This document shows, in pieces, positions 1-64,000 of a DNA stretch of 64,000 bases. This stretch comes from an uncultured Bacteroidia bacterium (GTDB lineage: Bacteria; Bacteroidota; Bacteroidia; NS11-12g; UBA9320), in contig CALSMN010000009.1 in NCBI GenBank assembly GCA_943787465.1, positions 1-64,000 of the forward strand, read 5' to 3'. The notes under the pieces were generated by a model, which had not been told where the DNA came from, ran no database searches, and was given only the letters and a program-made list of their open reading frames with translations. Made by a program: the position numbers and the translations under genes. Positions within the stretch are counted from its first letter, which is position 1. Every line of letters begins with the position of its first letter.

Positions 1-1182
1 ATCTTCTCAACTCCTTACTCAAATTACTGTGACTAATCTTAGCATAAATCTGGGTAGTTCGTAAACTATTATGTCCTAGCCAATGACTGACTGTTTCAAT
101 GGGTACTTCATTGTCTAATAAAATGGTAGTTGCACAAGTATGTCTAGCCACGTGATGGGTTAGATGCTTTTTAATTTGTGCTTTCTCTGCGATGAATTTC
201 AAGTATTCATTGACCTTTGGATTACTCAGTTTTGGCAGCACTTTATTTTCAATCATACGTTCATTACACCAGCTATACTTTTCAATAATTGAAAGAGCTG
301 AACCAAGTAAAGGAATTTCTCTTCGTTCACCTGTTTTGATTTGATCAATTCTTAAATAAAGCTCATTACCGATCTTGTGAATATTTTCCATAGTTAAGGC
401 CATAGCATCACTATATCTAAGCCCTGTGTAACACGAAAAAAGAAAGATATCACGCACCTGGCTAGCCGTTGGATGGTTGGCAAGATTTACATCACATAAT
501 TGATGAATTTCTTGTTGGGTTAGATATTCTCTGTTTGCTTGTGGGTATCTGAGTTTAAAATTAGCATAAGGGTTAAAAGAGAGTATTCGTCTTCTGATAG
601 CTTCGTTCAATACAGCCTTTAGTCTTGAATGGTGTTTGTTCACAGAGTTCAGTGTGAAGCTTATCCCCGTTATTGTTATATGGTGTATGTTTTAGGTAAT
701 CATCCCACTTAGTAATGAAGTGAAAGTCAATATCCTTGACAGCGGGCTCTCTGACTGATGAATTGAAATAATTAATCAGAGCAATCAAAGGTTTGTTTGT
801 ATTTGGCTTGGGTGGATTTTACCACTTGTCCTTTTTCTTTTTGATCCTCCAGATAATTTAAGTAGAAGGAGAGTAATTTAATTTTGGGTTTCTTAACAGC
901 TCCTATAAATTCTTTGATCTCTTGCGGACCAAATTCTTTTCCTAATTCTAATAGCTCATGATGAGCTTTGTATACTTTGGTTTCTAGGTCAGCTAATCGC
1001 TGGTTAAAAATGATGTTATGATTAAAGCGTTCTTTTTGAGTATTCCATTCTTTTTTATCACATCTGATTCCTGTAGCAATTTCTGCTTTTTTACGGTCAT
1101 AGATAATTCTTAAATTCACACTAAAAGCATACCTGCCATGCTTAAGCGGTTTGAGAAAAAATTTAAGACTGATGGTTCGCAT
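1..1182 (-). pseudogene. Frameshifted tyrosine recombinase (island integrase), continues past left edge
   Basis: This is a phage/ICE-type tyrosine integrase read right to left and broken by two frameshifts. The first frame (start 1182, MRTISLKFFLKP) carries the N-terminal arm-binding domain and stops at 772. The second frame (to about 655) holds the SAM-like core-binding domain (NYFNSSVREPAVKDID). The third frame, from about 660 to the window edge, holds the catalytic domain. Its active-site residues are all visible: Arg in CYTGLRYSD, HxxR in HHVARH, His in WLGHNS and Tyr in TTQIYAKI. The gene abuts the 3' end of ssrA, a classic island integration site, so the island should lie to the left. 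The intact catalytic residues suggest recent decay; sequencing errors at the two shifts are the alternative. Confidence 0.85.
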
Positions 1183-1187
1183 TTTTA

Positions 1188-1288
1188 AAATCTGTAAGTG
1201 AAACATTTTCGACTTAGGTGAAACATAAGTGAAACATTTACCCATCAAAAGTGAAACATTTTGATAGATTTTCAAAACTTACAGATTT
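1188..1288. repeat. Four phased GTGAAACAT repeats inside a 12-bp inverted repeat
   Basis: GTGAAACAT occurs at 1198-1206, 1218-1226, 1229-1237 and 1251-1259, always in the same orientation, with start-to-start steps of 20, 11 and 22 bases, close to whole helical turns. The array is bracketed by a perfect 12-bp inverted repeat, AAATCTGTAAGT at 1188-1199 and ACTTACAGATTT at 1277-1288. It lies between the integrase start (1182) and the tmRNA 3' end (1334). This is where integrase arm-type sites or an operator of the island would be expected. The assignment is inferred from position and phasing; the repeats themselves are seen directly. Confidence 0.7.
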
Positions 1289-1333
1289 GTAAATAGCTGA
1301 TTTCGAATGAATTAGAAAATATTCGAAAATAAA

Positions 1334-1707
1334 TGGTGGAGATGCCGGGAGTCGAACCCGGGTCCGAATTGGAATAGAGTTGCGCTTTCTACACGTTTAT
1401 TGCTCCTTGGTTTTCGAGAATAACCAGGTGTAGCAAAAACCCAATTAATCCTTATCCTACACGATAAATTTTAGTTTGGTAGAAATGGACTAAAATTATC
1501 TCAGTTTGTCGACTGCTTGTTACCCCTCGCAACCGAGACAAGGCTCAGGCAAGCAGATGGCATTTGCTTAATCTCTTAGATTAAGCAGCCATAGCGAAGT
1601 TATAATCGCCTGTTATGATTTGAAAGTCGAGATTTAAGAGCCGCACTTTCAATGCTCTACGTGCTTACACATCTATCGGCCAACCCGTCAAAAGCCAGAA
1701 CACCCCC
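1334..1707 (-). ncRNA. ssrA: Transfer-messenger RNA (tmRNA)
   Basis: The 3' end encodes the tRNA-like T arm (GGGTTCGACTCCCGGC) and CATCTCC-A-CCA, so CCA is genomically encoded. The 5' end reads GGGGGTGTTCTGGCTTTTGA, and its first seven bases pair with CATCTCC (two G-U pairs) to close the acceptor stem. The tag reading frame lies at 1581-1610 and decodes as GDYNFAMAA followed by TAA. The resume codon is GGC, as usual in Bacteroidota tags that start with Gly. With SmpB, tmRNA releases stalled ribosomes and tags the unfinished chain for proteolysis. The 3' end is the apparent attachment site used by the island whose integrase lies to the left. Confidence 0.96.
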
Positions 1708-1757
1708 ATATGATTTGTTTCTAGACAGACAAAAAGGTTTTATCAAAGAACAGAGTA

Positions 1758-1765
1758 CAAAGGTA
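1758..1765 (-). promoter_or_regulatory. Putative -7 box of ssrA
   Basis: Reads TACCTTTG on the minus strand, matching the Bacteroidota -7 consensus TAnnTTTG. Transcription would start near 1751, about 44 bases before the mature tmRNA 5' end, leaving a leader for RNase processing. No clear TTTG -33 box was seen at the usual spacing. Confidence 0.5.
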
Positions 1766-1838
1766 CATACTCCTTGAACTTTTTGATACATGATTGAGTA
1801 TAAACACGTAAATAATATATTTCTTATACGCAATTCTC

Positions 1839-1846
1839 TACCTTTG
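1839..1846 (+). promoter_or_regulatory. Putative -7 box before the saccharopine dehydrogenase-like gene
   Basis: TACCTTTG matches TAnnTTTG and lies 41 bases before the ATG at 1888. No convincing -33 TTTG is present. It faces away from the ssrA promoter, giving a divergent pair. Confidence 0.45.
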
Positions 1847-1887
1847 TTAGACGAAAACACCATATATAAACGCTTTCTTAAAAAAAT

Positions 1888-3087
1888 ATGAAAATTGGAT
1901 TAATACGCGAATGGAAAGAACCCGCAGATAAACGGGTGGCTCTATCACCAAATCAATGCATCCAATTTCAATCGCTTTTTCCAATGGTACAATTGGTAGT
2001 AGAAAAATCTCCTGCTCGAACTTTTTTGGATGCAGCATATCTTGAAATTGGGATTCCGGTGGTGGAGGATGTATCTGATTGTGACATATTGATGGGGATA
2101 AAAGAAGTACCGCTAGATAAACTCATTTCCGATAAAACGTATTTGTTCTTCTCACATACGATTAAGGCTCAATCCTATAATCGGGATCTCTTAAAAACCA
2201 TATTAAAGAAAAACATTACCCTTATTGATTACGAAACACTTGTTTGGCCGCAGGGGGGTAGAATACTTGGATTTGGCAAATGGGCTGGTATAGCTGGGGC
2301 ATACAATGCCTTCTTGACTTGGGGCAAAAAAACCGGTCAGTTTGATTTACCTCCAGCCTATGTGACCAATAATTATCAGGAATCGATGCACTTATTGAGT
2401 GCGTTGAATTTTAAAAAGACACGGATTGTATTTACAGGTAATGGCAGAGTTGCTGAGGGTATTCGGGAGGTATTAGAGCAAATGAAACTCAAAGAATGTA
2501 CTCCCCAAGAGTTCGTTTCTCAGCCCCCCAAATCCTCCCATTTTACCCAATTAACCAGTTGGGATCTTTTTCATAGAAAAGATGGAGGCCCCTGGGATAT
2601 TCAACATTTTTATAAACACCATAGCGACTATTGCTGCGAGTTTGATAATTTTTTTCAAAACACAGATATACTCATCAATGGCATGTATTGGGAAGATTCT
2701 ATGCCGCCCTTATTCACGGTCAAAGATACACAACTGCCTCATTTTAATATTCAAGTCATTGCCGATATTACCTGTGATGTAGAAGGAAGTGTACCCATTA
2801 CGTTAGAAGCTACAGATATCTTTAATCCAACATTTGGGTGGTCTAAAACGCAACAAAAAAAAGTAGAGCCGTACGGTGAAGATACCATCGATATCATGGC
2901 CGTGACTAATCTTCCTACTGAATTACCCAAAAATGCAAGTGAAGAATTTGGTTCGTTATTGCTTGAACATATTTTCCCATTAATAATTCATGGGGATAAA
3001 AGTGCCATTTTAGATCGGGCAACTATCGCCTCAAATGGAAAACTAACATCGAATTTTTCCTACCTTAAAAATTTTGTAAACGGTTAA
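1888..3087 (+). CDS. Saccharopine dehydrogenase / alanine dehydrogenase-like oxidoreductase
   Basis: A 399-residue protein opening with MKIGLIREWKEPADKRVALSP, the start of the alanine dehydrogenase/PNT N-terminal fold shared by fungal-type saccharopine dehydrogenase (NAD+, L-lysine forming). The core includes LGFGKWAGIAGAYNAF (about residues 130-145), typical of the lysine-forming branch, and a Rossmann segment RIVFTGNGRVAEG (about 180-192). The family catalyses NAD(P)-linked oxidation of saccharopine or a related amino acid in the cytoplasm. No other lysine-pathway gene is nearby, so the substrate is unproven. It is transcribed alone, divergently from ssrA, and ends just before a regulatory dyad unit and a broken regulator gene. 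The start is supported by the conserved N-terminus. Confidence 0.75.
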   Translation: MKIGLIREWKEPADKRVALSPNQCIQFQSLFPMVQLVVEKSPARTFLDAAYLEIGIPVVEDVSDCDILMGIKEVPLDKLISDKTYLFFSHTIKAQSYNRDLLKTILKKNITLIDYETLVWPQGGRILGFGKWAGIAGAYNAFLTWGKKTGQFDLPPAYVTNNYQESMHLLSALNFKKTRIVFTGNGRVAEGIREVLEQMKLKECTPQEFVSQPPKSSHFTQLTSWDLFHRKDGGPWDIQHFYKHHSDYCCEFDNFFQNTDILINGMYWEDSMPPLFTVKDTQLPHFNIQVIADITCDVEGSVPITLEATDIFNPTFGWSKTQQKKVEPYGEDTIDIMAVTNLPTELPKNASEEFGSLLLEHIFPLIIHGDKSAILDRATIASNGKLTSNFSYLKNFVNG

Positions 3088-3130
3088 AAATGGGATTGTT
3101 TATCCTTCTAATTCTCAATGAGAACCATTT

Positions 3131-3168
3131 TATGATAAATATCATATCCAAATATGACCAATGTCATA
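3131..3168 (+). promoter_or_regulatory. Paired 16-bp palindromes, 22 bp apart (copy A)
   Basis: TATGATAAATATCATA (3131-3146), spacer TCCAAA, then TATGACCAATGTCATA (3153-3168). Both arms are perfect palindromes with a 4-base centre (TGAT-N4-ATCA and TGAC-N4-GTCA). Centres are 22 bp apart. Two further copies of the same 16-6-16 unit lie at 11967-12004 and 48150-48187. Here it points toward the truncated LytTR gene, 21 bases from its first ATG. Confidence 0.75.
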
Positions 3169-3180
3169 TTTTGAGACCAT

Positions 3181-3720
3181 GATGTAGAAATGCCTGAGAT
3201 TTCTGGAATAGATTTTATCAAAACGTTATCCAATCCTCCTCGAGTGATTGTAACTACTTCGCGATCCGATTTTGCGGCAGAGGCATTTGGGATTGATGCG
3301 GTAGACTTTATTTTGAAACCAGTACTTGTAAATCAAGTAATCAAAGCACTCCAAAAATACAAACAACTTGAAAGTACAGATGATATTGTCCCGGTGGCTC
3401 CCTCGGCCACATCTATTTTTGTAAAGGTAGATTCCAAGTTGGTGCAATTGCACTTTAGGGACATTTTATGGGTGGAGGCATTGGGAGACTACGTGGGGTT
3501 TCATGTAGAGGGCAAACGATATGTGGTAAAATCTACTTTAGCCGCTATTGATAAGAGTTTAAAATTTTTCTCGTTTATTCGAGTTCATCGATCTTTTATT
3601 GTGAATGTACAACATATCAAAAGTTTGGATGATTCTTCTTTAATTATTCAGGATAAATGGATTCCTGTGAGTAGAGGGTATCGTCCTTTGGTTTTAGAAA
3701 AAATACACTTGCTCAAATAG
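3181..3720 (+). pseudogene. LytTR-family response regulator lacking the first half of its receiver domain
   Basis: The readable part begins at D-V-E-MPEISGIDFI, the segment that holds or directly follows the phospho-acceptor Asp of a receiver domain. About 50 N-terminal residues, including the acidic pocket, are missing and there is an in-frame stop just upstream (TGA at 3172). What remains is the second half of the receiver (Thr-Thr at VIVTTSRSDFAAEAF, Lys in FILKPV) and a full LytTR DNA-binding domain (FVKVDSKLVQLHF... IRVHRSFIVNVQHIKSLD). A complete relative would be about 230-250 residues. The ATG at 3190 would give a 176-residue product that could still bind DNA but could not be switched by phosphorylation in the usual way. 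The partner kinase is not in the window. Confidence 0.75.
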
Positions 3721-3723
3721 ATT

Positions 3724-4416
3724 TTATACCAATTGATTTTCTAAAATACTGGTAAAAAAAGCAAGTCCGTCCGTGTTTCGAAGCACATCACTTGCTGCTC
3801 GTTCAGGATGTGGCATCATCCCAAATACATGGTGCCCCTTGTTTGATATTCCGGCTATATTATCTAGAGAACCATTCGGATTTGAAGCATCATTTACTGT
3901 ACCATTTTCGTCAGAGTAGCGGAAGATAATTTGGTTATTTTTTTGAAGTTCATCCAGTGTTTCTTTATCGGCAAAGTATCGGCCTTCTGCGTGGGCGATA
4001 GGTATTTTATAGGCAGGTTTGTCTAGGAGTTGTTTGGATATCACCGTGTTTGTATTCTCACATTTTAAAAATACATTTTTACAGACAAATTTCTGTTTTT
4101 CGTTTCTTAATAATGCTCCAGGTAAAAGACCGCTCTCGCATAAAATTTGGAATCCATTACAAATTCCCATCACAAAACCTCCAGCATTCGCATGCTTGGT
4201 AACACTTTCCATGATAGGAGATAGTTTGGCTAAAGCACCACTTCGAAGATAGTCTCCGTAAGAGAATCCGCCGGGCACAAAAATATGAGTACACCCTTGT
4301 AAGTCTGTATCCTTGTGCCATAGCTTTGACACGGTTTGTCCACTTACTTGAGTTAGCACATGTATCAAGTCCTGATCGCAGTTACTTCCTGGAAAAATTA
4401 TTACACCAAATTTCAT
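3724..4416 (-). CDS. purQ: Phosphoribosylformylglycinamidine synthase, glutaminase subunit
   Basis: A 230-residue class I glutamine amidotransferase of purine biosynthesis that supplies ammonia for converting FGAR to FGAM. Visible motifs: N-terminal GVIIFPGSNCDQD, oxyanion segment FVPGGFSYGDYLR, nucleophile Cys in MGICNGFQIL (about residue 86), and the His-Glu pair in MMPHPERA near the C-terminus. The length fits the stand-alone PurQ that works with small PurL and PurS, rather than the fused 1200-residue enzyme. It converges on the LytTR remnant, with only 3 bases between their ends. The start ATG at 4416 is supported by the conserved MKFGVIIFPG. Confidence 0.95.
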   Translation of the reverse strand: MKFGVIIFPGSNCDQDLIHVLTQVSGQTVSKLWHKDTDLQGCTHIFVPGGFSYGDYLRSGALAKLSPIMESVTKHANAGGFVMGICNGFQILCESGLLPGALLRNEKQKFVCKNVFLKCENTNTVISKQLLDKPAYKIPIAHAEGRYFADKETLDELQKNNQIIFRYSDENGTVNDASNPNGSLDNIAGISNKGHHVFGMMPHPERAASDVLRNTDGLAFFTSILENQLV

Positions 4417-4493
4417 ACTGCAATATTAATTTAAAAATACACGGATGTGGGGTATTTCTTATGAGATGTAATACGCAAGAAACTAACAAGTAA

Positions 4494-5138
4494 TTAATAT
4501 TTTCGGGCTACCATAATTCCATCACGAATCGGAATTAGTATATTCTCAACTCGAGAATCATTTTGAACCAGAGTATTAAATTTGTCTAATTCTCGAGTAT
4601 CATTATCCTCAGCTAATTGTTCTGGGTCAATCACTTTACCACTCCATAGTACATTGTCTGCCATCATGATTCCCCCACTCGGCATTTGATCTATCAGTAG
4701 ATTATAATAAGCAGAATAATTTTCTTTATCAGCATCTATAAATACAAGATCAAATGGGGTGTTTAATGCGGGGATAATTTCTAAAGCATTTCCGATGTGT
4801 AGCTGCATTTGTTTTTCATAGATAGATTGACTCCAATTTTGTAAAATTCGGTTCTCTAGTTCTTCATTTATTTCAATAGTATGAAGTATGCCATCTTTGG
4901 TTAATCCTTCTGCTAGGCATAAAGCGGCATATCCAGTATAGGTACCAATTTCTAAAATAGTTTGAGGTTTTATCATTTTAGAAAATAAACTCAGAAGCCT
5001 GCCCTGAAGATGTCCACTCAACATGCGAGGGGCTAATACTTGAGCATGCGTATTACGATTTATATTGAGGAGCAAATTATTTTCAGGAGTGGTATGTTTC
5101 TCAGCATATTGACTGAGTTTTTCATCTATAAATTCCAT
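4494..5138 (-). CDS. SAM-dependent O-methyltransferase (family 3, TrmR/CCoAOMT-like)
   Basis: A 214-residue class I methyltransferase of the caffeoyl-CoA O-methyltransferase fold. Visible features: the family signature ILEIGTYTGYAALCLAEGL (SAM motif I, about residues 62-80), the acidic residue of HTIEINEE, the metal-binding Asp in FDLVFIDADKENY (about 131-143), and LMADN-like IMMADNVLWSGKV. Bacterial members include the tRNA 5-hydroxyuridine methyltransferase TrmR and small-molecule methyltransferases; sequence alone does not decide. Only 4 bases separate it from the EEP-family gene upstream, so it probably ends an operon running from the unknown mutL-upstream gene at 9790. Confidence 0.85.
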   Translation of the reverse strand: MEFIDEKLSQYAEKHTTPENNLLLNINRNTHAQVLAPRMLSGHLQGRLLSLFSKMIKPQTILEIGTYTGYAALCLAEGLTKDGILHTIEINEELENRILQNWSQSIYEKQMQLHIGNALEIIPALNTPFDLVFIDADKENYSAYYNLLIDQMPSGGIMMADNVLWSGKVIDPEQLAEDNDTRELDKFNTLVQNDSRVENILIPIRDGIMVARKY

Positions 5139-5142
5139 TGGA

Positions 5143-6192
5143 TTAAGGTTTAGAAAGTTTAAAACTGGCTTCTATCATTTTATGATCACTTTGAATATTG
5201 GTGTTGGTTTGGTATCCTGTGCAGGTCAATTCATCATCATAAAAAATGTAGTCGATACGAAGAAAAGGGAGGGGTTTGAGGTAAGTGGCACCCCAACCCG
5301 AACCCTGCTCCATAAAAGCATCTTTATGTCCCTCGGCAAAGCACTGATAAATATAACTTTGTGGTGTGTCATTAAAATCTCCCAAAATAATTACGGGATA
5401 CGGACTGTTTTTTATGGTCTCTAAAATAGTATGAGTTTGTTTAGCTCGAAGCTGAGATAAATTTTTTAGTCGAGTCACAAAATTGAATGCATAGTTTTTA
5501 TATTCTTTATTAATGGGAGCATTAATCAGGGTGCTATAGTCCTTTGGTGATACTTTATTGGATTGGAGGTGTACCCCCACAAAACGGATGATTTCGCTAT
5601 TTATTTCTATATCAAATAGTGCAGATAGGTTACCTGTAGTATGATCATATTCTATCCTTTCCCAATGAATTATTCGATGTTTAGATACTAATTTTAATCC
5701 AAATCCTTTGCCTGTTTCCTTAGGATTTACTGCCACAAATTGTTGGTGCGGGTAGGTTGAAAAATCAATAGATCCTTTGTGGTTAATCCATTCCACGAGT
5801 AGTACTACATCATATTTTTTATCACTAATGTATTGATTAATAACATCGGAGGTATTATCTCCATTGTAGATTTGTTGGACAAAAGTGTTAAAACTACATA
5901 CGTTGATGTCTGAGGTTTCAGATTTGTTGGAATTAATCTGAATATTTCGAGCGATGAATTGAAATCCAATCAACAAAAGAAAAGCATTGAGAATACCTCT
6001 TTTTTTGAAAGCTACAATCCAAAGTAGTAATAATGCAAGGTTGAGTACTAACCAAAAAGTAAAGGTGAGTCCGAAAAAAGAAATAATCCAAAAATCATTT
6101 GGGTTTATATAGGGAGATAAATAGGAAATACTCAGTCCAATAAGAGCAAGAATATTAATTACATTACTTATTTTAGTACTGACTTTTTTCAC
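5143..6192 (-). CDS. Membrane-anchored endonuclease/exonuclease/phosphatase (EEP) family protein
   Basis: A 349-residue protein with three predicted N-terminal membrane segments (about residues 9-85: NILALIGLSISYL, FFGLTFTFWLVLNLALLLLW, GILNAFLLLIGFQF) followed by an extracytoplasmic or cytoplasmic EEP domain. Catalytic-fold motifs: VCSFNTF at the start of the domain, VVLLVEW, FVGVHLQSN, VIILGDFNDTP (metal/phosphate binding) and the closing SDHKMIEASF with the catalytic Asp-His. EEP enzymes cleave phosphodiesters in nucleic acids, lipids or inositides; the substrate cannot be told. Its start overlaps the stop of the rhomboid gene by 4 bases (ATGA), showing translational coupling. Confidence 0.85.
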   Translation of the reverse strand: MKKVSTKISNVINILALIGLSISYLSPYINPNDFWIISFFGLTFTFWLVLNLALLLLWIVAFKKRGILNAFLLLIGFQFIARNIQINSNKSETSDINVCSFNTFVQQIYNGDNTSDVINQYISDKKYDVVLLVEWINHKGSIDFSTYPHQQFVAVNPKETGKGFGLKLVSKHRIIHWERIEYDHTTGNLSALFDIEINSEIIRFVGVHLQSNKVSPKDYSTLINAPINKEYKNYAFNFVTRLKNLSQLRAKQTHTILETIKNSPYPVIILGDFNDTPQSYIYQCFAEGHKDAFMEQGSGWGATYLKPLPFLRIDYIFYDDELTCTGYQTNTNIQSDHKMIEASFKLSKP

Positions 6193-7037
6193 TCGCTTGC
6201 CTTAAATAGCGTATCTTTTTCTGTTTTCGACAAGCTATCGTATCCACTTTGAGAAATTTTGTCTAAAATAGCATCGATCTCTTCTTGATTGGGTTTTTGT
6301 TTTTGATTAAACGGTTTAAAGTGTCGTTCATCTTTCTTTTTGCTTTGAAAAAACGACGGTTTTTTGACCGTTATGGGAGCTATTGGTAATTTCCCTTGCA
6401 AATTCATAATGAATAATAATCCAAATATAGCACCGCCTATATGAGCAAATAACCCCCCTGTATTGTCACTTACCGGGAACATATACAAATCTCTAAATAC
6501 AAAAAACAATGCTACCCACCTTAATTCTACGTTAAATAATCCAAACGGTCTGATTTGATATCGAGGCAGATATGCCCCTGCTGCTACAATGATTGCTGTA
6601 ACACCGCCAGATGCTCCTAAAAGTTTTTTGTAGGCAACCACCTCACTAAACAGTGGAAAAAAATTATAACTAAACACAAAAAGCAAGGCACCACTGATCC
6701 CCCCATACAAAAATATTTTCCAAACATTTAAGGTAGAAGTGAATCCCTCTAAAATTCTTCCTATGAAATAAAGTAAAATCATATTTCCCAAAAGGTGCCA
6801 AAATCCAGCATGAAAGAAAATATTGGTAAGAATGGTCCACGGTCTGATGATTAGTTTTCCAAGGTTACTAGGGATGTAGAAATATTGCAATAAATCATTG
6901 GGGAGAAAACCAGAAAGCTTGGCAATAACCCCTACAAAAATGGTAAAGATAAAAGCAGCCAAATTGATCATGATAATCTGGCGTATTGCGGAGTTTTCTT
7001 TGTGGTATTCGTATTGTATTTTTCCCCAAATAGACAT
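6189..7037 (-). CDS. Rhomboid family intramembrane serine protease (second of a pair)
   Basis: About 282 residues from the ATG at 7037 (MSIWGKIQYEYHK), chosen because it follows the upstream rhomboid stop by 4 bases; a longer in-frame ATG at 7097 would overlap that gene. Six membrane segments, with the catalytic Ser in LLGASGGVTA and the catalytic His in LFAHIGGAIFG, plus the loop-1 motif NIFFHAGFWHLLGNMILLYF. A C-terminal cytoplasmic tail of about 70 charged residues (KKPSFFQSKKKDERHFK) follows the membrane core. Rhomboids cleave transmembrane helices of substrates within the bilayer. It sits in the mutL-rhomboid-rhomboid-EEP operon. Confidence 0.9.
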   Translation of the reverse strand: MSIWGKIQYEYHKENSAIRQIIMINLAAFIFTIFVGVIAKLSGFLPNDLLQYFYIPSNLGKLIIRPWTILTNIFFHAGFWHLLGNMILLYFIGRILEGFTSTLNVWKIFLYGGISGALLFVFSYNFFPLFSEVVAYKKLLGASGGVTAIIVAAGAYLPRYQIRPFGLFNVELRWVALFFVFRDLYMFPVSDNTGGLFAHIGGAIFGLLFIMNLQGKLPIAPITVKKPSFFQSKKKDERHFKPFNQKQKPNQEEIDAILDKISQSGYDSLSKTEKDTLFKASE

Positions 7038-7041
7038 GTGC

Positions 7042-7671
7042 TCAGTAAAACGAATTGCGATTATTTTTATTCCAATATTGGACCAGTATAAATCCAAATA
7101 ACGCCCCCCCTAGGTGAGCAAAATGTGCGACTCCTGATTGAAAACCACTAATGCCAGCAAATAATTCAAAAACGGCATATCCAATCACAGCCCATTTCGC
7201 TTTGATAGGAACAGGGACAAACATGAGAAATAATTCAGTATTGGGCCAATACAAGGCAAAGGCAACTAAGATTCCAAAAAGAGCTCCTGATGCCCCAACG
7301 GTAGGTTGATTTATATTCACTAATCCTTGGGTGATTTCATAATCTTGGACTAAGGTATGGAGTAACGCGGCTCCTAGTCCCGTAATCAAATAAAAGTTGA
7401 TGTATCGTTTTGCCCCCCATATCTGTTCTAATCGACTACCAAACATGTACAGACCAAACATGTTGAACAACAAGTGGGTAAAGCTTCCATGCATAAACAT
7501 GTGAGATAGTATCTGCCAACCCTGAAAGAAGTCACTTTTATAATTAAACAAAGCCAAGTATTGGTACATTATATCACCACCATAAATTGTAGCTATAAAT
7601 AGCAAAACATTGATGGCAATAATATTTCGTGTTACCTCTGGAATACCAAAACGATTACTATTGAATTGCAT
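7042..7671 (-). CDS. Rhomboid family intramembrane serine protease (first of a pair)
   Basis: A compact 209-residue, six-helix rhomboid with almost no extramembrane tails. The catalytic Ser lies in TVGASGALFGIL (about residue 131) and the catalytic His in HFAHLGGALFGF near the C-terminus. The loop-1 region FMHGSFTHLLFNMFGLYMFG carries the conserved HxxxN pattern. It ends 4 bases before the second rhomboid and begins 10 bases after mutL. The two proteases differ in length and tail, so they are probably not redundant copies; they might share or hand over substrates, which is only inference. Confidence 0.92.
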   Translation of the reverse strand: MQFNSNRFGIPEVTRNIIAINVLLFIATIYGGDIMYQYLALFNYKSDFFQGWQILSHMFMHGSFTHLLFNMFGLYMFGSRLEQIWGAKRYINFYLITGLGAALLHTLVQDYEITQGLVNINQPTVGASGALFGILVAFALYWPNTELFLMFVPVPIKAKWAVIGYAVFELFAGISGFQSGVAHFAHLGGALFGFILVQYWNKNNRNSFY

Positions 7672-7681
7672 AATACGGGAT

Positions 7682-9454
7682 CTAATGAAAAAAACGTTCC
7701 AAACTCTGTTTTGTTAGTTTAATTACGATTGGTTTGCCCGAAAAATCAGTTGAGGATTGTTTGATATTGCCCAATTCATGGATGAGCAACTGCATTTCAG
7801 TGAGGGTCAATACTTTTCCTGTCTTAATGGCAGCATTCTTTGCAGCTGCTTGTCGAAGTGCATCTTTCTTTGATATTTTTAACGATTGATAGTTGGTTGT
7901 AAAGTCATCTAAAATCTGAATAATGACCGATGAACCATCCTCTTTGCTCAATTCGGATGGTAATCCGTTGACAATGATTGTCTCTTGTCCAAATTCACTG
8001 ATATCAAAACCCAAAGCATTGACTTCTTGTTGCATTTCAATATAGAGTGCAAAGTCAGCCTTACTCAGTGCTATGGTTCTGGGAAATAAGAGTTGTTGTG
8101 AGGACACGGTTTGTTGAGAATTATATCTCTCATACAAAACTTGGCGATGGGCTCTATGCTGATGGATTAAGCAAAGTTCGCCCTCTATTTTGGTGACTAA
8201 AAAAGCACTATCGATTTGAAACACGTCATATGATAACGGTAGAGTTTCTGGTATTTTTGTGGGCGGGTTAAAAATGGTAGCTTGCTTGACAGATGGAAGG
8301 GATGTATTCAGGATTTCGTCCAATTTTTCCCAATGGGTGGGTGTTTTAGCTTTCTTCTTACCAAACGGATTGAAGTGTGAATTTCCCAGAGTGGTTTGTA
8401 GGGGATTGTAATGCTGGTTACCCGATTTTTGGATAGCATTTTGCAATTGCTCATTACTGGGCAATACAAAATGAGCCCCCAATGTTTTTTTAATTACCGA
8501 TTGGAGTAGGGTGTATACATGTCTCCCATCCTCAAACTTTACTTCATGTTTAGTAGGATGGATATTAACGTCAATTTTTTGCGGATCTACCGTTAAAAAC
8601 AAGATGTAGAACGGATATTTTTTTTCTTCCAACAAATTTCCAAAACCAGTTGAAATGGCATGATTAAGGTAGGGATCTTTAATAAATCTTCCGTTAGCAA
8701 ATAAATACTGATTTCCACGGGTTCTTTTGGCTAATTTGGGGCCACCAATAAATCCGGTAATGGTCACAATATCTGTGTCTTCATGGGTCGTAATGAGTTC
8801 TTCTTCGGTGACATTGAATAGGGCCGTAATGCGTTGCTTTAGATTGGCACCAGATAGGGTTAGTATTTTTTTCCCTTGATTATAATAATCAAAGGCAATG
8901 TTTGGATAGGCCAAAGCCATCCGTTGAAATTCTTCAAAGGTATGCTTGGTTTCTACAGCGATACTTTTTAAGAAATTTTTACGAGCAGGAATATTGTAAA
9001 ATAAATTTTTAACAGCGATGGAAGTACCAAGAGTAGTAGCCGTATTTTCTTGTGTAATGAAGTTACCAGCTTGAATAATAATCCGTGTTCCGTGGGTTTC
9101 TTCATCACATTTGGTCTTCATTTCTACGTCACTTACGGAGGCAATACTGGCAAGTGCTTCACCACGAAATCCTAGGGTATGTAAATGATACAAGTCCTCG
9201 GCTTTTGTGATTTTTGATGTGGCATGTCTTTCCCAACACATGCGTGCATCAAAGGCATTCATACCCATACCATTATCATCAACTTGAATTAAGGTACAGC
9301 CCCCATTATTGATATATAGTTTGATGTGAGAAGCTCCTGCATCAACGGCATTTTCGAGCAGTTCTTTAACTACCGATGCTGGTCGTTGAACAACTTCTCC
9401 AGCGGCAATTTGATTCGCCGTTTTATCAGGTAAAAGTTGTATAATGCCTGTCAT
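7682..9454 (-). CDS. mutL: DNA mismatch repair protein MutL
   Basis: A 590-residue MutL. The N-terminal GHKL ATPase is complete: NQIAAGEVVQRPASVVKEL (motif I), QVDDNGMGM (motif II) and LGFRGEALASIASV (motif III), followed by the transducer domain with NVHPTKHE-like NIHPTKHEVKF. The C-terminal dimerisation domain does not carry the usual endonuclease metal site: the DQHA-x2-E-x4-E motif reads HQHRAHRQVLYE (about residues 428-439), and the CPHGRP region reads DFSGKPIVIKL. MutL couples MutS mismatch recognition to downstream repair. It is preceded by a small conserved membrane protein gene and followed by the rhomboid pair. Confidence 0.96.
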   Translation of the reverse strand: MTGIIQLLPDKTANQIAAGEVVQRPASVVKELLENAVDAGASHIKLYINNGGCTLIQVDDNGMGMNAFDARMCWERHATSKITKAEDLYHLHTLGFRGEALASIASVSDVEMKTKCDEETHGTRIIIQAGNFITQENTATTLGTSIAVKNLFYNIPARKNFLKSIAVETKHTFEEFQRMALAYPNIAFDYYNQGKKILTLSGANLKQRITALFNVTEEELITTHEDTDIVTITGFIGGPKLAKRTRGNQYLFANGRFIKDPYLNHAISTGFGNLLEEKKYPFYILFLTVDPQKIDVNIHPTKHEVKFEDGRHVYTLLQSVIKKTLGAHFVLPSNEQLQNAIQKSGNQHYNPLQTTLGNSHFNPFGKKKAKTPTHWEKLDEILNTSLPSVKQATIFNPPTKIPETLPLSYDVFQIDSAFLVTKIEGELCLIHQHRAHRQVLYERYNSQQTVSSQQLLFPRTIALSKADFALYIEMQQEVNALGFDISEFGQETIIVNGLPSELSKEDGSSVIIQILDDFTTNYQSLKISKKDALRQAAAKNAAIKTGKVLTLTEMQLLIHELGNIKQSSTDFSGKPIVIKLTKQSLERFFH

Positions 9455-9463
9455 TATATCAGA

Positions 9464-9790
9464 TTAACGGGTAAATGCTTGAAGGATAAATTCTAGCGCA
9501 TTGGAATAAATTAGTTTGTAAGCAATCGTCGAGAGTATAATCAATATGATGCCTAGGCGTATTCTATAGTTTCTTTGTGATGGACTTCCGTATCGTTGAA
9601 TGTGTTGTTTAGATTGATATAATTTTCGGATGTTTTGTTTGGTTATATTATCAGAATTCATGGATTCTCCCATCGATCGTTTAGCATCTTGCACACGGGC
9701 ATGCAGATCTTCCTTTTGTTCATCATAATACATGGGGATGTATTTAAATTTACGATGCTTTGGAAGTCTTGAAAATCGCAGATTAATCAT
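9464..9790 (-). CDS. Small single-pass membrane protein conserved upstream of mutL
   Basis: About 108 residues, not recognised beyond being a conserved Bacteroidota hypothetical type. The N-terminus is basic and aromatic (MINLRFSRLPKHRKFKYIPMYYDEQKE), the middle is charged and probably helical, and one membrane segment lies near the C-terminus (IRLGIILIILSTIAYKLI, about residues 80-97). The start is placed at 9790 on the conserved MINLRF; an ATG three codons earlier (9799) is also possible. It ends 9 bases before mutL and is probably co-transcribed, but nothing in the sequence ties it to mismatch repair. Confidence 0.7.
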   Translation of the reverse strand: MINLRFSRLPKHRKFKYIPMYYDEQKEDLHARVQDAKRSMGESMNSDNITKQNIRKLYQSKQHIQRYGSPSQRNYRIRLGIILIILSTIAYKLIYSNALEFILQAFTR

Positions 9791-9827
9791 ACTTTTCAAA
9801 GGTAAGGGATTAGCCTAAAATTAGCAA

Positions 9828-10550
9828 TTATGGTTGGGTACAATATTTCGCATATAGTTGATCAGCAACAACAATATTGTGTTTGAGTGCCTCTTCAAAC
9901 GAATCGCATGCAAATGCAATTTCGTTGAGTTCCAGGTATAATTTTCCTTTGATAAAGTGAACCATTTTATAGGTAGGAATGAGCTTTTCAACGGCACTGT
10001 AGTCTTTGATTCCACCATCTATATCATTGAGCTTCACTTTGAGTTCTGCTCTGCGTTTATACAAATCTCCCGATAGTTTTTCATAGTGAATGGCTGTATT
10101 GAGATCGGTTAGAGCGGCATCATTTTTGTCTTTAGCGGCATAGGATTCTGCCCTCAATTTGAGAAAGGCCGGATTGTTGGGTTTTTTTTCCAATCCTTGG
10201 GTGAAGTCAGCGATAGCTTTGTCATAGTTTTTGGTGTGGAAAAATGCTTGTCCTCTAAAATAATAGGCCTCCATGAAAATTGGATTCAGATCTATTGTTT
10301 TTGTAAAGTCAGCAATAGCCAATGGGTATTTAATAGCGTTGAAGGCGGTGGTACCTCGATTAAAATATCCTCTAAAATCATTGGGATTGAGGGCAATGTA
10401 TTGTCCGTAGAGATCGATGGCTTTATCAAATTTTCGTTCTAAGGTTGCGGTATTGGCCTGGATGAGGAGTTCAGTTCTTTTTTGAGCATAACTGTTGAAG
10501 GTCGTGGAGGACAAAAGAATCCAAAGGAAGATAGCTGCAATTTTTTTCAT
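9828..10550 (-). CDS. Secreted tetratricopeptide repeat protein
   Basis: About 240 residues: a signal peptide (MKKIAAIFLWILLSSTTFNSYAQ) then tandem TPR units spanning most of the chain. Typical repeat seams are KAIDLYGQYIALNPNDFRGYF, LAIADFTKTIDLNPIFMEAYY and KAIADFTQGLEKKPNNPAFLK. The start at 10550 (MKKI) is preferred over the ATG four codons upstream because it gives a normal signal peptide. A TTGATTTG box lies 9 bases before it. TPR arrays are protein-binding scaffolds; the protein is likely periplasmic. No partner is evident. Confidence 0.85.
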   Translation of the reverse strand: MKKIAAIFLWILLSSTTFNSYAQKRTELLIQANTATLERKFDKAIDLYGQYIALNPNDFRGYFNRGTTAFNAIKYPLAIADFTKTIDLNPIFMEAYYFRGQAFFHTKNYDKAIADFTQGLEKKPNNPAFLKLRAESYAAKDKNDAALTDLNTAIHYEKLSGDLYKRRAELKVKLNDIDGGIKDYSAVEKLIPTYKMVHFIKGKLYLELNEIAFACDSFEEALKHNIVVADQLYAKYCTQP

Positions 10551-10594
10551 GAATGGTAACAAATCAACGAAAGTATGGGCAGATAATGATATTT

Positions 10595-10626
10595 AATTAT
10601 CTACATGATGAATTATCTACACGATA
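10595..10626. repeat. 16-bp imperfect tandem duplication
   Basis: AATTATCTACATGATG at 10595-10610 is followed directly by AATTATCTACACGATA at 10611-10626, differing at two positions. It lies between the TPR gene and the decayed gene to the right. No function can be assigned. Confidence 0.6.
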
Positions 10627-10653
10627 TAGCGGTACTTCCTCGTTCGAATTCTG

Positions 10654-11862
10654 TTATCGTAACTTGTAACCCAAACCGAATGAAACGTTAGCTATGGATG
10701 AAAATTGCTCTTTGTAATCTATCGATGGTGGTGTAATATCTGTCGTATTATATACTTTATATGTACTTTCTGATTCATGCTGCGGTTATTCGACAAATTG
10801 AAAACACGTAAATCGATTTTCTCCGCAGGTATAGACGCATCCGGTGGTGGGGTCAACGGTGAATGTTGGGCGGTTTCTTCATTTTGCGATTGGAGGATGT
10901 ACATTCCAAAATCCAGCTCTTGGGTGTTGATGGTATTGGTGCCCGGATGAATGGCGAATGCACGTACAGGAGTGCCTCGCATGGTATAAATGACAAAATG
11001 AACTGGAGTGGAATGTTCGGATATAATGCGCAATCCCTCGGTAGGGGATACCCGATCGATGCTCATGGGCGGAAGGTACTCGCCTGCTATCTCAGGGATG
11101 GGTTGAATCTCGCCAGTTTCTGGTGCTAATGTAGGATCTTGGAAATAGCGATTGAAATTACGGTAGTGTTGGGTGCGAACTTTTTCAATGCAATTGGAGT
11201 CATACTCCACTATAGCTCGTTCGGTACTCATGAGCGGAAACCACTGTCCATAATCACCTGGGGTGTAGGTGTGGGCTTCGTATTTTACCGTTTTGCCTTC
11301 TTTGTAGATGACGTGTTCTTCGTACAAGGTCTCTAGGTTGTAGTAATGGGAACTGGTATCGTTGGCGATTTCCAGTTGGATATCATTTGGATACGGTATA
11401 TCCCTCTTCTTCCAGAGATTGCACCTCTTCTGAGCTAAGGGGCAGTTGAAAGGGGTTGGTCGTTTTATAATTGGATAGGTATTCCTCGGGAGGGATTATG
11501 GTATAATCGATGGTGGTTTCGGAAAGGACTTTTTGATTGAGTGAGTTAATGATGCTATTCGGGGTAACTCTAATGTGGTCGGGCCATTCTTGCCATACCT
11601 CATAAGTGCCGTGTGGGTAGGAAATGAAGATGTCTTTTTGGAAGTTTCCATCGGCATAATTGACTTCTTATATGGTCTGTTCTTCCAATTTACCCATGAG
11701 GGCAATTTCATCTCTTACCGTCATCGCTTCTTTGATTTCTTTCGGAACCCAATATTCGTGTTCTTCGGTGAGGTTGTAGGTCATGTGAAATACGGGCTCT
11801 TGTGCCGCTACGGTGATGGATAATAGTCCCATCCAATAAAAAAGGAGTTGGTGTTTTTTCAT
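10654..11862 (-). pseudogene. Decayed T9SS-secreted protein gene, ending in an outer-membrane-barrel-like remnant
   Basis: The coding trail starts at ATG 11862 with a signal peptide (MKKHQLLFYWMGLLSITVAAQ). An in-frame TAA at 11668-11670 interrupts it (EEQTI-stop-EVNYADGN), a frameshift follows near 11385-11400, and another near 10770. The reading after the second break includes a segment like a type A T9SS sorting domain (VHFVIYTMRGTPVRAFAI... GMYILQ, about 11040-10890). The last stretch, in yet another frame, reads YKEQFSSIANVSFGLGYKLR-stop at 10654, which looks like the final strand of an outer-membrane barrel. This may mean parts of two genes were fused by deletion. A paired palindrome unit lies upstream (11967-12004). 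The original function is unknown. Confidence 0.7.
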
Positions 11863-11920
11863 AGGAATTAAGTGAAAAGTATACGTGAAATGTGATAAAA
11901 ATAGATTGTTTTCATAATTC

Positions 11921-11951
11921 AAAAAACAAAACTAGGTGCCTAGTTTTATTT
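11921..11951 (-). terminator. Putative intrinsic terminator after the hydrolase gene
   Basis: Inverted repeat AAAACTAGG (11928-11936) and CCTAGTTTT (11939-11947), effectively an 8-bp stem with a GTGC loop, flanked by T-rich tracts on both strands. It could stop leftward transcription from the alpha/beta hydrolase, and would work in either direction. Confidence 0.55.
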
Positions 11952-11966
11952 TTAAAAACGATTAGA

Positions 11967-12004
11967 TATGATTTTTATCATATTTGGCTATGATTTTCAT
12001 CATA
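11967..12004 (-). promoter_or_regulatory. Paired 16-bp palindromes, 22 bp apart (copy B)
   Basis: TATGATTTTTATCATA (11967-11982), spacer TTTGGC, then TATGATTTTCATCATA (11989-12004); the first extends to a perfect 18-bp palindrome (11966-11983). Centres are 22 bp apart. Read toward the decayed gene (minus strand) the spacer is GCCAAA, matching copy A. It lies 104 bases from the start at 11862, with the hairpin at 11928-11947 in between. Confidence 0.75.
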
Positions 12005-12028
12005 AATGTGTGAAACACATCAATAAGG

Positions 12029-12811
12029 CTAGTGAAGGGTATGGGTAAAATCTAAAAATTGCTGGAGAACCGATAGATAGGCTTTTTCATTTTCGACCAT
12101 AGACAAATGACCTACATGGTCAATCATTTGTATTTGAGCAATATCACAACGGGAGGCTTGTTCAAAGATGTCATGCATATCATAATGGATATCGTATTCT
12201 CCCATTAAAAAAAGGATGGGAATGGATAGCGAAGCAAGGGTGTCTCGATGATCTTTCCGATGAAGCATGGCTTGTAGGCCTTGAATAATGCTTGTGGTCG
12301 GGGTATTTTGGATGGTATGGATAAGTGCAGGAGTGAGGCAATCCGAATGATGCTCTGCGACCAATGTTTTGATGAAAAGCTGAAAGAATTCAACAGTTCC
12401 ATGACGTTGGATAAAGTGTATTGTTTTTTTACGGTTTGCTTTTTTTTCTGCTGCATCTTCGGCAGCAGTAGAATGAATCAGTCCCAGACCAGATAAATAT
12501 TCAGGATAGTGAGCGGCATAGTCTACCGCTACATAGCCTCCCAGTGAATGACCCAAAAGTAGGTGCTCCCCTATCTTTTCGTGCAGGATAATTTCATGTA
12601 TTTGGCGAGAAATGTCTGTGATGGAGGTAAAAGATGCGGAGGTGCTTTTCCCAAATCCAGGGAGATCGATGGTTAAGCAAGTATAGGTCTTTTGAAGGTG
12701 TTGTAGGGATGATTTCCAGAGGGTAGAATCTTCACAAAACCCATGTAAAAAACAAAGGTGGGGACCTATCCCCACCTTGGTGTATGTTATATGCTGAAAA
12801 TCTCGTATCAA
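12029..12811 (-). CDS. Alpha/beta hydrolase
   Basis: A 260-residue single-domain alpha/beta hydrolase fold enzyme, cytoplasmic (no signal peptide). Visible: oxyanion region FLHGFCED, nucleophile elbow GHSLGGYVAVD with Ser at about residue 97, the Asp in LMGEYDIHYD and the catalytic His in HVGHLSMVE near the C-terminus. The family covers esterases, thioesterases and haloperoxidase-like enzymes; substrate unknown, although the layout resembles MenH/BioH-type small hydrolases. It begins 1 base after the stop of the PpiD-like gene, so the two are co-transcribed. Confidence 0.88.
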   Translation of the reverse strand: MIRDFQHITYTKVGIGPHLCFLHGFCEDSTLWKSSLQHLQKTYTCLTIDLPGFGKSTSASFTSITDISRQIHEIILHEKIGEHLLLGHSLGGYVAVDYAAHYPEYLSGLGLIHSTAAEDAAEKKANRKKTIHFIQRHGTVEFFQLFIKTLVAEHHSDCLTPALIHTIQNTPTTSIIQGLQAMLHRKDHRDTLASLSIPILFLMGEYDIHYDMHDIFEQASRCDIAQIQMIDHVGHLSMVENEKAYLSVLQQFLDFTHTLH

Positions 12812-12812
12812 T

Positions 12813-14951
12813 TTAGTTGTAGAAACGGTATCTCCAGTCAGATATTTCTGCTTTTTCTTCTAGCGAACGTCTGGTTTTTTGTTGGAAATTTTGTTTCAAT
12901 TGGTCCATCATTTGATTTTTTTGATCTAAGTTAGCTTGAGGTTTAAATTCGTTTTCATTATTTATATATACAACAGCAACAGCATTTTCACCTTTAATAA
13001 CTTTTGAAGTAGCACCTGTTTTTAATCCAAAAATAGTACCAACAATGATTTTATCTTCACCAATATTGGGGAGATTAGCATTATTGAAAGTGGCTGCTGG
13101 TACAACAATTGCTTCGGTCTTGAGAGCATTGGCTAAGGCGTCAGCATCTTTCGCTTTGCTTAAAGCTTTTTCCATTCTAGGAGCCAGAATATCGGCTTTT
13201 TTCATGTTAAGTAATATAGTCTCTACTTCAGGTCTTATGTCATCAACCTCTGCAAGTCCTTCCTGTCTTATTTTTGTGGCTTGAGCAATGTAATAACTGC
13301 CATCAATTTCAATGATTTCCGAAATATCATTTTCTTTAGTTTCGTTAGAGAATAGCCATTTAGCAATGGAATTGGGGTTTTCTACACCGGGAATATTTAA
13401 AAATTCTTCATTTACTTTATAGGCTACACGTTTAGTTAATCCCAATTCTTCAGCTACCTCTTCAAATGGTTGATTTGCGGTCACTTTAGCTATAAAATTA
13501 CCCGCAATACGATAGTACTCTCCATCTGTTTTGGTACTTGGAAATATGGTTTGATCGATTTGAGCAATTTGAACGGTTTTATTGTTCGGGACTTCGGTTG
13601 CTTTAGCAATGTACACCCCTTTATTTGTGCGAACGACATGGAGTGAATTTACACTGGCTGAAAACAAATGATCTACAAGAGATTTAGGATAGACCGTATT
13701 ATCTTTTCGTATCCAGCCCATGTCCCCTCCCTTACCACGTGTAGCATCGTAGTTTCTCTTATCCGCTTCTGCTTCAAAGGTAGTTTCACCATTATTTATC
13801 TGGGCAATTAGTTCTTGAGCATCTCGTTCTGCTTGTGCAGTATCTTCCCCAATCACATTGAATAAAATATGACTCCCTCTAACAGAATATAAACTATCAG
13901 TACCGATATCGGTTAATTTTAACACGCTATATGTTCCGTTGTTTTGGAATGGACCCAGAACATCGCCTACGCTGGCTGAGAAAATAGCATCCTCGATAGA
14001 CGGAGAAAATGAACCTCTTTGTTGATACACATCAGAGTATGGTATTTCACTATTCATGATACTTACAAATACGGAATCATCGGTAGATTCTTTGAACTTA
14101 CCCGCAATCTCGACCATTTGGAGCATCATATCTGAAGAATCTTCTTTTGAAGGAGTAACGTTTAATCGAATAAATTCGATGTCTCTACTCGCTTTTTCTT
14201 CATATTTTTTTGGTGATTTTTTGATGTAGGCCAATATTTCTTCGTCCGATACTTTTAGTGTAGAATCTTCGTATTCATTGAAAGGCAAACTAACTACCGT
14301 AATACTTCTTGATTTTTCATTTTCCTCATCATTATATTTAGATTCGAGGTTGGTAAAATACACAGAACTACCAATCATTTGATTATATTTCTGAGCAATT
14401 AGGCCACGGGTAAATTGGTCCTGAAATTCATTCCAACTTTTTAGTGCATCCGGATTGGTATTGATATCTTCTTTTAAGAAACGTGTCAGACGTTGTTTAT
14501 CAAATTGTTTGGTTTCGGGGTCCTGAAAAGATTGTTGTATTTGAGGATGAGTATTGTCTCCAATGGTGAGATCTTCAAGCTCAGCCGGGCTTACAGATAT
14601 TCCCAACTCTTCATACTGTGGTTCAATAACACGAGATTCAACAACCATGTTCCAAGCTTGATTTTGGTATTGTTTGGCTATATTCTCATCAATTACAATT
14701 CCGGGGTTATTCGCAATTAGTTGGTTTTTGAGATTTTCAAAGGTAGCATTGAACTCCTCATACGATACCTTTTCGTTGGCTATTTCTCCAACAGCATTTT
14801 CGTCCGATCCAAAAATGCTCGATCCAGAACTGATCAAATCAGTCAGAACAAATGCTAACATCGCTACACCGATTACTAAAAGCAAGCATCCGGTTTGGTT
14901 TTGTATTTTTTGTAAAACACTTTGTTCTTCTGGGTTGTATTTATCTGACAT
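12813..14951 (-). CDS. PpiD/SurA-like periplasmic peptidyl-prolyl isomerase and foldase
   Basis: A 712-residue protein with one N-terminal membrane anchor (TGCLLLVIGVAMLAFVLTDLIS, about residues 20-41), a SurA_N-type chaperone domain (VSYEEFNATFENLKNQLI; VIEPQYEELGISVS) and one clear parvulin domain (about residues 355-450: GSHILFNV... GGDMGWIRKDNTVYPKSLVDHLFSA), followed by a second parvulin-like half (about 510-600). It would help fold outer-membrane and secreted proteins in the periplasm. It leads the short operon with the alpha/beta hydrolase. The 183 bases upstream (14952-15134) hold no gene or clear structure. Confidence 0.9.
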   Translation of the reverse strand: MSDKYNPEEQSVLQKIQNQTGCLLLVIGVAMLAFVLTDLISSGSSIFGSDENAVGEIANEKVSYEEFNATFENLKNQLIANNPGIVIDENIAKQYQNQAWNMVVESRVIEPQYEELGISVSPAELEDLTIGDNTHPQIQQSFQDPETKQFDKQRLTRFLKEDINTNPDALKSWNEFQDQFTRGLIAQKYNQMIGSSVYFTNLESKYNDEENEKSRSITVVSLPFNEYEDSTLKVSDEEILAYIKKSPKKYEEKASRDIEFIRLNVTPSKEDSSDMMLQMVEIAGKFKESTDDSVFVSIMNSEIPYSDVYQQRGSFSPSIEDAIFSASVGDVLGPFQNNGTYSVLKLTDIGTDSLYSVRGSHILFNVIGEDTAQAERDAQELIAQINNGETTFEAEADKRNYDATRGKGGDMGWIRKDNTVYPKSLVDHLFSASVNSLHVVRTNKGVYIAKATEVPNNKTVQIAQIDQTIFPSTKTDGEYYRIAGNFIAKVTANQPFEEVAEELGLTKRVAYKVNEEFLNIPGVENPNSIAKWLFSNETKENDISEIIEIDGSYYIAQATKIRQEGLAEVDDIRPEVETILLNMKKADILAPRMEKALSKAKDADALANALKTEAIVVPAATFNNANLPNIGEDKIIVGTIFGLKTGATSKVIKGENAVAVVYINNENEFKPQANLDQKNQMMDQLKQNFQQKTRRSLEEKAEISDWRYRFYN

Positions 14952-15134
14952 AAATTGTGTAATTAAAAAAGGAATGCAAATTAAGTGGATTTGTGGGAAT
15001 TGTCAAAGAATTATAGTTGGGAAGTGATATCTTCACTTTCTGTATTCAGAAAACCTGCTTTAAAACCATAAGAATCTGTATATCAAAATATTGCGCACCA
15101 ATAAATGGATTAATATGAGCCGAATAGTGGTTCA

Positions 15135-16646
15135 CTAATTTACTTCTTGGAAGGTGTACTTCAGGTGTTTGTATGAACGGAATGGAATTTTATCAATGAT
15201 AAAATCTTGATTTACATCTTTTTCAGTAAAAATCCGTTGTCCTCTAAACTTTCTGTATAGTAGCCATTTTCTGTAGGTATATTCATAAGAAAGTGTACAT
15301 GATTTTTGAATATTAACCACCAGTAGTAGTGCTTTATTTATAGGAATTACAGCATAATTAAATGGAGTGTTTGACAAAGCTGTTTTTATTTGATTTAAGG
15401 AAGTGCTATATAATTTTACGGATGTTTGGTGGAGATCATAACTGGTAAATACAATCGCGATAGAATCTGGGGTTACGTCTAGGTCAAGATAGTCACCGTA
15501 GAAGATTTGATGACCAGCCAGAGGGATAGATTGTGGAGTTATACGATGATAGAAATTTCGTTTGGGGTTCTCAATATTGATTCGGTTTAGCCCTATATCA
15601 TAGAAGAAACTTTTGGAGGAAAACTGTTGATCGTAGTATGCAATATAGACATCGCCGTATTTTTGATCTATGGCAATATTCGGAAAATACTGATGCCCTG
15701 TTTCAGCACTCACTTTGATTTTAGAACTCCACGAATTGCCTCCATCTTTGGAATGCATTAACCATATATTGGCATTGTTATTTTCCTCATCTGCCCAGGT
15801 GATATACAGGGTGTTTCGAGCGGTATCACAAACCAAAAAGGGCATACCATTGGCACGCATGATGTTAGGCATTTCCATATCCCAACCCTCAGATTGACGA
15901 GCAATAGCTTGATCTTTACCCCATGTTTTACCACCATCCATACTCTTATCAAACCATATTTTTTCGTGCCCAGCCCAAGCGGCATAAATTTCGCCTTGAG
16001 GACCTACAGCCGTGGTTACTCCTTCGAGGGTATGGTCACCATCCAAGCAATCACCTACCGTATCCGAGATGGTGATTGCTTCAGAAAATGTGTCAGATTG
16101 AGGGGTTAATTTAGAAAATCGAATACGACTAAAATCATCTTTGTTACTACTCTCATAGTGGTCGAACTCGGTCCAAGTTACATAAAGATTGCCATGGAAG
16201 TTTTTGGAATGATTATCTGAACTCAGCCAAGGTTTGTCTTGCATCTTGGGGGGGTTATACCCTACTCCATAGGAGGTTTCTAGCCAAGGATTCAACGCAT
16301 GTATTTCTTGTATTACAATTCGATCAAACCAATCACCATACCCTTTTTTTGGGGTTTTAGAGAGATGAGCATAGTATAATTTATCGCCGGTATTATGCAA
16401 TACAGGATCACCATATACCCCATATTTAGATTGAGCTTGGATGCTTTGGTATTGCTGCGTAGCGGTATCCAAAAAATAGATGCTATTGATGTTGGATGCT
16501 GCTACAATTTGATGATTGTGAAGCGGAGAAAAAACAACGGATGGCTCGTTAGCCTGTACACTTAGTGTTACAATTTCCTGACTTTTTCCAATCAAAGGAA
16601 GGCAAAGAAGCCATCCTATCAGTTGTTGTTTATTTATACTTCGCAT
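15135..16646 (-). CDS. Secreted BNR/sialidase-like beta-propeller protein
   Basis: 503 residues with a signal peptide (LIGWLLCLPLIGKSQ) and several Asp-box (BNR) repeats: SMDGGKTWG, SKDGGNSWSS and similar turns, spaced as in six-bladed propellers. Glycosidase-specific active-site residues were not identified, so sialidase activity is not claimed. The chain ends in a basic region without a recognisable T9SS sorting domain. It starts 8 bases after the stop of the large PKD/type B sorting-domain gene, so the two are probably expressed together and may act on the same surface target. Confidence 0.75.
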   Translation of the reverse strand: MRSINKQQLIGWLLCLPLIGKSQEIVTLSVQANEPSVVFSPLHNHQIVAASNINSIYFLDTATQQYQSIQAQSKYGVYGDPVLHNTGDKLYYAHLSKTPKKGYGDWFDRIVIQEIHALNPWLETSYGVGYNPPKMQDKPWLSSDNHSKNFHGNLYVTWTEFDHYESSNKDDFSRIRFSKLTPQSDTFSEAITISDTVGDCLDGDHTLEGVTTAVGPQGEIYAAWAGHEKIWFDKSMDGGKTWGKDQAIARQSEGWDMEMPNIMRANGMPFLVCDTARNTLYITWADEENNNANIWLMHSKDGGNSWSSKIKVSAETGHQYFPNIAIDQKYGDVYIAYYDQQFSSKSFFYDIGLNRINIENPKRNFYHRITPQSIPLAGHQIFYGDYLDLDVTPDSIAIVFTSYDLHQTSVKLYSTSLNQIKTALSNTPFNYAVIPINKALLLVVNIQKSCTLSYEYTYRKWLLYRKFRGQRIFTEKDVNQDFIIDKIPFRSYKHLKYTFQEVN

Positions 16647-16654
16647 GGAGATAT

Positions 16655-19600
16655 TTACATTACAAGATCTACGATTCCAGAGATAGGATCACTGTTTTTC
16701 CCGTACCATAATAAATAATAATAGGTTCCTTCTGGGAGTATTTTGTAGGTATTATACACTCCTCCATTCCAACATTCTTGAGGATTATTCGTCTTGAAAA
16801 CTTCTTCACCCCATCGATTAAAAATTTGAAGTTTATAAAACTGACATTCCAGTAATTTACCATCCATTTGAAAACAATCATTGAGTCCATCATTATTGGG
16901 TGTAAATATGTTGTATAATTTCAATTCTGGGAAAATCTCTTCCGAAATAGAGATTTGTTTTTGGATAGAGCTTTCACACAATGATCCTTTGTTGACGATA
17001 AGTCCAATCGTATAATCTCCTGCCTCAGAATAGGTATAATCTGGATGTTGTTCGATGGAGGTATCCCCATTTCCAAACGTCCAGTAATATTCGTAACCTT
17101 TGGTTGTGAGATTGTTGATACTTAATTCGTTATCACAACCATCGAAAGTAACATCAAAATGGGCATTGGATTGATCAATTACTTTAACCTTTTGTTGATA
17201 GATGGAAGAAATATTACAGGAATTACTATCAATGACAGTTAGAGTGATGGTATATTCTCCCGGGTTGATGTACTGGTGTGTTGGGTTAAGATCATTGGAT
17301 GATTGACCATCGCCAAAATCCCATATAAGGGAGTCACCTAAAATACTTTTATTGGTAAATTTAACCTCAAGAGGGGTACATCCAATGGGTGGGAAGACCG
17401 TAAAATCGGCTATTACGGCAGTTTTAATTTGAAGATCTATTTTAAATGAGGCATTGCTGCAACGCACACTTGGATTAAGCTCAAAAGCACTTCCTGGTGT
17501 AGTAGGGAAATCACTTACTTGAGAAGTTTGCCCGTCTGTTGAAGGGGGACAACTGCTACATACACTTTGATATATGACTCCTTTTTTATCAAATCTACTG
17601 GTTCCCCCGTCTACATGGTCTCCAGTTACATTGCCTCCAAAATAGGTTGCGTATAAAAGTGTTTCCGCATTTTCGCCCAGCACCAGAATATAAAAATCAT
17701 TATTGTCTGTAGTGAGTTGATCAGCATCTGCCGACACATCCATATTGTTCGTGCTCCCGGGGTGATTAAATGGATCAACATTAGAGCCCCATCCCGAAAA
17801 ATAAATATGATTACACACATCTACTAAGAATGCACTAGGAACCAAATTGGGTTGATTTAAAGTATTACCAAAAGAACTCACCAAGTCTACTTGTTTTAGA
17901 GCAGAGTCTATTCTTATAATGAACTGTCCTTTATTATTTTCACCGTAGGTATTTGAAGTTTTGGTAATCTGACCTTCGGTTTGTCCCGTAGCATAAATGC
18001 GGTGATCGGCATCCAATCCGATGAAATAAATTTGATCATAGGCACTAGTTCCCCAATAAGTGGCCCGTTTCAAGGATTTGTCTTTTTTATTGAAAATTGC
18101 GATAATCCCGTCTGTGTTACCTTGAAACTGAGGTAAAAAACTGGTATCTAGCGTGGGAAGATTGTTACTGGTTGTTCCGCCTCCGACATATATGTTATCC
18201 AACTTATCCAATTTAATACTGTACAATGCGTCAGAACCATTGCCTCCAAAATAAGTTAGCCAATGCAAATCTTTCGCATCAGGTGAAAGTTCAAAAATAA
18301 GTCCATCGTAGGCCGAAAGTTTGGAGGTTTGGGTAGCATTTTTTGTAACAATTCCGTTGGATAACGTGGTAGTTGCCACAAATATGTGTCCATTATCATC
18401 GGTTATAACATCCCCCCTAAAATCATCGGAGTAATTATATTTCAAGTTACTATTTTGGTTTAATCCATCATTGGAAGGACCTCCAATAAACGTGGAGGCT
18501 AAAAGTTGTGTGCCATCCTCACTTAGTTTTGATACAATAATATCGGTACCTCCCGCATGAGTTGAATCAACACAATCTTTGGTGTGAGGGAATTTATTAG
18601 AAAACGTTGTTCCAAGGATTATCAAATCGTCATTACGATCAACAACGAGGCTATGTGGATATTCATCGGCATCACCACCGAGATAAGTAGCCCATAATAA
18701 TTTTGAACCTGCACTATCGTATTTAGATATACTAATATCACATGCTAGGTTAGCTGGTTCCGATCCTAGTCCTTGGTTAAAACTGGTGTCATATGCGCCT
18801 GGAGTAACAGGATAGGGCTGAACGGATGCGTCAACGATACCTCCGGCGTATAAATTCCCATGGCTGTCATAGGTAGCCGTAAATCCAAAATTATCGCCCT
18901 TTGATCCGGAGTAGGTAGAAAAAATCAACTTGGGGTCAATAATTAAAGGATAATTGGGGTCTAACTCAGATGTGATGGCATAACTCACGATGTCATGGTG
19001 TAAAACGTAGGCAGCGTTTACTTCTACTAGTTCACCGTTTATGATTTGATAACTGTACGGCAGATCATCGTACAGTGTTCCTACGGATGTATAAATATGA
19101 AGTCTATTGTCGTGGATAGCGAGCGAGTCTGCCCCTTGAATCTGTATTTGTATTTGGTTGATTTTTTCTGTAGTAGGTTGGTGAATAATCCATTCATACT
19201 TGAGCTCATCTTGCCCATCAATTTTAAAATCTACCCCAGGATATACATTTCTATAGTTGACTTGTCCTGCTGGATGAATGTTACTCACCCATTGATGAGG
19301 TTGGTCACCTAAAAAGTAGTTGTAATAATGCGATTGAATTTGTGAGGCATACGTTTGAGGTACATGTTTAAGCCCCAAAAAATACATTTTTAAGGCTTGT
19401 TTTCGGGGAACCATGGTATTGACCATACCGGGATGATCATGTTTCCATTGATGGATAGTGTGGTAGTCCTCAGGAGAAATCAAATCATAGGTAATGCCTT
19501 GGCTTTCTAAATACAAGTTTCCATAGGGAATTTCAGCACGATATAAAGCTAAGGGGTGCCATTGTCCACGATTGGCGATAAATTCATAATAGGGCAACGT

Positions 19601-19687
19601 AGGTTCAGGATTTGCTTCTACTTTTTGCTGAGCAAAAAGATGTTGAAAAGCAACTAAAATCACAAAGAATCCAATAAATCGATGCAT
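16655..19687 (-). CDS. Large T9SS surface protein with SBBP propeller, PKD domains and gliding-type C-terminal domain
   Basis: 1010 residues. In order: signal peptide (IGFFVILVAFQHLFAQ); an N-terminal domain typical of these proteins (EFIANRGQWHPLALYRAEIPYG); SBBP-type beta-propeller repeats (LLWATYLGGDADEYPHSLVV, HWLTYFGGNGSDALYSIKL, about residues 260-740); two PKD domains (LIWDFGDGQSSNDLNPTHQY and YYWTFGNGDTSIEQHPDYTY, about 760-905); and a CHU_C/type B sorting domain at the end (YNIFTPNNDGLNDCF... IFNRWGEEVF... LPEGTYYYLLWY). Such proteins are exported by T9SS and attached to the surface or released, often as adhesins. A TATTTTTG box 7 bases before the ATG implies a nearly leaderless mRNA. 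Confidence 0.9.
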   Translation of the reverse strand: MHRFIGFFVILVAFQHLFAQQKVEANPEPTLPYYEFIANRGQWHPLALYRAEIPYGNLYLESQGITYDLISPEDYHTIHQWKHDHPGMVNTMVPRKQALKMYFLGLKHVPQTYASQIQSHYYNYFLGDQPHQWVSNIHPAGQVNYRNVYPGVDFKIDGQDELKYEWIIHQPTTEKINQIQIQIQGADSLAIHDNRLHIYTSVGTLYDDLPYSYQIINGELVEVNAAYVLHHDIVSYAITSELDPNYPLIIDPKLIFSTYSGSKGDNFGFTATYDSHGNLYAGGIVDASVQPYPVTPGAYDTSFNQGLGSEPANLACDISISKYDSAGSKLLWATYLGGDADEYPHSLVVDRNDDLIILGTTFSNKFPHTKDCVDSTHAGGTDIIVSKLSEDGTQLLASTFIGGPSNDGLNQNSNLKYNYSDDFRGDVITDDNGHIFVATTTLSNGIVTKNATQTSKLSAYDGLIFELSPDAKDLHWLTYFGGNGSDALYSIKLDKLDNIYVGGGTTSNNLPTLDTSFLPQFQGNTDGIIAIFNKKDKSLKRATYWGTSAYDQIYFIGLDADHRIYATGQTEGQITKTSNTYGENNKGQFIIRIDSALKQVDLVSSFGNTLNQPNLVPSAFLVDVCNHIYFSGWGSNVDPFNHPGSTNNMDVSADADQLTTDNNDFYILVLGENAETLLYATYFGGNVTGDHVDGGTSRFDKKGVIYQSVCSSCPPSTDGQTSQVSDFPTTPGSAFELNPSVRCSNASFKIDLQIKTAVIADFTVFPPIGCTPLEVKFTNKSILGDSLIWDFGDGQSSNDLNPTHQYINPGEYTITLTVIDSNSCNISSIYQQKVKVIDQSNAHFDVTFDGCDNELSINNLTTKGYEYYWTFGNGDTSIEQHPDYTYSEAGDYTIGLIVNKGSLCESSIQKQISISEEIFPELKLYNIFTPNNDGLNDCFQMDGKLLECQFYKLQIFNRWGEEVFKTNNPQECWNGGVYNTYKILPEGTYYYLLWYGKNSDPISGIVDLVM

Positions 19688-19694
19688 CGATTAA

Positions 19695-19702
19695 CAAAAA
19701 TA
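19695..19702 (-). promoter_or_regulatory. Putative -7 box of the large T9SS protein gene
   Basis: TATTTTTG on the minus strand, fitting TAnnTTTG, 7 bases before ATG 19687. The transcript would begin about one base before the start codon. Confidence 0.4.
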
Positions 19703-19789
19703 CACTTCATCCGTTGATTTGAAGAGTAATCCGTTACAAATAGTTAGTCCATTTTTGAATAAATGACCTAATTCTGAGTAGTGTAAAAT

Positions 19790-19797
19790 TATATTTG
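19790..19797 (+). promoter_or_regulatory. Putative -7 box of lysS
   Basis: TATATTTG, matching TAnnTTTG, 18 bases before ATG 19816, predicting a 12-base leader. The same 18-base gap recurs at acpP, gltX and fumC. Confidence 0.5.
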
Positions 19798-19815
19798 TAA
19801 ACTTTTTAATCAACA

Positions 19816-21519
19816 ATGGAGCTAAACGAACAACAGATTCAGCGAAGACAAGCATTAGATAAACTTAAATCTCTAGGGATAAATCCCTATCCGGCAGATG
19901 TGTATGCTAAAGATTTTTCTAGTACAGAAATCATGGAAGAATTTGACGAAAATCCAAGCAAATTTCAAGAAATATCTTTTGCGGGGAGGATGATGCGAAG
20001 ACGAATCATGGGGAAAGCTAGTTTTGCTGAACTGCAAGACGAACAAGGGACCATACAGGCCTATTTTAATAGGGACGAACTTTGTACGGGAGAGGATAAA
20101 ACACTGTATAATGAAGTTTTTAAGAAAATTTTAGATATTGGAGATATTATTGGAGTCAATGGGTTTGTATTTCGAACCCAAACCGGCGAATTATCCATTC
20201 ATGTTAAAACGATGACGGTATTGAGTAAGTCACTTAATCCGCTTCCTATGCCCAAGGAGGTAGATGGAAAAGTGTATGATGCCTTTACGGATCCTGAGCA
20301 ACGATACAGAAAAAGATATGTAGACTTGATAGTCAATCCACATGTTCGTGAAACATTCATCAAACGAACTAAAGCGGTATCAAGTATGCGAAATTTCCTC
20401 AATGCCAAAGGGTATATGGAGGTGGAGACTCCCATTCTGCAAGCCATACCAGGTGGGGCTGCAGCTCGACCATTTATTACGCATCACAATGCTTTGGATA
20501 TTCCACTATATCTTAGAATTGCCAATGAATTATATTTAAAACGTCTAATTGTAGGAGGATTTGAAGGCGTGTATGAATTTGCCAAAGATTTTAGAAATGA
20601 GGGAATGGATCGTACTCATAATCCAGAATTCAGTCAAATGGAATTGTATGTTGCCTACAAAGACTACAAATGGATGATGGACACAACCGAGGCTATGTTT
20701 AAGCAGATTGCCCAAGATGTGAATGGTACCTCTCAAGTAGTTTTTGGAGAGCATACCATTGATTTTGGTAAACCATTCGAACGGCTAACCATATTTGGAG
20801 CTATCGAAAAATATACGGGAATAGATATCAGTCAAATGACTGAAGAAGAGCTCTTTAAAACTGCGAAAGAAATGGGGGTTGAAGTAGAGGAAAGTATGGG
20901 ATCTGGGAAATTGATTGATGAAATATTTGGAGAGAAGGTAGAACATCTGCTTATCCAACCCACATTTATTATGGATTATCCGGTTAGTATGTCACCGTTG
21001 ACTAAAAAACACCGCGATAATCCAAACTTAACCGAGCGATTTGAACTAATAGTCAATGGAAAAGAAATTGCCAATTGTTACAGTGAGCTCAATGATCCTA
21101 TCGATCAAAGGGAACGTTTCGAGGAGCAAGTGAAACTCATGGAACGAGGAGATGATGAAGCCATGTTTATTGATGAAGATTTTCTGACGGCTTTGGAATA
21201 TGGGATGCCACCAACAGCAGGTATCGGTATTGGAATCGATCGATTAGTGATGTTACTAACCAACAATTCAAGCATCCAGGAAGTATTATTTTTCCCTCAG
21301 ATGAGACCAGAGAAAAAAGTAGATTCGGTAAAACTTACAGACAATGAACAAGCGGTTAAGACGATTCTTTCTGAGAATGGAACACTTGAAATAAGTGATC
21401 TGAAAAGTCGAATAGAACTCAGCAACAAGCAATGGGACAAAACCCTCAAAGGATTAGCCAAACATGGTATTACTCAGGTTACTAGAACTGATGATGCAGT
21501 TTCAATAACTCTTAAATAA
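19816..21519 (+). CDS. lysS: Lysyl-tRNA synthetase, class II
   Basis: 567 residues. An OB-fold anticodon-binding domain (about residues 55-150; [23 protein letters not shown]) is followed by the class II catalytic core. Motif 2 is [18 protein letters not shown] (about 258-275) and motif 3 is [13 protein letters not shown] (about 470-482). Compared with the roughly 500-residue E. coli enzyme it has a C-terminal extension of about 70 residues ([22 protein letters not shown]... [17 protein letters not shown]) resembling a small winged-helix domain, as is common in Bacteroidota LysS. It charges tRNA-Lys. Monocistronic; converges with waaA, whose stop lies 1 base away. Confidence 0.97.
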
Positions 21520-21520
21520 A

Positions 21521-22726
21521 TCATTTTTCAATGATGGTTAAAATTTTCCGCGTAGCTTGTCGTTGATTAGCCACAAATTTTCTTGATTTTCCCTTAACTT
21601 CAAGGAGTTTTTGAGTGTCTTGAATGAGATCGTTTATCATTTGAATCCAACGATCTTCGTGTGTTATGGCGAAACCAAAACCATGTTCAATAGCATCATG
21701 AGCTTCCGCGAATTTTTGAATTTCTGGACCAAAACTGATGTGAGAACCCCAGACTGCAGGTTCAATGATATTATGTAAAGCACCGTGAAATCCACCGCCA
21801 ATCAAACTGAAATCAGCATAGCGATACAAACTAGATAGCATACCAATGGTGTCTAAAACGATCACCGATGTTTTTTCATCAAAATCACTATGGGTATAGC
21901 GTTTGGGAGAATAAGACTTGAAGATTTCGAGGATTTGATCGGTACGTTGAATGTCGTGTGGAGCAATGATAACAGCTAGATTATTCGGGTTAGTATCCAG
22001 TAGTTTTTTTGTCAAGGCTTCTTCTTTTTCCCATGATGAACCAACAATGAGTAATTTTCTTACTCCCTTGAAACGATCAATATTAGGGTATTCTTTGGCT
22101 GTTTTTGATATGTCTGTTACCCGATCGTAGCGCGTATCTCCAACAAATACACAGTTTTTATTGATTTTCTTTAGAAGCTCACAACTGGTTTTATCTGAGG
22201 TAAAGAGGTGTTCAAATTTGCCAACTAATTTAAGATAGGATTTACCAAATAATCCAAAAATGAAATGATTGGGTTGGAAACGTCCATTAACTAAATAAAA
22301 TTGCGTGCCTTTCTTCATCCCAAATCGTATAAAGTTGTACCACAAGTCATATCGTATGAAAAGAGCTTTTGCGGGGTTATAATTGGTGTAAAATTCATTT
22401 ACATTTTTTGGAGTATCTATGGGAAGATACATCACACGTGAGGCATATGGTCCATTTTTTACTTGCTCATACCCACTCGGACTGAAGAAGGTAATTATAA
22501 CATCATTTAACGAATGCGATTTTAATAACTCATGAATCAAAGGGAGGCCCATTTCATATTCTCCTAGCGAGGCACAATGAATCCAATATGTAACGTCTCC
22601 TTTTGTGGGGATATTTATTTTAGCTCTTGCAGAAATAAATTGTTTAACTTTTGGAGAGAAGAGACCTACAAAAGGAAGTAAAAATGCGATAAACGAAGTC
22701 GAGATATTATACAAGATTTTATACAT
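21521..22726 (-). CDS. waaA: 3-deoxy-D-manno-octulosonic acid (Kdo) transferase
   Basis: 401 residues, GT30 family. An N-terminal membrane-associated helix (YNISTSFIAFLLPFVGLF) precedes the glycosyltransferase-N domain with WIHCASLGEYEMGLPLIHEL (the conserved general-base Glu) and FFSPSGYEQVK. The C-terminal half carries GSSWEKEE, IIAPHDIQR and the nucleotide-sugar site GGGFHGALHNIIEPAVWG. It moves Kdo from CMP-Kdo onto lipid A on the cytoplasmic face of the inner membrane, so the cell makes lipopolysaccharide. It is 6 bases downstream of an outer-membrane protein gene and probably co-transcribed. Confidence 0.93.
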   Translation of the reverse strand: MYKILYNISTSFIAFLLPFVGLFSPKVKQFISARAKINIPTKGDVTYWIHCASLGEYEMGLPLIHELLKSHSLNDVIITFFSPSGYEQVKNGPYASRVMYLPIDTPKNVNEFYTNYNPAKALFIRYDLWYNFIRFGMKKGTQFYLVNGRFQPNHFIFGLFGKSYLKLVGKFEHLFTSDKTSCELLKKINKNCVFVGDTRYDRVTDISKTAKEYPNIDRFKGVRKLLIVGSSWEKEEALTKKLLDTNPNNLAVIIAPHDIQRTDQILEIFKSYSPKRYTHSDFDEKTSVIVLDTIGMLSSLYRYADFSLIGGGFHGALHNIIEPAVWGSHISFGPEIQKFAEAHDAIEHGFGFAITHEDRWIQMINDLIQDTQKLLEVKGKSRKFVANQRQATRKILTIIEK

Positions 22727-22732
22727 ATTTTA

Positions 22733-23482
22733 CTAGTAATAAAAGAATTCTTCATCTTCTGCTTTTTTGGTATAAATAGGAACAATCAAACCTAATTGAA
22801 GAGCTACACTCGTATCAAATCGTTTATCTTTGCCAGAGGTGTTGGCATTAAAATCCCACGTTCTTTGTCCTTCAGTAAATCCTTGATTGAAGACCAAGCC
22901 AATTCTAAAGTGGTATCTATTATGATTCACTAAATGTTGATATCCAATATATTGTTTTGTTGCAAATCCATAGGTCAGCTTATCGTATCCCTTTTCGTAT
23001 TCTCCATTTAATTGGGGAATAGTGATTTGGGAGGAAAATAGGTCAATTTTATGCTGCATAAATCCAGCCCCCATGGATACTAATAGTCCTGAATTTGAAT
23101 GAATTTTAGGGATGTTAATCAAATAGCCCATGTAGAAGTTGCTTGTAAATCCTTTAATATTTAGGTTAATAACAGAAAAATCGCCATTTTGATCGATGAT
23201 TAAACCAGAGTTTCCATCGATTTGGCTAAAAATACCTTCATCCTTTACAGATTGTCCATAAAACCAATCGTAGTCTACTCCCATGATTAGGTTGGATTTG
23301 AATTTGTAGGCAATATCCATACCGATAGCATTAAAATCATAAAAACGTTTGTCTAAATCACCTCCAACCCAGTGTCTTGAAATATGCGGAGTAAATAAAA
23401 ATGCTTGCGAGGTTTTTACCTCAGATTGAGCAAAGGAAATTGAGGGAAGACAAAAGAAAAGGGTAATTATCCAAAATCGCAT
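22733..23482 (-). CDS. Predicted outer-membrane beta-barrel protein
   Basis: 249 residues: a signal peptide (MRFWIITLFFCLPSISFAQ) and an alternating aromatic/polar pattern typical of a small outer-membrane barrel (YKFKSNLIMGVDYDWFYGQ, FYMGYLINIPKIHSNSGLLVSMGAGFM, YHFRIGLVFNQGF). The chain ends EEFFYY, an aromatic end compatible with BAM recognition. No specific family was recognised. A TTCCTTTG box lies 7 bases before the ATG. Co-transcription with waaA suggests an envelope role; nothing more can be said. Confidence 0.7.
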   Translation of the reverse strand: MRFWIITLFFCLPSISFAQSEVKTSQAFLFTPHISRHWVGGDLDKRFYDFNAIGMDIAYKFKSNLIMGVDYDWFYGQSVKDEGIFSQIDGNSGLIIDQNGDFSVINLNIKGFTSNFYMGYLINIPKIHSNSGLLVSMGAGFMQHKIDLFSSQITIPQLNGEYEKGYDKLTYGFATKQYIGYQHLVNHNRYHFRIGLVFNQGFTEGQRTWDFNANTSGKDKRFDTSVALQLGLIVPIYTKKAEDEEFFYY

Positions 23483-23565
23483 TGCAATGCAAAGGAATAG
23501 TAATAAAGTGGGAACTGAAAATTCATTGGGGTGTTTTTAGCTTTTTATAAAGTTAAATCAATGAA

Positions 23566-23573
23566 TATCTTTG
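23566..23573 (+). promoter_or_regulatory. Putative -7 box of ugd
   Basis: TATCTTTG, fitting TAnnTTTG, 24 bases before ATG 23598. It would drive the ugd-uxs-acetyltransferase operon. Confidence 0.45.
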
Positions 23574-23597
23574 CGGTCAATAAAAAAATAAATTGAA

Positions 23598-24914
23598 ATG
23601 AAAATAGCAGTTGTTGGTACGGGATATGTTGGGTTAGTTACAGGTACATGTCTTGCAGAAGTTGGGATAGATGTCACATGCATAGACATTGACTCCAATA
23701 AGATTGAAGGACTCAAGCAGGGGGTGATGCCCATATATGAACCAGGTCTGGAAGCCATGGTTGTTAAAAACCATTCTAAAGGTAAACTGAATTTCAGTAC
23801 ATCACTTGAAGAGGGAATCAAAGATGCGGATGTCGCATTTATTGCAGTAGGAACACCTCCCGATGAAGATGGAAGTGCTGATCTAAAATATGTATTAGCT
23901 GTCGCCCGAGAAATTGGTCGGCATATGAATAGTTATGGCGTAGTTGTTACTAAAAGTACGGTTCCTGTTGGAACAGCAGAAAAGGTAAGAGCAGCTGTTC
24001 AAGATGAATTAGATCAGAGGGGTGCATCGATCCATTTTGATATTGCAAGTAACCCTGAATTTTTAAAAGAAGGAGCAGCAATCGACGATTTCATGAAACC
24101 TGATCGAATAGTTGTTGGGGTAGATAGCGAAAAAGCGCAAGCCATTATGACTAAACTCTATAAACCATTTATTGTGAATGGTCATCCACTTGTGTTTATG
24201 GATATACCTTCAGCCGAAATGACTAAGTATGCAGCTAATGCTATGTTAGCTACCCGAATAAGTTTCATGAACGATATTGCTAACCTATGTGAGATCATGG
24301 GAGCAGATGTGAATGCTGTTCGAAAAGGTATCGGCAGTGACCCACGAATTGGAAGTCGTTTTTTGTATGCCGGAATTGGTTATGGAGGTAGTTGTTTCCC
24401 AAAAGATGTAAAAGCGTTGATAAAAACTGCCCGAGAGAATGACTACCAAATGCGAATTTTAGAATCGGTAGAAGATGTGAACGACGATCAAAAATCAGTA
24501 CTATATAATAAATTAACCCAGTCCTTAGGTCAAGATTTATCTGGTAAAACCTTTGGTATGTGGGGGCTTTCATTTAAGCCCAATACGGATGACATGAGAG
24601 AAGCACCTTCGCTTGTATTGATTGATAAAATCTTGAATGCAGGGGGTAAGATAGTTGCATATGATCCTGTTGCCTCACACGAAACACAACGAATTTTAGG
24701 AGACAAGATCACCTACGTCGATGGGCCTTACAAAGCTATAGACCAATCAGACGCTTTATTAATTGTAACAGAATGGGCAGAATTTAGAGTGCCTGATTTT
24801 AACAGAATATCCAATCTGCTTAAACGAAAATTAATATTTGATGGGCGCAATATCTATGACAAAAAGGAAATGAGAGATTTGGGATATGAGTATCATTGCA
24901 TTGGGTCAGTTTAA
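23598..24914 (+). CDS. ugd: UDP-glucose 6-dehydrogenase
   Basis: 438 residues. The N-terminal Rossmann motif is VVGTGYVGLVTGTCLAE (residues 4-20), the central domain carries the catalytic Cys in GIGYGGSCFPKDVKAL (about residue 260) and the C-terminal UDP-binding domain includes FGMWGLSFKPNTDDMREAPS. It oxidises UDP-glucose to UDP-glucuronate with two NAD+. The next gene, 3 bases downstream, decarboxylates that product to UDP-xylose, so the two form a dedicated sugar-nucleotide pathway for a surface polysaccharide. Confidence 0.96.
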   Translation: MKIAVVGTGYVGLVTGTCLAEVGIDVTCIDIDSNKIEGLKQGVMPIYEPGLEAMVVKNHSKGKLNFSTSLEEGIKDADVAFIAVGTPPDEDGSADLKYVLAVAREIGRHMNSYGVVVTKSTVPVGTAEKVRAAVQDELDQRGASIHFDIASNPEFLKEGAAIDDFMKPDRIVVGVDSEKAQAIMTKLYKPFIVNGHPLVFMDIPSAEMTKYAANAMLATRISFMNDIANLCEIMGADVNAVRKGIGSDPRIGSRFLYAGIGYGGSCFPKDVKALIKTARENDYQMRILESVEDVNDDQKSVLYNKLTQSLGQDLSGKTFGMWGLSFKPNTDDMREAPSLVLIDKILNAGGKIVAYDPVASHETQRILGDKITYVDGPYKAIDQSDALLIVTEWAEFRVPDFNRISNLLKRKLIFDGRNIYDKKEMRDLGYEYHCIGSV

Positions 24915-24917
24915 AGT

Positions 24918-25889
24918 ATGAAAAGAATTTTAATAACAGGAGGTGCCGGATTTTTAGGTTCTCATTTATGCGATCGTTTTATTAAAGAAGGATACGCTGT
25001 CATCGCCATGGATAACCTCATTACCGGTGATATGAAAAATATTGAACATCTAATGCCTCTTGAAAATTTTGAATTTTATCACCATGATGTATCTAAGTAT
25101 ATTCATGTTCCAGGAAAATTAGACTATATTCTTCATTTTGCTTCTCCTGCAAGTCCAATTGATTATCTTAAAATACCCATTCCAACCCTAAAAGTAGGTA
25201 GTCTTGGCACCCACAATTGTCTGGGGCTAGCACTGGCGAAGGGAGCTCGTATGTTAATTGCATCGACTAGTGAAGTATATGGGGATCCTTCAGTACACCC
25301 TCAGCCTGAAGAGTATTGGGGTAATGTAAACCCTGTTGGTCCGAGGGGTGTTTATGACGAAGCCAAAAGATTTCAAGAAGCCATGACCATGGCTTATCAT
25401 ACTTATCATCAAGTAGAAACTAGGATTATTCGAATTTTTAACACATATGGACCACGCATGCGATTAAATGACGGCAGAGCTTTGCCCGCATTTATTGGGC
25501 AAGCCCTTCGAGGTGAAGATATTACTATTTTTGGTGATGGAAGTCAAACTAGAAGCTTTTGTTATGTATCCGATTTAGTAGAAGGGATTTATCGACTGTT
25601 GCATAGTGATTATGTTTATCCAGTCAATATTGGCAATCCAGATGAAATAAGCATTTTAGATTTTGCAAAAGAAATAATAGCTTTAACTGGGACGGATCAA
25701 AAGATTATTTTTAAAGATTTACCCAAAGATGATCCTAAGCAACGAAAACCAGATATAAAAAAAGCGGATGCTATATTAGGTTGGAAACCAACTGTCGATA
25801 GAGCAGCAGGCTTAAAGTTGACCTATGACTATTTCAAACAATTACCCAAAGAGGATTTATACAAATACGCTCACCCAAGAGAATTTTAA
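24918..25889 (+). CDS. UDP-glucuronate decarboxylase (UDP-xylose synthase)
   Basis: 323-residue extended SDR. NAD motif [16 protein letters not shown] at the N-terminus; the substrate pocket segments [20 protein letters not shown] and [20 protein letters not shown] are close to animal and plant UXS enzymes; the catalytic YxxxK is in [13 protein letters not shown] (about residues 145-157). The pattern [20 protein letters not shown] also fits UXS. It converts UDP-glucuronate to UDP-xylose. Ugd lies 3 bases upstream and a hexapeptide acetyltransferase 1 base downstream. A dTDP-glucose dehydratase is unlikely because the UXS-specific SPASP motif is present. Confidence 0.92.
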
Positions 25890-25890
25890 A

Positions 25891-26466
25891 ATGAAAAAAT
25901 ATTTTGTCCACGAATCTTCGTATGTAGACGAAGGAGCTTCTATTGGAGAAGGAACCAAAATATGGCATTTTTCCCACATCATGATGAATAGTACTTTAGG
26001 ACGAAATTGTAACATTGGTCAAAATGTAGTGATTAGTCCAGATGTTGTTTTAGGAGATAATGTGAAAGTTCAAAACAATGTTAGTATTTACACTGGCGTA
26101 ACATGTGAAGATGATGTTTTTTTAGGTCCAAGTATGGTTTTTACAAATGTGATTAATCCAAGAAGTGCTGTGGTTAGAAAAGATCAGTATTTAAAAACTA
26201 AAGTAGGTAAAGGAGCAACTATTGGAGCCAATGCCACAATTGTTTGTGGAAATGATTTAGGGTCTTATTGTTTTATTGGGGCAGGTGCCGTAGTAACTCA
26301 AAAAGTACCTGCTTTTGCATTGATGGTAGGTAACCCAGCAAAACAAATCGGTTGGGTTAGTAAATTCGGGAATAAACTCCTATTTGATACATCAGGTATT
26401 GCCATCTGTAAAGAAGGGAATGACTGCTATCAATTGCAAAACAATCAGGTTGTTAACTTGGACTAA
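25891..26466 (+). CDS. Left-handed beta-helix (hexapeptide) N-acetyltransferase of the WlbB/WbpD type
   Basis: About 191 residues from ATG 25891 (MKKYFVHESSYVDEG), 1 base after the uxs stop; an ATG further upstream lies inside uxs. Hexapeptide repeats run through most of the chain (IGEGTKIWHFSHIM, IGQNVVISPDVVLGDNVKVQNNVSIY, VGKGATIGANATIVCGNDLGSYCFIGAGAVV). The FTNVINPRS segment and the final VGNPAKQIGWVS match UDP-2-acetamido-3-amino-2,3-dideoxyglucuronate N-acetyltransferases. It likely acetylates an amino sugar nucleotide derived from UDP-glucuronate or a related sugar, consistent with the ugd-uxs context, though the aminotransferase partner is not in the window. Confidence 0.82.
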   Translation: MKKYFVHESSYVDEGASIGEGTKIWHFSHIMMNSTLGRNCNIGQNVVISPDVVLGDNVKVQNNVSIYTGVTCEDDVFLGPSMVFTNVINPRSAVVRKDQYLKTKVGKGATIGANATIVCGNDLGSYCFIGAGAVVTQKVPAFALMVGNPAKQIGWVSKFGNKLLFDTSGIAICKEGNDCYQLQNNQVVNLD

Positions 26467-26486
26467 AAAATATTATATAATAAGTA

Positions 26487-26515
26487 TTTGTAATATTTCT
26501 GATGTGTTATATTTG
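26487..26515 (+). promoter_or_regulatory. Promoter of tRNA-Asp (-33 TTTG, -7 TATATTTG)
   Basis: TTTG at 26487-26490 and TATATTTG at 26508-26515, with a 17-base spacer, a full match to the Bacteroidota primary sigma consensus. The predicted start (about 26522) is 8 bases before the tRNA. Confidence 0.7.
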
Positions 26516-26529
26516 CAACCTTATAAAAT

Positions 26530-26603
26530 GGATTGGTAGTTCAGCTGGTTAGAATACCTGCCTGTCACGCAGGGGGTCGCGGGTTCGAGTCCCGTCCAGT
26601 CCG
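26530..26603 (+). tRNA. tRNA-Asp (anticodon GTC)
   Basis: A 74-base cloverleaf. Acceptor GGATTGG pairs with CCAGTCC (one G-T pair), the anticodon stem-loop CCTGC-CTGTCAC-GCAGG gives GTC, and the T arm reads GCGGG-TTCGAGT-CCCGT. The discriminator is G, as expected for tRNA-Asp identity. The CCA end is not encoded. The gene is a single-tRNA unit with its own promoter and terminator. Confidence 0.97.
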
Positions 26604-26604
26604 C

Positions 26605-26634
26605 AAAGCCCAACTCTTTAGAGTTGGGCTTTTT
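26605..26634 (+). terminator. Intrinsic terminator of tRNA-Asp
   Basis: A 12-bp perfect stem (AAAGCCCAACTC / GAGTTGGGCTTT) with a TTTA loop, ending in a T tract, two bases after the tRNA. Confidence 0.9.
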
Positions 26635-26713
26635 GTATATTAACAATTAAGATTTTTATTTCGTATCATCATTTATATATAATATTTTTTGACGCTATTC
26701 ATCATAGAATTAT

Positions 26714-26721
26714 ACATTTGT
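26714..26721 (+). promoter_or_regulatory. Putative -7 box of accA
   Basis: TACATTTG, 16 bases before ATG 26738. A TTTG lies at 26688-26691 but its 22-base spacing is longer than usual. Confidence 0.45.
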
Positions 26722-26737
26722 CTATCATATCGAAAAA

Positions 26738-27697
26738 ATGCCAGTTTTATTAGATTTTGAAAAACCATTAGAGGAGTTGTACGAACAGCTTGAAAAAGCG
26801 CAACAAACTCATGCCAAAGGGAAAGTGGATATGAGTGATACCGTGTCTCAACTAATTAAAAAGATAAACATTGAAAAAAAAGAACTTTACAAAAACCTAT
26901 CAGGTTGGCAAAAAGTTCAGATTTCACGTCATCCAGATAGACCCTATACCCTAGATTATATTTGTGCCATTACCAAAAATTTTATAGAATTACACGGCGA
27001 TAGAAATGTAGGAGATGATAAAGCCATGGTGGGCGGTTTAGCTCAAATTGACAACATCAATGTAATGATTATAGGTCAGCAAAAAGGTAGAAGCACTAAA
27101 GAAAGACAATATAGAAACTTTGGAATGCCTAATCCAGAGGGATACAGAAAAGCAAAGAGGTTGATGCAAACTGCGGAGAAATTTAATTTACCCGTTATAT
27201 GCTTAATAGACACTCCTGGCGCTTATCCCGGTTTAGAAGCAGAAGAACGTGGTCAGGGTGAAGCTATTGCAAAAAACTTGATGGTAATGTCTACCCTAAA
27301 AGTGCCCATAATTTGTGTAGTAATTGGTGAAGGGGCCAGTGGTGGAGCGCTCGGGATTGGAGTTGGTGATCGGGTGTTAATGATGGAGAATACGTGGTAT
27401 TCAGTGATTTCTCCTGAAAGTTGTTCCAGTATTTTGTGGCACAGTTGGGATTTTAAAGAAAAAGCAGCAGAAGCACTTAACCTTACTGCTGATCAAATGT
27501 TAAAAAACAAACTAATAGACGGAATTATACCAGAACCTTTTGGAGGAGCTCACAATGACCCTGAGGCTATGAGTAAAACACTCAAATCAGAATTAAAAAA
27601 GTGCCTCAAAGAGTTACAGGAATTAAAACCACAAAAATTGGTAAGTTCACGAATCAAAAAATTTAGTAAAATGGGTGCTTTTTCAGAGTCTACCTAA
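26738..27697 (+). CDS. accA: Acetyl-CoA carboxylase carboxyltransferase, alpha subunit
   Basis: 319 residues, full length for AccA. The N-terminal coiled coil ([17 protein letters not shown]) is followed by the carboxyltransferase crotonase-like fold: [55 protein letters not shown] and the oxyanion/CoA loop [17 protein letters not shown]. With AccD it transfers carboxyl from biotin to acetyl-CoA, the first step of fatty-acid synthesis; fabF and acpP lie elsewhere in the window. Its last 15 bases overlap the convergent WbqC-family gene. Confidence 0.97.
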
Positions 27698-28240
27698 ATA
27701 ATCAAGTGTTTCTGGCCCAAGGTTAAACAATAGGTCGAGTATACTCAAGTCGTACTCAAATGCTATTCGATCGTCAAATACTTGAGGATATAATTCATTT
27801 TTAATAGGAATAATAGAGTCAAAATATACCGATTGAGTGGTATCTAATTGATATACATTGGGAATCTTCAAGCAAGAAACAATAGCTTGGAACAAGCTCC
27901 AATTGAGATTAATTAATGCCGTTTCCTTTTTCATTAGTTCAGCTTCTATTTTATAACCATAAAATAAAAAGAAGGGTGATTTACTATATGCATTTTGTAT
28001 AGTACGCCACATTTCTTTTTGCCAATTAAAAGAATAATCTATGTGTACATCTGAGTATAATCCTTTACGGGTAGATTTTTTTGATGGAATACTTAGCTTT
28101 AATCGACCAGTACTCGTTAGTATTTCAAATTGAGATAGATATGTTTGTTTTTGAAAAGTATGATTCGTGTAGAGGGTTCTTTCTCCTTGACGTATCATCT
28201 GGCTCCAATAGCTTATATTTCCGACACAATGCAAATTCAT
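27683..28240 (-). CDS. WbqC family protein
   Basis: 185 residues. The N-terminal half matches the WbqC-like family pattern: GNISYWSQM, the [24 protein letters not shown] block, and [10 protein letters not shown]-like [20 protein letters not shown]. WbqC proteins occur in O-antigen loci and many Bacteroidota genomes, where their biochemical role is unsettled. Its start overlaps the folK stop by 4 bases (ATGA), so translation is coupled to folK. The linkage to pterin synthesis may be only a shared operon. Confidence 0.8.
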
Positions 28241-28734
28241 ATTATATTTTTATTTCTGGAAAATAATGTAGGATTATCAGAAGTTTGATGTTTTAAAACT
28301 TGAATGGGTTGTTTTAAAATGGGATGAATAAAATTAGGAAGAATATCATTCAATGGAGCTAAAACAAAAGCTCTTTCATGAAGGTATTTATGTGGAACAA
28401 TCAAATCAGAATCTTCATAGATGACGTCATTATAAAACAGAATATCAATGTCAATAATTCGTGGGCCCCAGTGTTTCCCTCTTTGTCTACCCATCTGCTT
28501 TTCAATTTGAAGAATATGTGTAAGGCATTCTTTGATATTATAATCCGTTTCAATAGAAATTGTAGTATTTAGAAAACGAGGCTGATTTTCATTTCCCCAT
28601 GGAGGTGTTTCATAAATATGGGCTGTAATGGCATCAGAATTCATATTTTTTTCGATACACTGAATAGCGTGTAATATATGTGCCATTCGATTGCCAAGAT
28701 TTGAACCCAAACCAAGTACCAGATTATTTTTCAT
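28237..28734 (-). CDS. folK: 2-amino-4-hydroxy-6-hydroxymethyldihydropteridine pyrophosphokinase
   Basis: 165 residues. HPPK motifs: GLGSNLGNRMAHI at the N-terminus, ETPPWGNENQPRFLNTTI (substrate loop with the PWG turn) and the magnesium/ATP site GPRIIDIDILFYND (about residues 90-103), then VPHKYLHERAFVLAPL. It activates 6-hydroxymethyl-dihydropterin for folate synthesis. It is the first gene of the folK-WbqC pair and is transcribed divergently from a small membrane protein gene 14 bases away, so the promoters overlap. Confidence 0.95.
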   Translation of the reverse strand: MKNNLVLGLGSNLGNRMAHILHAIQCIEKNMNSDAITAHIYETPPWGNENQPRFLNTTISIETDYNIKECLTHILQIEKQMGRQRGKHWGPRIIDIDILFYNDVIYEDSDLIVPHKYLHERAFVLAPLNDILPNFIHPILKQPIQVLKHQTSDNPTLFSRNKNII

Positions 28735-28742
28735 TACCTTTG
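28735..28742 (+). promoter_or_regulatory. Putative -7 box giving a leaderless transcript
   Basis: TACCTTTG, 6 bases before ATG 28749, which places the predicted +1 on the A of the start codon. It directly adjoins the folK start on the other strand. Confidence 0.4.
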
Positions 28743-28748
28743 AGGAGT

Positions 28749-29177
28749 ATGATTGAGAATTTGTATAAATTTTTACCTATTATTCTATGGTTAATGTATA
28801 GGTCTTACGTTGCCAACAAAAAAACACAACAAATCCCTAAATCTAACCCTAAATCAGATAAAAAAAAGAACCCACCTTCAGTCTATCCATCATTTGACGA
28901 CGTTTTCCAAGAATTGATGGGTGAAAATGAGAATTCTAAAACCCCATCTATAGAATTAGATGAACCGAAACCTTCGTCACACTATGAAGATAATGACTCA
29001 TTTACTGAAGTTCCTGAATCCGATGAAATAGCAAATGACTTCAATTCAAAAAAAACAGAAAAGCCTAGAGAAGATTCTATAATGTTAGCGAAAGCTCTAG
29101 AGAAAGAAAGTAATGATGATTTTGATTTGAAATCAGCCATTATAGCAGAGACTATTCTGAATAGACCTGAGTACTAG
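28749..29177 (+). CDS. Small membrane-anchored acidic protein of unknown function
   Basis: 142 residues from ATG 28749 (MIENLYKFLPIILWLMYRSYV); a longer in-frame start would lie inside folK. One N-terminal membrane segment is followed by a Lys-rich linker (KSNPKSDKKKNPP) and a long, low-complexity, Asp/Glu/Ser-rich tail that ends in a helical stretch, SAIIAETILNRPEY. This closing motif recurs in small Bacteroidota membrane proteins. Not recognised as a named family; it looks like a tethered, disordered-tail protein. The end overlaps the convergent gtrA-family gene by 4 bases. Confidence 0.65.
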   Translation: MIENLYKFLPIILWLMYRSYVANKKTQQIPKSNPKSDKKKNPPSVYPSFDDVFQELMGENENSKTPSIELDEPKPSSHYEDNDSFTEVPESDEIANDFNSKKTEKPREDSIMLAKALEKESNDDFDLKSAIIAETILNRPEY

Positions 29178-29626
29178 TCTTTTTCTTTAAATAACCAGTA
29201 TTTTTGGCCAATGAAAGTTAGACTAGCACTAATTGCTGTGGCTATGAAAAATGCAAAAAACTTGTCTAGACCAATTGCGTAGGATTGAACAACTGCTTGT
29301 GTTTCTTGTTCTATAGAAAAGCGTAAAAGGTAGTTGGGGAGACCTTCTAATAGTAGTTTGTTCGTGCTCACATTGACAATCAGAGCAATTAAGTAAAGAA
29401 TGGCAAATAGGGTTAGTCGTTTATTATTTTTATCTGTTTGCCTCCAAGTCCAGTATTTGTTTAAATTATAAGTAACAATCATACCTGAACAAAAACTAAG
29501 TGCTTTTGCCTCATTAGTCCCCATGTATTGTGATAATCCAAAATAAACTACAAAATCTACTCCAACAGCCAAAATGCCACTGATAATAAACTTAGTAAGT
29601 TGTTTACTCGCTTGATAGATAGCCAT
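29174..29626 (-). CDS. GtrA family membrane protein
   Basis: 150 residues with four predicted membrane helices: FIISGILAVGVDFVVYFGLS, KALSFCSGMIVTYNLNKYWTW (with the family's NKYWTF-like motif), FAILYLIALIVNVSTNKLLL and FFAFFIATAISASLTFIGQKYWLF. GtrA-type proteins are thought to move lipid-linked sugars such as undecaprenyl-phosphate glucose across the membrane, or to support cell-wall glycosyl transfer. It lies 3 bases after the LD-carboxypeptidase gene on the same strand, suggesting a shared envelope transcript. Confidence 0.85.
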   Translation of the reverse strand: MAIYQASKQLTKFIISGILAVGVDFVVYFGLSQYMGTNEAKALSFCSGMIVTYNLNKYWTWRQTDKNNKRLTLFAILYLIALIVNVSTNKLLLEGLPNYLLRFSIEQETQAVVQSYAIGLDKFFAFFIATAISASLTFIGQKYWLFKEKD

Positions 29627-29629
29627 ATT

Positions 29630-30538
29630 TTAAGCGGGCAAAAATAATGTATTATCACGGATGTGAGCGGTAAGACCCAATCTGAGGGCTAGATTTGGTT
29701 GAATATGACCTGCCGAAAATCCAAAATATATAGGGTAATTGTATGTGTGTGTATGTTCTAGTATGATTTGTTCAGCCTGCTTACCGTAAGGTGTAATATT
29801 ATCATTCATATCGCTCATTCCTCCTACAATTAACCCAGCTAAACCTTCTAGTTTTCCCGTTCGTTTTAGATTCATCATCATTCGATCGATATGATATAAA
29901 TACTCATCCAGATCTTCGATAAATAAAATTTTACCATGGGTAGTAATATCAGAAGATGAACCACACAAACTGTACAATATACTTAGATTACCTCCTACTA
30001 GTATTCCGCTCGTGTCACCAGATTTATTTAACGAATGTAACGGTAATTGGTACTGTAAATCCTTACCCCAAAGAGCATCCAGAAGGCTTTGGTTACTTAC
30101 TTTTTCTTTTGAATCTACTGGATTTTTGATGTTAATGGGCATTGTACAATGAATAGTTGCTATACCATATTGCGAGTGAATGTGGTTGTGCAATACCGTA
30201 ATGTCACTGTATCCTAATATCCACTTTTTATGTTTTTTAAATGCTTTAAAATCTAATGAATCAATAATTCTAACTGTTCCATAACCACCTCGAGCGCACC
30301 AAATTGCATCAATAGAAGGATCATCAATCATGGTTTGAAAATCGCTGATTTTGTCTGAATCAGTCCCTGCCATTTGATGATAAATATTAAAAAGGTGCTT
30401 ACCTAGTACAACTCGAAGTCCATTTTCTTTTAACCATAGTATAGCTGGTTTAAGTTCTTCTATCGTAACACTTCGGGCAGAAGATACAATGCCAATAGTG
30501 TCCCCGCGTTTGAGATATGTTGGACTGATTTCAGTCAT
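29630..30538 (-). CDS. LD-carboxypeptidase, peptidase family S66
   Basis: 302 residues. Family S66 signatures: GDTIGIVSSARS at the N-terminus, WCARGGYGTVRIID, the nucleophile Ser in ILGYSDITVLHNHI (about residue 110), GNLSILYSLCGS, the Glu in LFIEDLDEYLYHIDRM and the His in GFSAGHIQPNLALRLG. These cytoplasmic enzymes cleave the bond between meso-DAP and the terminal D-Ala of recycled tetrapeptide muropeptides. No signal peptide, as expected. It may alternatively be a microcin-resistance MccF relative, which shares the fold. Confidence 0.9.
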   Translation of the reverse strand: MTEISPTYLKRGDTIGIVSSARSVTIEELKPAILWLKENGLRVVLGKHLFNIYHQMAGTDSDKISDFQTMIDDPSIDAIWCARGGYGTVRIIDSLDFKAFKKHKKWILGYSDITVLHNHIHSQYGIATIHCTMPINIKNPVDSKEKVSNQSLLDALWGKDLQYQLPLHSLNKSGDTSGILVGGNLSILYSLCGSSSDITTHGKILFIEDLDEYLYHIDRMMMNLKRTGKLEGLAGLIVGGMSDMNDNITPYGKQAEQIILEHTHTYNYPIYFGFSAGHIQPNLALRLGLTAHIRDNTLFLPA

Positions 30539-30640
30539 TTTATGAAAAGCAAATATTATCTTTTATTTTTTTCTTTTTTAACTCCATTCTAAACAAGCGT
30601 TCCATTTGTCCTAAATTGAAGAGAAAGGAGTATGATGATT

Positions 30641-30648
30641 TACATTTG
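30641..30648 (+). promoter_or_regulatory. Putative -7 box of the acyl-CoA dehydrogenase gene
   Basis: TACATTTG, 13 bases before ATG 30662; it supports 30662 as the start because the upstream in-frame ATG (30632) would precede the promoter. Confidence 0.45.
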
Positions 30649-30661
30649 CAAAAAAAGTAGC

Positions 30662-31804
30662 ATGAATTTTCAACTTTCCGAAGAACATTTAATGATTCAG
30701 CAAGCTGCACGAGATTTTGCTGAGACTGAATTATTGCCGGGTGTCATAGATCGTGATAATGAGCAACGATTTCCTTTTGAGCAAATAAAAAAATTGGGCG
30801 AATTAGGAATGCTTGGTATGATGGTTGATCCTCAATGGGGAGGAGGAGGAATGGATACCATAAGCTATGTACTAGCTATGGAAGAAATATCCAAAGTAGA
30901 TGCTAGTGCAAGCGTGGTTATGAGTGTCAATAATTCTCTTGTATGTTGGGGGATTGAAAAATATGGAAACGAAGAACAAAAGGAAAAGTTTCTCAAGCCA
31001 TTAGCCTCTGGTCAAATTCACGGTGGTTTTTGTCTAAGTGAGCCCGAAGCAGGTAGTGATGCAACTAGTCAAAAGACGACAGCAATTGACATGGGGGACT
31101 ATTATCTATTGAATGGTACTAAAAACTGGATAACCAATGGTAAAACGGGGAGTACATTCTTAGTAATGGCCCAAACGGATGTAGAAAAAGGACATAAGGG
31201 TATTAATTGCCTTTTAGTCACCTCGGATATGGATGGTTTTGTCGTTGGTAAAAAAGAAGATAAATTAGGGATAAGAGGTTCCGATACCCATTCTATCATG
31301 TTCCAAGATGTAAAAGTACCGAAAGCCAATCGGTTGGGTGAAGAGGGTTTTGGTTTTAAGTTTGCAATGCAGGTTTTGAGTGGGGGTAGAATCGGTATTG
31401 CAGCACAGGCATTAGGTATTGCGAGTGGTGCATATGAACGTTCCGTTCAGTATGCCAAAGAACGTAAAGCTTTTGGAACTGAGATCATGAACCATCAAGC
31501 CATTCAATTTAAATTAGCTGATATGGCCACACGGATAGAAGCTTCCCGATTATTTTGTTTTAAAGCTGCAGCACTTAAAGATGCTGGAGAAGATTATGCT
31601 CAAGCATCGAGTATGGCTAAATTATATGCTTCAGAAACAGCAATGTGGGTAACCACAGAGGCTGTTCAAATTCATGGGGGGTATGGTTTTGTGAAAGAAT
31701 ATCATGTTGAACGCATGATGCGAGATGCTAAAATCACTCAAATCTATGAAGGGACAAGTGAAGTACAGCGTATTGTTATAGCTAGAAGTATTCTAAAAGG
31801 GTAG
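30662..31804 (+). CDS. Acyl-CoA dehydrogenase
   Basis: 380 residues from ATG 30662 (MNFQLSEEHLMIQQAARDF). The start is set by the conserved family N-terminus and by a promoter box just upstream. FAD-binding signatures are CLSEPEAGSDATSQ and WITNGKTGSTFLVMAQ (middle domain); the C-terminal helical domain has QALGIASGAYERSVQYA and the catalytic Glu in TQIYEGTSEVQRIVIAR. It resembles short-chain (butyryl-CoA) dehydrogenases of beta-oxidation, passing electrons to ETF. The Fe-S pair at 42828-44938 may belong to the same electron route, but they are not linked here. Confidence 0.95.
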   Translation: MNFQLSEEHLMIQQAARDFAETELLPGVIDRDNEQRFPFEQIKKLGELGMLGMMVDPQWGGGGMDTISYVLAMEEISKVDASASVVMSVNNSLVCWGIEKYGNEEQKEKFLKPLASGQIHGGFCLSEPEAGSDATSQKTTAIDMGDYYLLNGTKNWITNGKTGSTFLVMAQTDVEKGHKGINCLLVTSDMDGFVVGKKEDKLGIRGSDTHSIMFQDVKVPKANRLGEEGFGFKFAMQVLSGGRIGIAAQALGIASGAYERSVQYAKERKAFGTEIMNHQAIQFKLADMATRIEASRLFCFKAAALKDAGEDYAQASSMAKLYASETAMWVTTEAVQIHGGYGFVKEYHVERMMRDAKITQIYEGTSEVQRIVIARSILKG

Positions 31805-31809
31805 CTTTT

Positions 31810-32922
31810 TTACATTAAGTTGACTAAGTCCTCAGCGACACTTGCACTTAGCGCAACTCCCATTCCACCTAATCTTGCCGCTATAAATAGCTGAGGTTCA
31901 ATCTCTTTTATAATGGGATTTTTTTGTTGTGATTTTCCCATCCCCATGATACCACTCCATTTGTAATCTATTTTTACAGGTCGACCAACAATCTGCTCTT
32001 CCATAAATCTTTCTAATTCACGAACCACCTTATCATTGGTTTCTAGGGCAAAGGAAGTTTCACCATCAATATCAATATTTCGAGCTCCCCCCAATAAAAT
32101 ACGGTGATCGATATCTCGCCAATAGTAGTAGCCATTATCATAATGATATAGTCCTTCTATGGGAAGATTATCAATGGGTTCACTAACTATAACTTGACCC
32201 CTACAGGGTTTAATATTCTCATTAACCAACAATGGTGTAAATGCATTGGTACAAAGGATCAAGTGTTTTGTTTTTAGCGTAATATTATGTTGAGTTTTTA
32301 CATGAAATGAATGCGTTCTATCCCAACTTTTAACTTCTAAACCACCCCATAGTTGAATTCCCATAGTTTGAGCGTGATGATAAATAGTTTGGTATAATCT
32401 ACCCGTATTTAATTGGCCCTCATAGGAATTTTGAATGCTACCAATAACGTTTGGAAGTGATGATTTACTAGTGTATGTAAAAACTCGATCCAAGCCTAAT
32501 TCTTGGTCTAAAATGGTATTAATTCCCCGAATACTGTCAATGCCTTGAGCGAGTGCTTCGCTATTTAATTTAGTAAATATCTCTTGGCTACCTTTGGTTT
32601 GGTAATCCATGTTTTTATCTCCATATTTTTCTCTGAGTAGTTTTAATCCTCGGTATCTTTTACCAACAGTTTGATATACATTTTCAGCGGTATCATTTTT
32701 TAAATCATCGATTATTTCAGATACATTCGCAAAACATCCAAATCCTGCATTTCGAGTACTAGCTCCTAGTCCCCAACCATGTCTGTCAACAACCGAAACA
32801 TTTGCTTTGGGGTGTTTTTCTTTGAGATTAATGGCTGTTTGAAGACCAACAAGCCCCATTCCAACAATAAGGTAGTCGGATGGAGGAATCAAATATTCTT
32901 TTTCCCAATACGAAAAATTCAT
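31810..32922 (-). CDS. FAD-dependent oxidoreductase (D-amino acid oxidase family)
   Basis: 370 residues with the DAO-family dinucleotide motif DYLIVGMGLVGLQTAINLKE (residues 17-36), ASTRNAGFGCFAN (family GASxxNAGF motif) and C-terminal GIMGMGKSQQKNPI and AARLGGMGVALSASVAEDL. Members oxidise glycine, sarcosine, D-amino acids or other secondary amines. The substrate is not evident. It converges with the acyl-CoA dehydrogenase gene (5 bases between the ends) and diverges from the nitronate monooxygenase-like gene; no RidA or other deaminating partner is adjacent, although ridA is at 40766. Confidence 0.88.
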   Translation of the reverse strand: MNFSYWEKEYLIPPSDYLIVGMGLVGLQTAINLKEKHPKANVSVVDRHGWGLGASTRNAGFGCFANVSEIIDDLKNDTAENVYQTVGKRYRGLKLLREKYGDKNMDYQTKGSQEIFTKLNSEALAQGIDSIRGINTILDQELGLDRVFTYTSKSSLPNVIGSIQNSYEGQLNTGRLYQTIYHHAQTMGIQLWGGLEVKSWDRTHSFHVKTQHNITLKTKHLILCTNAFTPLLVNENIKPCRGQVIVSEPIDNLPIEGLYHYDNGYYYWRDIDHRILLGGARNIDIDGETSFALETNDKVVRELERFMEEQIVGRPVKIDYKWSGIMGMGKSQQKNPIIKEIEPQLFIAARLGGMGVALSASVAEDLVNLM

Positions 32923-32994
32923 AAAACGAAGTTAAACAGAAAACGTATTAACTTTCCATTCCCTTGTAAATAAACTATTTCATAAATTCGTTGT

Positions 32995-33936
32995 ATGCAA
33001 AATCGTATCACTACCCTCTTTGGCATCCAATATCCAATCATTCAGGCAGGTATGATATGGTGCAGCGGGTGGGAATTAGCTAGTGCAGTAAGTAATGCTG
33101 GTGGACTTGGCATCATTGGTGCAGGTAGCATGTACCCAGAGGTTCTCAGAGAGCACATCCAAAAAGTGAAACGTGCAACACATCGTCCATTTGCTGTGAA
33201 TATTCCCTTGTTGTATCCCAATATTGATCAACACATAGCGACCGTAATTGAAGAGCGAGTCCCCATTGTATTTACCTCTGCAGGAAATCCAAGTACATGG
33301 ACAAAAACACTTCAAAATGAAGGAATTTTGGTCGTTCATGTGGTTAGTAATGAGAAATTTGCAAAAAAAGCAGAGGACTCAGGGGTAGACGCTATTGTGG
33401 CTGAGGGATTCGAGGCAGGGGGACACAACGGAAGAGAGGAAACTACCACGATGGTGCTAGTGCCTCAAATTTGTAATGCTGTCAAAATTCCAGTTATTGC
33501 TGCAGGAGGAGTTGGTACGGGACGGTCTATGCTTGCAGCAATAGCACTAGGTGCAGATGGTGTTCAAATCGGGAGTCGATTTGTTGTCTCCGAAGAATCT
33601 TCTGCACATCCTAATTTCAAGAAAGCCATACTTGAAGCTGGTGATGGCAATACAAAACTTAGCTTGAAGCAATTGACTCCTGTAAGACTTTTGAAAAATA
33701 AATTTTGGGAAGAAGTAGAGCAAGCTGAAAAAAATGGCGCAAGTGTTGAAGAACTTAAATCACTTTTGGGGCGAGCCCGAGCAAAAAAAGGCATGTTCGA
33801 GGGAGATTTAGAAGACGGCGAGTTGGAGATAGGTCAAATAAGTGGATATATCAATGCTATAAAACCAGCAGCCGATATTATTGTTGAAATAGTACTAGAA
33901 TATACAAAAGCACTTCAATCATTGAAGGAGCTTTAA
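32995..33936 (+). CDS. Nitronate monooxygenase / FabK-like FMN flavoprotein
   Basis: 313 residues, TIM-barrel flavoprotein. Family features: N-terminal TTLFGIQYPIIQAGM, SAVSNAGGLGIIGAGSM, the active-site His in VAEGFEAGGHNGREETT (about residue 142), and the phosphate-binding IPVIAAGGVGTGRSMLAAIALGADGVQIGSRF. The family covers nitronate monooxygenase, which detoxifies nitroalkanes such as propionate-3-nitronate, and enoyl-ACP reductase FabK; the sequence does not decide between them. It is 6 bases upstream of the AlbA_2 gene and probably co-transcribed. Confidence 0.85.
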   Translation: MQNRITTLFGIQYPIIQAGMIWCSGWELASAVSNAGGLGIIGAGSMYPEVLREHIQKVKRATHRPFAVNIPLLYPNIDQHIATVIEERVPIVFTSAGNPSTWTKTLQNEGILVVHVVSNEKFAKKAEDSGVDAIVAEGFEAGGHNGREETTTMVLVPQICNAVKIPVIAAGGVGTGRSMLAAIALGADGVQIGSRFVVSEESSAHPNFKKAILEAGDGNTKLSLKQLTPVRLLKNKFWEEVEQAEKNGASVEELKSLLGRARAKKGMFEGDLEDGELEIGQISGYINAIKPAADIIVEIVLEYTKALQSLKEL

Positions 33937-33942
33937 ATTATT

Positions 33943-34569
33943 GTGAATCAGCGCATTAAAAAATATCTTATTGATGGTGAGGGAGAAACACTAGACTATA
34001 AACAAGAAATAAGTAGTGCTTACAAAATTGCCAAGACCATGGTTAGTTTTGCTAATCGTAAGGGTGGAGTTTTGCTTGTAGGGGTAAGGGATAACCGAAC
34101 TATTGCAGGGATTCGTAGTGAAGATGAGAAGTATATGTTGGATCTGGCGGCATCGTTTTATTGCAAACCAGAAATTGAGCTAGAATTAATTGAGCATACT
34201 ATTGGGGATAAGGCAATCATAGAATGTGTAGTTCCCGAGGGCGATCAAAAGCCATACTCAGCAAAAGGGGAAGATGGAAAATGGTGGGTTCATATTCGAA
34301 ATAAAGATAAAAGTTTATTGGCAAGTAAGATTGTTGTAGATGTCTTAAAACGACAAGCAAGTCAAGAAGGAACTTACATAGCGTATGGTAAAAATGAGGA
34401 AGCATTATTAAAATATTTAGAGCTGAATGAACGCATTACACTAAAGCAATTTAGTAAAATGGTCAACATTAGTAGATGGAGAGCGTCTAAAATTTTAGTT
34501 AACTTGATAAGCACAGGAGTTATTCTAAATCATACCTATGAAAAAACGGAATTCTATACAAAAGCATGA
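33943..34569 (+). CDS. AlbA_2 (Schlafen-like) domain protein with C-terminal winged helix
   Basis: 208 residues starting at GTG 33943. The N-terminal AlbA_2 domain is clear: EGETLDYKQEISSAYKIAKTMVSFANRKGGVLLVGVRDN (about residues 11-50), with the family E-x-K and FANxxGG signatures. The C-terminal 60 residues (NEEALLKYLELNERITLKQFSKM... SRWRASKILVNLISTGVI) look like a winged helix. AlbA_2 proteins are often transcription regulators or RNA-processing/defence factors; no ATPase or nuclease domain is attached here. The GTG start is forced, as no in-frame ATG lies near. The gene follows the flavoprotein by 6 bases. Confidence 0.8.
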   Translation: MNQRIKKYLIDGEGETLDYKQEISSAYKIAKTMVSFANRKGGVLLVGVRDNRTIAGIRSEDEKYMLDLAASFYCKPEIELELIEHTIGDKAIIECVVPEGDQKPYSAKGEDGKWWVHIRNKDKSLLASKIVVDVLKRQASQEGTYIAYGKNEEALLKYLELNERITLKQFSKMVNISRWRASKILVNLISTGVILNHTYEKTEFYTKA

Positions 34570-34621
34570 TCTATAGGGCTACAGTTATAAAATAATCCAA
34601 GTTCATTTTCGTTTAGAATAT

Positions 34622-34629
34622 TATCTTTG
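34622..34629 (+). promoter_or_regulatory. Putative -7 box before the DUF6089-uppS-bamA operon
   Basis: TATCTTTG, fitting TAnnTTTG, 42 bases before ATG 34672. Confidence 0.45.
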
Positions 34630-34671
34630 TTAGCTATAGATGTATAAAGCTTCTATGGATATTTAGGTCAA

Positions 34672-35589
34672 ATGATGAAAAAAGTAACAATTAAAGTAAT
34701 TTTAAGCATACTATTCATGGGCATTGGGATTCAAAATTCACAAGCTCAACGATGGTTTAAATCAAGCTCATTGGATTTTGGATTAATTGGGGGATTTAGC
34801 CACTATAACGGTGATTTAGTTAAGACAGCTTTTGAAACAAAAGGAATGAAGCCAAGTTTTGGAATAATTACACGTTATACGCCACAACAACGCCTTACTT
34901 TTAGATTAAGTGCTCAGTATGGACAAATTGAAGGTAGGGATGATTGGTATGAAGACAGAGGGAAAAGTAGAAATTTGAGTTTCGAATCCGATCTATGGGA
35001 TTTTACAGGAGCCTTTGAATATAACTTAACGACTCTAGATAGAAAAAAGAAGTCAGGGGTGATTCCCTATGTCTACAGTGGTTTAAGTGTTTTTAAGTTC
35101 AATCCAAAAGCAAAATTTGTATATAATCCCAATGGCGAAATGGCTGCCTATTTAACACCAGCAGTTTATGCAGAGCTTGCAGATAGAGATGGGGAGATGG
35201 TAGAGTTACAACCCCTTGGAACCGAAGGGCAGGAAACTACAGAGTTTAACGATAGAAAACGATATGCCTTGACCCAAGTTGCTATACCTGTTGGAGTAGG
35301 CTTAAAATTTAAATTAAATCATAATTGGCTCATAGGAGTGGATTACGGTATGCGTTTTACGTTTACGGATTATTTGGATGATGTAAGTGATACCTATGTA
35401 GATCCTCAGCGTTTGACTGCTCAATACGGACCAATGTCTGCAGCTATGGCTGATCGCAGTGAGGTGCTTCATGATGAATTATTGAATAATCAAAGAGGCG
35501 ATCCGGACGATAATGATGTATATGCTTTATTTGGGATAACTATCATGTATAGAATTCATGGTAACAAAGCGATCTGCCCTACATTTTAG
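34672..35589 (+). CDS. DUF6089-type outer-membrane protein (first copy)
   Basis: 305 residues: signal peptide (MKKVTIKVILSILFMGIGIQNSQAQ), then DUF6089-like barrel pattern including LDFGLIGGFSHYNGDL, FGIITRYTPQQRLTFRLSAQYGQ and GVDYGMRFTFTDYLDDVSDTYVDP. The last motif recurs in the next gene (ETAWRKTFTDHLDDVSYLYADV), showing that the two are paralogues. ATG pairs at 34672 and 34675 are alternative starts. An outer-membrane location is inferred; DUF6089 genes commonly precede uppS-bamA in this phylum, hinting at a role in envelope assembly. Confidence 0.82.
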   Translation: MMKKVTIKVILSILFMGIGIQNSQAQRWFKSSSLDFGLIGGFSHYNGDLVKTAFETKGMKPSFGIITRYTPQQRLTFRLSAQYGQIEGRDDWYEDRGKSRNLSFESDLWDFTGAFEYNLTTLDRKKKSGVIPYVYSGLSVFKFNPKAKFVYNPNGEMAAYLTPAVYAELADRDGEMVELQPLGTEGQETTEFNDRKRYALTQVAIPVGVGLKFKLNHNWLIGVDYGMRFTFTDYLDDVSDTYVDPQRLTAQYGPMSAAMADRSEVLHDELLNNQRGDPDDNDVYALFGITIMYRIHGNKAICPTF

Positions 35590-35655
35590 TCTAATAAATG
35601 AATATGATTGTCTTTTTCTTGAATAGAAAAGTACCATCTTGATTACTTTCGCGTA

Positions 35656-36447
35656 TTGTATAAAGTGTTTCGCATCTTTTTATATTCAACAGCCTTATTT
35701 TTCCTAAGTGAAAGCTCAGTTTGTGCCCAATCTCTTGAGTTTGGAGGTATGCTTGGTGGTTCGAATTATCATGGGGATGTAGCGTATAATCTACACCCTA
35801 ATGAATCTCAATTTTCTGGAGGAATCTTTTTTAAATACAACTTCAACGAATATTGGTCATACCGACCTACATTATCTTATCTGAAAATATCTGGGGCAGA
35901 CCATAATTTTTCTGATTATAAGCTAAGAAATTTAAGTTTTAGGAATTCAATTTATGAGTTTTCACATTTATTGGAGTTCAATTTTCACCCTTTCAGCAAT
36001 CGTGATATCCATAAAAAAATTACTTTTTATGCAACCTCAGGAATAGCCCTTTTTACTCACAAACCTGAAGCCCAATTAAAGGGTGAATGGATAAATTTAT
36101 CAAGTTTAGGCACAGAAAATGAAAACTATAAATTGCTGCAATTTTCTATACCACTGGGAGGTGGCATAAAGTATGCCCTTAATAATAACCTAGTGCTCGG
36201 ATTTGAAACGGCTTGGAGAAAAACATTTACAGATCATTTAGATGATGTAAGTTATCTGTATGCAGATGTTCAAAATGATAATGGATCCATCAATACCTTA
36301 GTAGATCGTTCTTGGGAGCTTACGGAAGATGGTAGACCTTTGGCTAGCGCTGGAGAAATGAGAGGCGATCACAATTTAAAAGATTGGTATATGCAATCTG
36401 TTTTTACCATTTCGTACCGACTAACTCCAATTCAATGTCCCTTTTAA
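35656..36447 (+). CDS. DUF6089-type outer-membrane protein (second copy)
   Basis: About 263 residues; there is no ATG before the signal peptide, so the start is TTG 35656 or GTG 35665 (VFRIFLYSTALFFLSESSVCAQ). Barrel features parallel the upstream paralogue: GGMLGGSNYHGDVAYN (compare GGFSHYNGDL) and ETAWRKTFTDHLDDVSYLYAD. It ends ISYRLTPIQCPF, a C-terminal aromatic residue as expected for BAM substrates. The gene is 66 bases after the first copy and 7 bases before uppS. Confidence 0.8.
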   Translation: MYKVFRIFLYSTALFFLSESSVCAQSLEFGGMLGGSNYHGDVAYNLHPNESQFSGGIFFKYNFNEYWSYRPTLSYLKISGADHNFSDYKLRNLSFRNSIYEFSHLLEFNFHPFSNRDIHKKITFYATSGIALFTHKPEAQLKGEWINLSSLGTENENYKLLQFSIPLGGGIKYALNNNLVLGFETAWRKTFTDHLDDVSYLYADVQNDNGSINTLVDRSWELTEDGRPLASAGEMRGDHNLKDWYMQSVFTISYRLTPIQCPF

Positions 36448-36454
36448 AATAATC

Positions 36455-37192
36455 ATGAGTACAATTCCAATAAATACTGAACGATTACCTGAACACATTG
36501 CAATTATCATGGATGGCAATGGAAGATGGGCCAAGCAAAAGGGTAAATTTAGAGTATTTGGTCATGAAAATGGGGTGAAAGCGGTGCGTGAAGTTTCAGA
36601 GGGATGTGCAGAGTTAGGAATAAAGTACTTAACCTTGTACGCTTTCAGTACTGAAAATTGGAATCGACCCAAAATTGAAATTAATGCACTTATGTCTCTA
36701 CTGGTCAATACCATTAAAAAGGAAACCAAGACCTTGATGAAAAATGGCATTAAACTTGAAGCCATTGGCGATAGAACAATGCTTCCAATTGACTGTAGAA
36801 AAGAATTGGAAGAGGCTATAGAGATCACCAAAAACAATACAAAAATGACCCTGGTACTTGCATTAAGCTACAGTGCCAAGTGGGATATTGTGAATGCAAC
36901 CAAAGACATTGTAAAGCGAGCACTAGAAGGGGATATTAATTTAGATGATGTCAATGAAACATTGATTAATAATACGTTAACTACACATAAATACCCTCAT
37001 CCTGAACTTATGGTAAGAACCAGTGGTGAGCATAGGATAAGTAATTTTTTGCTTTGGGAAATTGCATACAGTGAACTGTATTTTACCAATGTATTATGGC
37101 CAGACTTTAGAAAAGAACACCTTCACGAAGCTATATTAGATTACCAAAATAGAGAACGAAGATTTGGAAAAACAAGTGAACAATTAGCATAG
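36455..37192 (+). CDS. uppS: Isoprenyl transferase (undecaprenyl diphosphate synthase)
   Basis: 245 residues, cis-prenyltransferase family. Region I is HIAIIMDGNGRWAKQKG with the catalytic Asp (about residue 18), region III is YLTLYAFSTENWNRP (about 67-81), and region V is PELMVRTSGEHRISNFLLWEIAYSELYF (the family RxSGExRxSNF signature). It condenses isopentenyl diphosphate units into the C55 carrier for peptidoglycan and O-antigen. The stop lies directly before the bamA ATG with no gap, so the genes are coupled. Confidence 0.96.
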   Translation: MSTIPINTERLPEHIAIIMDGNGRWAKQKGKFRVFGHENGVKAVREVSEGCAELGIKYLTLYAFSTENWNRPKIEINALMSLLVNTIKKETKTLMKNGIKLEAIGDRTMLPIDCRKELEEAIEITKNNTKMTLVLALSYSAKWDIVNATKDIVKRALEGDINLDDVNETLINNTLTTHKYPHPELMVRTSGEHRISNFLLWEIAYSELYFTNVLWPDFRKEHLHEAILDYQNRERRFGKTSEQLA

Positions 37193-39697
37193 ATGAGAAA
37201 AATAAAGAACATAGCTGTATTTGTAGGGATGCTAATATTTAGTACTGTTAAGGCACAGGTATTTGATAGTACTAGGATTATTATTGATTTCGAAAAACCC
37301 ATAACATATACGATAGCATCTATCACCATTAGTGGGAATACGTATACGCCAGAAGGAGTTATTTTACTCACCTCTGGTTTAAAGGTAGGACAAAAAATCA
37401 CTATCCCTGGGGATGATACAAAACAAGCGATTAGTCGTCTTTGGAAAAGAAAATTATTTAGCGATATTGAGTTGAGCGTAGAAAAGGTTAAAGATAATCG
37501 TATATCTCTTCATATCCGAGTTGAAGAACGACCAGCATTATCCAAGTATTCGATTAAAGGATTAAAAAAAACAGAGACCAATAATGTAAGAGATGAAATT
37601 TCATTAGAAACGAATCAACTCATTACAGAAGATCTGGTAAATAAAACGAAAGCAGAAATTAGAGACTATTTCTTTGAAAAAGGATACTATGGCGTTAAGA
37701 TTAATATTTCAAGAGTTCAGGATCCGAAAAAACCTAATTTTCAAATCCTACGTATTGAAATTAATCGGGGGAAAAAAGTCAAATTGGAAGAAATCTATTT
37801 CGTAGGAAATGAAAACATATCAGATAAAAAATTAAGGAAAATAATTAAGCCTAAACAGCTAAAAAAGAAGCTGAATATTTTTGCTTCTTCAAAATTTGTT
37901 GAGGAGGAGTATGAAGAGACTAAAATGGGTATAGTAAGCGCCTATAGTGCTTTGGGTTATCGTGATGTACATTTAAACTATGATTCCATACAGCAAATAT
38001 CAGAAGATAGAGTCGTTCTAAAAATTGGGATAAATGAAGGTAAAAAATATTTTTTCAGAAACATAACATGGGTAGGAAATTCTAAATATAGAACCAGTTT
38101 ACTAGATACACTTTTGGGTATTAAATCTGGTGACATTTATGATCAATCCAAGTTAGAAAGTAAGCTTTTTATGAGTGAAAATGGCTTTGACGTTTCTAGT
38201 TTATATATGGATGATGGATATTTATTTTTTAATGTTAATCCAGTGGAGGTATTGGTAGAGAATGATAGTATAGATCTTGAAATGCGAATATATGAAGGGA
38301 AACAAGCTACTGTAAATAGAGTCAGTGTGGTAGGAAATGACAAAACAAGTGATTTTGTTGCCATGCGTGTGATTCGTACACGACCCGGTGATAAGTTTAG
38401 TCGATCTGACATACAGCGTAGTATGCGAGAATTAGCCCAACTTGGATTTTTTGATCCAGAAGGTTTGGATGTAAATCCAATCCCTAATCCTCAAAATGGA
38501 ACGGTAGATATTGAATATAAAGTGGTGGAAAAACCCAGTGACCAAATTGAAGCGTCTGGTGGTTGGGGTGGTTTTGGTGGCTTTGTTGGAACTCTGGGAC
38601 TTACATTGAATAATTTTAGTTCTCGTAAGGTTTTTGAAAAAGGGGGCTGGAACCCTATACCTTCAGGAGATGGACAACGATTATCTATTCGTGTCCAAAG
38701 TAATGGACCACAATATCAAGGGTATAATTTCTCTTTCAGCGAACCATGGTTAGGAGGCAAGAAACCAAATTCTTTAAGTGTTAGTGTATTTCACAATGTG
38801 CAATCTACTTTCCAATTTACTCAAGATCGACCCAAGTTTACAACAACAGGTGGCAGTATCGCTTTCGGTAAACAACTTAAGGTTCCTGATGATTATTTTT
38901 CTTTCAGTACGTCTCTAACTTATCAACGTTATGGTTTGAAGGATTGGACTTCTTTTGGTGCGTCTGAGTTGGGATATACCAACGGGAATGCCAACAACAT
39001 TAGTATCACTACTTCTCTTTCAAGAAACAGTACAAATCATCCTATTTACCCCACAGAAGGAAGCTCTTTCTTAGCTAGTTTACAGTTTACGCCGCCATAT
39101 TCACTGATATCAGGCAAAGATTTTTCCGATCCAGATATTACCCCTCAAGAACGGTATCAATTTATTGAGCTAATAAAAACCAAATTCAATGGGCAATGGT
39201 TTTTAGGTATGGGTAACGGCAAGCGTAAGTTTGTTTTATCTCCATCGTATCGATTTGGTGCGGTATCCATCTGGAACAAGGATGTTGGCTACTCACCTTT
39301 TGAACTATTTAGAGTAGGAGGTAGTGGATTATCCAATTTTGTATTATACGGGACAGATATCATATCACAGCGTGGTTATGATGAAGGCAAAATAAGTGAC
39401 CCTAGGAATGGTCAGCAGGGACTTCCTATCTATACAAAGTATTCACTAGAATTGAGATATCCTCTAACGGTAGGGCAATCATCTACGATTTATGCTCAGA
39501 CTTTTGTAGAAGCAGGTAATGCGTTTAGAAGTATGCAAGAATTTAGTCCTTTTGATGTACGAAGAGCTGCGGGTGTGGGCGTTCGTTTATTCCTTCCCAT
39601 GTTTGGACTTTTAGGAGTTGATTATGCTTGGGCATTAGACGCAGGTGTTTATGATGAACCTACGCAATTCCACTTTTTCATTGGTCAGCAGTTTTAA
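37193..39697 (+). CDS. bamA: Outer membrane protein assembly factor BamA
   Basis: 834 residues. Signal peptide MRKIKNIAVFVGMLIFSTVKAQ, then POTRA domains (about residues 40-480; repeats such as ITISGNTYTPEGVILLTSGLKVGQKI, IYFVGNENISDKKLRKIIKP, ITWVGNSKYRTSLLDTLLGIKSG and VSVVGNDKTSDFVAMRVIRTRPG), and the 16-strand barrel starting at PSDQIEASGGWGGFGG. The chain ends FHFFIGQQF with the terminal Phe of the BAM signal. It folds outer-membrane proteins such as the DUF6089 proteins of its own operon. In many relatives skp/ompH genes follow; here the convergent mgsA overlaps the end by 4 bases. Confidence 0.96.
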   Translation: MRKIKNIAVFVGMLIFSTVKAQVFDSTRIIIDFEKPITYTIASITISGNTYTPEGVILLTSGLKVGQKITIPGDDTKQAISRLWKRKLFSDIELSVEKVKDNRISLHIRVEERPALSKYSIKGLKKTETNNVRDEISLETNQLITEDLVNKTKAEIRDYFFEKGYYGVKINISRVQDPKKPNFQILRIEINRGKKVKLEEIYFVGNENISDKKLRKIIKPKQLKKKLNIFASSKFVEEEYEETKMGIVSAYSALGYRDVHLNYDSIQQISEDRVVLKIGINEGKKYFFRNITWVGNSKYRTSLLDTLLGIKSGDIYDQSKLESKLFMSENGFDVSSLYMDDGYLFFNVNPVEVLVENDSIDLEMRIYEGKQATVNRVSVVGNDKTSDFVAMRVIRTRPGDKFSRSDIQRSMRELAQLGFFDPEGLDVNPIPNPQNGTVDIEYKVVEKPSDQIEASGGWGGFGGFVGTLGLTLNNFSSRKVFEKGGWNPIPSGDGQRLSIRVQSNGPQYQGYNFSFSEPWLGGKKPNSLSVSVFHNVQSTFQFTQDRPKFTTTGGSIAFGKQLKVPDDYFSFSTSLTYQRYGLKDWTSFGASELGYTNGNANNISITTSLSRNSTNHPIYPTEGSSFLASLQFTPPYSLISGKDFSDPDITPQERYQFIELIKTKFNGQWFLGMGNGKRKFVLSPSYRFGAVSIWNKDVGYSPFELFRVGGSGLSNFVLYGTDIISQRGYDEGKISDPRNGQQGLPIYTKYSLELRYPLTVGQSSTIYAQTFVEAGNAFRSMQEFSPFDVRRAAGVGVRLFLPMFGLLGVDYAWALDAGVYDEPTQFHFFIGQQF

Positions 39698-40074
39698 GAC
39701 AACTTACTGTTAAAGTATTTTACAAGGATATGGGCCGATTTCTGATTGGTAGCCAACGGAATATTGTGCACATCACACAAACGGAGCAACATTGAAATAT
39801 CTACATCGTGAGGGTGCTTATCCAAAGGATCTCGAAAAAAAATAATGGCATCCATTTCTCCACGTGTTATCAATGCCCCAATTTCAGCATCGCCACCAAG
39901 GGGGCCAGAAGCCACTCTGTGAATATTTTCTACACCAGCCTCCATAATCATACTTCCGGTTGTGCCAGTAGCAAACAAGGTTAGCTCTTCTTTTTTGAAG
40001 AATTCTAATCGTTGCAATACAAAGGAGACTAAATCTGCTTTTTTACCATCGTGTGCTATTAATGCTAATCTCAT
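39694..40074 (-). CDS. mgsA: Methylglyoxal synthase
   Basis: 126 residues, slightly shorter than E. coli MgsA. Motifs: LIAHDGKKADLV at the N-terminus, the phosphate-binding FATGTTGSMIMEAG, VASGPLGGDAEIGALITRGEMD with the catalytic Asp and the His in FFRDPLDKHPHDVDISML (about residues 85-102). It converts dihydroxyacetone phosphate to methylglyoxal plus phosphate, an overflow route when phosphate is low. It follows the HADH-like gene by 1 base and converges on bamA. Confidence 0.95.
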   Translation of the reverse strand: MRLALIAHDGKKADLVSFVLQRLEFFKKEELTLFATGTTGSMIMEAGVENIHRVASGPLGGDAEIGALITRGEMDAIIFFRDPLDKHPHDVDISMLLRLCDVHNIPLATNQKSAHILVKYFNSKLS

Positions 40075-40075
40075 A

Positions 40076-40732
40076 TTATAAGATAAAGTTTTTTAAATAT
40101 GCTGTTTTTAAAAGTGGAGATATTTTGTACCGGTCATCTTTCGTGTCTTGATACAATGCCTCAAGTGTTTCATAAATGTGGTCTAATCCAATTTCCAGAC
40201 TCCATTCAAAAGGGCCTTTTGGATAAGCGGTGCCCAATTTCATGCCCAAATCAATGTCTTCTCTTGTTGCAGTTCCCTCTTGGAGGGTATTATAGGCCTC
40301 ATTAATGATCATACAAACAATTCGTGGTGTTACCAATCCTACTCTACTTTGAACAAAACGATGTTGGATATTCAATTGTTTGAAAAAATCAGCAGCAATT
40401 AATTGATCTTCTTCGTTAATTGTACAACATTCAAGTAAATCTCTATGGATAAATGTAGGAAGAGCATTCATCCCAACAATGGTACAAGTAGGATTACTTC
40501 CTATTTCAGCATACAATTCTTCCAATTGTATTTTAACGGCCCCCACCACAATCAGTTTATTTTTAAGCTGATGGTAAATCGTAATTTGTTCTGGAGTATC
40601 GTCAAAATCTAAATCAAAAACGACATCATACGTATCTATTTCATTAACTTTGAATGGTATTAATGGTCTATTTTCAAGGAGGATTTTTAGTTCTTCTATT
40701 TGATTAGGTTGACCTTTTACAGCAATATTCAT
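40076..40732 (-). CDS. 3-hydroxyacyl-CoA dehydrogenase-like protein lacking the NAD motif
   Basis: 218 residues. The C-terminal half matches the HADH C-terminal domain (RFVQSRVGLVTPRIVCMIINEAYNTLQEG... EDIDLGMKLGTAYPKGPFEW). The N-terminal half lines up with the shape of the NAD domain but is short: MNIAVKGQPNQIEELKILL has no GxGxxG, so NAD binding is doubtful. The catalytic His region (HPxxP-like) is replaced by MNALPTFIHRDLLEC. It may be a non-catalytic paralogue or use another substrate. Its start diverges from ridA, 33 bases away. Confidence 0.72.
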   Translation of the reverse strand: MNIAVKGQPNQIEELKILLENRPLIPFKVNEIDTYDVVFDLDFDDTPEQITIYHQLKNKLIVVGAVKIQLEELYAEIGSNPTCTIVGMNALPTFIHRDLLECCTINEEDQLIAADFFKQLNIQHRFVQSRVGLVTPRIVCMIINEAYNTLQEGTATREDIDLGMKLGTAYPKGPFEWSLEIGLDHIYETLEALYQDTKDDRYKISPLLKTAYLKNFIL

Positions 40733-40765
40733 TTGGAAGCAAATGTAGAGTACATTTTATATATC

Positions 40766-41143
40766 ATGAAAAAAATAATAAACACCAACGAAGCCCCAGC
40801 AGCTATAGGACCGTATAGTCAAGCCGTTTTAGTAAATGGAACGCTATATTGTAGTGGACAGATTGCTATAGATCCACTATCGGGCGATTTGATTCTAAGT
40901 AGTATTGAAGAGGAAACCGAGCAGGTAATGAAAAACATTGGTGCCGTGCTAGGAGCAGCAAATATGGGGTATGAACATGTGGTGAAATGCAGCATATTCA
41001 TGTCGTCTATGGAACACTACGACGAAATCAATGAGGTCTATACCCGATATTTTACAAGTAATCCACCAGCTAGAGAAGCGGTAGCTGTGAAAGCATTACC
41101 TAAAAATATGAATGTGGAAATCAGCATAATTGCTTTTAAGTGA
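40766..41143 (+). CDS. ridA: Reactive intermediate/imine deaminase RidA
   Basis: 125 residues from ATG 40766 (MKKIINTNEAPAAIGPYSQAVLVNG); an earlier in-frame start would overlap the divergent gene. RidA signatures are AIGPYSQA, GTLYCSGQIAIDP, the Cys in HVVKCSIFMSSM and the substrate Arg in PPAREAVAVKALPK. It hydrolyses 2-aminoacrylate and related imines formed by PLP enzymes, protecting them. Monocistronic; the 110 bases after it contain nothing recognisable. Confidence 0.95.
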   Translation: MKKIINTNEAPAAIGPYSQAVLVNGTLYCSGQIAIDPLSGDLILSSIEEETEQVMKNIGAVLGAANMGYEHVVKCSIFMSSMEHYDEINEVYTRYFTSNPPAREAVAVKALPKNMNVEISIIAFK

Positions 41144-41252
41144 AAACTGGCAGGGATTCCGTGTAAGCGATTACCCAGGGTCTAAATCGGTAAGTGTATG
41201 CATTTTTATGTTGTTCTTGAAGTAAAACTAGTATAATACTAAGATATTTTAA

Positions 41253-42533
41253 ATGAAGAGGCAGGCATATATTTTAAGTATCCTTATTACTATTACTACA
41301 TCATGTTTATCTCAAAATTCTGATAAATTTATTTTTAATTGCTATAAAGGGAAATATTTAAAGGCGTATCGCTATTTGAGTGAAGAGGTTAAGCCTATGA
41401 TTAAACCCAAAGATATTAGGGATGTATTTAGGCAACTAGAAGGAATAAATGGTCAATTTAAAAGCTATTCCTTTAATTGTGAGAAAGAGACCTCATATGG
41501 ATTGACAACTTACTTCACCATGTCCTTTGAAAAAATGGACATAGATATTAAAATTGTGCTAAATGAGAGCGATAGGATAAGGGGGTTCTTTGTGGTTCCT
41601 ATTCATATTTGTAAAAAAATAAATAGATACTCACCTCCAAATTCTAAAGGAGTTATTCAAAAGAAAATCTCCATTTTTTCGCCAGAAAAAAAAGATAGTA
41701 TATCTGTATTTTTTACTCAACCCAAGAATGAACCATATAGCAAAATAGTACTTTTTGTTCCAGGTTCAGGACCAGTTGATGAAAATTCTACCATAGGTCA
41801 GACAAAACTATTTTTAGATTTGTCGATAGAGCTTGCAAGACAGGGGATAGCCTCTGTAAGATTTAAGAAATTTCAGAATTTGAATTGTGCTCCAAATCAA
41901 ATTACTTTTCATGATGAATACTTAGTTGATATATCTACTATTCTTAACTTTTTAAATAAAGAACTCAGTTCTAAAAGGAAGTATATTTTGGGGCATAGTC
42001 TAGGTGGATTAGCCATCTCTCAGTACTTAAACGATTTTGATGGGGGTATTTATCTAAGTTGTAATCTTTCTCCGCTTGATTCTTTAATTATTTCTCAAAC
42101 AAAGTATATTTTCAGTTTGGACAGTACCAATTCTAAAACGAAAAAAAATTACCTAAGAAAATTACAAGCAGAACAAAGCATAATCCGCAATACGAATTCG
42201 AATATACCCGACACATCAATTCTGCTAGGGGCCCCATTAGTCTATTGGAAATCTCTTAATGAATTAAATTCTAACGTTTTAATTTCTAATAGTATTAATA
42301 CGCCAAAATTATTTTTGATGGGAGGTCGAGATTATCAGGTGCCTATTCATGATTTTAGAAAGTTTGGGGATTTGGTTGAAGGGCATAGCTTTTGTAAGTT
42401 TATTACTTTTTCAAATCTTAATCATGTTTTTATTCATGGAAAAGGAACTCCAAGTCCACAAGAATATGAAACTCCAGGTAATGTAAGTGTTCAGGTTGTT
42501 GATGCAATCATTGAATTCTTGGAAAGCTATTAA
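41253..42533 (+). CDS. Exported alpha/beta hydrolase with N-terminal DUF3887-like domain
   Basis: 426 residues. The N-terminus is a lipoprotein-like signal (RQAYILSILITITTSC, candidate lipid-modified Cys at about residue 18). Residues about 25-125 resemble DUF3887, a small NTF2-like module common before bacterial hydrolases. The hydrolase domain has FVPGSGPVDENST, the nucleophile elbow LGHSLGGLAISQYL (Ser at about residue 248), the Asp in FLMGGRDYQVPIHDF and the His in LNHVFIHGKG. Such enzymes are carboxyl esterases or peptidases of the periplasm. No operon partners; a tRNA-Phe terminator lies downstream. Confidence 0.85.
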   Translation: MKRQAYILSILITITTSCLSQNSDKFIFNCYKGKYLKAYRYLSEEVKPMIKPKDIRDVFRQLEGINGQFKSYSFNCEKETSYGLTTYFTMSFEKMDIDIKIVLNESDRIRGFFVVPIHICKKINRYSPPNSKGVIQKKISIFSPEKKDSISVFFTQPKNEPYSKIVLFVPGSGPVDENSTIGQTKLFLDLSIELARQGIASVRFKKFQNLNCAPNQITFHDEYLVDISTILNFLNKELSSKRKYILGHSLGGLAISQYLNDFDGGIYLSCNLSPLDSLIISQTKYIFSLDSTNSKTKKNYLRKLQAEQSIIRNTNSNIPDTSILLGAPLVYWKSLNELNSNVLISNSINTPKLFLMGGRDYQVPIHDFRKFGDLVEGHSFCKFITFSNLNHVFIHGKGTPSPQEYETPGNVSVQVVDAIIEFLESY

Positions 42534-42591
42534 AATAGTACCTTTTTGTATTTAGGGGCGTAGAGTATATAAACAGAGTAATTCATTATAA

Positions 42592-42619
42592 AAAAAGCCT
42601 TCTGAGGGCAGAAGGCTTT
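42592..42619 (-). terminator. Intrinsic terminator of tRNA-Phe
   Basis: An 11-bp stem (AAAGCCTTCTG / CAGAAGGCTTT) with a CCCT loop, read on the minus strand, followed by a run of T residues. It lies 3 bases after the mature tRNA 3' end. Confidence 0.85.
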
Positions 42620-42622
42620 GTG

Positions 42623-42695
42623 TGGTGTGGGGCGGGATCGAACCGCCGACACAAGGATTTTCAGTCCTTTGCTCTACCAACTGAGCTACCGCACC
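42623..42695 (-). tRNA. tRNA-Phe (anticodon GAA)
   Basis: A 73-base cloverleaf. The anticodon stem-loop AAGGA-CTGAAAA-TCCTT gives GAA, and the T arm GGCGG-TTCGATC-CCGCC is perfect. The acceptor GGTGCGG faces CCACACC, so position 5 is a C-A mismatch while the other six pairs are standard. The discriminator A fits tRNA-Phe. The CCA end is not encoded. A strong terminator follows. Confidence 0.95.
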
Positions 42696-42719
42696 AACAA
42701 GATTTTAGAATATAACCAA

Positions 42720-42744
42720 AATCGGCTGCAAAAATAAGCCGATT
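42720..42744. repeat. Inverted repeat upstream of tRNA-Phe and of the Fe-S operon
   Basis: AATCGGCT (42720-42727) and AGCCGATT (42737-42744) form an 8-bp stem with a 9-base A-rich loop. It sits between the tRNA-Phe 5' end and the divergent gene at 42828. It could be an operator or a leader hairpin; T tracts are weak, so a terminator is less likely. Confidence 0.4.
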
Positions 42745-42827
42745 GTTCAAATATGAAAACAAATAATAATGTAGATATCTAAAATTAATCTAACTCATCA
42801 TTTCTTCTATTTTTGAACTTCATAAAG

Positions 42828-44132
42828 ATGCGTTATATAGAACAATTTTTATTTGTAGTTGTGCTAGGAGTAGCTATTTACTTCTTTACACAAAAGATTA
42901 AGCAAATCCGAAGGAATATATTTCTAGGTAAAGCTGAATCCATCAATGATCAAAAATCCTTACGATGGAAAATAATGGCCAAGGTTGCTCTAGGTCAAAG
43001 TAAAATGGTTGTGCGTCCAGTTGCCGGATTTTTTCATATTCTGATTTATGTAGGCTTTATTCTAATTAATATAGAAGTTTTAGAGATTATAATTGATGGG
43101 GTAGTTGGGACACATCGATCTCTCGCTTTTTTAGGGTCCATATATAATATAGCGATTGGTTTTTTCGAAATTCTAGCCGTATTAGTTTTAATAGCTTGTG
43201 TTGTTTTTTTAGCTCGACGATTTATAATAAAAATCCCAAGGTTTCATTCTCCAGAAATGAAAGGTTGGGCAACCCAAGATGCCACATATATTTTAGTGAT
43301 TGAAATGGTATTAATGGCAGCCTTGCTTCAAATGAATGCCGTAGATCAATTGCTTCAGGAAAAAGGTGCAGATCACTATATAGCTGCGGGAAGTTTCCCC
43401 ATTTCTCATTATTTAACTGGTTTATTTACAGGTTACAATACCGCTTCTTTGGTGATTTTGGAAAGAACATTTTGGTGGTTCCATATTTTAGGAATTCTCT
43501 TTTTTCTAAATTATGTTCCGTACAGTAAGCATTTGCATATTTTTTTAGCCTTTCCGAATACGTGGTATAGTCGTTTGAAGCCAGCGGGAGAGTTTACGAA
43601 TATGCCCGAAATTACCAATGAGGTCAATTTGATGCTTGATCCAAGCAAGGCAGATCCCAACATGCCCCCACCTGAAAAATTTGGAGTGAATGACATCACT
43701 GACTTAAGTTGGAAAAATATTTTAGATGCTTATTCGTGTACCGAATGTGGACGATGTACCAGTTCTTGTCCAGCCAATTTAACGGGCAAGAAATTAAGCC
43801 CACGAAAAATCATGATGGATACCCGGGATAGAGCAGAAACCCTAGGGAAAGCTAAAGATGAAAATGGTCTAGATTATCATGATGGGAAGTCACTGCATGA
43901 TTTAATTTCTCAAGAAGAGCTTTTGGCATGTACCACTTGTAATGCCTGCGTAGAAGCTTGCCCTATAAATATTAATCCAGTTGAGATTATTTTTGGAATG
44001 AGACAATACCAAACGCTCGAAAAATCAGCGATGCCATCTGAATGGGCCATGATGAATAACAATATTGAGAATAATCAAGCGCCTTGGCAATTTTCACCAA
44101 GTGATAGAGCCAATTGGACGAACGAAGTATAA
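42828..44132 (+). CDS. Membrane-bound (Fe-S) electron-transfer protein with NarI-like N-terminus
   Basis: About 434 residues from ATG 42828 (MRYIEQFLFVVVLGVAIYFF); a TTG 15 bases earlier is possible. The N-terminal half has four to six membrane helices, like the haem b subunit of nitrate reductase. The C-terminal half has two [4Fe-4S] motifs, CTECGRCTSSCPANLTG and CTTCNACVEACPININPVE, as in GlpC/HdrC/DsrM-type proteins. It probably moves electrons between quinone and a soluble flavoprotein such as ETF. The gene next to it encodes the CCG-domain partner, 14 bases downstream. Confidence 0.87.
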   Translation: MRYIEQFLFVVVLGVAIYFFTQKIKQIRRNIFLGKAESINDQKSLRWKIMAKVALGQSKMVVRPVAGFFHILIYVGFILINIEVLEIIIDGVVGTHRSLAFLGSIYNIAIGFFEILAVLVLIACVVFLARRFIIKIPRFHSPEMKGWATQDATYILVIEMVLMAALLQMNAVDQLLQEKGADHYIAAGSFPISHYLTGLFTGYNTASLVILERTFWWFHILGILFFLNYVPYSKHLHIFLAFPNTWYSRLKPAGEFTNMPEITNEVNLMLDPSKADPNMPPPEKFGVNDITDLSWKNILDAYSCTECGRCTSSCPANLTGKKLSPRKIMMDTRDRAETLGKAKDENGLDYHDGKSLHDLISQEELLACTTCNACVEACPININPVEIIFGMRQYQTLEKSAMPSEWAMMNNNIENNQAPWQFSPSDRANWTNEV

Positions 44133-44146
44133 TTGCACAAGCTATT

Positions 44147-44938
44147 ATGAGTAAAAAAATACATGTACCCACTGTTGCAGAGTTACTAGCTCAAGGTGAG
44201 AAGCCGGATATCTTATTTTGGGTAGGTTGTGCCGGAAGTTTTGATGAACGTGCACAGAAAGTTACCAAAGCATTTGTAAAAATTCTCCATCACGTGGGTT
44301 TAAAATATGCGATACTAGGTACAGAAGAAACATGTACCGGTGATCCAGCAAAAAGAGCGGGTAATGAATTCCTTTTTCAGATGCAAGCCATGGCCAACAT
44401 AGCTACACTAAATGCATATGAAATTACCAAAATAGTAACTACTTGTCCGCATTGTTTTAATACAATCAAGAACGAATACCCTAGTTTAGGTGGAAGCTAC
44501 GATGTGATTCACCATACTCAATTATTACAAAATTTAATTGATGAGGGTCGACTAACATTTGGTAAAGATCCTTTTAACGGAAGGAAAATTACCTATCATG
44601 ATAGTTGTTACTTAGGTAGAGCCAATGGAGTGTATGATGCTCCAAGAAAAATATTAGAAGCACTAGATGCCGAGCTCATAGAAATGAAACGTTGTCGTAA
44701 AAATGGATTATGCTGTGGAGCTGGAGGTGCTCAAATGTTCAAAGATGCAGAACAAGGAAAAAAAGAAATCAATATTGAGCGATCGGAAGAGGCTATAAGT
44801 ACAGGGGCCCAAATCATATCGGCTAATTGCCCATTTTGCACTACAATGATTAGAGATGGTGTAAAGCATGCTCAAAAAGAAAATGAAGTAGAAGTATTGG
44901 ATTTAGCAGAATTAGTGGCCAAAGCTAAAGACTTATAA
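44147..44938 (+). CDS. (Fe-S)-binding protein with two CCG domains (HdrB/GlpC-like)
   Basis: 263 residues from ATG 44147 (MSKKIHVPTVAELLAQ). The two cysteine-rich CCG domains are ILFWVGCAGSFDERAQKV... TCTGDPAKRAG... TTCPHCFNTIKNEYP and ITYHDSCYLGRANGVYDAPRKIL... KNGLCCGAGGAQMF... SANCPFCTTMIRDG. Such domains hold non-cubane [4Fe-4S] clusters in heterodisulfide reductase and act as the soluble partner of the membrane Fe-S protein just upstream. The pair likely forms a quinone-linked oxidoreductase with an unknown electron donor. Confidence 0.88.
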   Translation: MSKKIHVPTVAELLAQGEKPDILFWVGCAGSFDERAQKVTKAFVKILHHVGLKYAILGTEETCTGDPAKRAGNEFLFQMQAMANIATLNAYEITKIVTTCPHCFNTIKNEYPSLGGSYDVIHHTQLLQNLIDEGRLTFGKDPFNGRKITYHDSCYLGRANGVYDAPRKILEALDAELIEMKRCRKNGLCCGAGGAQMFKDAEQGKKEINIERSEEAISTGAQIISANCPFCTTMIRDGVKHAQKENEVEVLDLAELVAKAKDL

Positions 44939-44949
44939 TTTCTTCTGGA

Positions 44950-46374
44950 ATGAAAAAATTCTATCCCCTCATTCCCTATATCTTGTTTATTTTTCATCTA
45001 CTGATGCATTTTATTGGTATTGAAGTAAATAGCTTAGCTGGAGATGAACCAGCAAGTGTTTATTATGCTCAGATGGATATATCGGATATAATCCGACATT
45101 TAAAAACAGGGAATAATCCACCCTTTTATGAAATTTTCTTACATTTTTGGATAGCCTTGTTTGGTATAGGTGAAGTTGCTGTTCGTTTTCCATCATTACT
45201 ATTTTCGGCACTCACATCAGTTGTTCTTTTTAGGATTGGGAATGATTTCTTTTCAAGAAAGATTGGTTTTGTATCTGCTTTATTTTTCTGTTTTTCCAAT
45301 TATGCGACTATTTTTTCTCATGAATCTAGAGTATATGCCTTGTTTGGAATGCTAACAGCATTAAGTTTTTATTATTTCTTAAAATGGCTCAATAAGCAAT
45401 CAAACCGTTTAGATCTAATCATCTTAACACTCGTGTATACCTTGCTTTTGTATTCCCATTATTTTGGAATCATGGTACTTTTTTTACATCTAATCCTAGG
45501 GATTGTCCTTCAGAAGCAAAGATTACAACGCAAGATGTTGCTTTTGACTTTAGTATCGAGTTTCCTTCTTTTTTTACCATACATTGCTGTAGTCATCGTG
45601 CGTTTTTTCAGTACATATGAATCAGGTACGTGGTTGCAATCACCCAACGGATGGGACTCTATTGAATATGTCCTCATAAAGTTCATGAATTCTGTTTTGA
45701 TTGTAAAGCTCTTTATTGGATTGTTCTTGATAAGTATACTTACCCATGCTAGATCTATACCATCCATAGATAAAAACGTGGTTGTCATTTTTGCAGGTTT
45801 TCTTGTTCCTTTTTTAGGTATGTTTTTTATTTCTTATCATATCCCCATGTTTCATGACCGATATTTGATGCATTCCTTTATTTGCTTCAGTGTATTTGTA
45901 GGTATTATACTTCACTCCATTTCTTCAAATACGATGGTTCATGGGATATTGTCAGTGCTATTTTTAGGGGGTTTAGTTATTGCCAGTTCAAGAAATATAG
46001 ATAACGGTAGACATACCAAGGAAGCGGTTGAAAAGGTTCAAACTATAAGAGATAGTGGCACTCGAGTGATTTTGTATCCTAAATTCAACATGGTATCCTA
46101 TTCCTACTACTTCAATCAAGATCGGTTTAAAGATTATGATTATGAGTATGGATTTTATAAATTAGTGGAGGGGTTTAAGGAAGAAAATTTTTATGGAATA
46201 AATCAGTATTCTGAAGCTCGAATAGATCGTTCTAGTTGTGATAAATTAATATTTATAATGACTGAATTTGGACCTAAAGAGGAGCTATTAAAGGACTTCA
46301 AAAAAGATTTTTGGTTAGAAGACTCTTTTCACTACCCTGAAATCATTGATATTTATACCTTCAAGAGGAAGTAA
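44950..46374 (+). CDS. Integral-membrane glycosyltransferase, family 39/ArnT-like
   Basis: 474 residues with about ten predicted membrane helices. The first periplasmic loop has the family's acidic motif in LAGDEPASVYYAQMD (about residues 30-44) and the pattern GNNPPFYEIFLHFWIALFGIGEVAVRFPSLLFS, typical of PMT/ArnT-like GT-C enzymes that use polyprenyl-phosphate sugars on the periplasmic side. A soluble C-terminal portion (about 360-474) follows. The acceptor is unknown. It starts 11 bases after the CCG protein, so it may be expressed with the Fe-S pair although no functional link is apparent. Confidence 0.82.
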   Translation: MKKFYPLIPYILFIFHLLMHFIGIEVNSLAGDEPASVYYAQMDISDIIRHLKTGNNPPFYEIFLHFWIALFGIGEVAVRFPSLLFSALTSVVLFRIGNDFFSRKIGFVSALFFCFSNYATIFSHESRVYALFGMLTALSFYYFLKWLNKQSNRLDLIILTLVYTLLLYSHYFGIMVLFLHLILGIVLQKQRLQRKMLLLTLVSSFLLFLPYIAVVIVRFFSTYESGTWLQSPNGWDSIEYVLIKFMNSVLIVKLFIGLFLISILTHARSIPSIDKNVVVIFAGFLVPFLGMFFISYHIPMFHDRYLMHSFICFSVFVGIILHSISSNTMVHGILSVLFLGGLVIASSRNIDNGRHTKEAVEKVQTIRDSGTRVILYPKFNMVSYSYYFNQDRFKDYDYEYGFYKLVEGFKEENFYGINQYSEARIDRSSCDKLIFIMTEFGPKEELLKDFKKDFWLEDSFHYPEIIDIYTFKRK

Positions 46375-46381
46375 ATAAGGC

Positions 46382-47494
46382 TTAAATTCTACAACAAATT
46401 ACTTCAAATTTGTCATTTTGTTCTAGGGTTTGAACATTATTGAATAGCTTTTGAAGATGTGAAGTATAATTCAAATGAAGATTAGCAACAATCATGAATT
46501 GACCATCCGAAGTAAGATGATTTTTAGCTTGGGCAAATAAGGATAATGCAATTTCTATAGTATTCTCATGTTCAAAATGGAAAGGAGGGTTGCATAGGAT
46601 CAGGTTAAATTTTATATCATTTTGCAGTGTAATTTCATTTTTCCAATGAAAATAGGTATTTGATTTAGAGATGTTCAATTTTGCAGAAGCTAGAGCCAAG
46701 TAATTATCATCCAATAAATGAATAGTACATTGATCATTTTGTTTACGAATAAAGCTAGCTATTACGCCATTGCCACAGGCTAAATCAAGTATAGTATCTT
46801 GATTATCGATATAAGGGATGTGTTTGAGTAAAAGTTGTGTTCCATAATCTATTTGGTGACTAGAGAATACACCAGGATATTGTTTTATGGGTAGTTCAAA
46901 CGAATTTTTAATGATTTTGAAATCGGGGGAAGGTTCAATGTTACTTTTTGGATTTTTTAAGATCATTAATCGTGCTTTTTTTTGAGCTTTGCTTTGGGAA
47001 ACATCCTCAAAATAATGTTTTGCAATCGATATCATATTGGGAGAAAAATTACGGGTCATAAAACCACATAAAACGTGTGTTTCAGCCGTCATTAATTTTT
47101 GAATATGCTTAAGATAAAAATCAAAAAGTTCTAATGATTTTGGTACTTTGATGAGTATACAGTCACTGGGATTTTCCTCTATTCTTAGCAGGTTGCCCCA
47201 ACGCAAATGATCTAATGATAAATTATTATTTTGATAATTAAGTCTCAATGCTTGTAATTGAGAGTATAGTTGTATAATAGTATATGGTTTGAGATGGTTT
47301 AAAGCACACGATAAAGCGCCATGAGAGTCATTAATGATAGAAATTTTAAGACGTCCTAATGGAAGTTCTTCTAGGTGAGCTAGCAGCAATTCATCTGCTG
47401 CACTCCAAGGCCTTAGGGATCTATTTTTAGTATTAGGATACCGTTGAAGTAGCCAATTCCTCTGATTAAATTGCATGGGTTGTATTGCATGCAA
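46382..47494 (-). CDS. RsmC/RlmG-like 16S/23S rRNA guanine-N2 methyltransferase
   Basis: 370 residues in two methyltransferase-fold halves, as in RsmC and RlmG. The N-terminal half is degenerate, while the C-terminal half carries SAM motif I in ILDLACGNGVIASFIRK (about residues 233-249) and the N-methyltransferase motif NLILCNPPFHFEHE (about 303-316), the NPPFH signature of the RsmC/RlmG group. These add m2G to rRNA (G1207 of 16S or G1835 of 23S in E. coli); the target here is not certain. Transcribed alone, converging on the glycosyltransferase. Confidence 0.82.
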   Translation of the reverse strand: MHAIQPMQFNQRNWLLQRYPNTKNRSLRPWSAADELLLAHLEELPLGRLKISIINDSHGALSCALNHLKPYTIIQLYSQLQALRLNYQNNNLSLDHLRWGNLLRIEENPSDCILIKVPKSLELFDFYLKHIQKLMTAETHVLCGFMTRNFSPNMISIAKHYFEDVSQSKAQKKARLMILKNPKSNIEPSPDFKIIKNSFELPIKQYPGVFSSHQIDYGTQLLLKHIPYIDNQDTILDLACGNGVIASFIRKQNDQCTIHLLDDNYLALASAKLNISKSNTYFHWKNEITLQNDIKFNLILCNPPFHFEHENTIEIALSLFAQAKNHLTSDGQFMIVANLHLNYTSHLQKLFNNVQTLEQNDKFEVICCRI

Positions 47495-47524
47495 AGCTAA
47501 GCGGCTGATGTATATTATGCCGTT

Positions 47525-48115
47525 TTATTTGCCTGAAGTCAGTATTATTTGAGATTTATCGTTAATCTGAACCTTATTTTTTTGCCATCTTCTTTTGTTT
47601 TTACGTTTTATGGCGACCAACATTCCATTTCTATATAAGAGTTTCGTTTGAATTTTACCATTCACATCATAAAATTTTGATTTACCATGGATTATCCATC
47701 TTTTTTGATTGGTGTGCCGTTCTTTTTTTGCATTTTTATGATTTTTACCTTTGAATTTACTATTATCGATATGTTCAAGAAGGTATCGATTCTTTTTTTT
47801 ATCACTCCAAATAATTTTTGGGATGAGGTAGATATTGCCTAAGTTTATATTTTGATTATTTACGTCACATTCAATAAAAATAGGGATATATAAAAAACTA
47901 CAAATAGTTAGTGATTTAATAGCTTCTTCAGAGTGAATAGTAAAGGATCCATCTGCATTAGGGTTTATAATGGAAATATTATTAATGAATACTTCCGCTT
48001 CTGAAATAGATGTACCAAATGGACTATTTAATTGGCCAGATATAGAATAAGTTTGACTAGCAAGTAGGGCTTGGTTTGTGATTACAAATGCTATTAAAAT
48101 AAAAGTGGACTTCAT
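47525..48115 (-). CDS. Small secreted protein with carboxypeptidase-regulatory-like domain
   Basis: About 196 residues from ATG 48115 (MKSTFILIAFVITNQALLASQ, signal peptide); an upstream in-frame start exists at 48145. Residues about 24-95 look like a carboxypeptidase regulatory-like beta-sandwich (YSISGQLNSPFGTSISEAEVFINN... NPNADGSFTI). The rest is very basic (KFKGKNHKNAKKERHTNQKR, RKNKRRWQKNK). The function is not recognised. It is the only intact gene with one of the paired-palindrome units directly upstream, which makes it the best candidate target of that regulator. Confidence 0.7.
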   Translation of the reverse strand: MKSTFILIAFVITNQALLASQTYSISGQLNSPFGTSISEAEVFINNISIINPNADGSFTIHSEEAIKSLTICSFLYIPIFIECDVNNQNINLGNIYLIPKIIWSDKKKNRYLLEHIDNSKFKGKNHKNAKKERHTNQKRWIIHGKSKFYDVNGKIQTKLLYRNGMLVAIKRKNKRRWQKNKVQINDKSQIILTSGK

Positions 48116-48149
48116 GAGTACAAAGGAAGTACTATGAAATACCACAAAT

Positions 48150-48187
48150 TATGATATATATCATAATTGGATATGATTTTTATCATA
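48150..48187 (-). promoter_or_regulatory. Paired 16-bp palindromes, 22 bp apart (copy C)
   Basis: TATGATATATATCATA (48150-48165, extending to a perfect 22-bp palindrome at 48147-48168), spacer ATTGGA, then TATGATTTTTATCATA (48172-48187). Centres are 22 bp apart. Read on the minus strand the spacer is TCCAAT. The unit ends 34 bases before the ATG at 48115, with TTTG boxes between, so it overlaps or adjoins the promoter. Confidence 0.78.
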
Positions 48188-48212
48188 AATATAGCATGGT
48201 TGTGACAAAAAT

Positions 48213-49040
48213 TTATTTGTTTCTTTTGTCTTTGATAAATTGAATAACTGTGTCGGGTATGATTGTATGGGCTGTATTTATCATTTTATTATAGAGTTTC
48301 ATTTTTGGACTGTCCAGCCCCTTTCTTTCATTGAATGTTGTTGTAATTCTATTTTCTTGTTTATGGTCTAGTTCATTTTTTGGTCGTCCATTGGTATAAT
48401 AATATAGAGCAAGAGATTTTCTGCTATTCCCAATTGGGCACTTGACAGGGTCTGGGTGTCCATGCCAAGAATCTCCTGTTGTAGAAAACATAGCTACTCG
48501 GTTAAAGATTGGAAGAATTTTGGATACACACATACTCATATCTTTATCCCATAATTCCAAATGACCTCCATAATTTTCTTCCCAATTTTCATTTAGATAA
48601 ATCAAAAAATTAACTCTTCTGTTGAGTTTCAATTTTTTATTTTTATGAAAATCAACATGGATTTTTAGGAATCCGTTAGGTTTGATCTCATGAAATCCGC
48701 CACCTTCAAAATAGGGATCAGGTATGAGAGGTTCTTCAATTCCAGTCAATTCCTGTAAAAACTCAAGAAAAGGCTGGGAGTTTAAAAAGTGAACTAATTT
48801 CAAGGTATTATCCCCAAAATCTTTCTCACCTTTTGTTGCGAACTTATCCTCATTGGGATTTGTGTAATATATTTTGTCTTTTAGCTTTTCTAAATTGGGA
48901 AACTCATTTAAAACCTGATGTAAAAAAGGGGCCTCGAAAAAGTCATCGATGTAAATAGATGGGAAAGGGTGGTTATTTTGATAGGTGTTTGATAGTTTTT
49001 GTGACAACTGTTTAAGGTCACGGTATTTTTCGTTTATCAT
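48213..49040 (-). CDS. 2-oxoglutarate/Fe(II)-dependent oxygenase
   Basis: 275 residues. The iron-binding His-x-Asp is in FLKIHVDFHKNKKLKL (about residues 126-141), the distal His in DSWHGHPDPVKCP and the 2-oxoglutarate Arg in NSRKSLALYYYTNG. The pattern RRVNFLIYLNENWEENYGGHLELWD is typical of prolyl-4-hydroxylase-like 2OG oxygenases. N-terminal PFPSIYIDDFFEAPFL also fits. It may hydroxylate a protein or small molecule; no substrate is evident. It stands upstream of palindrome copy C and the basic secreted protein, on the same strand. Confidence 0.85.
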   Translation of the reverse strand: MINEKYRDLKQLSQKLSNTYQNNHPFPSIYIDDFFEAPFLHQVLNEFPNLEKLKDKIYYTNPNEDKFATKGEKDFGDNTLKLVHFLNSQPFLEFLQELTGIEEPLIPDPYFEGGGFHEIKPNGFLKIHVDFHKNKKLKLNRRVNFLIYLNENWEENYGGHLELWDKDMSMCVSKILPIFNRVAMFSTTGDSWHGHPDPVKCPIGNSRKSLALYYYTNGRPKNELDHKQENRITTTFNERKGLDSPKMKLYNKMINTAHTIIPDTVIQFIKDKRNK

Positions 49041-49172
49041 AGTGTCTTAATAATTAAACGGCAAATATAAATTTGCTTCTTTAGATTGAAAGTAAGATTT
49101 ATGTCAAAAAATTTGAAGTTGTTATTTTAGTTTAAAATCGTCTAATTCATCATCAAATTAGGTGTAATTTTT

Positions 49173-49180
49173 TACATTTG
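49173..49180 (+). promoter_or_regulatory. Putative -7 box next to the Nif3 start
   Basis: TACATTTG ends one base before ATG 49182. If real, transcription would start about 49187, after both candidate ATGs (49182, 49185), raising the possibility that translation starts at TTG 49191. Otherwise the box is fortuitous. Confidence 0.3.
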
Positions 49181-49181
49181 T

Positions 49182-50282
49182 ATGATGCAATTGAAAGCAA
49201 TTATAGCGTATTTAGAATCTGTTGCTCCTCTTGCTTATCAAGAAGACTATGATAATTCAGGGCTCATTGTTGGAGAAAAAAACCAAGAAATTTCAGGGAT
49301 ATTGGTGACGTTAGATTGTCTCGAAGAAACCATTCATGAGGCCATCAATTCAAAATGCAATCTAATTGTAGCTCATCATCCAATCGTTTTTAGTGGTATA
49401 AAACAATTTGACAATACAAATTATGTGCATCGAACGCTTCAGCTAGCCATAAAAAATGATATCGCATTATATGCTATGCATACCAACTTAGATAATATCC
49501 ATCAATGGGGTGTAAATCAGAAAATTGCCGAAAAATTAGGATTATTAAACACGGTCATACTCAGACCCAAGACGGGTATGTTATCAAAATTGGTGACATA
49601 TTGTCCAAAAGAGAATCAAGATGAAATTTTAGAGGGCTTGTTTAGTTCTGGTGCTGGTCATATAGGTAATTACAGTGAATGTTCATATACAACAGAAGGT
49701 CTAGGTACCTTCAAGCCTGAAGACGGAAGTTCCCCTAGCATTGGTAAAAAAGGTATTCGATCGATAACACCCGAAGTAAAAATTGAGGTACTTGTGCCAC
49801 ATCACTTACAAAGTTCTATTTTATCAATACTTGGTGAGTTACACCCTTATGAAGAAATAGCCTATGAGCTATATCCAATATTGAATTCCAATCAATCTGT
49901 AGGTTCAGGGGTTATTGGAATGTTAGACTCCCCGTTATCTAGCGAAGCATTTTTAGCTCATTTGAAAAAATCGATGGAATTGCAAGTCATTAAATATACA
50001 CCGATTGATAAATTCATACAAAAGGTTGCCATTTGTGGAGGTTCTGGCCAGTTCTTAATCAGTGATGCGATGCGTTTTAATGCGGATGCTTATATCACCT
50101 CAGACATCAAATATCATTCGTTTTTTGACACAGAAAATCATTTGATGTTATGCGATGTGGGTCATTATGAAAGCGAAAAATGTACCATTGATTTAATATA
50201 TGATATTTTGAGCGAAAAATTTAGTACCTTTGCCATCCTTAAAACGAGGATAGGAACTAATCCAGTAAAATATTTTCTATAA
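49182..50282 (+). CDS. Nif3-like dinuclear metal centre protein
   Basis: 366 residues, the long Nif3/YqfO form with an inserted PII/CutA-like domain (about residues 125-230; EVKIEVLVPHHLQSSILSILGELHPYEE) between two metal-binding lobes. The metal ligands are in LIVAHHPIVFSG (about residues 65-76) and the C-terminal LMLCDVGHYESE. Historically annotated as GTP cyclohydrolase I type 2; its physiological substrate remains unclear. Start ATG 49182 or 49185. The zinc-ribbon gene starts 1 base after its stop, a pair found in many Bacteroidota and other genomes. Confidence 0.93.
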   Translation: MMQLKAIIAYLESVAPLAYQEDYDNSGLIVGEKNQEISGILVTLDCLEETIHEAINSKCNLIVAHHPIVFSGIKQFDNTNYVHRTLQLAIKNDIALYAMHTNLDNIHQWGVNQKIAEKLGLLNTVILRPKTGMLSKLVTYCPKENQDEILEGLFSSGAGHIGNYSECSYTTEGLGTFKPEDGSSPSIGKKGIRSITPEVKIEVLVPHHLQSSILSILGELHPYEEIAYELYPILNSNQSVGSGVIGMLDSPLSSEAFLAHLKKSMELQVIKYTPIDKFIQKVAICGGSGQFLISDAMRFNADAYITSDIKYHSFFDTENHLMLCDVGHYESEKCTIDLIYDILSEKFSTFAILKTRIGTNPVKYFL

Positions 50283-50283
50283 A

Positions 50284-51075
50284 ATGGCAGCAAAAACAAT
50301 AGCACAAAAACTCGAATTACTTTACAAGCTTCAATCGATTGATACTAGATTAGATCAATTAAGAGCCGTACGTGGAGAATTACCAATGGAGGTTTCTGAT
50401 CTTGAGGACGAACTCATTGGTCTCAATACCCGATTGGCTAATTTCGAAACTGAAATAGAAACATTTAATGCTCAAATTTTTGCCAATAGAGAGCAAATCA
50501 AATCTTCTAACGAACTGATTAGAAAGTACAAAGGACAGCTAGACAATGTCAAAAATAATAGAGAATTTGACGCTCTAAACAAAGAAATTGAAATACAAGA
50601 ACTGACAATCCTTGCCGCTGAAAAAAAGATTGGCGAGTCAGAAAGATCAATTGTTCTTAAACAAGATCTAATCGCTGAAGTCCAATCTAAATTAGATGAA
50701 CGAGAAAAAGATTTAGATAATAAAAAGAACGAACTTAAAGAAATAGTTGAAGAAACTCAGAAGGAAGAAGTTTCTATTGGTGAGGAACGTGAAAAAGCTA
50801 CCCAAACTATTGATGCTAAAATTTTTAAGGCTTACGATAGAATTAGAAATAATTTTAGAAATGGTATTGCCGTCGCCCCAATATTAAGAGGTGCATGTGG
50901 TGGTTGCTTTGCCAAGGTACCCCCACAACTGCAATCTGACATTAGACAGTCCAAGAAAATTGTAATTTGTGAGGCTTGTGGTCGTATTCAAATTGATGCT
51001 AGAATGGCTGGGATTGAAGACCATGTTGAAGAAGAAACAACAAAACCAAAACGAAGAGCTGTTCGCAAAAAGTAA
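50284..51075 (+). CDS. Coiled-coil protein with C-terminal C4 zinc ribbon (CdsZ-like)
   Basis: 263 residues. A long coiled coil (about residues 20-180: LEDELIGLNTRLANFETEIETF, EIEIQELTILAAEKKIGESERS) leads to a C4 zinc ribbon, RGACGGCFAKVPPQL... IVICEACGRIQID (about 200-240), and a basic tail. The fold matches DUF164/CdsZ-type proteins found near Nif3 and suspected to bind nucleic acid or ribosomal components. It directly follows the Nif3 gene, and its 3' end overlaps the start of the TPR gene by about 50 bases. Confidence 0.88.
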   Translation: MAAKTIAQKLELLYKLQSIDTRLDQLRAVRGELPMEVSDLEDELIGLNTRLANFETEIETFNAQIFANREQIKSSNELIRKYKGQLDNVKNNREFDALNKEIEIQELTILAAEKKIGESERSIVLKQDLIAEVQSKLDEREKDLDNKKNELKEIVEETQKEEVSIGEEREKATQTIDAKIFKAYDRIRNNFRNGIAVAPILRGACGGCFAKVPPQLQSDIRQSKKIVICEACGRIQIDARMAGIEDHVEEETTKPKRRAVRKK

Positions 51076-52558
51076 TCGTATAGCGATACTCACTTTTCTA
51101 CTTTTATTCTTTACTTTAAATGGGATAGCCTCAAATTATGTGGCTTTCAAACCCGAAATTGTATCTATTCAAAAAAAAAATATTCAGCTACAATTAGATG
51201 AGGCTCATCAACAACTTACTAAACAGCAACTATCAGATTCAAAAAATAGCGCCATAGCTTATTTAAGGCATGTTAATGGATATCTAAGGTATTTTGTAAC
51301 TGAAGATAATCGAGATTACGAACAATACAAAACATCAGAAAATACAGCGCTATTGCATTTTGATAAATTGCTGGATTCCTCTCCTTTTAAAGGTTTTTTT
51401 AAATCCGATGTTTATTTGTATGCAGCGACTCTTGACTTAAGAAATGGTAATTTTTATGAAGCTGCAAAAAGTTTACGAAAATCCTGGAATCTGATTGAAG
51501 AAAATCACAAACGTTTTCCCCATTTTAAACCAAATAATAAAATCCGGGGTATTCTAAGAATATATCTTTCTGCTATTCCTGAGAATTACAGTTGGATGAC
51601 CAATTTAATGGGTTTTGACGGTGATTTAAACATAGGGATTGCTCTTCTTAAACAGCTATCTGATTTTAAAACAGATACAACCTATCTGGGTGTATTAGCG
51701 CAAGAATCTTCGTATATTTTGGCTAATTCGATGATGCAAATACAAAAACATCCTCATCATGCTTGGCTGGAAATGTTGAAATGTACCCAAGATTATAAGA
51801 CTAATTTATTAAGTAATTATTTTAGAAGTACTATGGCTCTTAAGCTGAATAAAAATGACATAGCTTTAAAAACACTTACATCAATACCTACATCTTCTAG
51901 TTATATTTCTTTTCCAACGATGTCTTATTACGCTGGTTTAGCTAAGTTGTATAAAGGTGACCCTAATGCAATTTATGATTTCAAGTTTTTTTTAGAAAAC
52001 TATAAAGGAAAACATTTAATAAAAAGTTGTTATGAAAAGATGAGTTGGCACTCCCTTTTATCTAATGATTTTGAGGAGGCTCAGCATTATAAGAATGAGA
52101 TAGGCAGGTATGGTACTCTAATAATGGAAGAAGACAAACAAGCGCAACGATATTTGAGGAAACAACTCCCTGACCCTATCATTTTAAAAGCAAGATTATT
52201 ATTTGACGGGGGATACTATCAATCTGCCTATAATACCATCATTCAAACTAAAGTAAAAGCATTATCCACCATGGATAAAAAATCAGAATATTGTTATCGA
52301 AAGGGTCGGATACTAGATCGATTGGGACACCAAGAGCAAGCATTAGTTTTTTATGAAGCATCTACTATTTATGGAAAAAAAAGTAAGGAATATTATGGTC
52401 CATATGCCTGTATTTTTATGGGAGATATTTATTTGAAACAGGGCAAACGTACACTAGCCAAACAATTTTATACACGGGCGACTACGTATTCCAATAACCA
52501 AGAATACATTCAAACTATCGAACAAAGAGCAAAATCTGGTTTAAAACAACTTAAATAG
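51023..52558 (+). CDS. Exported alpha-helical repeat (TPR-like) protein
   Basis: About 511 residues from ATG 51023, the only in-frame ATG before the hydrophobic segment RIAILTFLLLFFTLNGIAS; this places 53 bases inside the zinc-ribbon gene. A non-ATG start nearer the signal peptide is possible. The rest is helical with TPR-like units, most evident near the C-terminus (YCYRKGRILDRLGHQEQALVFYEAS, YGPYACIFMGDIYLKQGKRTLAKQFYTRA). Periplasmic location is inferred. The function is not recognised; similar proteins occur beside Nif3/zinc-ribbon genes in Bacteroidota. Confidence 0.75.
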   Translation: MLKKKQQNQNEELFAKSNRIAILTFLLLFFTLNGIASNYVAFKPEIVSIQKKNIQLQLDEAHQQLTKQQLSDSKNSAIAYLRHVNGYLRYFVTEDNRDYEQYKTSENTALLHFDKLLDSSPFKGFFKSDVYLYAATLDLRNGNFYEAAKSLRKSWNLIEENHKRFPHFKPNNKIRGILRIYLSAIPENYSWMTNLMGFDGDLNIGIALLKQLSDFKTDTTYLGVLAQESSYILANSMMQIQKHPHHAWLEMLKCTQDYKTNLLSNYFRSTMALKLNKNDIALKTLTSIPTSSSYISFPTMSYYAGLAKLYKGDPNAIYDFKFFLENYKGKHLIKSCYEKMSWHSLLSNDFEEAQHYKNEIGRYGTLIMEEDKQAQRYLRKQLPDPIILKARLLFDGGYYQSAYNTIIQTKVKALSTMDKKSEYCYRKGRILDRLGHQEQALVFYEASTIYGKKSKEYYGPYACIFMGDIYLKQGKRTLAKQFYTRATTYSNNQEYIQTIEQRAKSGLKQLK

Positions 52559-52612
52559 TTTTGTATGCTTCAATCTAGCAAATTGGAGGGCAATAAATGA
52601 GCTAATTCAGCT

Positions 52613-52620
52613 TATTTTTG
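52613..52620 (+). promoter_or_regulatory. Putative -7 box of gltX
   Basis: TATTTTTG, 18 bases before ATG 52639, the same spacing as at lysS, fumC and acpP. Confidence 0.45.
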
Positions 52621-52638
52621 CATTCTTTAAAAAAATAA

Positions 52639-54159
52639 ATGAGCAATCAAACTGTACGCGTTCGTTTTGCACCAAGTCCAACTGGACCATTACATATTGG
52701 AGGAGTTAGAACTGCTTTATATAACTATTTATTTGCAAGGCAACATGGAGGAAAATTCATACTCAGAATAGAGGATACCGATCAAAAAAGATTTGTATCT
52801 GGTGCTGAAGAATATATCAATGAAAGTTTGACCTGGCTAGGCTTATCAATTGATGAAGGGGTAGCCGAAGGTGGAGAATTTGGTCCCTATAAACAGAGTG
52901 AGCGTATGGATATTTATGCATCTTACGCCAAACAATTAGTAGATAACGGTTTTGCCTACTACGCATTTGATACACCAGATGAGCTTAATGATATGCGAGC
53001 CAAATTAGAAGCCAGTAATATGAGTGCTAAATATGATTCAACTTCGCGGATGAGTATGAGAAATTCTCTCACACTTAGTGAGGATGAAGTGAGAGAACGA
53101 TTAGAACGGGGTGATGCTTATATCATTAGAATAAAACTGCCCCGGAATGAGGAAATTCGTTTTCATGATATGATTCGAGGTTGGATAGTTTTTAATAGTA
53201 GTCAACTTGACGATAAAGTTCTATTAAAGGAGGACGGTTTACCTACGTATCATTTAGCTAATATTGTAGATGATCATTTGATGAAAATCAGTCATGTGAT
53301 TCGAGGAGAAGAATGGCTTCCCTCTGCACCATTACATGTGATGTTGTACAAATATCTTGGGTGGGAGGAAACGATGCCAATCTTTGCACATTTACCCCTA
53401 ATCTTAAAGCCAGATGGGAAGGGGAAGTTAAGCAAAAGGGATGGAGATCGTCTTGGTTTCCCTGTTTTTCCAATTGAATGGAAAGCTCCTGATGGTGAAA
53501 TTAGCAGTGGTTACAGAGAGAGTGGTTATTTGCCTGAGGCTGTAGTGAATATGTTAGCAATGTTGGGTTGGCATCCCTCTGATAACAAAGAATTATTCTC
53601 TTTGAGTGAACTTATTCAAGCCTTCGATTTAGATCGAGTCTCCAAAAGCGGAGCTAAGTTTGATATGGATAAATCAAAATGGTTTAATCATCAGTTTTTG
53701 CTTCAAACCAGTCCGGAACAAATTATAAATAGTATTCAAGATCAAATAAATCCAATACATACAAGTAAGGGAGGTGATTATCTGAAACGTGTTGTAGAAT
53801 TACTCAAAGAAAAAGTAAACTTTTCAAGAGAGTTATTGCCATTGGGACATTATTTTTTTGAACCACCTGTCAGTTATGATGAGAAAATCAAGAATAAGAA
53901 ATGGAATACAGAGATTTCCTCGCATATCAATCAATATATAAAAGGTATTGTAGAATTCAATTACCATACCGCAGATCAGATGGAATTGTATCTAACAACG
54001 TATGCTGAAGAAAATGGGATCAATAAAGGGATGCTTATGCAGCCTCTTCGATGGGCAGTAAGTGGTCAGGCTGGAGGCCCCCCCATATTTGATATGTTAG
54101 AGCTGATTGGTTTAGAGGAAATCACCAATCGGATCAACATCGTAAATACTAAGTTTTAA
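52639..54159 (+). CDS. gltX: Glutamyl-tRNA synthetase
   Basis: 506 residues, class I. The HIGH-like signature is FAPSPTGPLHIGGVRTALYN (residues 10-29) and the KMSKS-like loop is KGKLSKRDGDRLGFP (about 257-271). Catalytic domain elements LRIEDTDQKRF and IRGEEWLPSAPLH are present, and the C-terminal helical anticodon-binding domain is complete. It charges tRNA-Glu, probably also tRNA-Gln if a GatCAB amidotransferase is used. Its end overlaps the convergent rnc by 11 bases. Own promoter. Confidence 0.97.
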   Translation: MSNQTVRVRFAPSPTGPLHIGGVRTALYNYLFARQHGGKFILRIEDTDQKRFVSGAEEYINESLTWLGLSIDEGVAEGGEFGPYKQSERMDIYASYAKQLVDNGFAYYAFDTPDELNDMRAKLEASNMSAKYDSTSRMSMRNSLTLSEDEVRERLERGDAYIIRIKLPRNEEIRFHDMIRGWIVFNSSQLDDKVLLKEDGLPTYHLANIVDDHLMKISHVIRGEEWLPSAPLHVMLYKYLGWEETMPIFAHLPLILKPDGKGKLSKRDGDRLGFPVFPIEWKAPDGEISSGYRESGYLPEAVVNMLAMLGWHPSDNKELFSLSELIQAFDLDRVSKSGAKFDMDKSKWFNHQFLLQTSPEQIINSIQDQINPIHTSKGGDYLKRVVELLKEKVNFSRELLPLGHYFFEPPVSYDEKIKNKKWNTEISSHINQYIKGIVEFNYHTADQMELYLTTYAEENGINKGMLMQPLRWAVSGQAGGPPIFDMLELIGLEEITNRINIVNTKF

Positions 54160-54916
54160 GGCTATTTAATTTTAATATTTCGGATGCCTTTTCACTGGCG
54201 ATCTGTTCTGCAACCTTCTTTGATTTACCTCTAGCTCTGGAAATCTCTTCATTATCAATGAGCACAGCAATCATATACATCCTATTTTTGGTGGCATTTT
54301 CGTCATCAATTATTTTAAAATCCAACTGTTTCTTATTTTTTTGAGCATATTGGTTCAGTAAACTTTTAAAATTTACGGTAATATTTTTAAGCTCATCAAA
54401 ATCAAGATAAGGATTAACAATTTTACGTTTAACATATCTCTTCGTAAAATCATATCCTCGATCCATATATATGGCTCCAATTAATGCCTCTAATGCGTTT
54501 CCTGCAATTATCCGTATGGCACTATTGTTTTGAGTAATTGATTTATCGGTAGTCAAATAATGATCAATTCCCATAGATATAGCGATGTTTGACAACATAT
54601 TTCTACTTGCAGATTTACTCCTCATATCTGTAAGAAACCCTTCCCCCTGAAAGGGAAATTTTTTATATAGTAATTCTGCGAAAATCAAGTCTAATACGGC
54701 ATCTCCTAAATATTCTAATCGTTCATTATTTGTTTTAATATTTAGGCCGTCAACGAGTCTTGACTTAGAATTATGAAGAAATGCTTGTCTGTAGAGATTT
54801 ATATTCCGTGGGCAATATCCCAATAAACTGTAATATTTTTTATATAGTGATGAATTTCTAGAGAATAATAAAAAATAAGGGTCAAGTAGTTTTAATAAAA
54901 CATTTGTTATTCGCAT
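54149..54916 (-). CDS. rnc: Ribonuclease III
   Basis: 255 residues. The endonuclease domain carries the RNase III signature NERLEYLGDAVLDLIFAELLY (about residues 63-83) with the metal-binding Glu and Asp, and the second acidic pair in GNALEALIGAIYMDRG. A C-terminal double-stranded-RNA-binding domain follows (NFKSLLNQYAQKNKKQLDFKI... ARGKSKKVAEQIASEKASEIL). It processes rRNA precursors and other duplexes. The start overlaps fabF by 10 bases, giving the widespread acpP-fabF-rnc operon. Confidence 0.96.
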   Translation of the reverse strand: MRITNVLLKLLDPYFLLFSRNSSLYKKYYSLLGYCPRNINLYRQAFLHNSKSRLVDGLNIKTNNERLEYLGDAVLDLIFAELLYKKFPFQGEGFLTDMRSKSASRNMLSNIAISMGIDHYLTTDKSITQNNSAIRIIAGNALEALIGAIYMDRGYDFTKRYVKRKIVNPYLDFDELKNITVNFKSLLNQYAQKNKKQLDFKIIDDENATKNRMYMIAVLIDNEEISRARGKSKKVAEQIASEKASEILKLNSLKT

Positions 54917-56157
54917 TTACCCATGATTACAGATGCATTGTGTCCACCAAAACCAAAGGTGTTGCTTAATGCATACTTTACTTCTTTATTTTGAGCTTTA
55001 TTGAAGGTAAAGTTAAGTTTATTGTCAAATTGGTCATCATCTGCGAAATGATTAATGGTAGGAGGGATAATCCCCGTATTAATTGCAGATAGACAAGCAA
55101 GAGCTTCAACTGCTCCTGCAGCACCTAATAAATGACCTGTCATTGATTTTGTAGAACTAATGTTTAAGTTGTAAGCGTGCTTACCAAAAACTTTTAAAAT
55201 TGCTTTAGTTTCACTTACATCGCCTAGAGGAGTAGAAGTCCCATGAACATTAACATAATCAATGTCGGTAGGTTGAAGTCCCGCATGTTTTAAAGCAATT
55301 TTCATGACATTGGTAGCTCCCAAACCTTCAGGATGCGGTGCAGTTATGTGATGGGCATCAGCAGTTAATCCACCACCAAGTATTTCCCCGTAAATTTTAG
55401 CTCCACGAGCTTTTGCGTGTTCGTATTCTTCCAAGACTAAAGACGCAGCACCCTCGCCTAAAACAAAACCATCTCTATCTGCATCAAAGGGTCGTGAGGC
55501 AGTCGATGGACTATCATTCCGTTCAGATAATGCTTTCATACTATTGAATCCTCCTAATGCGGAGGGAGTGACGCATGCTTCAGATCCCCCTGTGATGATT
55601 GCCTTTGCCATACCCAGTCGGATGTAGTTGTAAGAATCAATAATAGAGTTGTTTGAAGATGCACATGCCGAAATGGTTCCAAAGTTGGGACCTCTGAATC
55701 CATATTTGATGGAGATATAACCAGGGGCAATATCGCCAATCATTTTTGGAATAAAGAAAGGATTAAATCGAGGTGTGCCATCTCCTTCAGTGAATTGACT
55801 TATCTCTTGTTCTAGAGTATGTAATCCACCAATGCCAGAAGCCCATATCACGCCAATATCTTCTGGAACAAAATTAACATCTAAGATTCCAGAATCCTGA
55901 ACCGCTTCCTCAGCCACAATCATGGCATATTGAGTGAAAGGATCCATTTTTCGAGCTTCTTTTCTGTCCATGAAGTTCAAAATGTCAAAATTCTTTATTT
56001 CACAAGCAAACTGTGTTTTGAATTTTTCAACATCAAATCGGGTGATGGTGTCAGCACCACTAACGCCGCGTGACAAAGCGTCCCAATAATCTTGGGCTGA
56101 ATTACCAATTGGGGTTAGTGCACCAATTCCGGTTACTACTACTCTTTTGAGTTGCAT
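54907..56157 (-). CDS. fabF: 3-oxoacyl-[acyl-carrier-protein] synthase II
   Basis: 416 residues, type II KAS. Catalytic Cys in TISACASSNNSIID (about residue 166), the two active-site His in NVHGTSTPLGD (about 306) and SMTGHLLGAAGAVEALA (about 343), and the C-terminal NTFGFGGHNASVIM. It condenses malonyl-ACP with acyl-ACP in fatty-acid elongation. acpP lies 24 bases upstream and rnc overlaps its end, the classic gene order. Confidence 0.97.
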   Translation of the reverse strand: MQLKRVVVTGIGALTPIGNSAQDYWDALSRGVSGADTITRFDVEKFKTQFACEIKNFDILNFMDRKEARKMDPFTQYAMIVAEEAVQDSGILDVNFVPEDIGVIWASGIGGLHTLEQEISQFTEGDGTPRFNPFFIPKMIGDIAPGYISIKYGFRGPNFGTISACASSNNSIIDSYNYIRLGMAKAIITGGSEACVTPSALGGFNSMKALSERNDSPSTASRPFDADRDGFVLGEGAASLVLEEYEHAKARGAKIYGEILGGGLTADAHHITAPHPEGLGATNVMKIALKHAGLQPTDIDYVNVHGTSTPLGDVSETKAILKVFGKHAYNLNISSTKSMTGHLLGAAGAVEALACLSAINTGIIPPTINHFADDDQFDNKLNFTFNKAQNKEVKYALSNTFGFGGHNASVIMGKCE

Positions 56158-56181
56158 ATCGGGGCTGGTTAGTGGTTAAAA

Positions 56182-56418
56182 TTAACCTGCGTTTTCAGTG
56201 ATGTAACTTACGGCGTCACCTACAGTAGCAATTTTTTCTGCTTGCTCATCAGGTATTGCGATATTAAATTCTTTTTCGAATTCCATGATTAGTTCTACAG
56301 TATCTAATGAGTCTGCACCTAAATCATTGGTGAAACTTGCATCATTGGTTACTTCAGATTCTTCAACACCTAGTTTATCTACGATAATTGATGTTACTTT
56401 TGCGGATATTTCAGACAT
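56182..56418 (-). CDS. acpP: Acyl carrier protein
   Basis: 78 residues from ATG 56418 ([20 protein letters not shown]); the earlier in-frame ATG at 56439 would overlap the promoter box. The phosphopantetheine attachment Ser is in [17 protein letters not shown] (about residue 38). It is small and acidic, as usual. It carries acyl chains for FabF and AccABCD-derived malonyl groups. A GTTCTTTG box ends 18 bases before the ATG. Confidence 0.97.
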
Positions 56419-56436
56419 AATAATTTTATTAATGTG

Positions 56437-56444
56437 CAAAGAAC
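56437..56444 (-). promoter_or_regulatory. Putative -7 box of acpP
   Basis: GTTCTTTG on the minus strand, an imperfect TAnnTTTG, with 18 bases between it and ATG 56418. Confidence 0.4.
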
Positions 56445-56499
56445 ATTTTTTTAGATAAAAAAGACAAAATTAATTTTACAAACTATCAATACTTCCAAA

Positions 56500-56910
56500 A
56501 TGCCAGCGTTATTTTCATCCGATGAATTCGCCTTAACATACCCGACAATATATGGTATTGCTTCTTACCAAAGGGTTCTGAAAATAATGTTTGAGCTTTC
56601 AAAACAACCTGATTTAGATGTAGAATGTATGGAAGATATCACGGATTATGATGAAAAAAGTTACTTCTTGAACTATTTAATTTCATATTTAGACGATAAT
56701 TCTACTTGTTTATTAGTTAAAAATAGGGGGTCTTCTTCTTTCTTTTACCCAAGATATAAAAATATTGAATACATACTATGTTCTTTAGATGATGATGAAA
56801 TAAATCCTCAAATCATTCACATTATTGACAATATTCCAGATATATCTGTTTGCTTTGCATTGGAAATGCCAAACCAAAACCAAATACTAAATTTCACTAA
56901 ATTACAATGA
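56500..56910 (+). CDS. IPExxxVDY family protein
   Basis: 136 residues, recognised by position before pyk and by the overall pattern of this Bacteroidota-specific family (N-terminal ALFSSDEFALTYPTIYGIASYQRVLKIMFELSK; C-terminal IDNIPDISVCFALEM, standing where the IPExxxVDY motif would be, but poorly conserved here). The function of the family is unknown. Its stop overlaps the pyk start by 4 bases (ATGA), so it may modulate or only accompany pyruvate kinase expression. Confidence 0.75.
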   Translation: MPALFSSDEFALTYPTIYGIASYQRVLKIMFELSKQPDLDVECMEDITDYDEKSYFLNYLISYLDDNSTCLLVKNRGSSSFFYPRYKNIEYILCSLDDDEINPQIIHIIDNIPDISVCFALEMPNQNQILNFTKLQ

Positions 56911-58343
56911 GTCAATCTGTTCGATATAATAAAACTAAAATCATAGCTACCATGGGTCCTGCCACATCGGACATAGATATGATCAAAAAAATCATAATAG
57001 CTGGTGTTGATGTTTGTAGAATTAATTTCTCTCATGGTGACTGGGATACTCATTTGGATATTGTGAAAAAAATCCGTCAAGTCAATGAAGAATTAGGAAC
57101 TCATGTTGCTATACTTGGCGATTTACAAGGACCAAAACTAAGAATAGGTGAAGTAGAAGGTAATAAAATGTTGCTGGAGAAAGGTAAGATAATGAAACTT
57201 ACCACAAAGGCCACTGTAAGTAAAGATAATATCATTTATGTAAAATATTCCACATTAGCTCGCGATGTAAAAGTTGGTGAGCGCGTTCTCCTGGATGATG
57301 GTAAACTGGAGTTAGAATTTGTGAACAGAATCGACAGCGAAACAGTAGAAGCAAAAGTAATTAATGGGGGTTACTTGAGCTCAAATAAAGGATTCAATCT
57401 TCCTTCATCTTCTCTATCTGTAGACAGCCTTACTACAAAGGATAAGAAAGATCTGGAGTTTATCATGAAACATGACTTTGACTGGGTAGCACTATCGTTT
57501 GTTAGGGAGGCAGATGATATACACCGTTTACGTAAAATTCTACAAGAACATCAATGCGAAGCACGTATAATTGCTAAAATAGAAAAACCTCAAGCGGTTC
57601 ACAATATAGATGAGATAATTAAAGCAACGAATGCTATCATGGTCGCCAGAGGAGATCTTGGAGTCGAAATGCCTATGGAAGAGGTTCCCATGATTCAAAA
57701 ACGAATTGTCTCTAAATGTATTCAAGCAAGTAAGCCTGTTATCATTGCCACACAAATGATGGAGAGCATGATAGAATCACCTACACCTACTCGTGCAGAA
57801 GCGAATGATGTAGCCAATGCTGTAATGGACGGTGCGGATGCAGTGATGCTAAGTGCAGAGACTTCAGTAGGTAAATATGCCTTAAAGGCAGTGGAGGCAG
57901 TCGAAAAAATATTAGGCAGTACAGAAGAAGGATGGGATATTTATAATAAAATCAAAAAACCCAACCCCTCCTCACCCTCATTTCTAAGTGAGCGAATATG
58001 CTATGCAACCGTAAGTATGAGCGAGGGCATTAAGGCTAAAGCGATATTATCGATGACCCAAACTGGTTATACAGCCTATAAAATTGCTAGCGGAAGGCCT
58101 AATTGTGACGTGTTTATTTTCACAGCTAATAAAAAATTACTTACTCGATTAAGCCTAGTTTGGAATGTAAGAGCGTATTACTATGATAGTAAAACGAATA
58201 CGGATGATACCATCAAAGAAGTGATATCCATCTTACAAAAAGATAATTTACTAAAACTAGGAGATGTTGTAATTAATACAGCAGCAATGCCTGTATCTGA
58301 AAATCGTAAAACGAACGCGCTTAAAATAAGTGTTGTAGAATGA
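56907..58343 (+). CDS. pyk: Pyruvate kinase
   Basis: 478 residues. Signatures: KIIATMGPATSDIDMIKKII and INFSHGDWDTH at the N-terminus, ILGDLQGPKLRIGEV (start of the B domain), the catalytic-loop IIAKIEKPQAVHNIDEII and AIMVARGDLGVEMP (active-site Lys and metal ligands), and MMESMIESPTPTRAEANDVANAVMDGADAVML. The C-terminal allosteric domain is complete. It converts phosphoenolpyruvate and ADP to pyruvate and ATP. Overlaps the genes on both sides by 4 bases. Confidence 0.97.
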   Translation: MSQSVRYNKTKIIATMGPATSDIDMIKKIIIAGVDVCRINFSHGDWDTHLDIVKKIRQVNEELGTHVAILGDLQGPKLRIGEVEGNKMLLEKGKIMKLTTKATVSKDNIIYVKYSTLARDVKVGERVLLDDGKLELEFVNRIDSETVEAKVINGGYLSSNKGFNLPSSSLSVDSLTTKDKKDLEFIMKHDFDWVALSFVREADDIHRLRKILQEHQCEARIIAKIEKPQAVHNIDEIIKATNAIMVARGDLGVEMPMEEVPMIQKRIVSKCIQASKPVIIATQMMESMIESPTPTRAEANDVANAVMDGADAVMLSAETSVGKYALKAVEAVEKILGSTEEGWDIYNKIKKPNPSSPSFLSERICYATVSMSEGIKAKAILSMTQTGYTAYKIASGRPNCDVFIFTANKKLLTRLSLVWNVRAYYYDSKTNTDDTIKEVISILQKDNLLKLGDVVINTAAMPVSENRKTNALKISVVE

Positions 58344-58843
58344 GTGAAATTATTAATCGAGTTGAAGCTAGTGGCATAATTACTCTTGATTTGGAAGATA
58401 TAATTCCGAATAGACTACAAGCATATTTAGATATTAAAGATCAATTATTTCAAGGTTTGGTTCTTCGTGAAAAAGACTTTAGGGAGTGGACTAAAGATTT
58501 AGATTGGAGTATATATGCCAATCATGATGTTGCCATTTATTGTAGTGCAGATGCCGTTGTGCCAACATGGGCATATATGTTAGTGGCTTCCTCACTTGCG
58601 TCCTATACCTCAACGATATATTTCTGCGAACCTCAATCTTTGAATGGATTCATTGCTGAACGAGCGGTATCGCACTTAAATATTGATACCTTTTCAGACA
58701 AACGAATCGTCATAAAAGGATGTGGGAATAGAGAAATAAGTAATCATGCCTATGTCTTACTCACCTCTTTATTAGTGCCTGTTGCCAAATCCATTATGTT
58801 TGGCGAGCCATGTAGTACAGTACCAGTTTTTAAGAAAAAATAG
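58340..58843 (+). CDS. DUF2480 family protein
   Basis: 167 residues matching the Bacteroidota DUF2480 family across the chain: IINRVEASGIITLDLEDI, LFQGLVLREKDFREWTKDLDWS, AIYCSADAVVPTWAYMLVAS and VVIKGCGN-like RIVIKGCGNREISNHAYVLLTS. The function is not known. The ATG overlaps the pyk stop by 4 bases; the operon is IPExxxVDY-pyk-DUF2480, a recurrent set in the phylum. Confidence 0.85.
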   Translation: MSEIINRVEASGIITLDLEDIIPNRLQAYLDIKDQLFQGLVLREKDFREWTKDLDWSIYANHDVAIYCSADAVVPTWAYMLVASSLASYTSTIYFCEPQSLNGFIAERAVSHLNIDTFSDKRIVIKGCGNREISNHAYVLLTSLLVPVAKSIMFGEPCSTVPVFKKK

Positions 58844-58849
58844 CGATAA

Positions 58850-59425
58850 TTAATCCTCTAAATTTTCGTATGCATCAAAATTCATATTACGAACACCGTC
58901 GGTATATTCGGTCACGAAAGCATCCGAAACGCCAATTCTTTTGATGTCATTGCTAAATTGAACGGCATCCAATAAATTATCAAAATGACCGATAACATAG
59001 CGTTTTTTACCATCAATTTCCTCAGCTCGAACCGTTTTGAGTTTGTCGTTAAAAGATACTAAATCCAAGTATTGGTAATAACCCATTTGTACTTGATATA
59101 CGGTTCCGTCCGGCAATGCAGATGACGGAATCGTTTTTTCTAAAGCTACATATTTTTCTTCCCATGCAACAATATCTTTTGTCATGTTTTCTATTTGAGT
59201 TTCAGCTTCAGCTAGTAAAGCTTTTAATTGTTCAATTTCATCGGATAAATTCTCAACCTCTTCGCTATGTTTGTTTTGCATCTTCACCCACTTAATAGGG
59301 TCTTTTTTGTAGGTTTTAATTTCTTTTTTAAGTAATTTTTTTTGACTCTTCGTTAATGTTTGAGCTGATGCATTGTAGCTAATAAAAAGGCTAGAAACAA
59401 GCAGGAATACGACTATTTTTTTCAT
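58850..59425 (-). CDS. Secreted coiled-coil protein with C-terminal SPOR-like domain
   Basis: About 191 residues from ATG 59425 (MKKIVVFLLVSSLFISYNASAQ, signal peptide). A basic and coiled-coil section follows (SQKKLLKKEIKTYKKDP; VENLSDEIEQLKALLAEAETQIENM, about residues 60-100). The last 70 residues resemble a SPOR-type domain (VYQVQMGYYQYLDLVSF... KRYVIGHFDNLLDAVQFSNDIKRIGVSDAFVTEY), which binds denuded septal peptidoglycan in other bacteria. The role is inferred. Convergent with the DUF2480 gene. Confidence 0.7.
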   Translation of the reverse strand: MKKIVVFLLVSSLFISYNASAQTLTKSQKKLLKKEIKTYKKDPIKWVKMQNKHSEEVENLSDEIEQLKALLAEAETQIENMTKDIVAWEEKYVALEKTIPSSALPDGTVYQVQMGYYQYLDLVSFNDKLKTVRAEEIDGKKRYVIGHFDNLLDAVQFSNDIKRIGVSDAFVTEYTDGVRNMNFDAYENLED

Positions 59426-59496
59426 TGTATTACGAGTTAATTCCAACAAAGCTATAAATTCAATAGTTTCAAATACACATAAGATTTGTGAATAAC

Positions 59497-59504
59497 TAAC
59501 TTTG
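59497..59504 (+). promoter_or_regulatory. Putative -7 box of fumC
   Basis: TAACTTTG, fitting TAnnTTTG, 18 bases before ATG 59523. This supports 59523 rather than the earlier in-frame ATG at 59502, which is inside the box region. Confidence 0.5.
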
Positions 59505-59522
59505 CATATACTTTTATATACA

Positions 59523-60926
59523 ATGGAATTCAGAATAGAAAGAGACAGTATAGGTGAAATCCAAGTACCTATTGATAAATATTGGGCTGCTCAGACACAA
59601 CGATCACTAGAAAACTTTAAGATTGGCAACCAAACAATGCCCGTTGAAATAATTCGTGCTTTTGCCGTGCTTAAAAAATGTGCAGCAATGACCAATTGTG
59701 AATTAGGCGTTTTATCGGAAGAAAAAATGCTACTGATAGCTCAAGTTTGTGATGAAATTGTTGCTGGAAAATTAGACGATCAGTTTCCTTTAGTTATATG
59801 GCAAACGGGATCAGGAACGCAAAGTAATATGAATGTAAATGAGGTGATTGCAAATCGAGGACATGTATTGTCTGGGGGTAAACTTACTGATGAAAATAAA
59901 GTATTGCATCCCAATGATGACGTGAATAAGTCTCAGAGCAGTAACGATACTTTTCCTACGGCAATGAGTATTGCTGTATATAAGCAGATGGTTGATTTTG
60001 CTATTCCTGGTTTACAAGTACTAAAGGATACATTCAAGAAAAAAGCTCGAGAATTTAAATCGGTAGTTAAGATTGGCAGAACTCATTTTATGGATGCCAC
60101 ACCACTGACTCTAGGCCAAGAATTTTCGGGTTATAGAAGGCAACTAGAAATGAGTATTAAGGCTATAGAATTTGCTATGATTGGAGCTCAAGAAATAGCT
60201 TTAGGAGGGACTGCTGTCGGTACAGGTCTCAATACACCCAAAGGGTATGCAGCATTGGTTGCCCAGAAAATAAGTGCAGAAATGGCTATGCCATTTCGCA
60301 CAGCAGAAAATAAATTTGAGGCTCTTGCAGCACATGATGCTATGGTAGAGCTTCATGGTGCACTCAAAAGAGCTGCAGTAAGTTGCATGAAAATAGGGAA
60401 TGATATTCGAATGCTAAGTTCAGGTCCCAGAAGTGGTATTGGAGAAATTATTATTCCGAGTAATGAGCCGGGATCATCCATTATGCCAGGCAAAGTAAAT
60501 CCTACCCAATGTGAGGCATTAACAATGGTATGCGCCCAAGTTATGGGTAATGATGTAGCAGTTACTATTGGGGGAAGTAATGGTCATTTTGAGCTAAATG
60601 TATTTAAGCCTTTGATAGCAACAAACTTGCTTCAAAGTGCAAGAATATTAGGGCAAGCTTGCTTGTCCTTTAACGACAATTGTGTTGTAGGTATAGAACC
60701 CAACTATAGCGAGATTAAAAATAAATTAGATAATTCACTCATGCTAGTTACCGCACTAAATACACATATTGGCTATGATAAAGCCGCAAAAATTGCTAAA
60801 AAAGCATACGCCGAAAATTCGACACTCAAAGCTGCTGCTATCGATTTAGGATATTTAACAGCAGAAGAATTTGATAAATGGGTAAGGCCAGAAGATATGT
60901 GTGGAGATATTGATCTTGGATTTTGA
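59523..60926 (+). CDS. fumC: Fumarate hydratase, class II
   Basis: 467 residues from ATG 59523 ([28 protein letters not shown]). The fumarase/aspartase signature loop is [17 protein letters not shown] (about residues 317-333), with catalytic segments [40 protein letters not shown] and [20 protein letters not shown]. It hydrates fumarate to malate in the TCA cycle without an Fe-S cluster. The stop overlaps the start of the methyltransferase gene (TGATG). Confidence 0.96.
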
Positions 60927-61576
60927 TGGTACACAATAAACTTAAACCATTTAGGATTAAACAACTGGAGAAGTATATATTCCGTTCTCCGTTAAAAGTT
61001 TTGGATGTTGGATCAGGAAGCCACTCCAGTTCCATTACCAAACAATGGTGGCCTAACTGTCATTATACTGGAGTAGATCGTGATGTAAATTATGATAATA
61101 CACCTGAGGATATCCAGGCCATGGATGGGTTCATTCAATTGGATCTAACAACATTAAAATTAGAGGGTATACCGGATGATACGTATGATGTAATTATTAT
61201 GAGCCATGTTATAGAACATCTCTACAACGGGGACGAAGTGTTACCACTATTATTTAAGAAATTAAAAAAGGGAGGACTTTTTTATATTGAATTTCCATCA
61301 GAATCTAGTGTTTCTTTTCCGAGTAAACGTGGAACGTTAAATTTCTTTGATGATGAGACTCATGTTCGAATATATTCAATTAAAGAAATAGCTAATTTAT
61401 TTATGTCTGAGGGATTCCAAATAAAAAAAGCAGGTAAAAATAGAAGTTGGATTAATATAGTCCTTATGGGAATTAAAATTCCGTTACAATTACTTACCAA
61501 AGGTTACGTTTTAGGCGGGGTATACTGGGATTTGTATGGTTTTGCTGATTTTATCTTGGCTGAAAAAGGGAATTAA
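60926..61576 (+). CDS. Class I SAM-dependent methyltransferase
   Basis: 216 residues. The ATG at 60926 overlaps the fumC stop (TGATG). SAM-binding motif I is LKVLDVGSGSHSSSITKQWWP (split: VLDVGSGS at about residues 23-30), with the acidic VDRDVNYDN and a motif IV region DTYDVIIMSHVIEHLYNGDEVLPLLFKKLKKGG (about 75-110), as in Methyltransf_11 enzymes. A C-terminal helix with DLYGFADFILAEKG. Such enzymes often methylate glycolipids, quinones or peptides; the target is unknown. Confidence 0.85.
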   Translation: MVHNKLKPFRIKQLEKYIFRSPLKVLDVGSGSHSSSITKQWWPNCHYTGVDRDVNYDNTPEDIQAMDGFIQLDLTTLKLEGIPDDTYDVIIMSHVIEHLYNGDEVLPLLFKKLKKGGLFYIEFPSESSVSFPSKRGTLNFFDDETHVRIYSIKEIANLFMSEGFQIKKAGKNRSWINIVLMGIKIPLQLLTKGYVLGGVYWDLYGFADFILAEKGN

Positions 61577-61579
61577 CCC

Positions 61580-63247
61580 TTAACTTAATCCCGTGATAAT
61601 GCCATTCTCGTCCATGTCCATTCCCTCACTGGCCGGAACAGCAGGTAATCCAGGCATACGCATCATATTACCCAAAATAGGAATAATAAAACCTGCACCA
61701 GCGGCCACTTCAAATTCTCGGACAGTGACTCTGAAATTAGTCGGTCTTCCGATAAGATGCTCTTGATCAGAAAATGATTTTTGAGTTTTAGCCATGCAAA
61801 TGGGTAAATGATCAAGTTTAAGATGCTCTATACTTCGAATATCTTTTTCCGCTTTAGTACTATAGTCAACCCCATCTGCTCCATAAATTTCATGAGCGAT
61901 GGTTGCTATTTTGTCTTTGATAGGAGAACCAGCAGGATATAATGGATTAAAATTAGATGGTTTATTTTTTATTTCATCGACCACAGCTTGAGCTAATTCA
62001 ATAGTCCCATTGCCTCCCTCCGCCCATCCTTTACTCACAATGGCATTTATTCCAATAGCTTCACACGCTCGAATTAACCAGTTGATTTCTTCTAAACTAT
62101 CCGTTGGGAAGTGATTGATAGCCACCACACAGGATAATCCAAATTTGCTCGTATTCTCCATGTGCTTTTTTAGATTTTCAAATCCTAGTTTTACAAAGCT
62201 TAAATTAGGGGAATCGTAAGCCTCTTTCGGTGAGCCACCGTGATGACGTAAAGCCCGAATGGTAGCTACCATAACGACCAATTTAGGCTTCAAATGAGCA
62301 GTTGCACATTTGATGTTTAAAAATTTTTCTGCACCCAAGTCTGCTCCAAATCCAGCTTCGGTAACGGTATAGTCGGCCAAAGACATACCCATTTTGGTGG
62401 CAATAATGGTGTTTGTTCCTTGTGCTATATTGGCAAAGGGTCCACCGTGAATAATTGCGGGGTTATGTTCTAAAGTTTGAACCAAATTGGGTTTAATAGC
62501 GTCTTTGAGTAATAAAGCCATAGCATTTTGAGCATTCAAATCTCGGGCATAAATGGGCTCTTTATCGAAGGTATATCCAATAAAAATATTACCGAGCTTT
62601 ATTTTTAAATCGGCAATATTATGGGCCATACATACAATAGCCATCACTTCGCTTGCTGCAGTAATATTAAATCCCTCCTGACGAGGTATGCCATTTCCTG
62701 TGCCACCTAAACCGATAGTAATATCTCGTAATGAACGATCATTCATATCAATGACTCTTTTCCAAACAATTGTACGAGGGTCTAGATTAAGACTTCTTTT
62801 TTTACTTTGAAGATTATTGTCAATGAGTGAACTAAGTAAATTATTGGCCTTTTCAATGGCATTAAAATCGCCTGTAAAATGAAGATTTATATCTTCCATG
62901 GGGACGACTTGGGAATATCCACCCCCAGCAGCTCCCCCTTTAATTCCAAAAACGGGACCTAATGAAGGTTCACGCAAAACAACAATGGATTTTTTACCCA
63001 GCTTATTTAATCCCTCATTGAGTCCAATAGATACAGTAGTCTTTCCTTCTCCTGCAGGAGTCGGAGTAAGAGCAGTTACTAATATTAAATTGGATTTTTC
63101 TATGTTTTTCTCTTGAATTAATGATAGGGGTAATTTAGCTTTATATTTTCCATAGTGCTCCAGATCTTCGATGTTTATATGGAGCTTAGCAGCCACATCA
63201 TTGATGTGTTGCATAGGGATGCTTTGAGCGATGGATATATCAGACAT
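61580..63247 (-). CDS. fhs: Formate-tetrahydrofolate ligase
   Basis: 555 residues, full length. The ATP-binding loop is TPTPAGEGKTTVSIGLNEGL (about residues 59-78), followed by REPSLGPVFGIKGGAAGGGYSQVVPMEDINLHFTGD; further signatures are GRDLNAQ-like ARDLNAQNAM, FANIAQGTNTIIATKM and EAGFGADLGAEKFLNIKC. It charges formate onto tetrahydrofolate for one-carbon metabolism, linking to folate made with FolK. A TAAATTTG box lies 7 bases before the ATG. Converges with the methyltransferase. Confidence 0.97.
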   Translation of the reverse strand: MSDISIAQSIPMQHINDVAAKLHINIEDLEHYGKYKAKLPLSLIQEKNIEKSNLILVTALTPTPAGEGKTTVSIGLNEGLNKLGKKSIVVLREPSLGPVFGIKGGAAGGGYSQVVPMEDINLHFTGDFNAIEKANNLLSSLIDNNLQSKKRSLNLDPRTIVWKRVIDMNDRSLRDITIGLGGTGNGIPRQEGFNITAASEVMAIVCMAHNIADLKIKLGNIFIGYTFDKEPIYARDLNAQNAMALLLKDAIKPNLVQTLEHNPAIIHGGPFANIAQGTNTIIATKMGMSLADYTVTEAGFGADLGAEKFLNIKCATAHLKPKLVVMVATIRALRHHGGSPKEAYDSPNLSFVKLGFENLKKHMENTSKFGLSCVVAINHFPTDSLEEINWLIRACEAIGINAIVSKGWAEGGNGTIELAQAVVDEIKNKPSNFNPLYPAGSPIKDKIATIAHEIYGADGVDYSTKAEKDIRSIEHLKLDHLPICMAKTQKSFSDQEHLIGRPTNFRVTVREFEVAAGAGFIIPILGNMMRMPGLPAVPASEGMDMDENGIITGLS

Positions 63248-63254
63248 TTAGTTG

Positions 63255-63262
63255 CAAATTTA
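63255..63262 (-). promoter_or_regulatory. Putative -7 box of fhs
   Basis: TAAATTTG on the minus strand, 7 bases from ATG 63247; the predicted +1 lies one base before the start codon. Confidence 0.4.
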
Positions 63263-63294
63263 GTGAAAGTTTGAGGAGGATAAATTCTTCATCT

Positions 63295-63540
63295 ATGACC
63301 CAACCTTTGTGTTTATATTTTCGTTATATACATGATGTGAAGAATATAAAATTAATTAGGGGTGCACTTGTTCTGAAGTTTTTTACTCTTTTTATCGGTG
63401 TATTTTGTCATTGTAATTTATACGCTCAAGCTGGGATTTTAGATCAGAGTTTTGGTGTAGGAGGGAAGGTAAGTATTGATTTTTTAAATGACAGAGATGA
63501 GGCATTTGTCGTAAAAGTTCAAACTACAGTGGCGAAATAA
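63295..63540 (+). pseudogene. Truncated delta-60-repeat secreted protein
   Basis: Starts at ATG 63295 or GTG 63337; a signal peptide follows (VLKFFTLFIGVFCHCNLYAQ), then AGILDQSFGVGGKVSIDF, the opening of the delta-60 beta-propeller repeat (usual form GxLDxSFGxxGxV). Relatives run for 400 or more residues with many repeats, but this frame stops at 63538 after VVKVQTTVAK. A second frame stays open for a further 30 bases (SGEINTISGRVLLLR). The gene therefore looks cut by an internal deletion, or is a fragment whose remainder was lost. A right-edge gene on the other strand follows. Confidence 0.65.
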
Positions 63541-63563
63541 ATACTATTTCGGGTAGAGTACTT

Positions 63564-64000
63564 TTATTGAGATAAAGGTTGTTTCTTAAAATTAAAAACA
63601 AAGGACAAAACAGTAGAATTATTGAGTTCCAACTTATTGTTCTCTTGATCTAGAGGAAGTAACCCAATATATTGACTTAAACGTAGATCTATATTTTCGG
63701 TAATTTTAAAACCATAAGAAGCATTTAAGTTGATGTCGATGGGTTTGTAATTTGTCTTTACGTTATACGTCGGAGATTTACCAAGTTGGTAGGTTGCCTT
63801 TAATAAATAAGACAAATTTCCGCCAAGATATAGCGACGTATGATTGGAGTATTCCTTATAAATAGTCAATCCTATGTTTAAATAATCAAGAGAAAGATCT
63901 TCTATGTAAGATTTCCTATCTATGGCGAATCCCCTCTGAGAAAATCCAATCGAATATTCTTTACCCCATTTTTTTTGTGATACTCTATTAGCATACAAGA
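63564..64000 (-). CDS. Outer-membrane beta-barrel protein, 3' part (runs off right edge)
   Basis: The final 145 or so codons of a gene entering from the right edge (no start within the window; the first in-frame TTG near 63998 is not a credible start). The amphipathic strand pattern (YLNIGLTIYKEYSNHTSLYLGGNLSYLLKATY, INLNASYGFKITENIDLRLSQYIGLLPL) and end STVLSFVFNFKKQPL are typical of small outer-membrane barrels such as PorT-like proteins. The family cannot be fixed from this part. Confidence 0.6.
   Translation of the reverse strand, partial: LYANRVSQKKWGKEYSIGFSQRGFAIDRKSYIEDLSLDYLNIGLTIYKEYSNHTSLYLGGNLSYLLKATYQLGKSPTYNVKTNYKPIDINLNASYGFKITENIDLRLSQYIGLLPLDQENNKLELNNSTVLSFVFNFKKQPLSQ

Follow-up and report, generated by a model that had tools for sequence, protein, structure and literature searches.

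Repeated nonamers between int and ssrA in an uncultured Bacteroidia bacterium as probable arm-type sites of a tyrosine integrase

Four copies of the nonamer GTGAAACAT, lying between an integrase gene and the tmRNA gene ssrA in the 64,000-nucleotide stretch of DNA analysed here (the window, from an uncultured Bacteroidia bacterium), would be P' arm-type sites of the tyrosine integrase of an ssrA-integrated island, a reading drawn from sequence comparison to which we assign a probability of about 0.88. The array is very probably an element of a known kind, and it could be traced, via related islands, to probable far ends. Directly observed are the sites with their conservation and spacing, the copies at distal ends, the link to a single integrase clade and a predicted N-terminal domain. 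As in lambda-type arrays, repeated sites are found on the int side, a matching site on the other arm, and the motif is tied to the integrase. Coordinates of all features are collected in Table 1.

Table 1. Positions of the features discussed, in window coordinates except for the last row
Feature	Position	Strand	Remarks
Integrase C-terminal piece, third frame	2..643	-	catalytic domain PF00589, 82.4 bits; reaches contig start
Integrase piece, another frame	573..788	-	part of SAM-like domain PF13102, 16.7 bits, below cut-off 22.3
Integrase N-terminal piece	772..1182	-	Arm-DNA-bind_5 (PF17293), 30.8 bits, cut-off 22.6; ends at stop codon
Inverted repeat, left arm AAATCTGTAAGT	1188..1199	+	perfect 12 bp; no role assigned
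GTGAAACAT copy 1	1198..1206	+	ATGTTTCAC towards int; TGTTTCAC at +151 from T-loop TTCGA; putative P' arm-type site
GTGAAACAT copy 2	1218..1226	+	+131 from TTCGA; putative P' arm-type site; conserved 11-bp pair with copy 3
GTGAAACAT copy 3	1229..1237	+	+120 from TTCGA; putative P' arm-type site
GTGAAACAT copy 4	1251..1259	+	+98 from TTCGA; additional site, 22 bp from copy 3
Inverted repeat, right arm ACTTACAGATTT	1277..1288	+	perfect 12 bp; no role assigned
Three 10-bp steps next to core	1302..1331	-	TATTTTCGAA, TATTTTCTAA, weaker TTCATTCGAA; candidate RDF or core-type sites or bend
attL core: tmRNA 3' end, T-loop TTCGA to RNA end	1334..1356	-	putative target of strand exchange
tmRNA gene ssrA	1334..1707	-	tag peptide GDYNFAMAA
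Complete ssrA island and decayed second end (L065/L066)	G023:C11:14646-33118		

GTGAAACAT is the sole 9-mer of the window with four same-strand copies within 70 bp, and in 100 dinucleotide shuffles of the window no 9-mer reached four, or even three, copies in such an interval: the clustering is far outside chance. The first-pass annotation had described four copies in the same direction at steps of 20, 11 and 22 bases, placed on nearly the same face of the DNA. The copies are indeed exact, and their offsets (0, 20, 31 and 53) correspond to 0, 1.90, 2.95 and 5.05 turns at 10.5 bp per turn; being near whole turns, these offsets put the copies about on one face, as had been proposed.

The array had also been described as enclosed by a perfect 12-bp inverted repeat. 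The repeat is there, two bases being common to its left arm and the first GTGAAACAT, and is only mildly unusual: three perfect inverted repeats of at least 12 bp with a loop of up to 100 bp occur in the window, the mean being 0.97 and the maximum 3 in 30 shuffles, and 5 of 2000 shuffles of the local 151 bp contained one. Its role as part of the structure did not hold up. None of 17 other regions, the second array of the same genome included, is enclosed by a perfect inverted repeat longer than 8 bp (the longest are of 6-8 bp), and a functional bracket, having no counterpart in these regions, was rejected. The perfect repeat around the array might also suggest a small transposable element bounded by the two 12-bp arms, a possibility that the same 17 regions speak against and that we regard as practically negligible.

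The window comes from a genome of 1.97 Mb, in which it forms the beginning of contig 9, and this contig begins inside int. The integrase gene, presumably starting at 1182, is broken into three pieces, each in a different frame; a TAA interrupts the N-terminal match, and no intact open reading frame is present. The arm-binding (PF17293) and catalytic (PF00589) domains of an Arm-domain tyrosine integrase are both recognised, along with a partial match to PF13102. The R, K, HxxR, H and Y signature can be picked out by eye in the translation of the catalytic piece. A catalytic pentad of these enzymes is named in an excerpt of PMC8138268. Because the window integrase is broken, the array beside it probably no longer functions, or does so only in trans; it is likely to be a relic unless another integrase acts on it, and an intact relative is encoded on contig C8 of the same genome.

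There, between tRNA-Ala(GGC) and the intact homologous integrase gene, lies a second array, with sites at C8:4012, 4034 and 4045 (to 4053), the only place besides the window where the pair pattern of the motif occurs in this genome (C8:4012-4053). Counted from its ATG, the C8 integrase has 398 residues; it shares 59% identity with the C-terminal and 36% with the N-terminal piece of the window protein, and matches PF17293 with 23.4 bits; no PF17293 match was reported at E 0.001 for the integrase of a related ssrA island (genome G023). In the model of another relative (L044, a G021-type integrase; mean pLDDT 83.9) the N-terminus is predicted to form three strands (2-9, 17-25 and 28-38) and one helix (54-76), and structural matches of the model include full-length lambda Int. 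Three strands and one helix are also given for the arm domain of the Tn916 subgroup in PMC8138268. A further integrase N-terminal remnant, 55% identical to the C8 copy, lies at G000:C9:71130-71456 (L015); neither an exact motif nor an RNA gene was found in the 4.5 kb searched around it.

The array recurs in related genomes. The pair pattern was found in 14 of 38 genomes of the family, the source genome included, and in 16 of 108 genomes of the order, while the reversed-pattern control gave 0 of 38 and 2 of 108, respectively; a tighter pair was found in 4 of 395 genomes of the class, all four belonging to the same family. These arrays are related by ancestry, and the loci are not independent; the loci named L042-L049 belong to genomes already counted and add no evidence. 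Practically all array places in the order (16 out of 17) adjoin a gene for tRNA-Ala, -Lys, -Asn, -Arg or tmRNA, and at 13 of these 16 a homologous integrase is seen; at the other three, all of them tmRNA genes (G004, G006 and G020), no more than about 110 bp of contig is left beyond the array. Counting by at least two TGTTTCAC on either strand adds tRNA-Ser and tRNA-Cys to the targets. The seventeenth place, in G070, had neither an RNA gene nor an integrase match in the stretch that was scanned, and was taken as a chance match.

At ssrA itself, related integrases are accompanied by an array in G005 and G023, and in G035 by one direct and one inverted exact copy. Imperfect arrays also occur: the middle copy is changed in G014, and in L050 copies stand at 87 and 119. 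The third copy is inverted in G020 and G023, so that the same direction is not a strict rule. It had been anticipated that such arrays would stand beside the integrases of related islands and would not be scattered at unrelated places: both expectations are borne out, the first at ssrA (only partly in G035) and at tRNA genes alike, the second with G070 as the exception. The same localization bears on the idea that the array belongs to the tmRNA gene, as a terminator or processing element. Its position, 75-136 bp past the tmRNA end, would suit such a role, which is contradicted by the presence of arrays beside five kinds of RNA gene; the pair pattern is, besides, absent from 24 of the 38 family genomes, and we give this explanation next to no credit.

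In a tree of 51 integrases, the array label requires 2 changes, as compared to 14 for the target RNA, with the array present in 12 of 33 labelled rows; the tree, built by a quick method, has several open forks, and leaves out near copies (L042, L046 and L049) and sequences shorter than 240 residues (the window, L053, L071 and L086). L159, an integrase without TGTTTCAC, branches within the array group; upstream of it lies a repeated word of related sequence, GTTTCAGT, as is the case for L062, L130 and L158, while L160 carries TGTTTTAC twice, 11 bp apart. The motif therefore follows the integrase and not the target RNA. When ATGTTTCAC was looked for in literature text, no integrase paper was recognised by title among the matches listed.

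This association also bears on the possibility that the repeats are excisionase (RDF) sites, binding a small helix-turn-helix protein which bends the DNA for excision. RDF sites can be direct repeats near the core, and among the products of the G023 island is an HTH_17 protein (PF12728) of 84 aa, its gene being separated from int by two open reading frames. Against it, the motif follows the integrase clade and sits on both arms, and some integrases that are not in the array set are preceded by related words, such as GTTTCAGT; in our opinion, moreover, a 10-bp-step repeat found at the core looks a better RDF candidate. Taken together, RDF binding seems a very unlikely function for GTGAAACAT.

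As arm-type sites, the copies keep a regular geometry with respect to the core. The locus scan covered 58 loci (L104-L113 being left out as repeats of earlier ones), and position counts refer to 39 of them, the rest having no recognised RNA gene or T-loop near the start. The distances of TGTTTCAC from TTCGA, in 18 regions, are mostly 130, 141 and 163, with 119, 130 and 152 in G004-G006 and 120, 131 and 153 in G098 and G072, those of the window being in Table 1. Among the 15 loci featuring the 11-bp pair, its first site falls at 130 in nine (six of them near-identical tRNA-Ala loci), at 120 in four, and at 119 and 118 in one each; none of the 15 has an offset between 120 and 130. The offset classes are thus 10-12 bp apart, corresponding to a shift of about one helical turn between lineages, and a phase concentration of R = 0.92 at 10.9 bp was obtained from 34 positions, the 13 loci that supplied them sharing descent. 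The +98 copy is peculiar to the window, not being seen at that position in the 14 further aligned regions. Twenty integrase loci without TGTTTCAC were also scanned for pairs with a step of 10-12 bp: 5 were found at +105..159, exceeding shuffles (mean 0.45, maximum 3 in 200 runs), along with 4 at +40..94 and 5 at +165..219. These counts do not support a position rule beyond the array clade, as pairs at +105..159 are no commoner in these loci than in the flanking intervals.

Copies of the motif are also found at the far ends of the islands. The distal pattern, TGTTTCACN followed after 48-60 bases by TTCGANTC, has 14 matches in 108 genomes (6 for the control). Judged by eye, nine of them continue into an RNA 3' end, the gap being 53-55 in every case; the other five do not, and were set aside as false. 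Six of the nine match RNA ends identified here: one in G023, three in G035, one in G014 (as the tRNA-Lys of G024) and one in G072, where the end is that of its own tRNA-Arg and the int-side end lies on another contig. The end found in G076 resembles the tRNA-Arg end of G072, while two in G066 are less sure. A second copy of the G024:C8 tRNA-Lys 3' region was not found in 39 kb.

The G023 island is complete: besides tmRNA and the integrase it holds the HTH_17 protein, two C5 methyltransferases, McrB-/McrC-like genes and a DUF2779 protein, and at its far end, at 31580, 47 bp of the tmRNA 3' region are repeated, one ATGTTTCAC standing at 31517; a decayed second end is present at 33060. In G035 (L084/L085, G035:C3, joined positions 17.3-20.4 kb) four ssrA 3' ends are stacked, near 17.4, 18.2, 19.2 and 20.3 kb, each with TGTTTCAC at a gap of 54, the one at 17.4 kb being a further copy with T-loop CTCGA. 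The stack consists of successive islands at one site. Stacked, repeated ssrA 3' ends with a T-loop insertion point are similarly described for the Dehalococcoides ssrA islands in an extract of PMC3146451; those islands, in contrast, use a serine recombinase, and the word "arm" is absent from that text. At distal ends, the further arm copy sits 61-63 bp from the core.

In the window's own genome, candidate P-arm copies were recognised at C1:244035 and at C10:52348, 51058 and 49419. In each case an RNA 3' end lies at the corresponding distance, and these are probably distal ends. The three on C10 each precede a tRNA-Ala 3' end, with 63 bp from TGTTTCAC to the T-loop position. The copy on C1, 137 bp from the contig end, precedes the last 15 bases of a tmRNA 3' end, at a distance of 61. 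Next to the C1 end are three open frames whose homologues, in unchanged order, lie in G035 between int and the first distal end of the ssrA stack; G023 has none. This correspondence suggests that ssrA is the locus to which the C1 end belongs. It would be the far end of the window's island, but contigs 9 and C1 are not joined. A search of the genome for a far ssrA copy, with a 24-mer and a 23-mer and up to 3 mismatches, returned only tmRNA itself; of this sequence the probable distal site retains just the last 15 bases, and it came to light through inspection of single GTGAAACAT places. A search for GTGAAACAT near the far attachment site, as had been suggested, accordingly yields matching copies in relatives, and probably in this genome as well.

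Exact GTGAAACAT occurs 29 times in the genome (20 for the reversed control): 7 copies are in the two arrays, 3 and 1 are the P-arm copies of C10 and C1, respectively, and 1 is in a decayed array on C10 (AAAATGTTTCACTTATGTTTC). For the other 17, leaving out C6:81705, the remaining 16 lie in open frames of at least 91 aa with no TTCGANTC within 200 bp. A complete tRNA-Ala gene on C10 (L165) has the same neighbour gene as that on C8 (L006), the C8 contig carrying the integrase island and C10 the three stacked distal ends; the assembly may combine strain variants or contain a duplication.

The distal copies bear on the possibility that the array is an operator only: int transcription would be controlled through binding of the repeats by the integrase or by a different regulator of the island, with no part in recombination. 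Arrays lie just upstream of int at all 13 places where the integrase is seen, and a precedent is offered by the E. coli prophage KplE1, where, according to PMC2951348, attL overlaps the int promoter, which IntS and its RDF repress. KplE1 attL is similar to the present loci in having arm-type sites near a tRNA 3' end, and differs from them in its motif; repression was measured there, while here it would be expected by analogy with intS, from which int autorepression is likely. Such a dual role is compatible with arm-type sites. As a sole function, an operator is difficult to reconcile with copies lying about 15 kb (G023) and about 9-12 kb (G035) beyond the integrase end, and probably also at the distal C1 and C10 ends, and we consider it very unlikely. 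Arm-type recombinase sites, excisionase sites and an island operator had all been put forward for this array: arm-type sites, sustained by the relatives, the distal copies and the integrase clade, are favoured over an operator alone because the arrays keep to RNA genes and related integrases and because distal copies exist.

In the proposed arrangement, the excised circle would carry the GTGAAACAT copies about 100-160 bp to one side of the crossover core, with the start of int just beyond. The core would be the T-loop/acceptor end of tmRNA, and one further copy, 61-63 bp away on the other side, would make up the P arm, remaining at the distal end of integrated islands. The integrase is presumed to bind GTGAAACAT through its N-terminal Arm domain, the core-binding and catalytic domains acting at the core as in lambda-type recombination, and would thus bridge arm to core; its binding would probably also repress int.

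The NBU1 integrase of Bacteroides, reportedly a member of the lambda family, is said to integrate at the 3' end of a tRNA-Leu gene, and NBU1 is likened to the present islands by these traits alone, the RNA-gene 3' end as target and a lambda-family integrase. IntDOT of CTnDOT appears to differ in arm motif, in target (RNA genes in the present case) and in island type. It is similar in being a Bacteroides tyrosine integrase with an arm-binding domain, for which a subterminal arm-site interaction is reported in passages of PMC8138268. Lambda Int, as outlined in a section of PMC4880445, uses its N-terminal domain to bind arm sites and forms a bridge to the core; lambda attP shares with the present loci the presence of sites on both sides of the core, away from the crossover, and a separate N-terminal domain. 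Unlike in lambda attP, int-side sites are here located between the RNA gene and int, mostly three in number (11 and 22 bp apart), with one distal site.

Next to the core, a second regularity was observed. A 9-mer repeated at exactly 10 bp, starting at +18..33, directly past the RNA end, was found in 10 of 34 attL regions (of 39 loci, five near-identical tRNA-Ala ones having been dropped), four of the ten being related tRNA-Ser loci. At the same place, steps of 8, 9, 11 and 12 bp gave 0 of 34, and shuffles a mean of 0.165 with a maximum of 2; at three other places the 10-bp step was found in 1, 0 and 3 of the 34. The sequence of this repeat differs between integrase clades, and the repeat might serve as an RDF filament site or, in place of IHF, as an intrinsic bend. 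We tentatively propose, as an idea with the odds somewhat against it, that Bacteroidota integrases at RNA genes read two phased codes, a clade-specific arm motif shifted by about whole turns and a clade-specific 10-bp-step core repeat; if true, genome sequence alone would reveal arm motifs, which could then be paired with Arm domains.

The data provide a map, obtained from sequence alone, of both attachment-site arms for an integrase clade of uncultured Bacteroidia. Since the motif, its geometry and the integrase remain associated across several RNA targets, Arm-domain specificity becomes testable in this group. Where assemblies are fragmented, the distal copies could also help locate the ends of islands. 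In several instances a contig breaks off within the start of the integrase or a little beyond it (window 1-1300, G004:C66, G006:C23, G020:C28, G025:C155 and G028:C71), and such islands may break assemblies. Finally, one 86-kb viral contig (IMGVR_UViG_2847593706_000001; L082 and L083) carries two array pairs, each located, by eye, before a tRNA-like end at which ARAGORN found no tRNA. The gene before each pair is presumably radC, and L082 also contains GGTAACTTTT twice, 12 bp apart.
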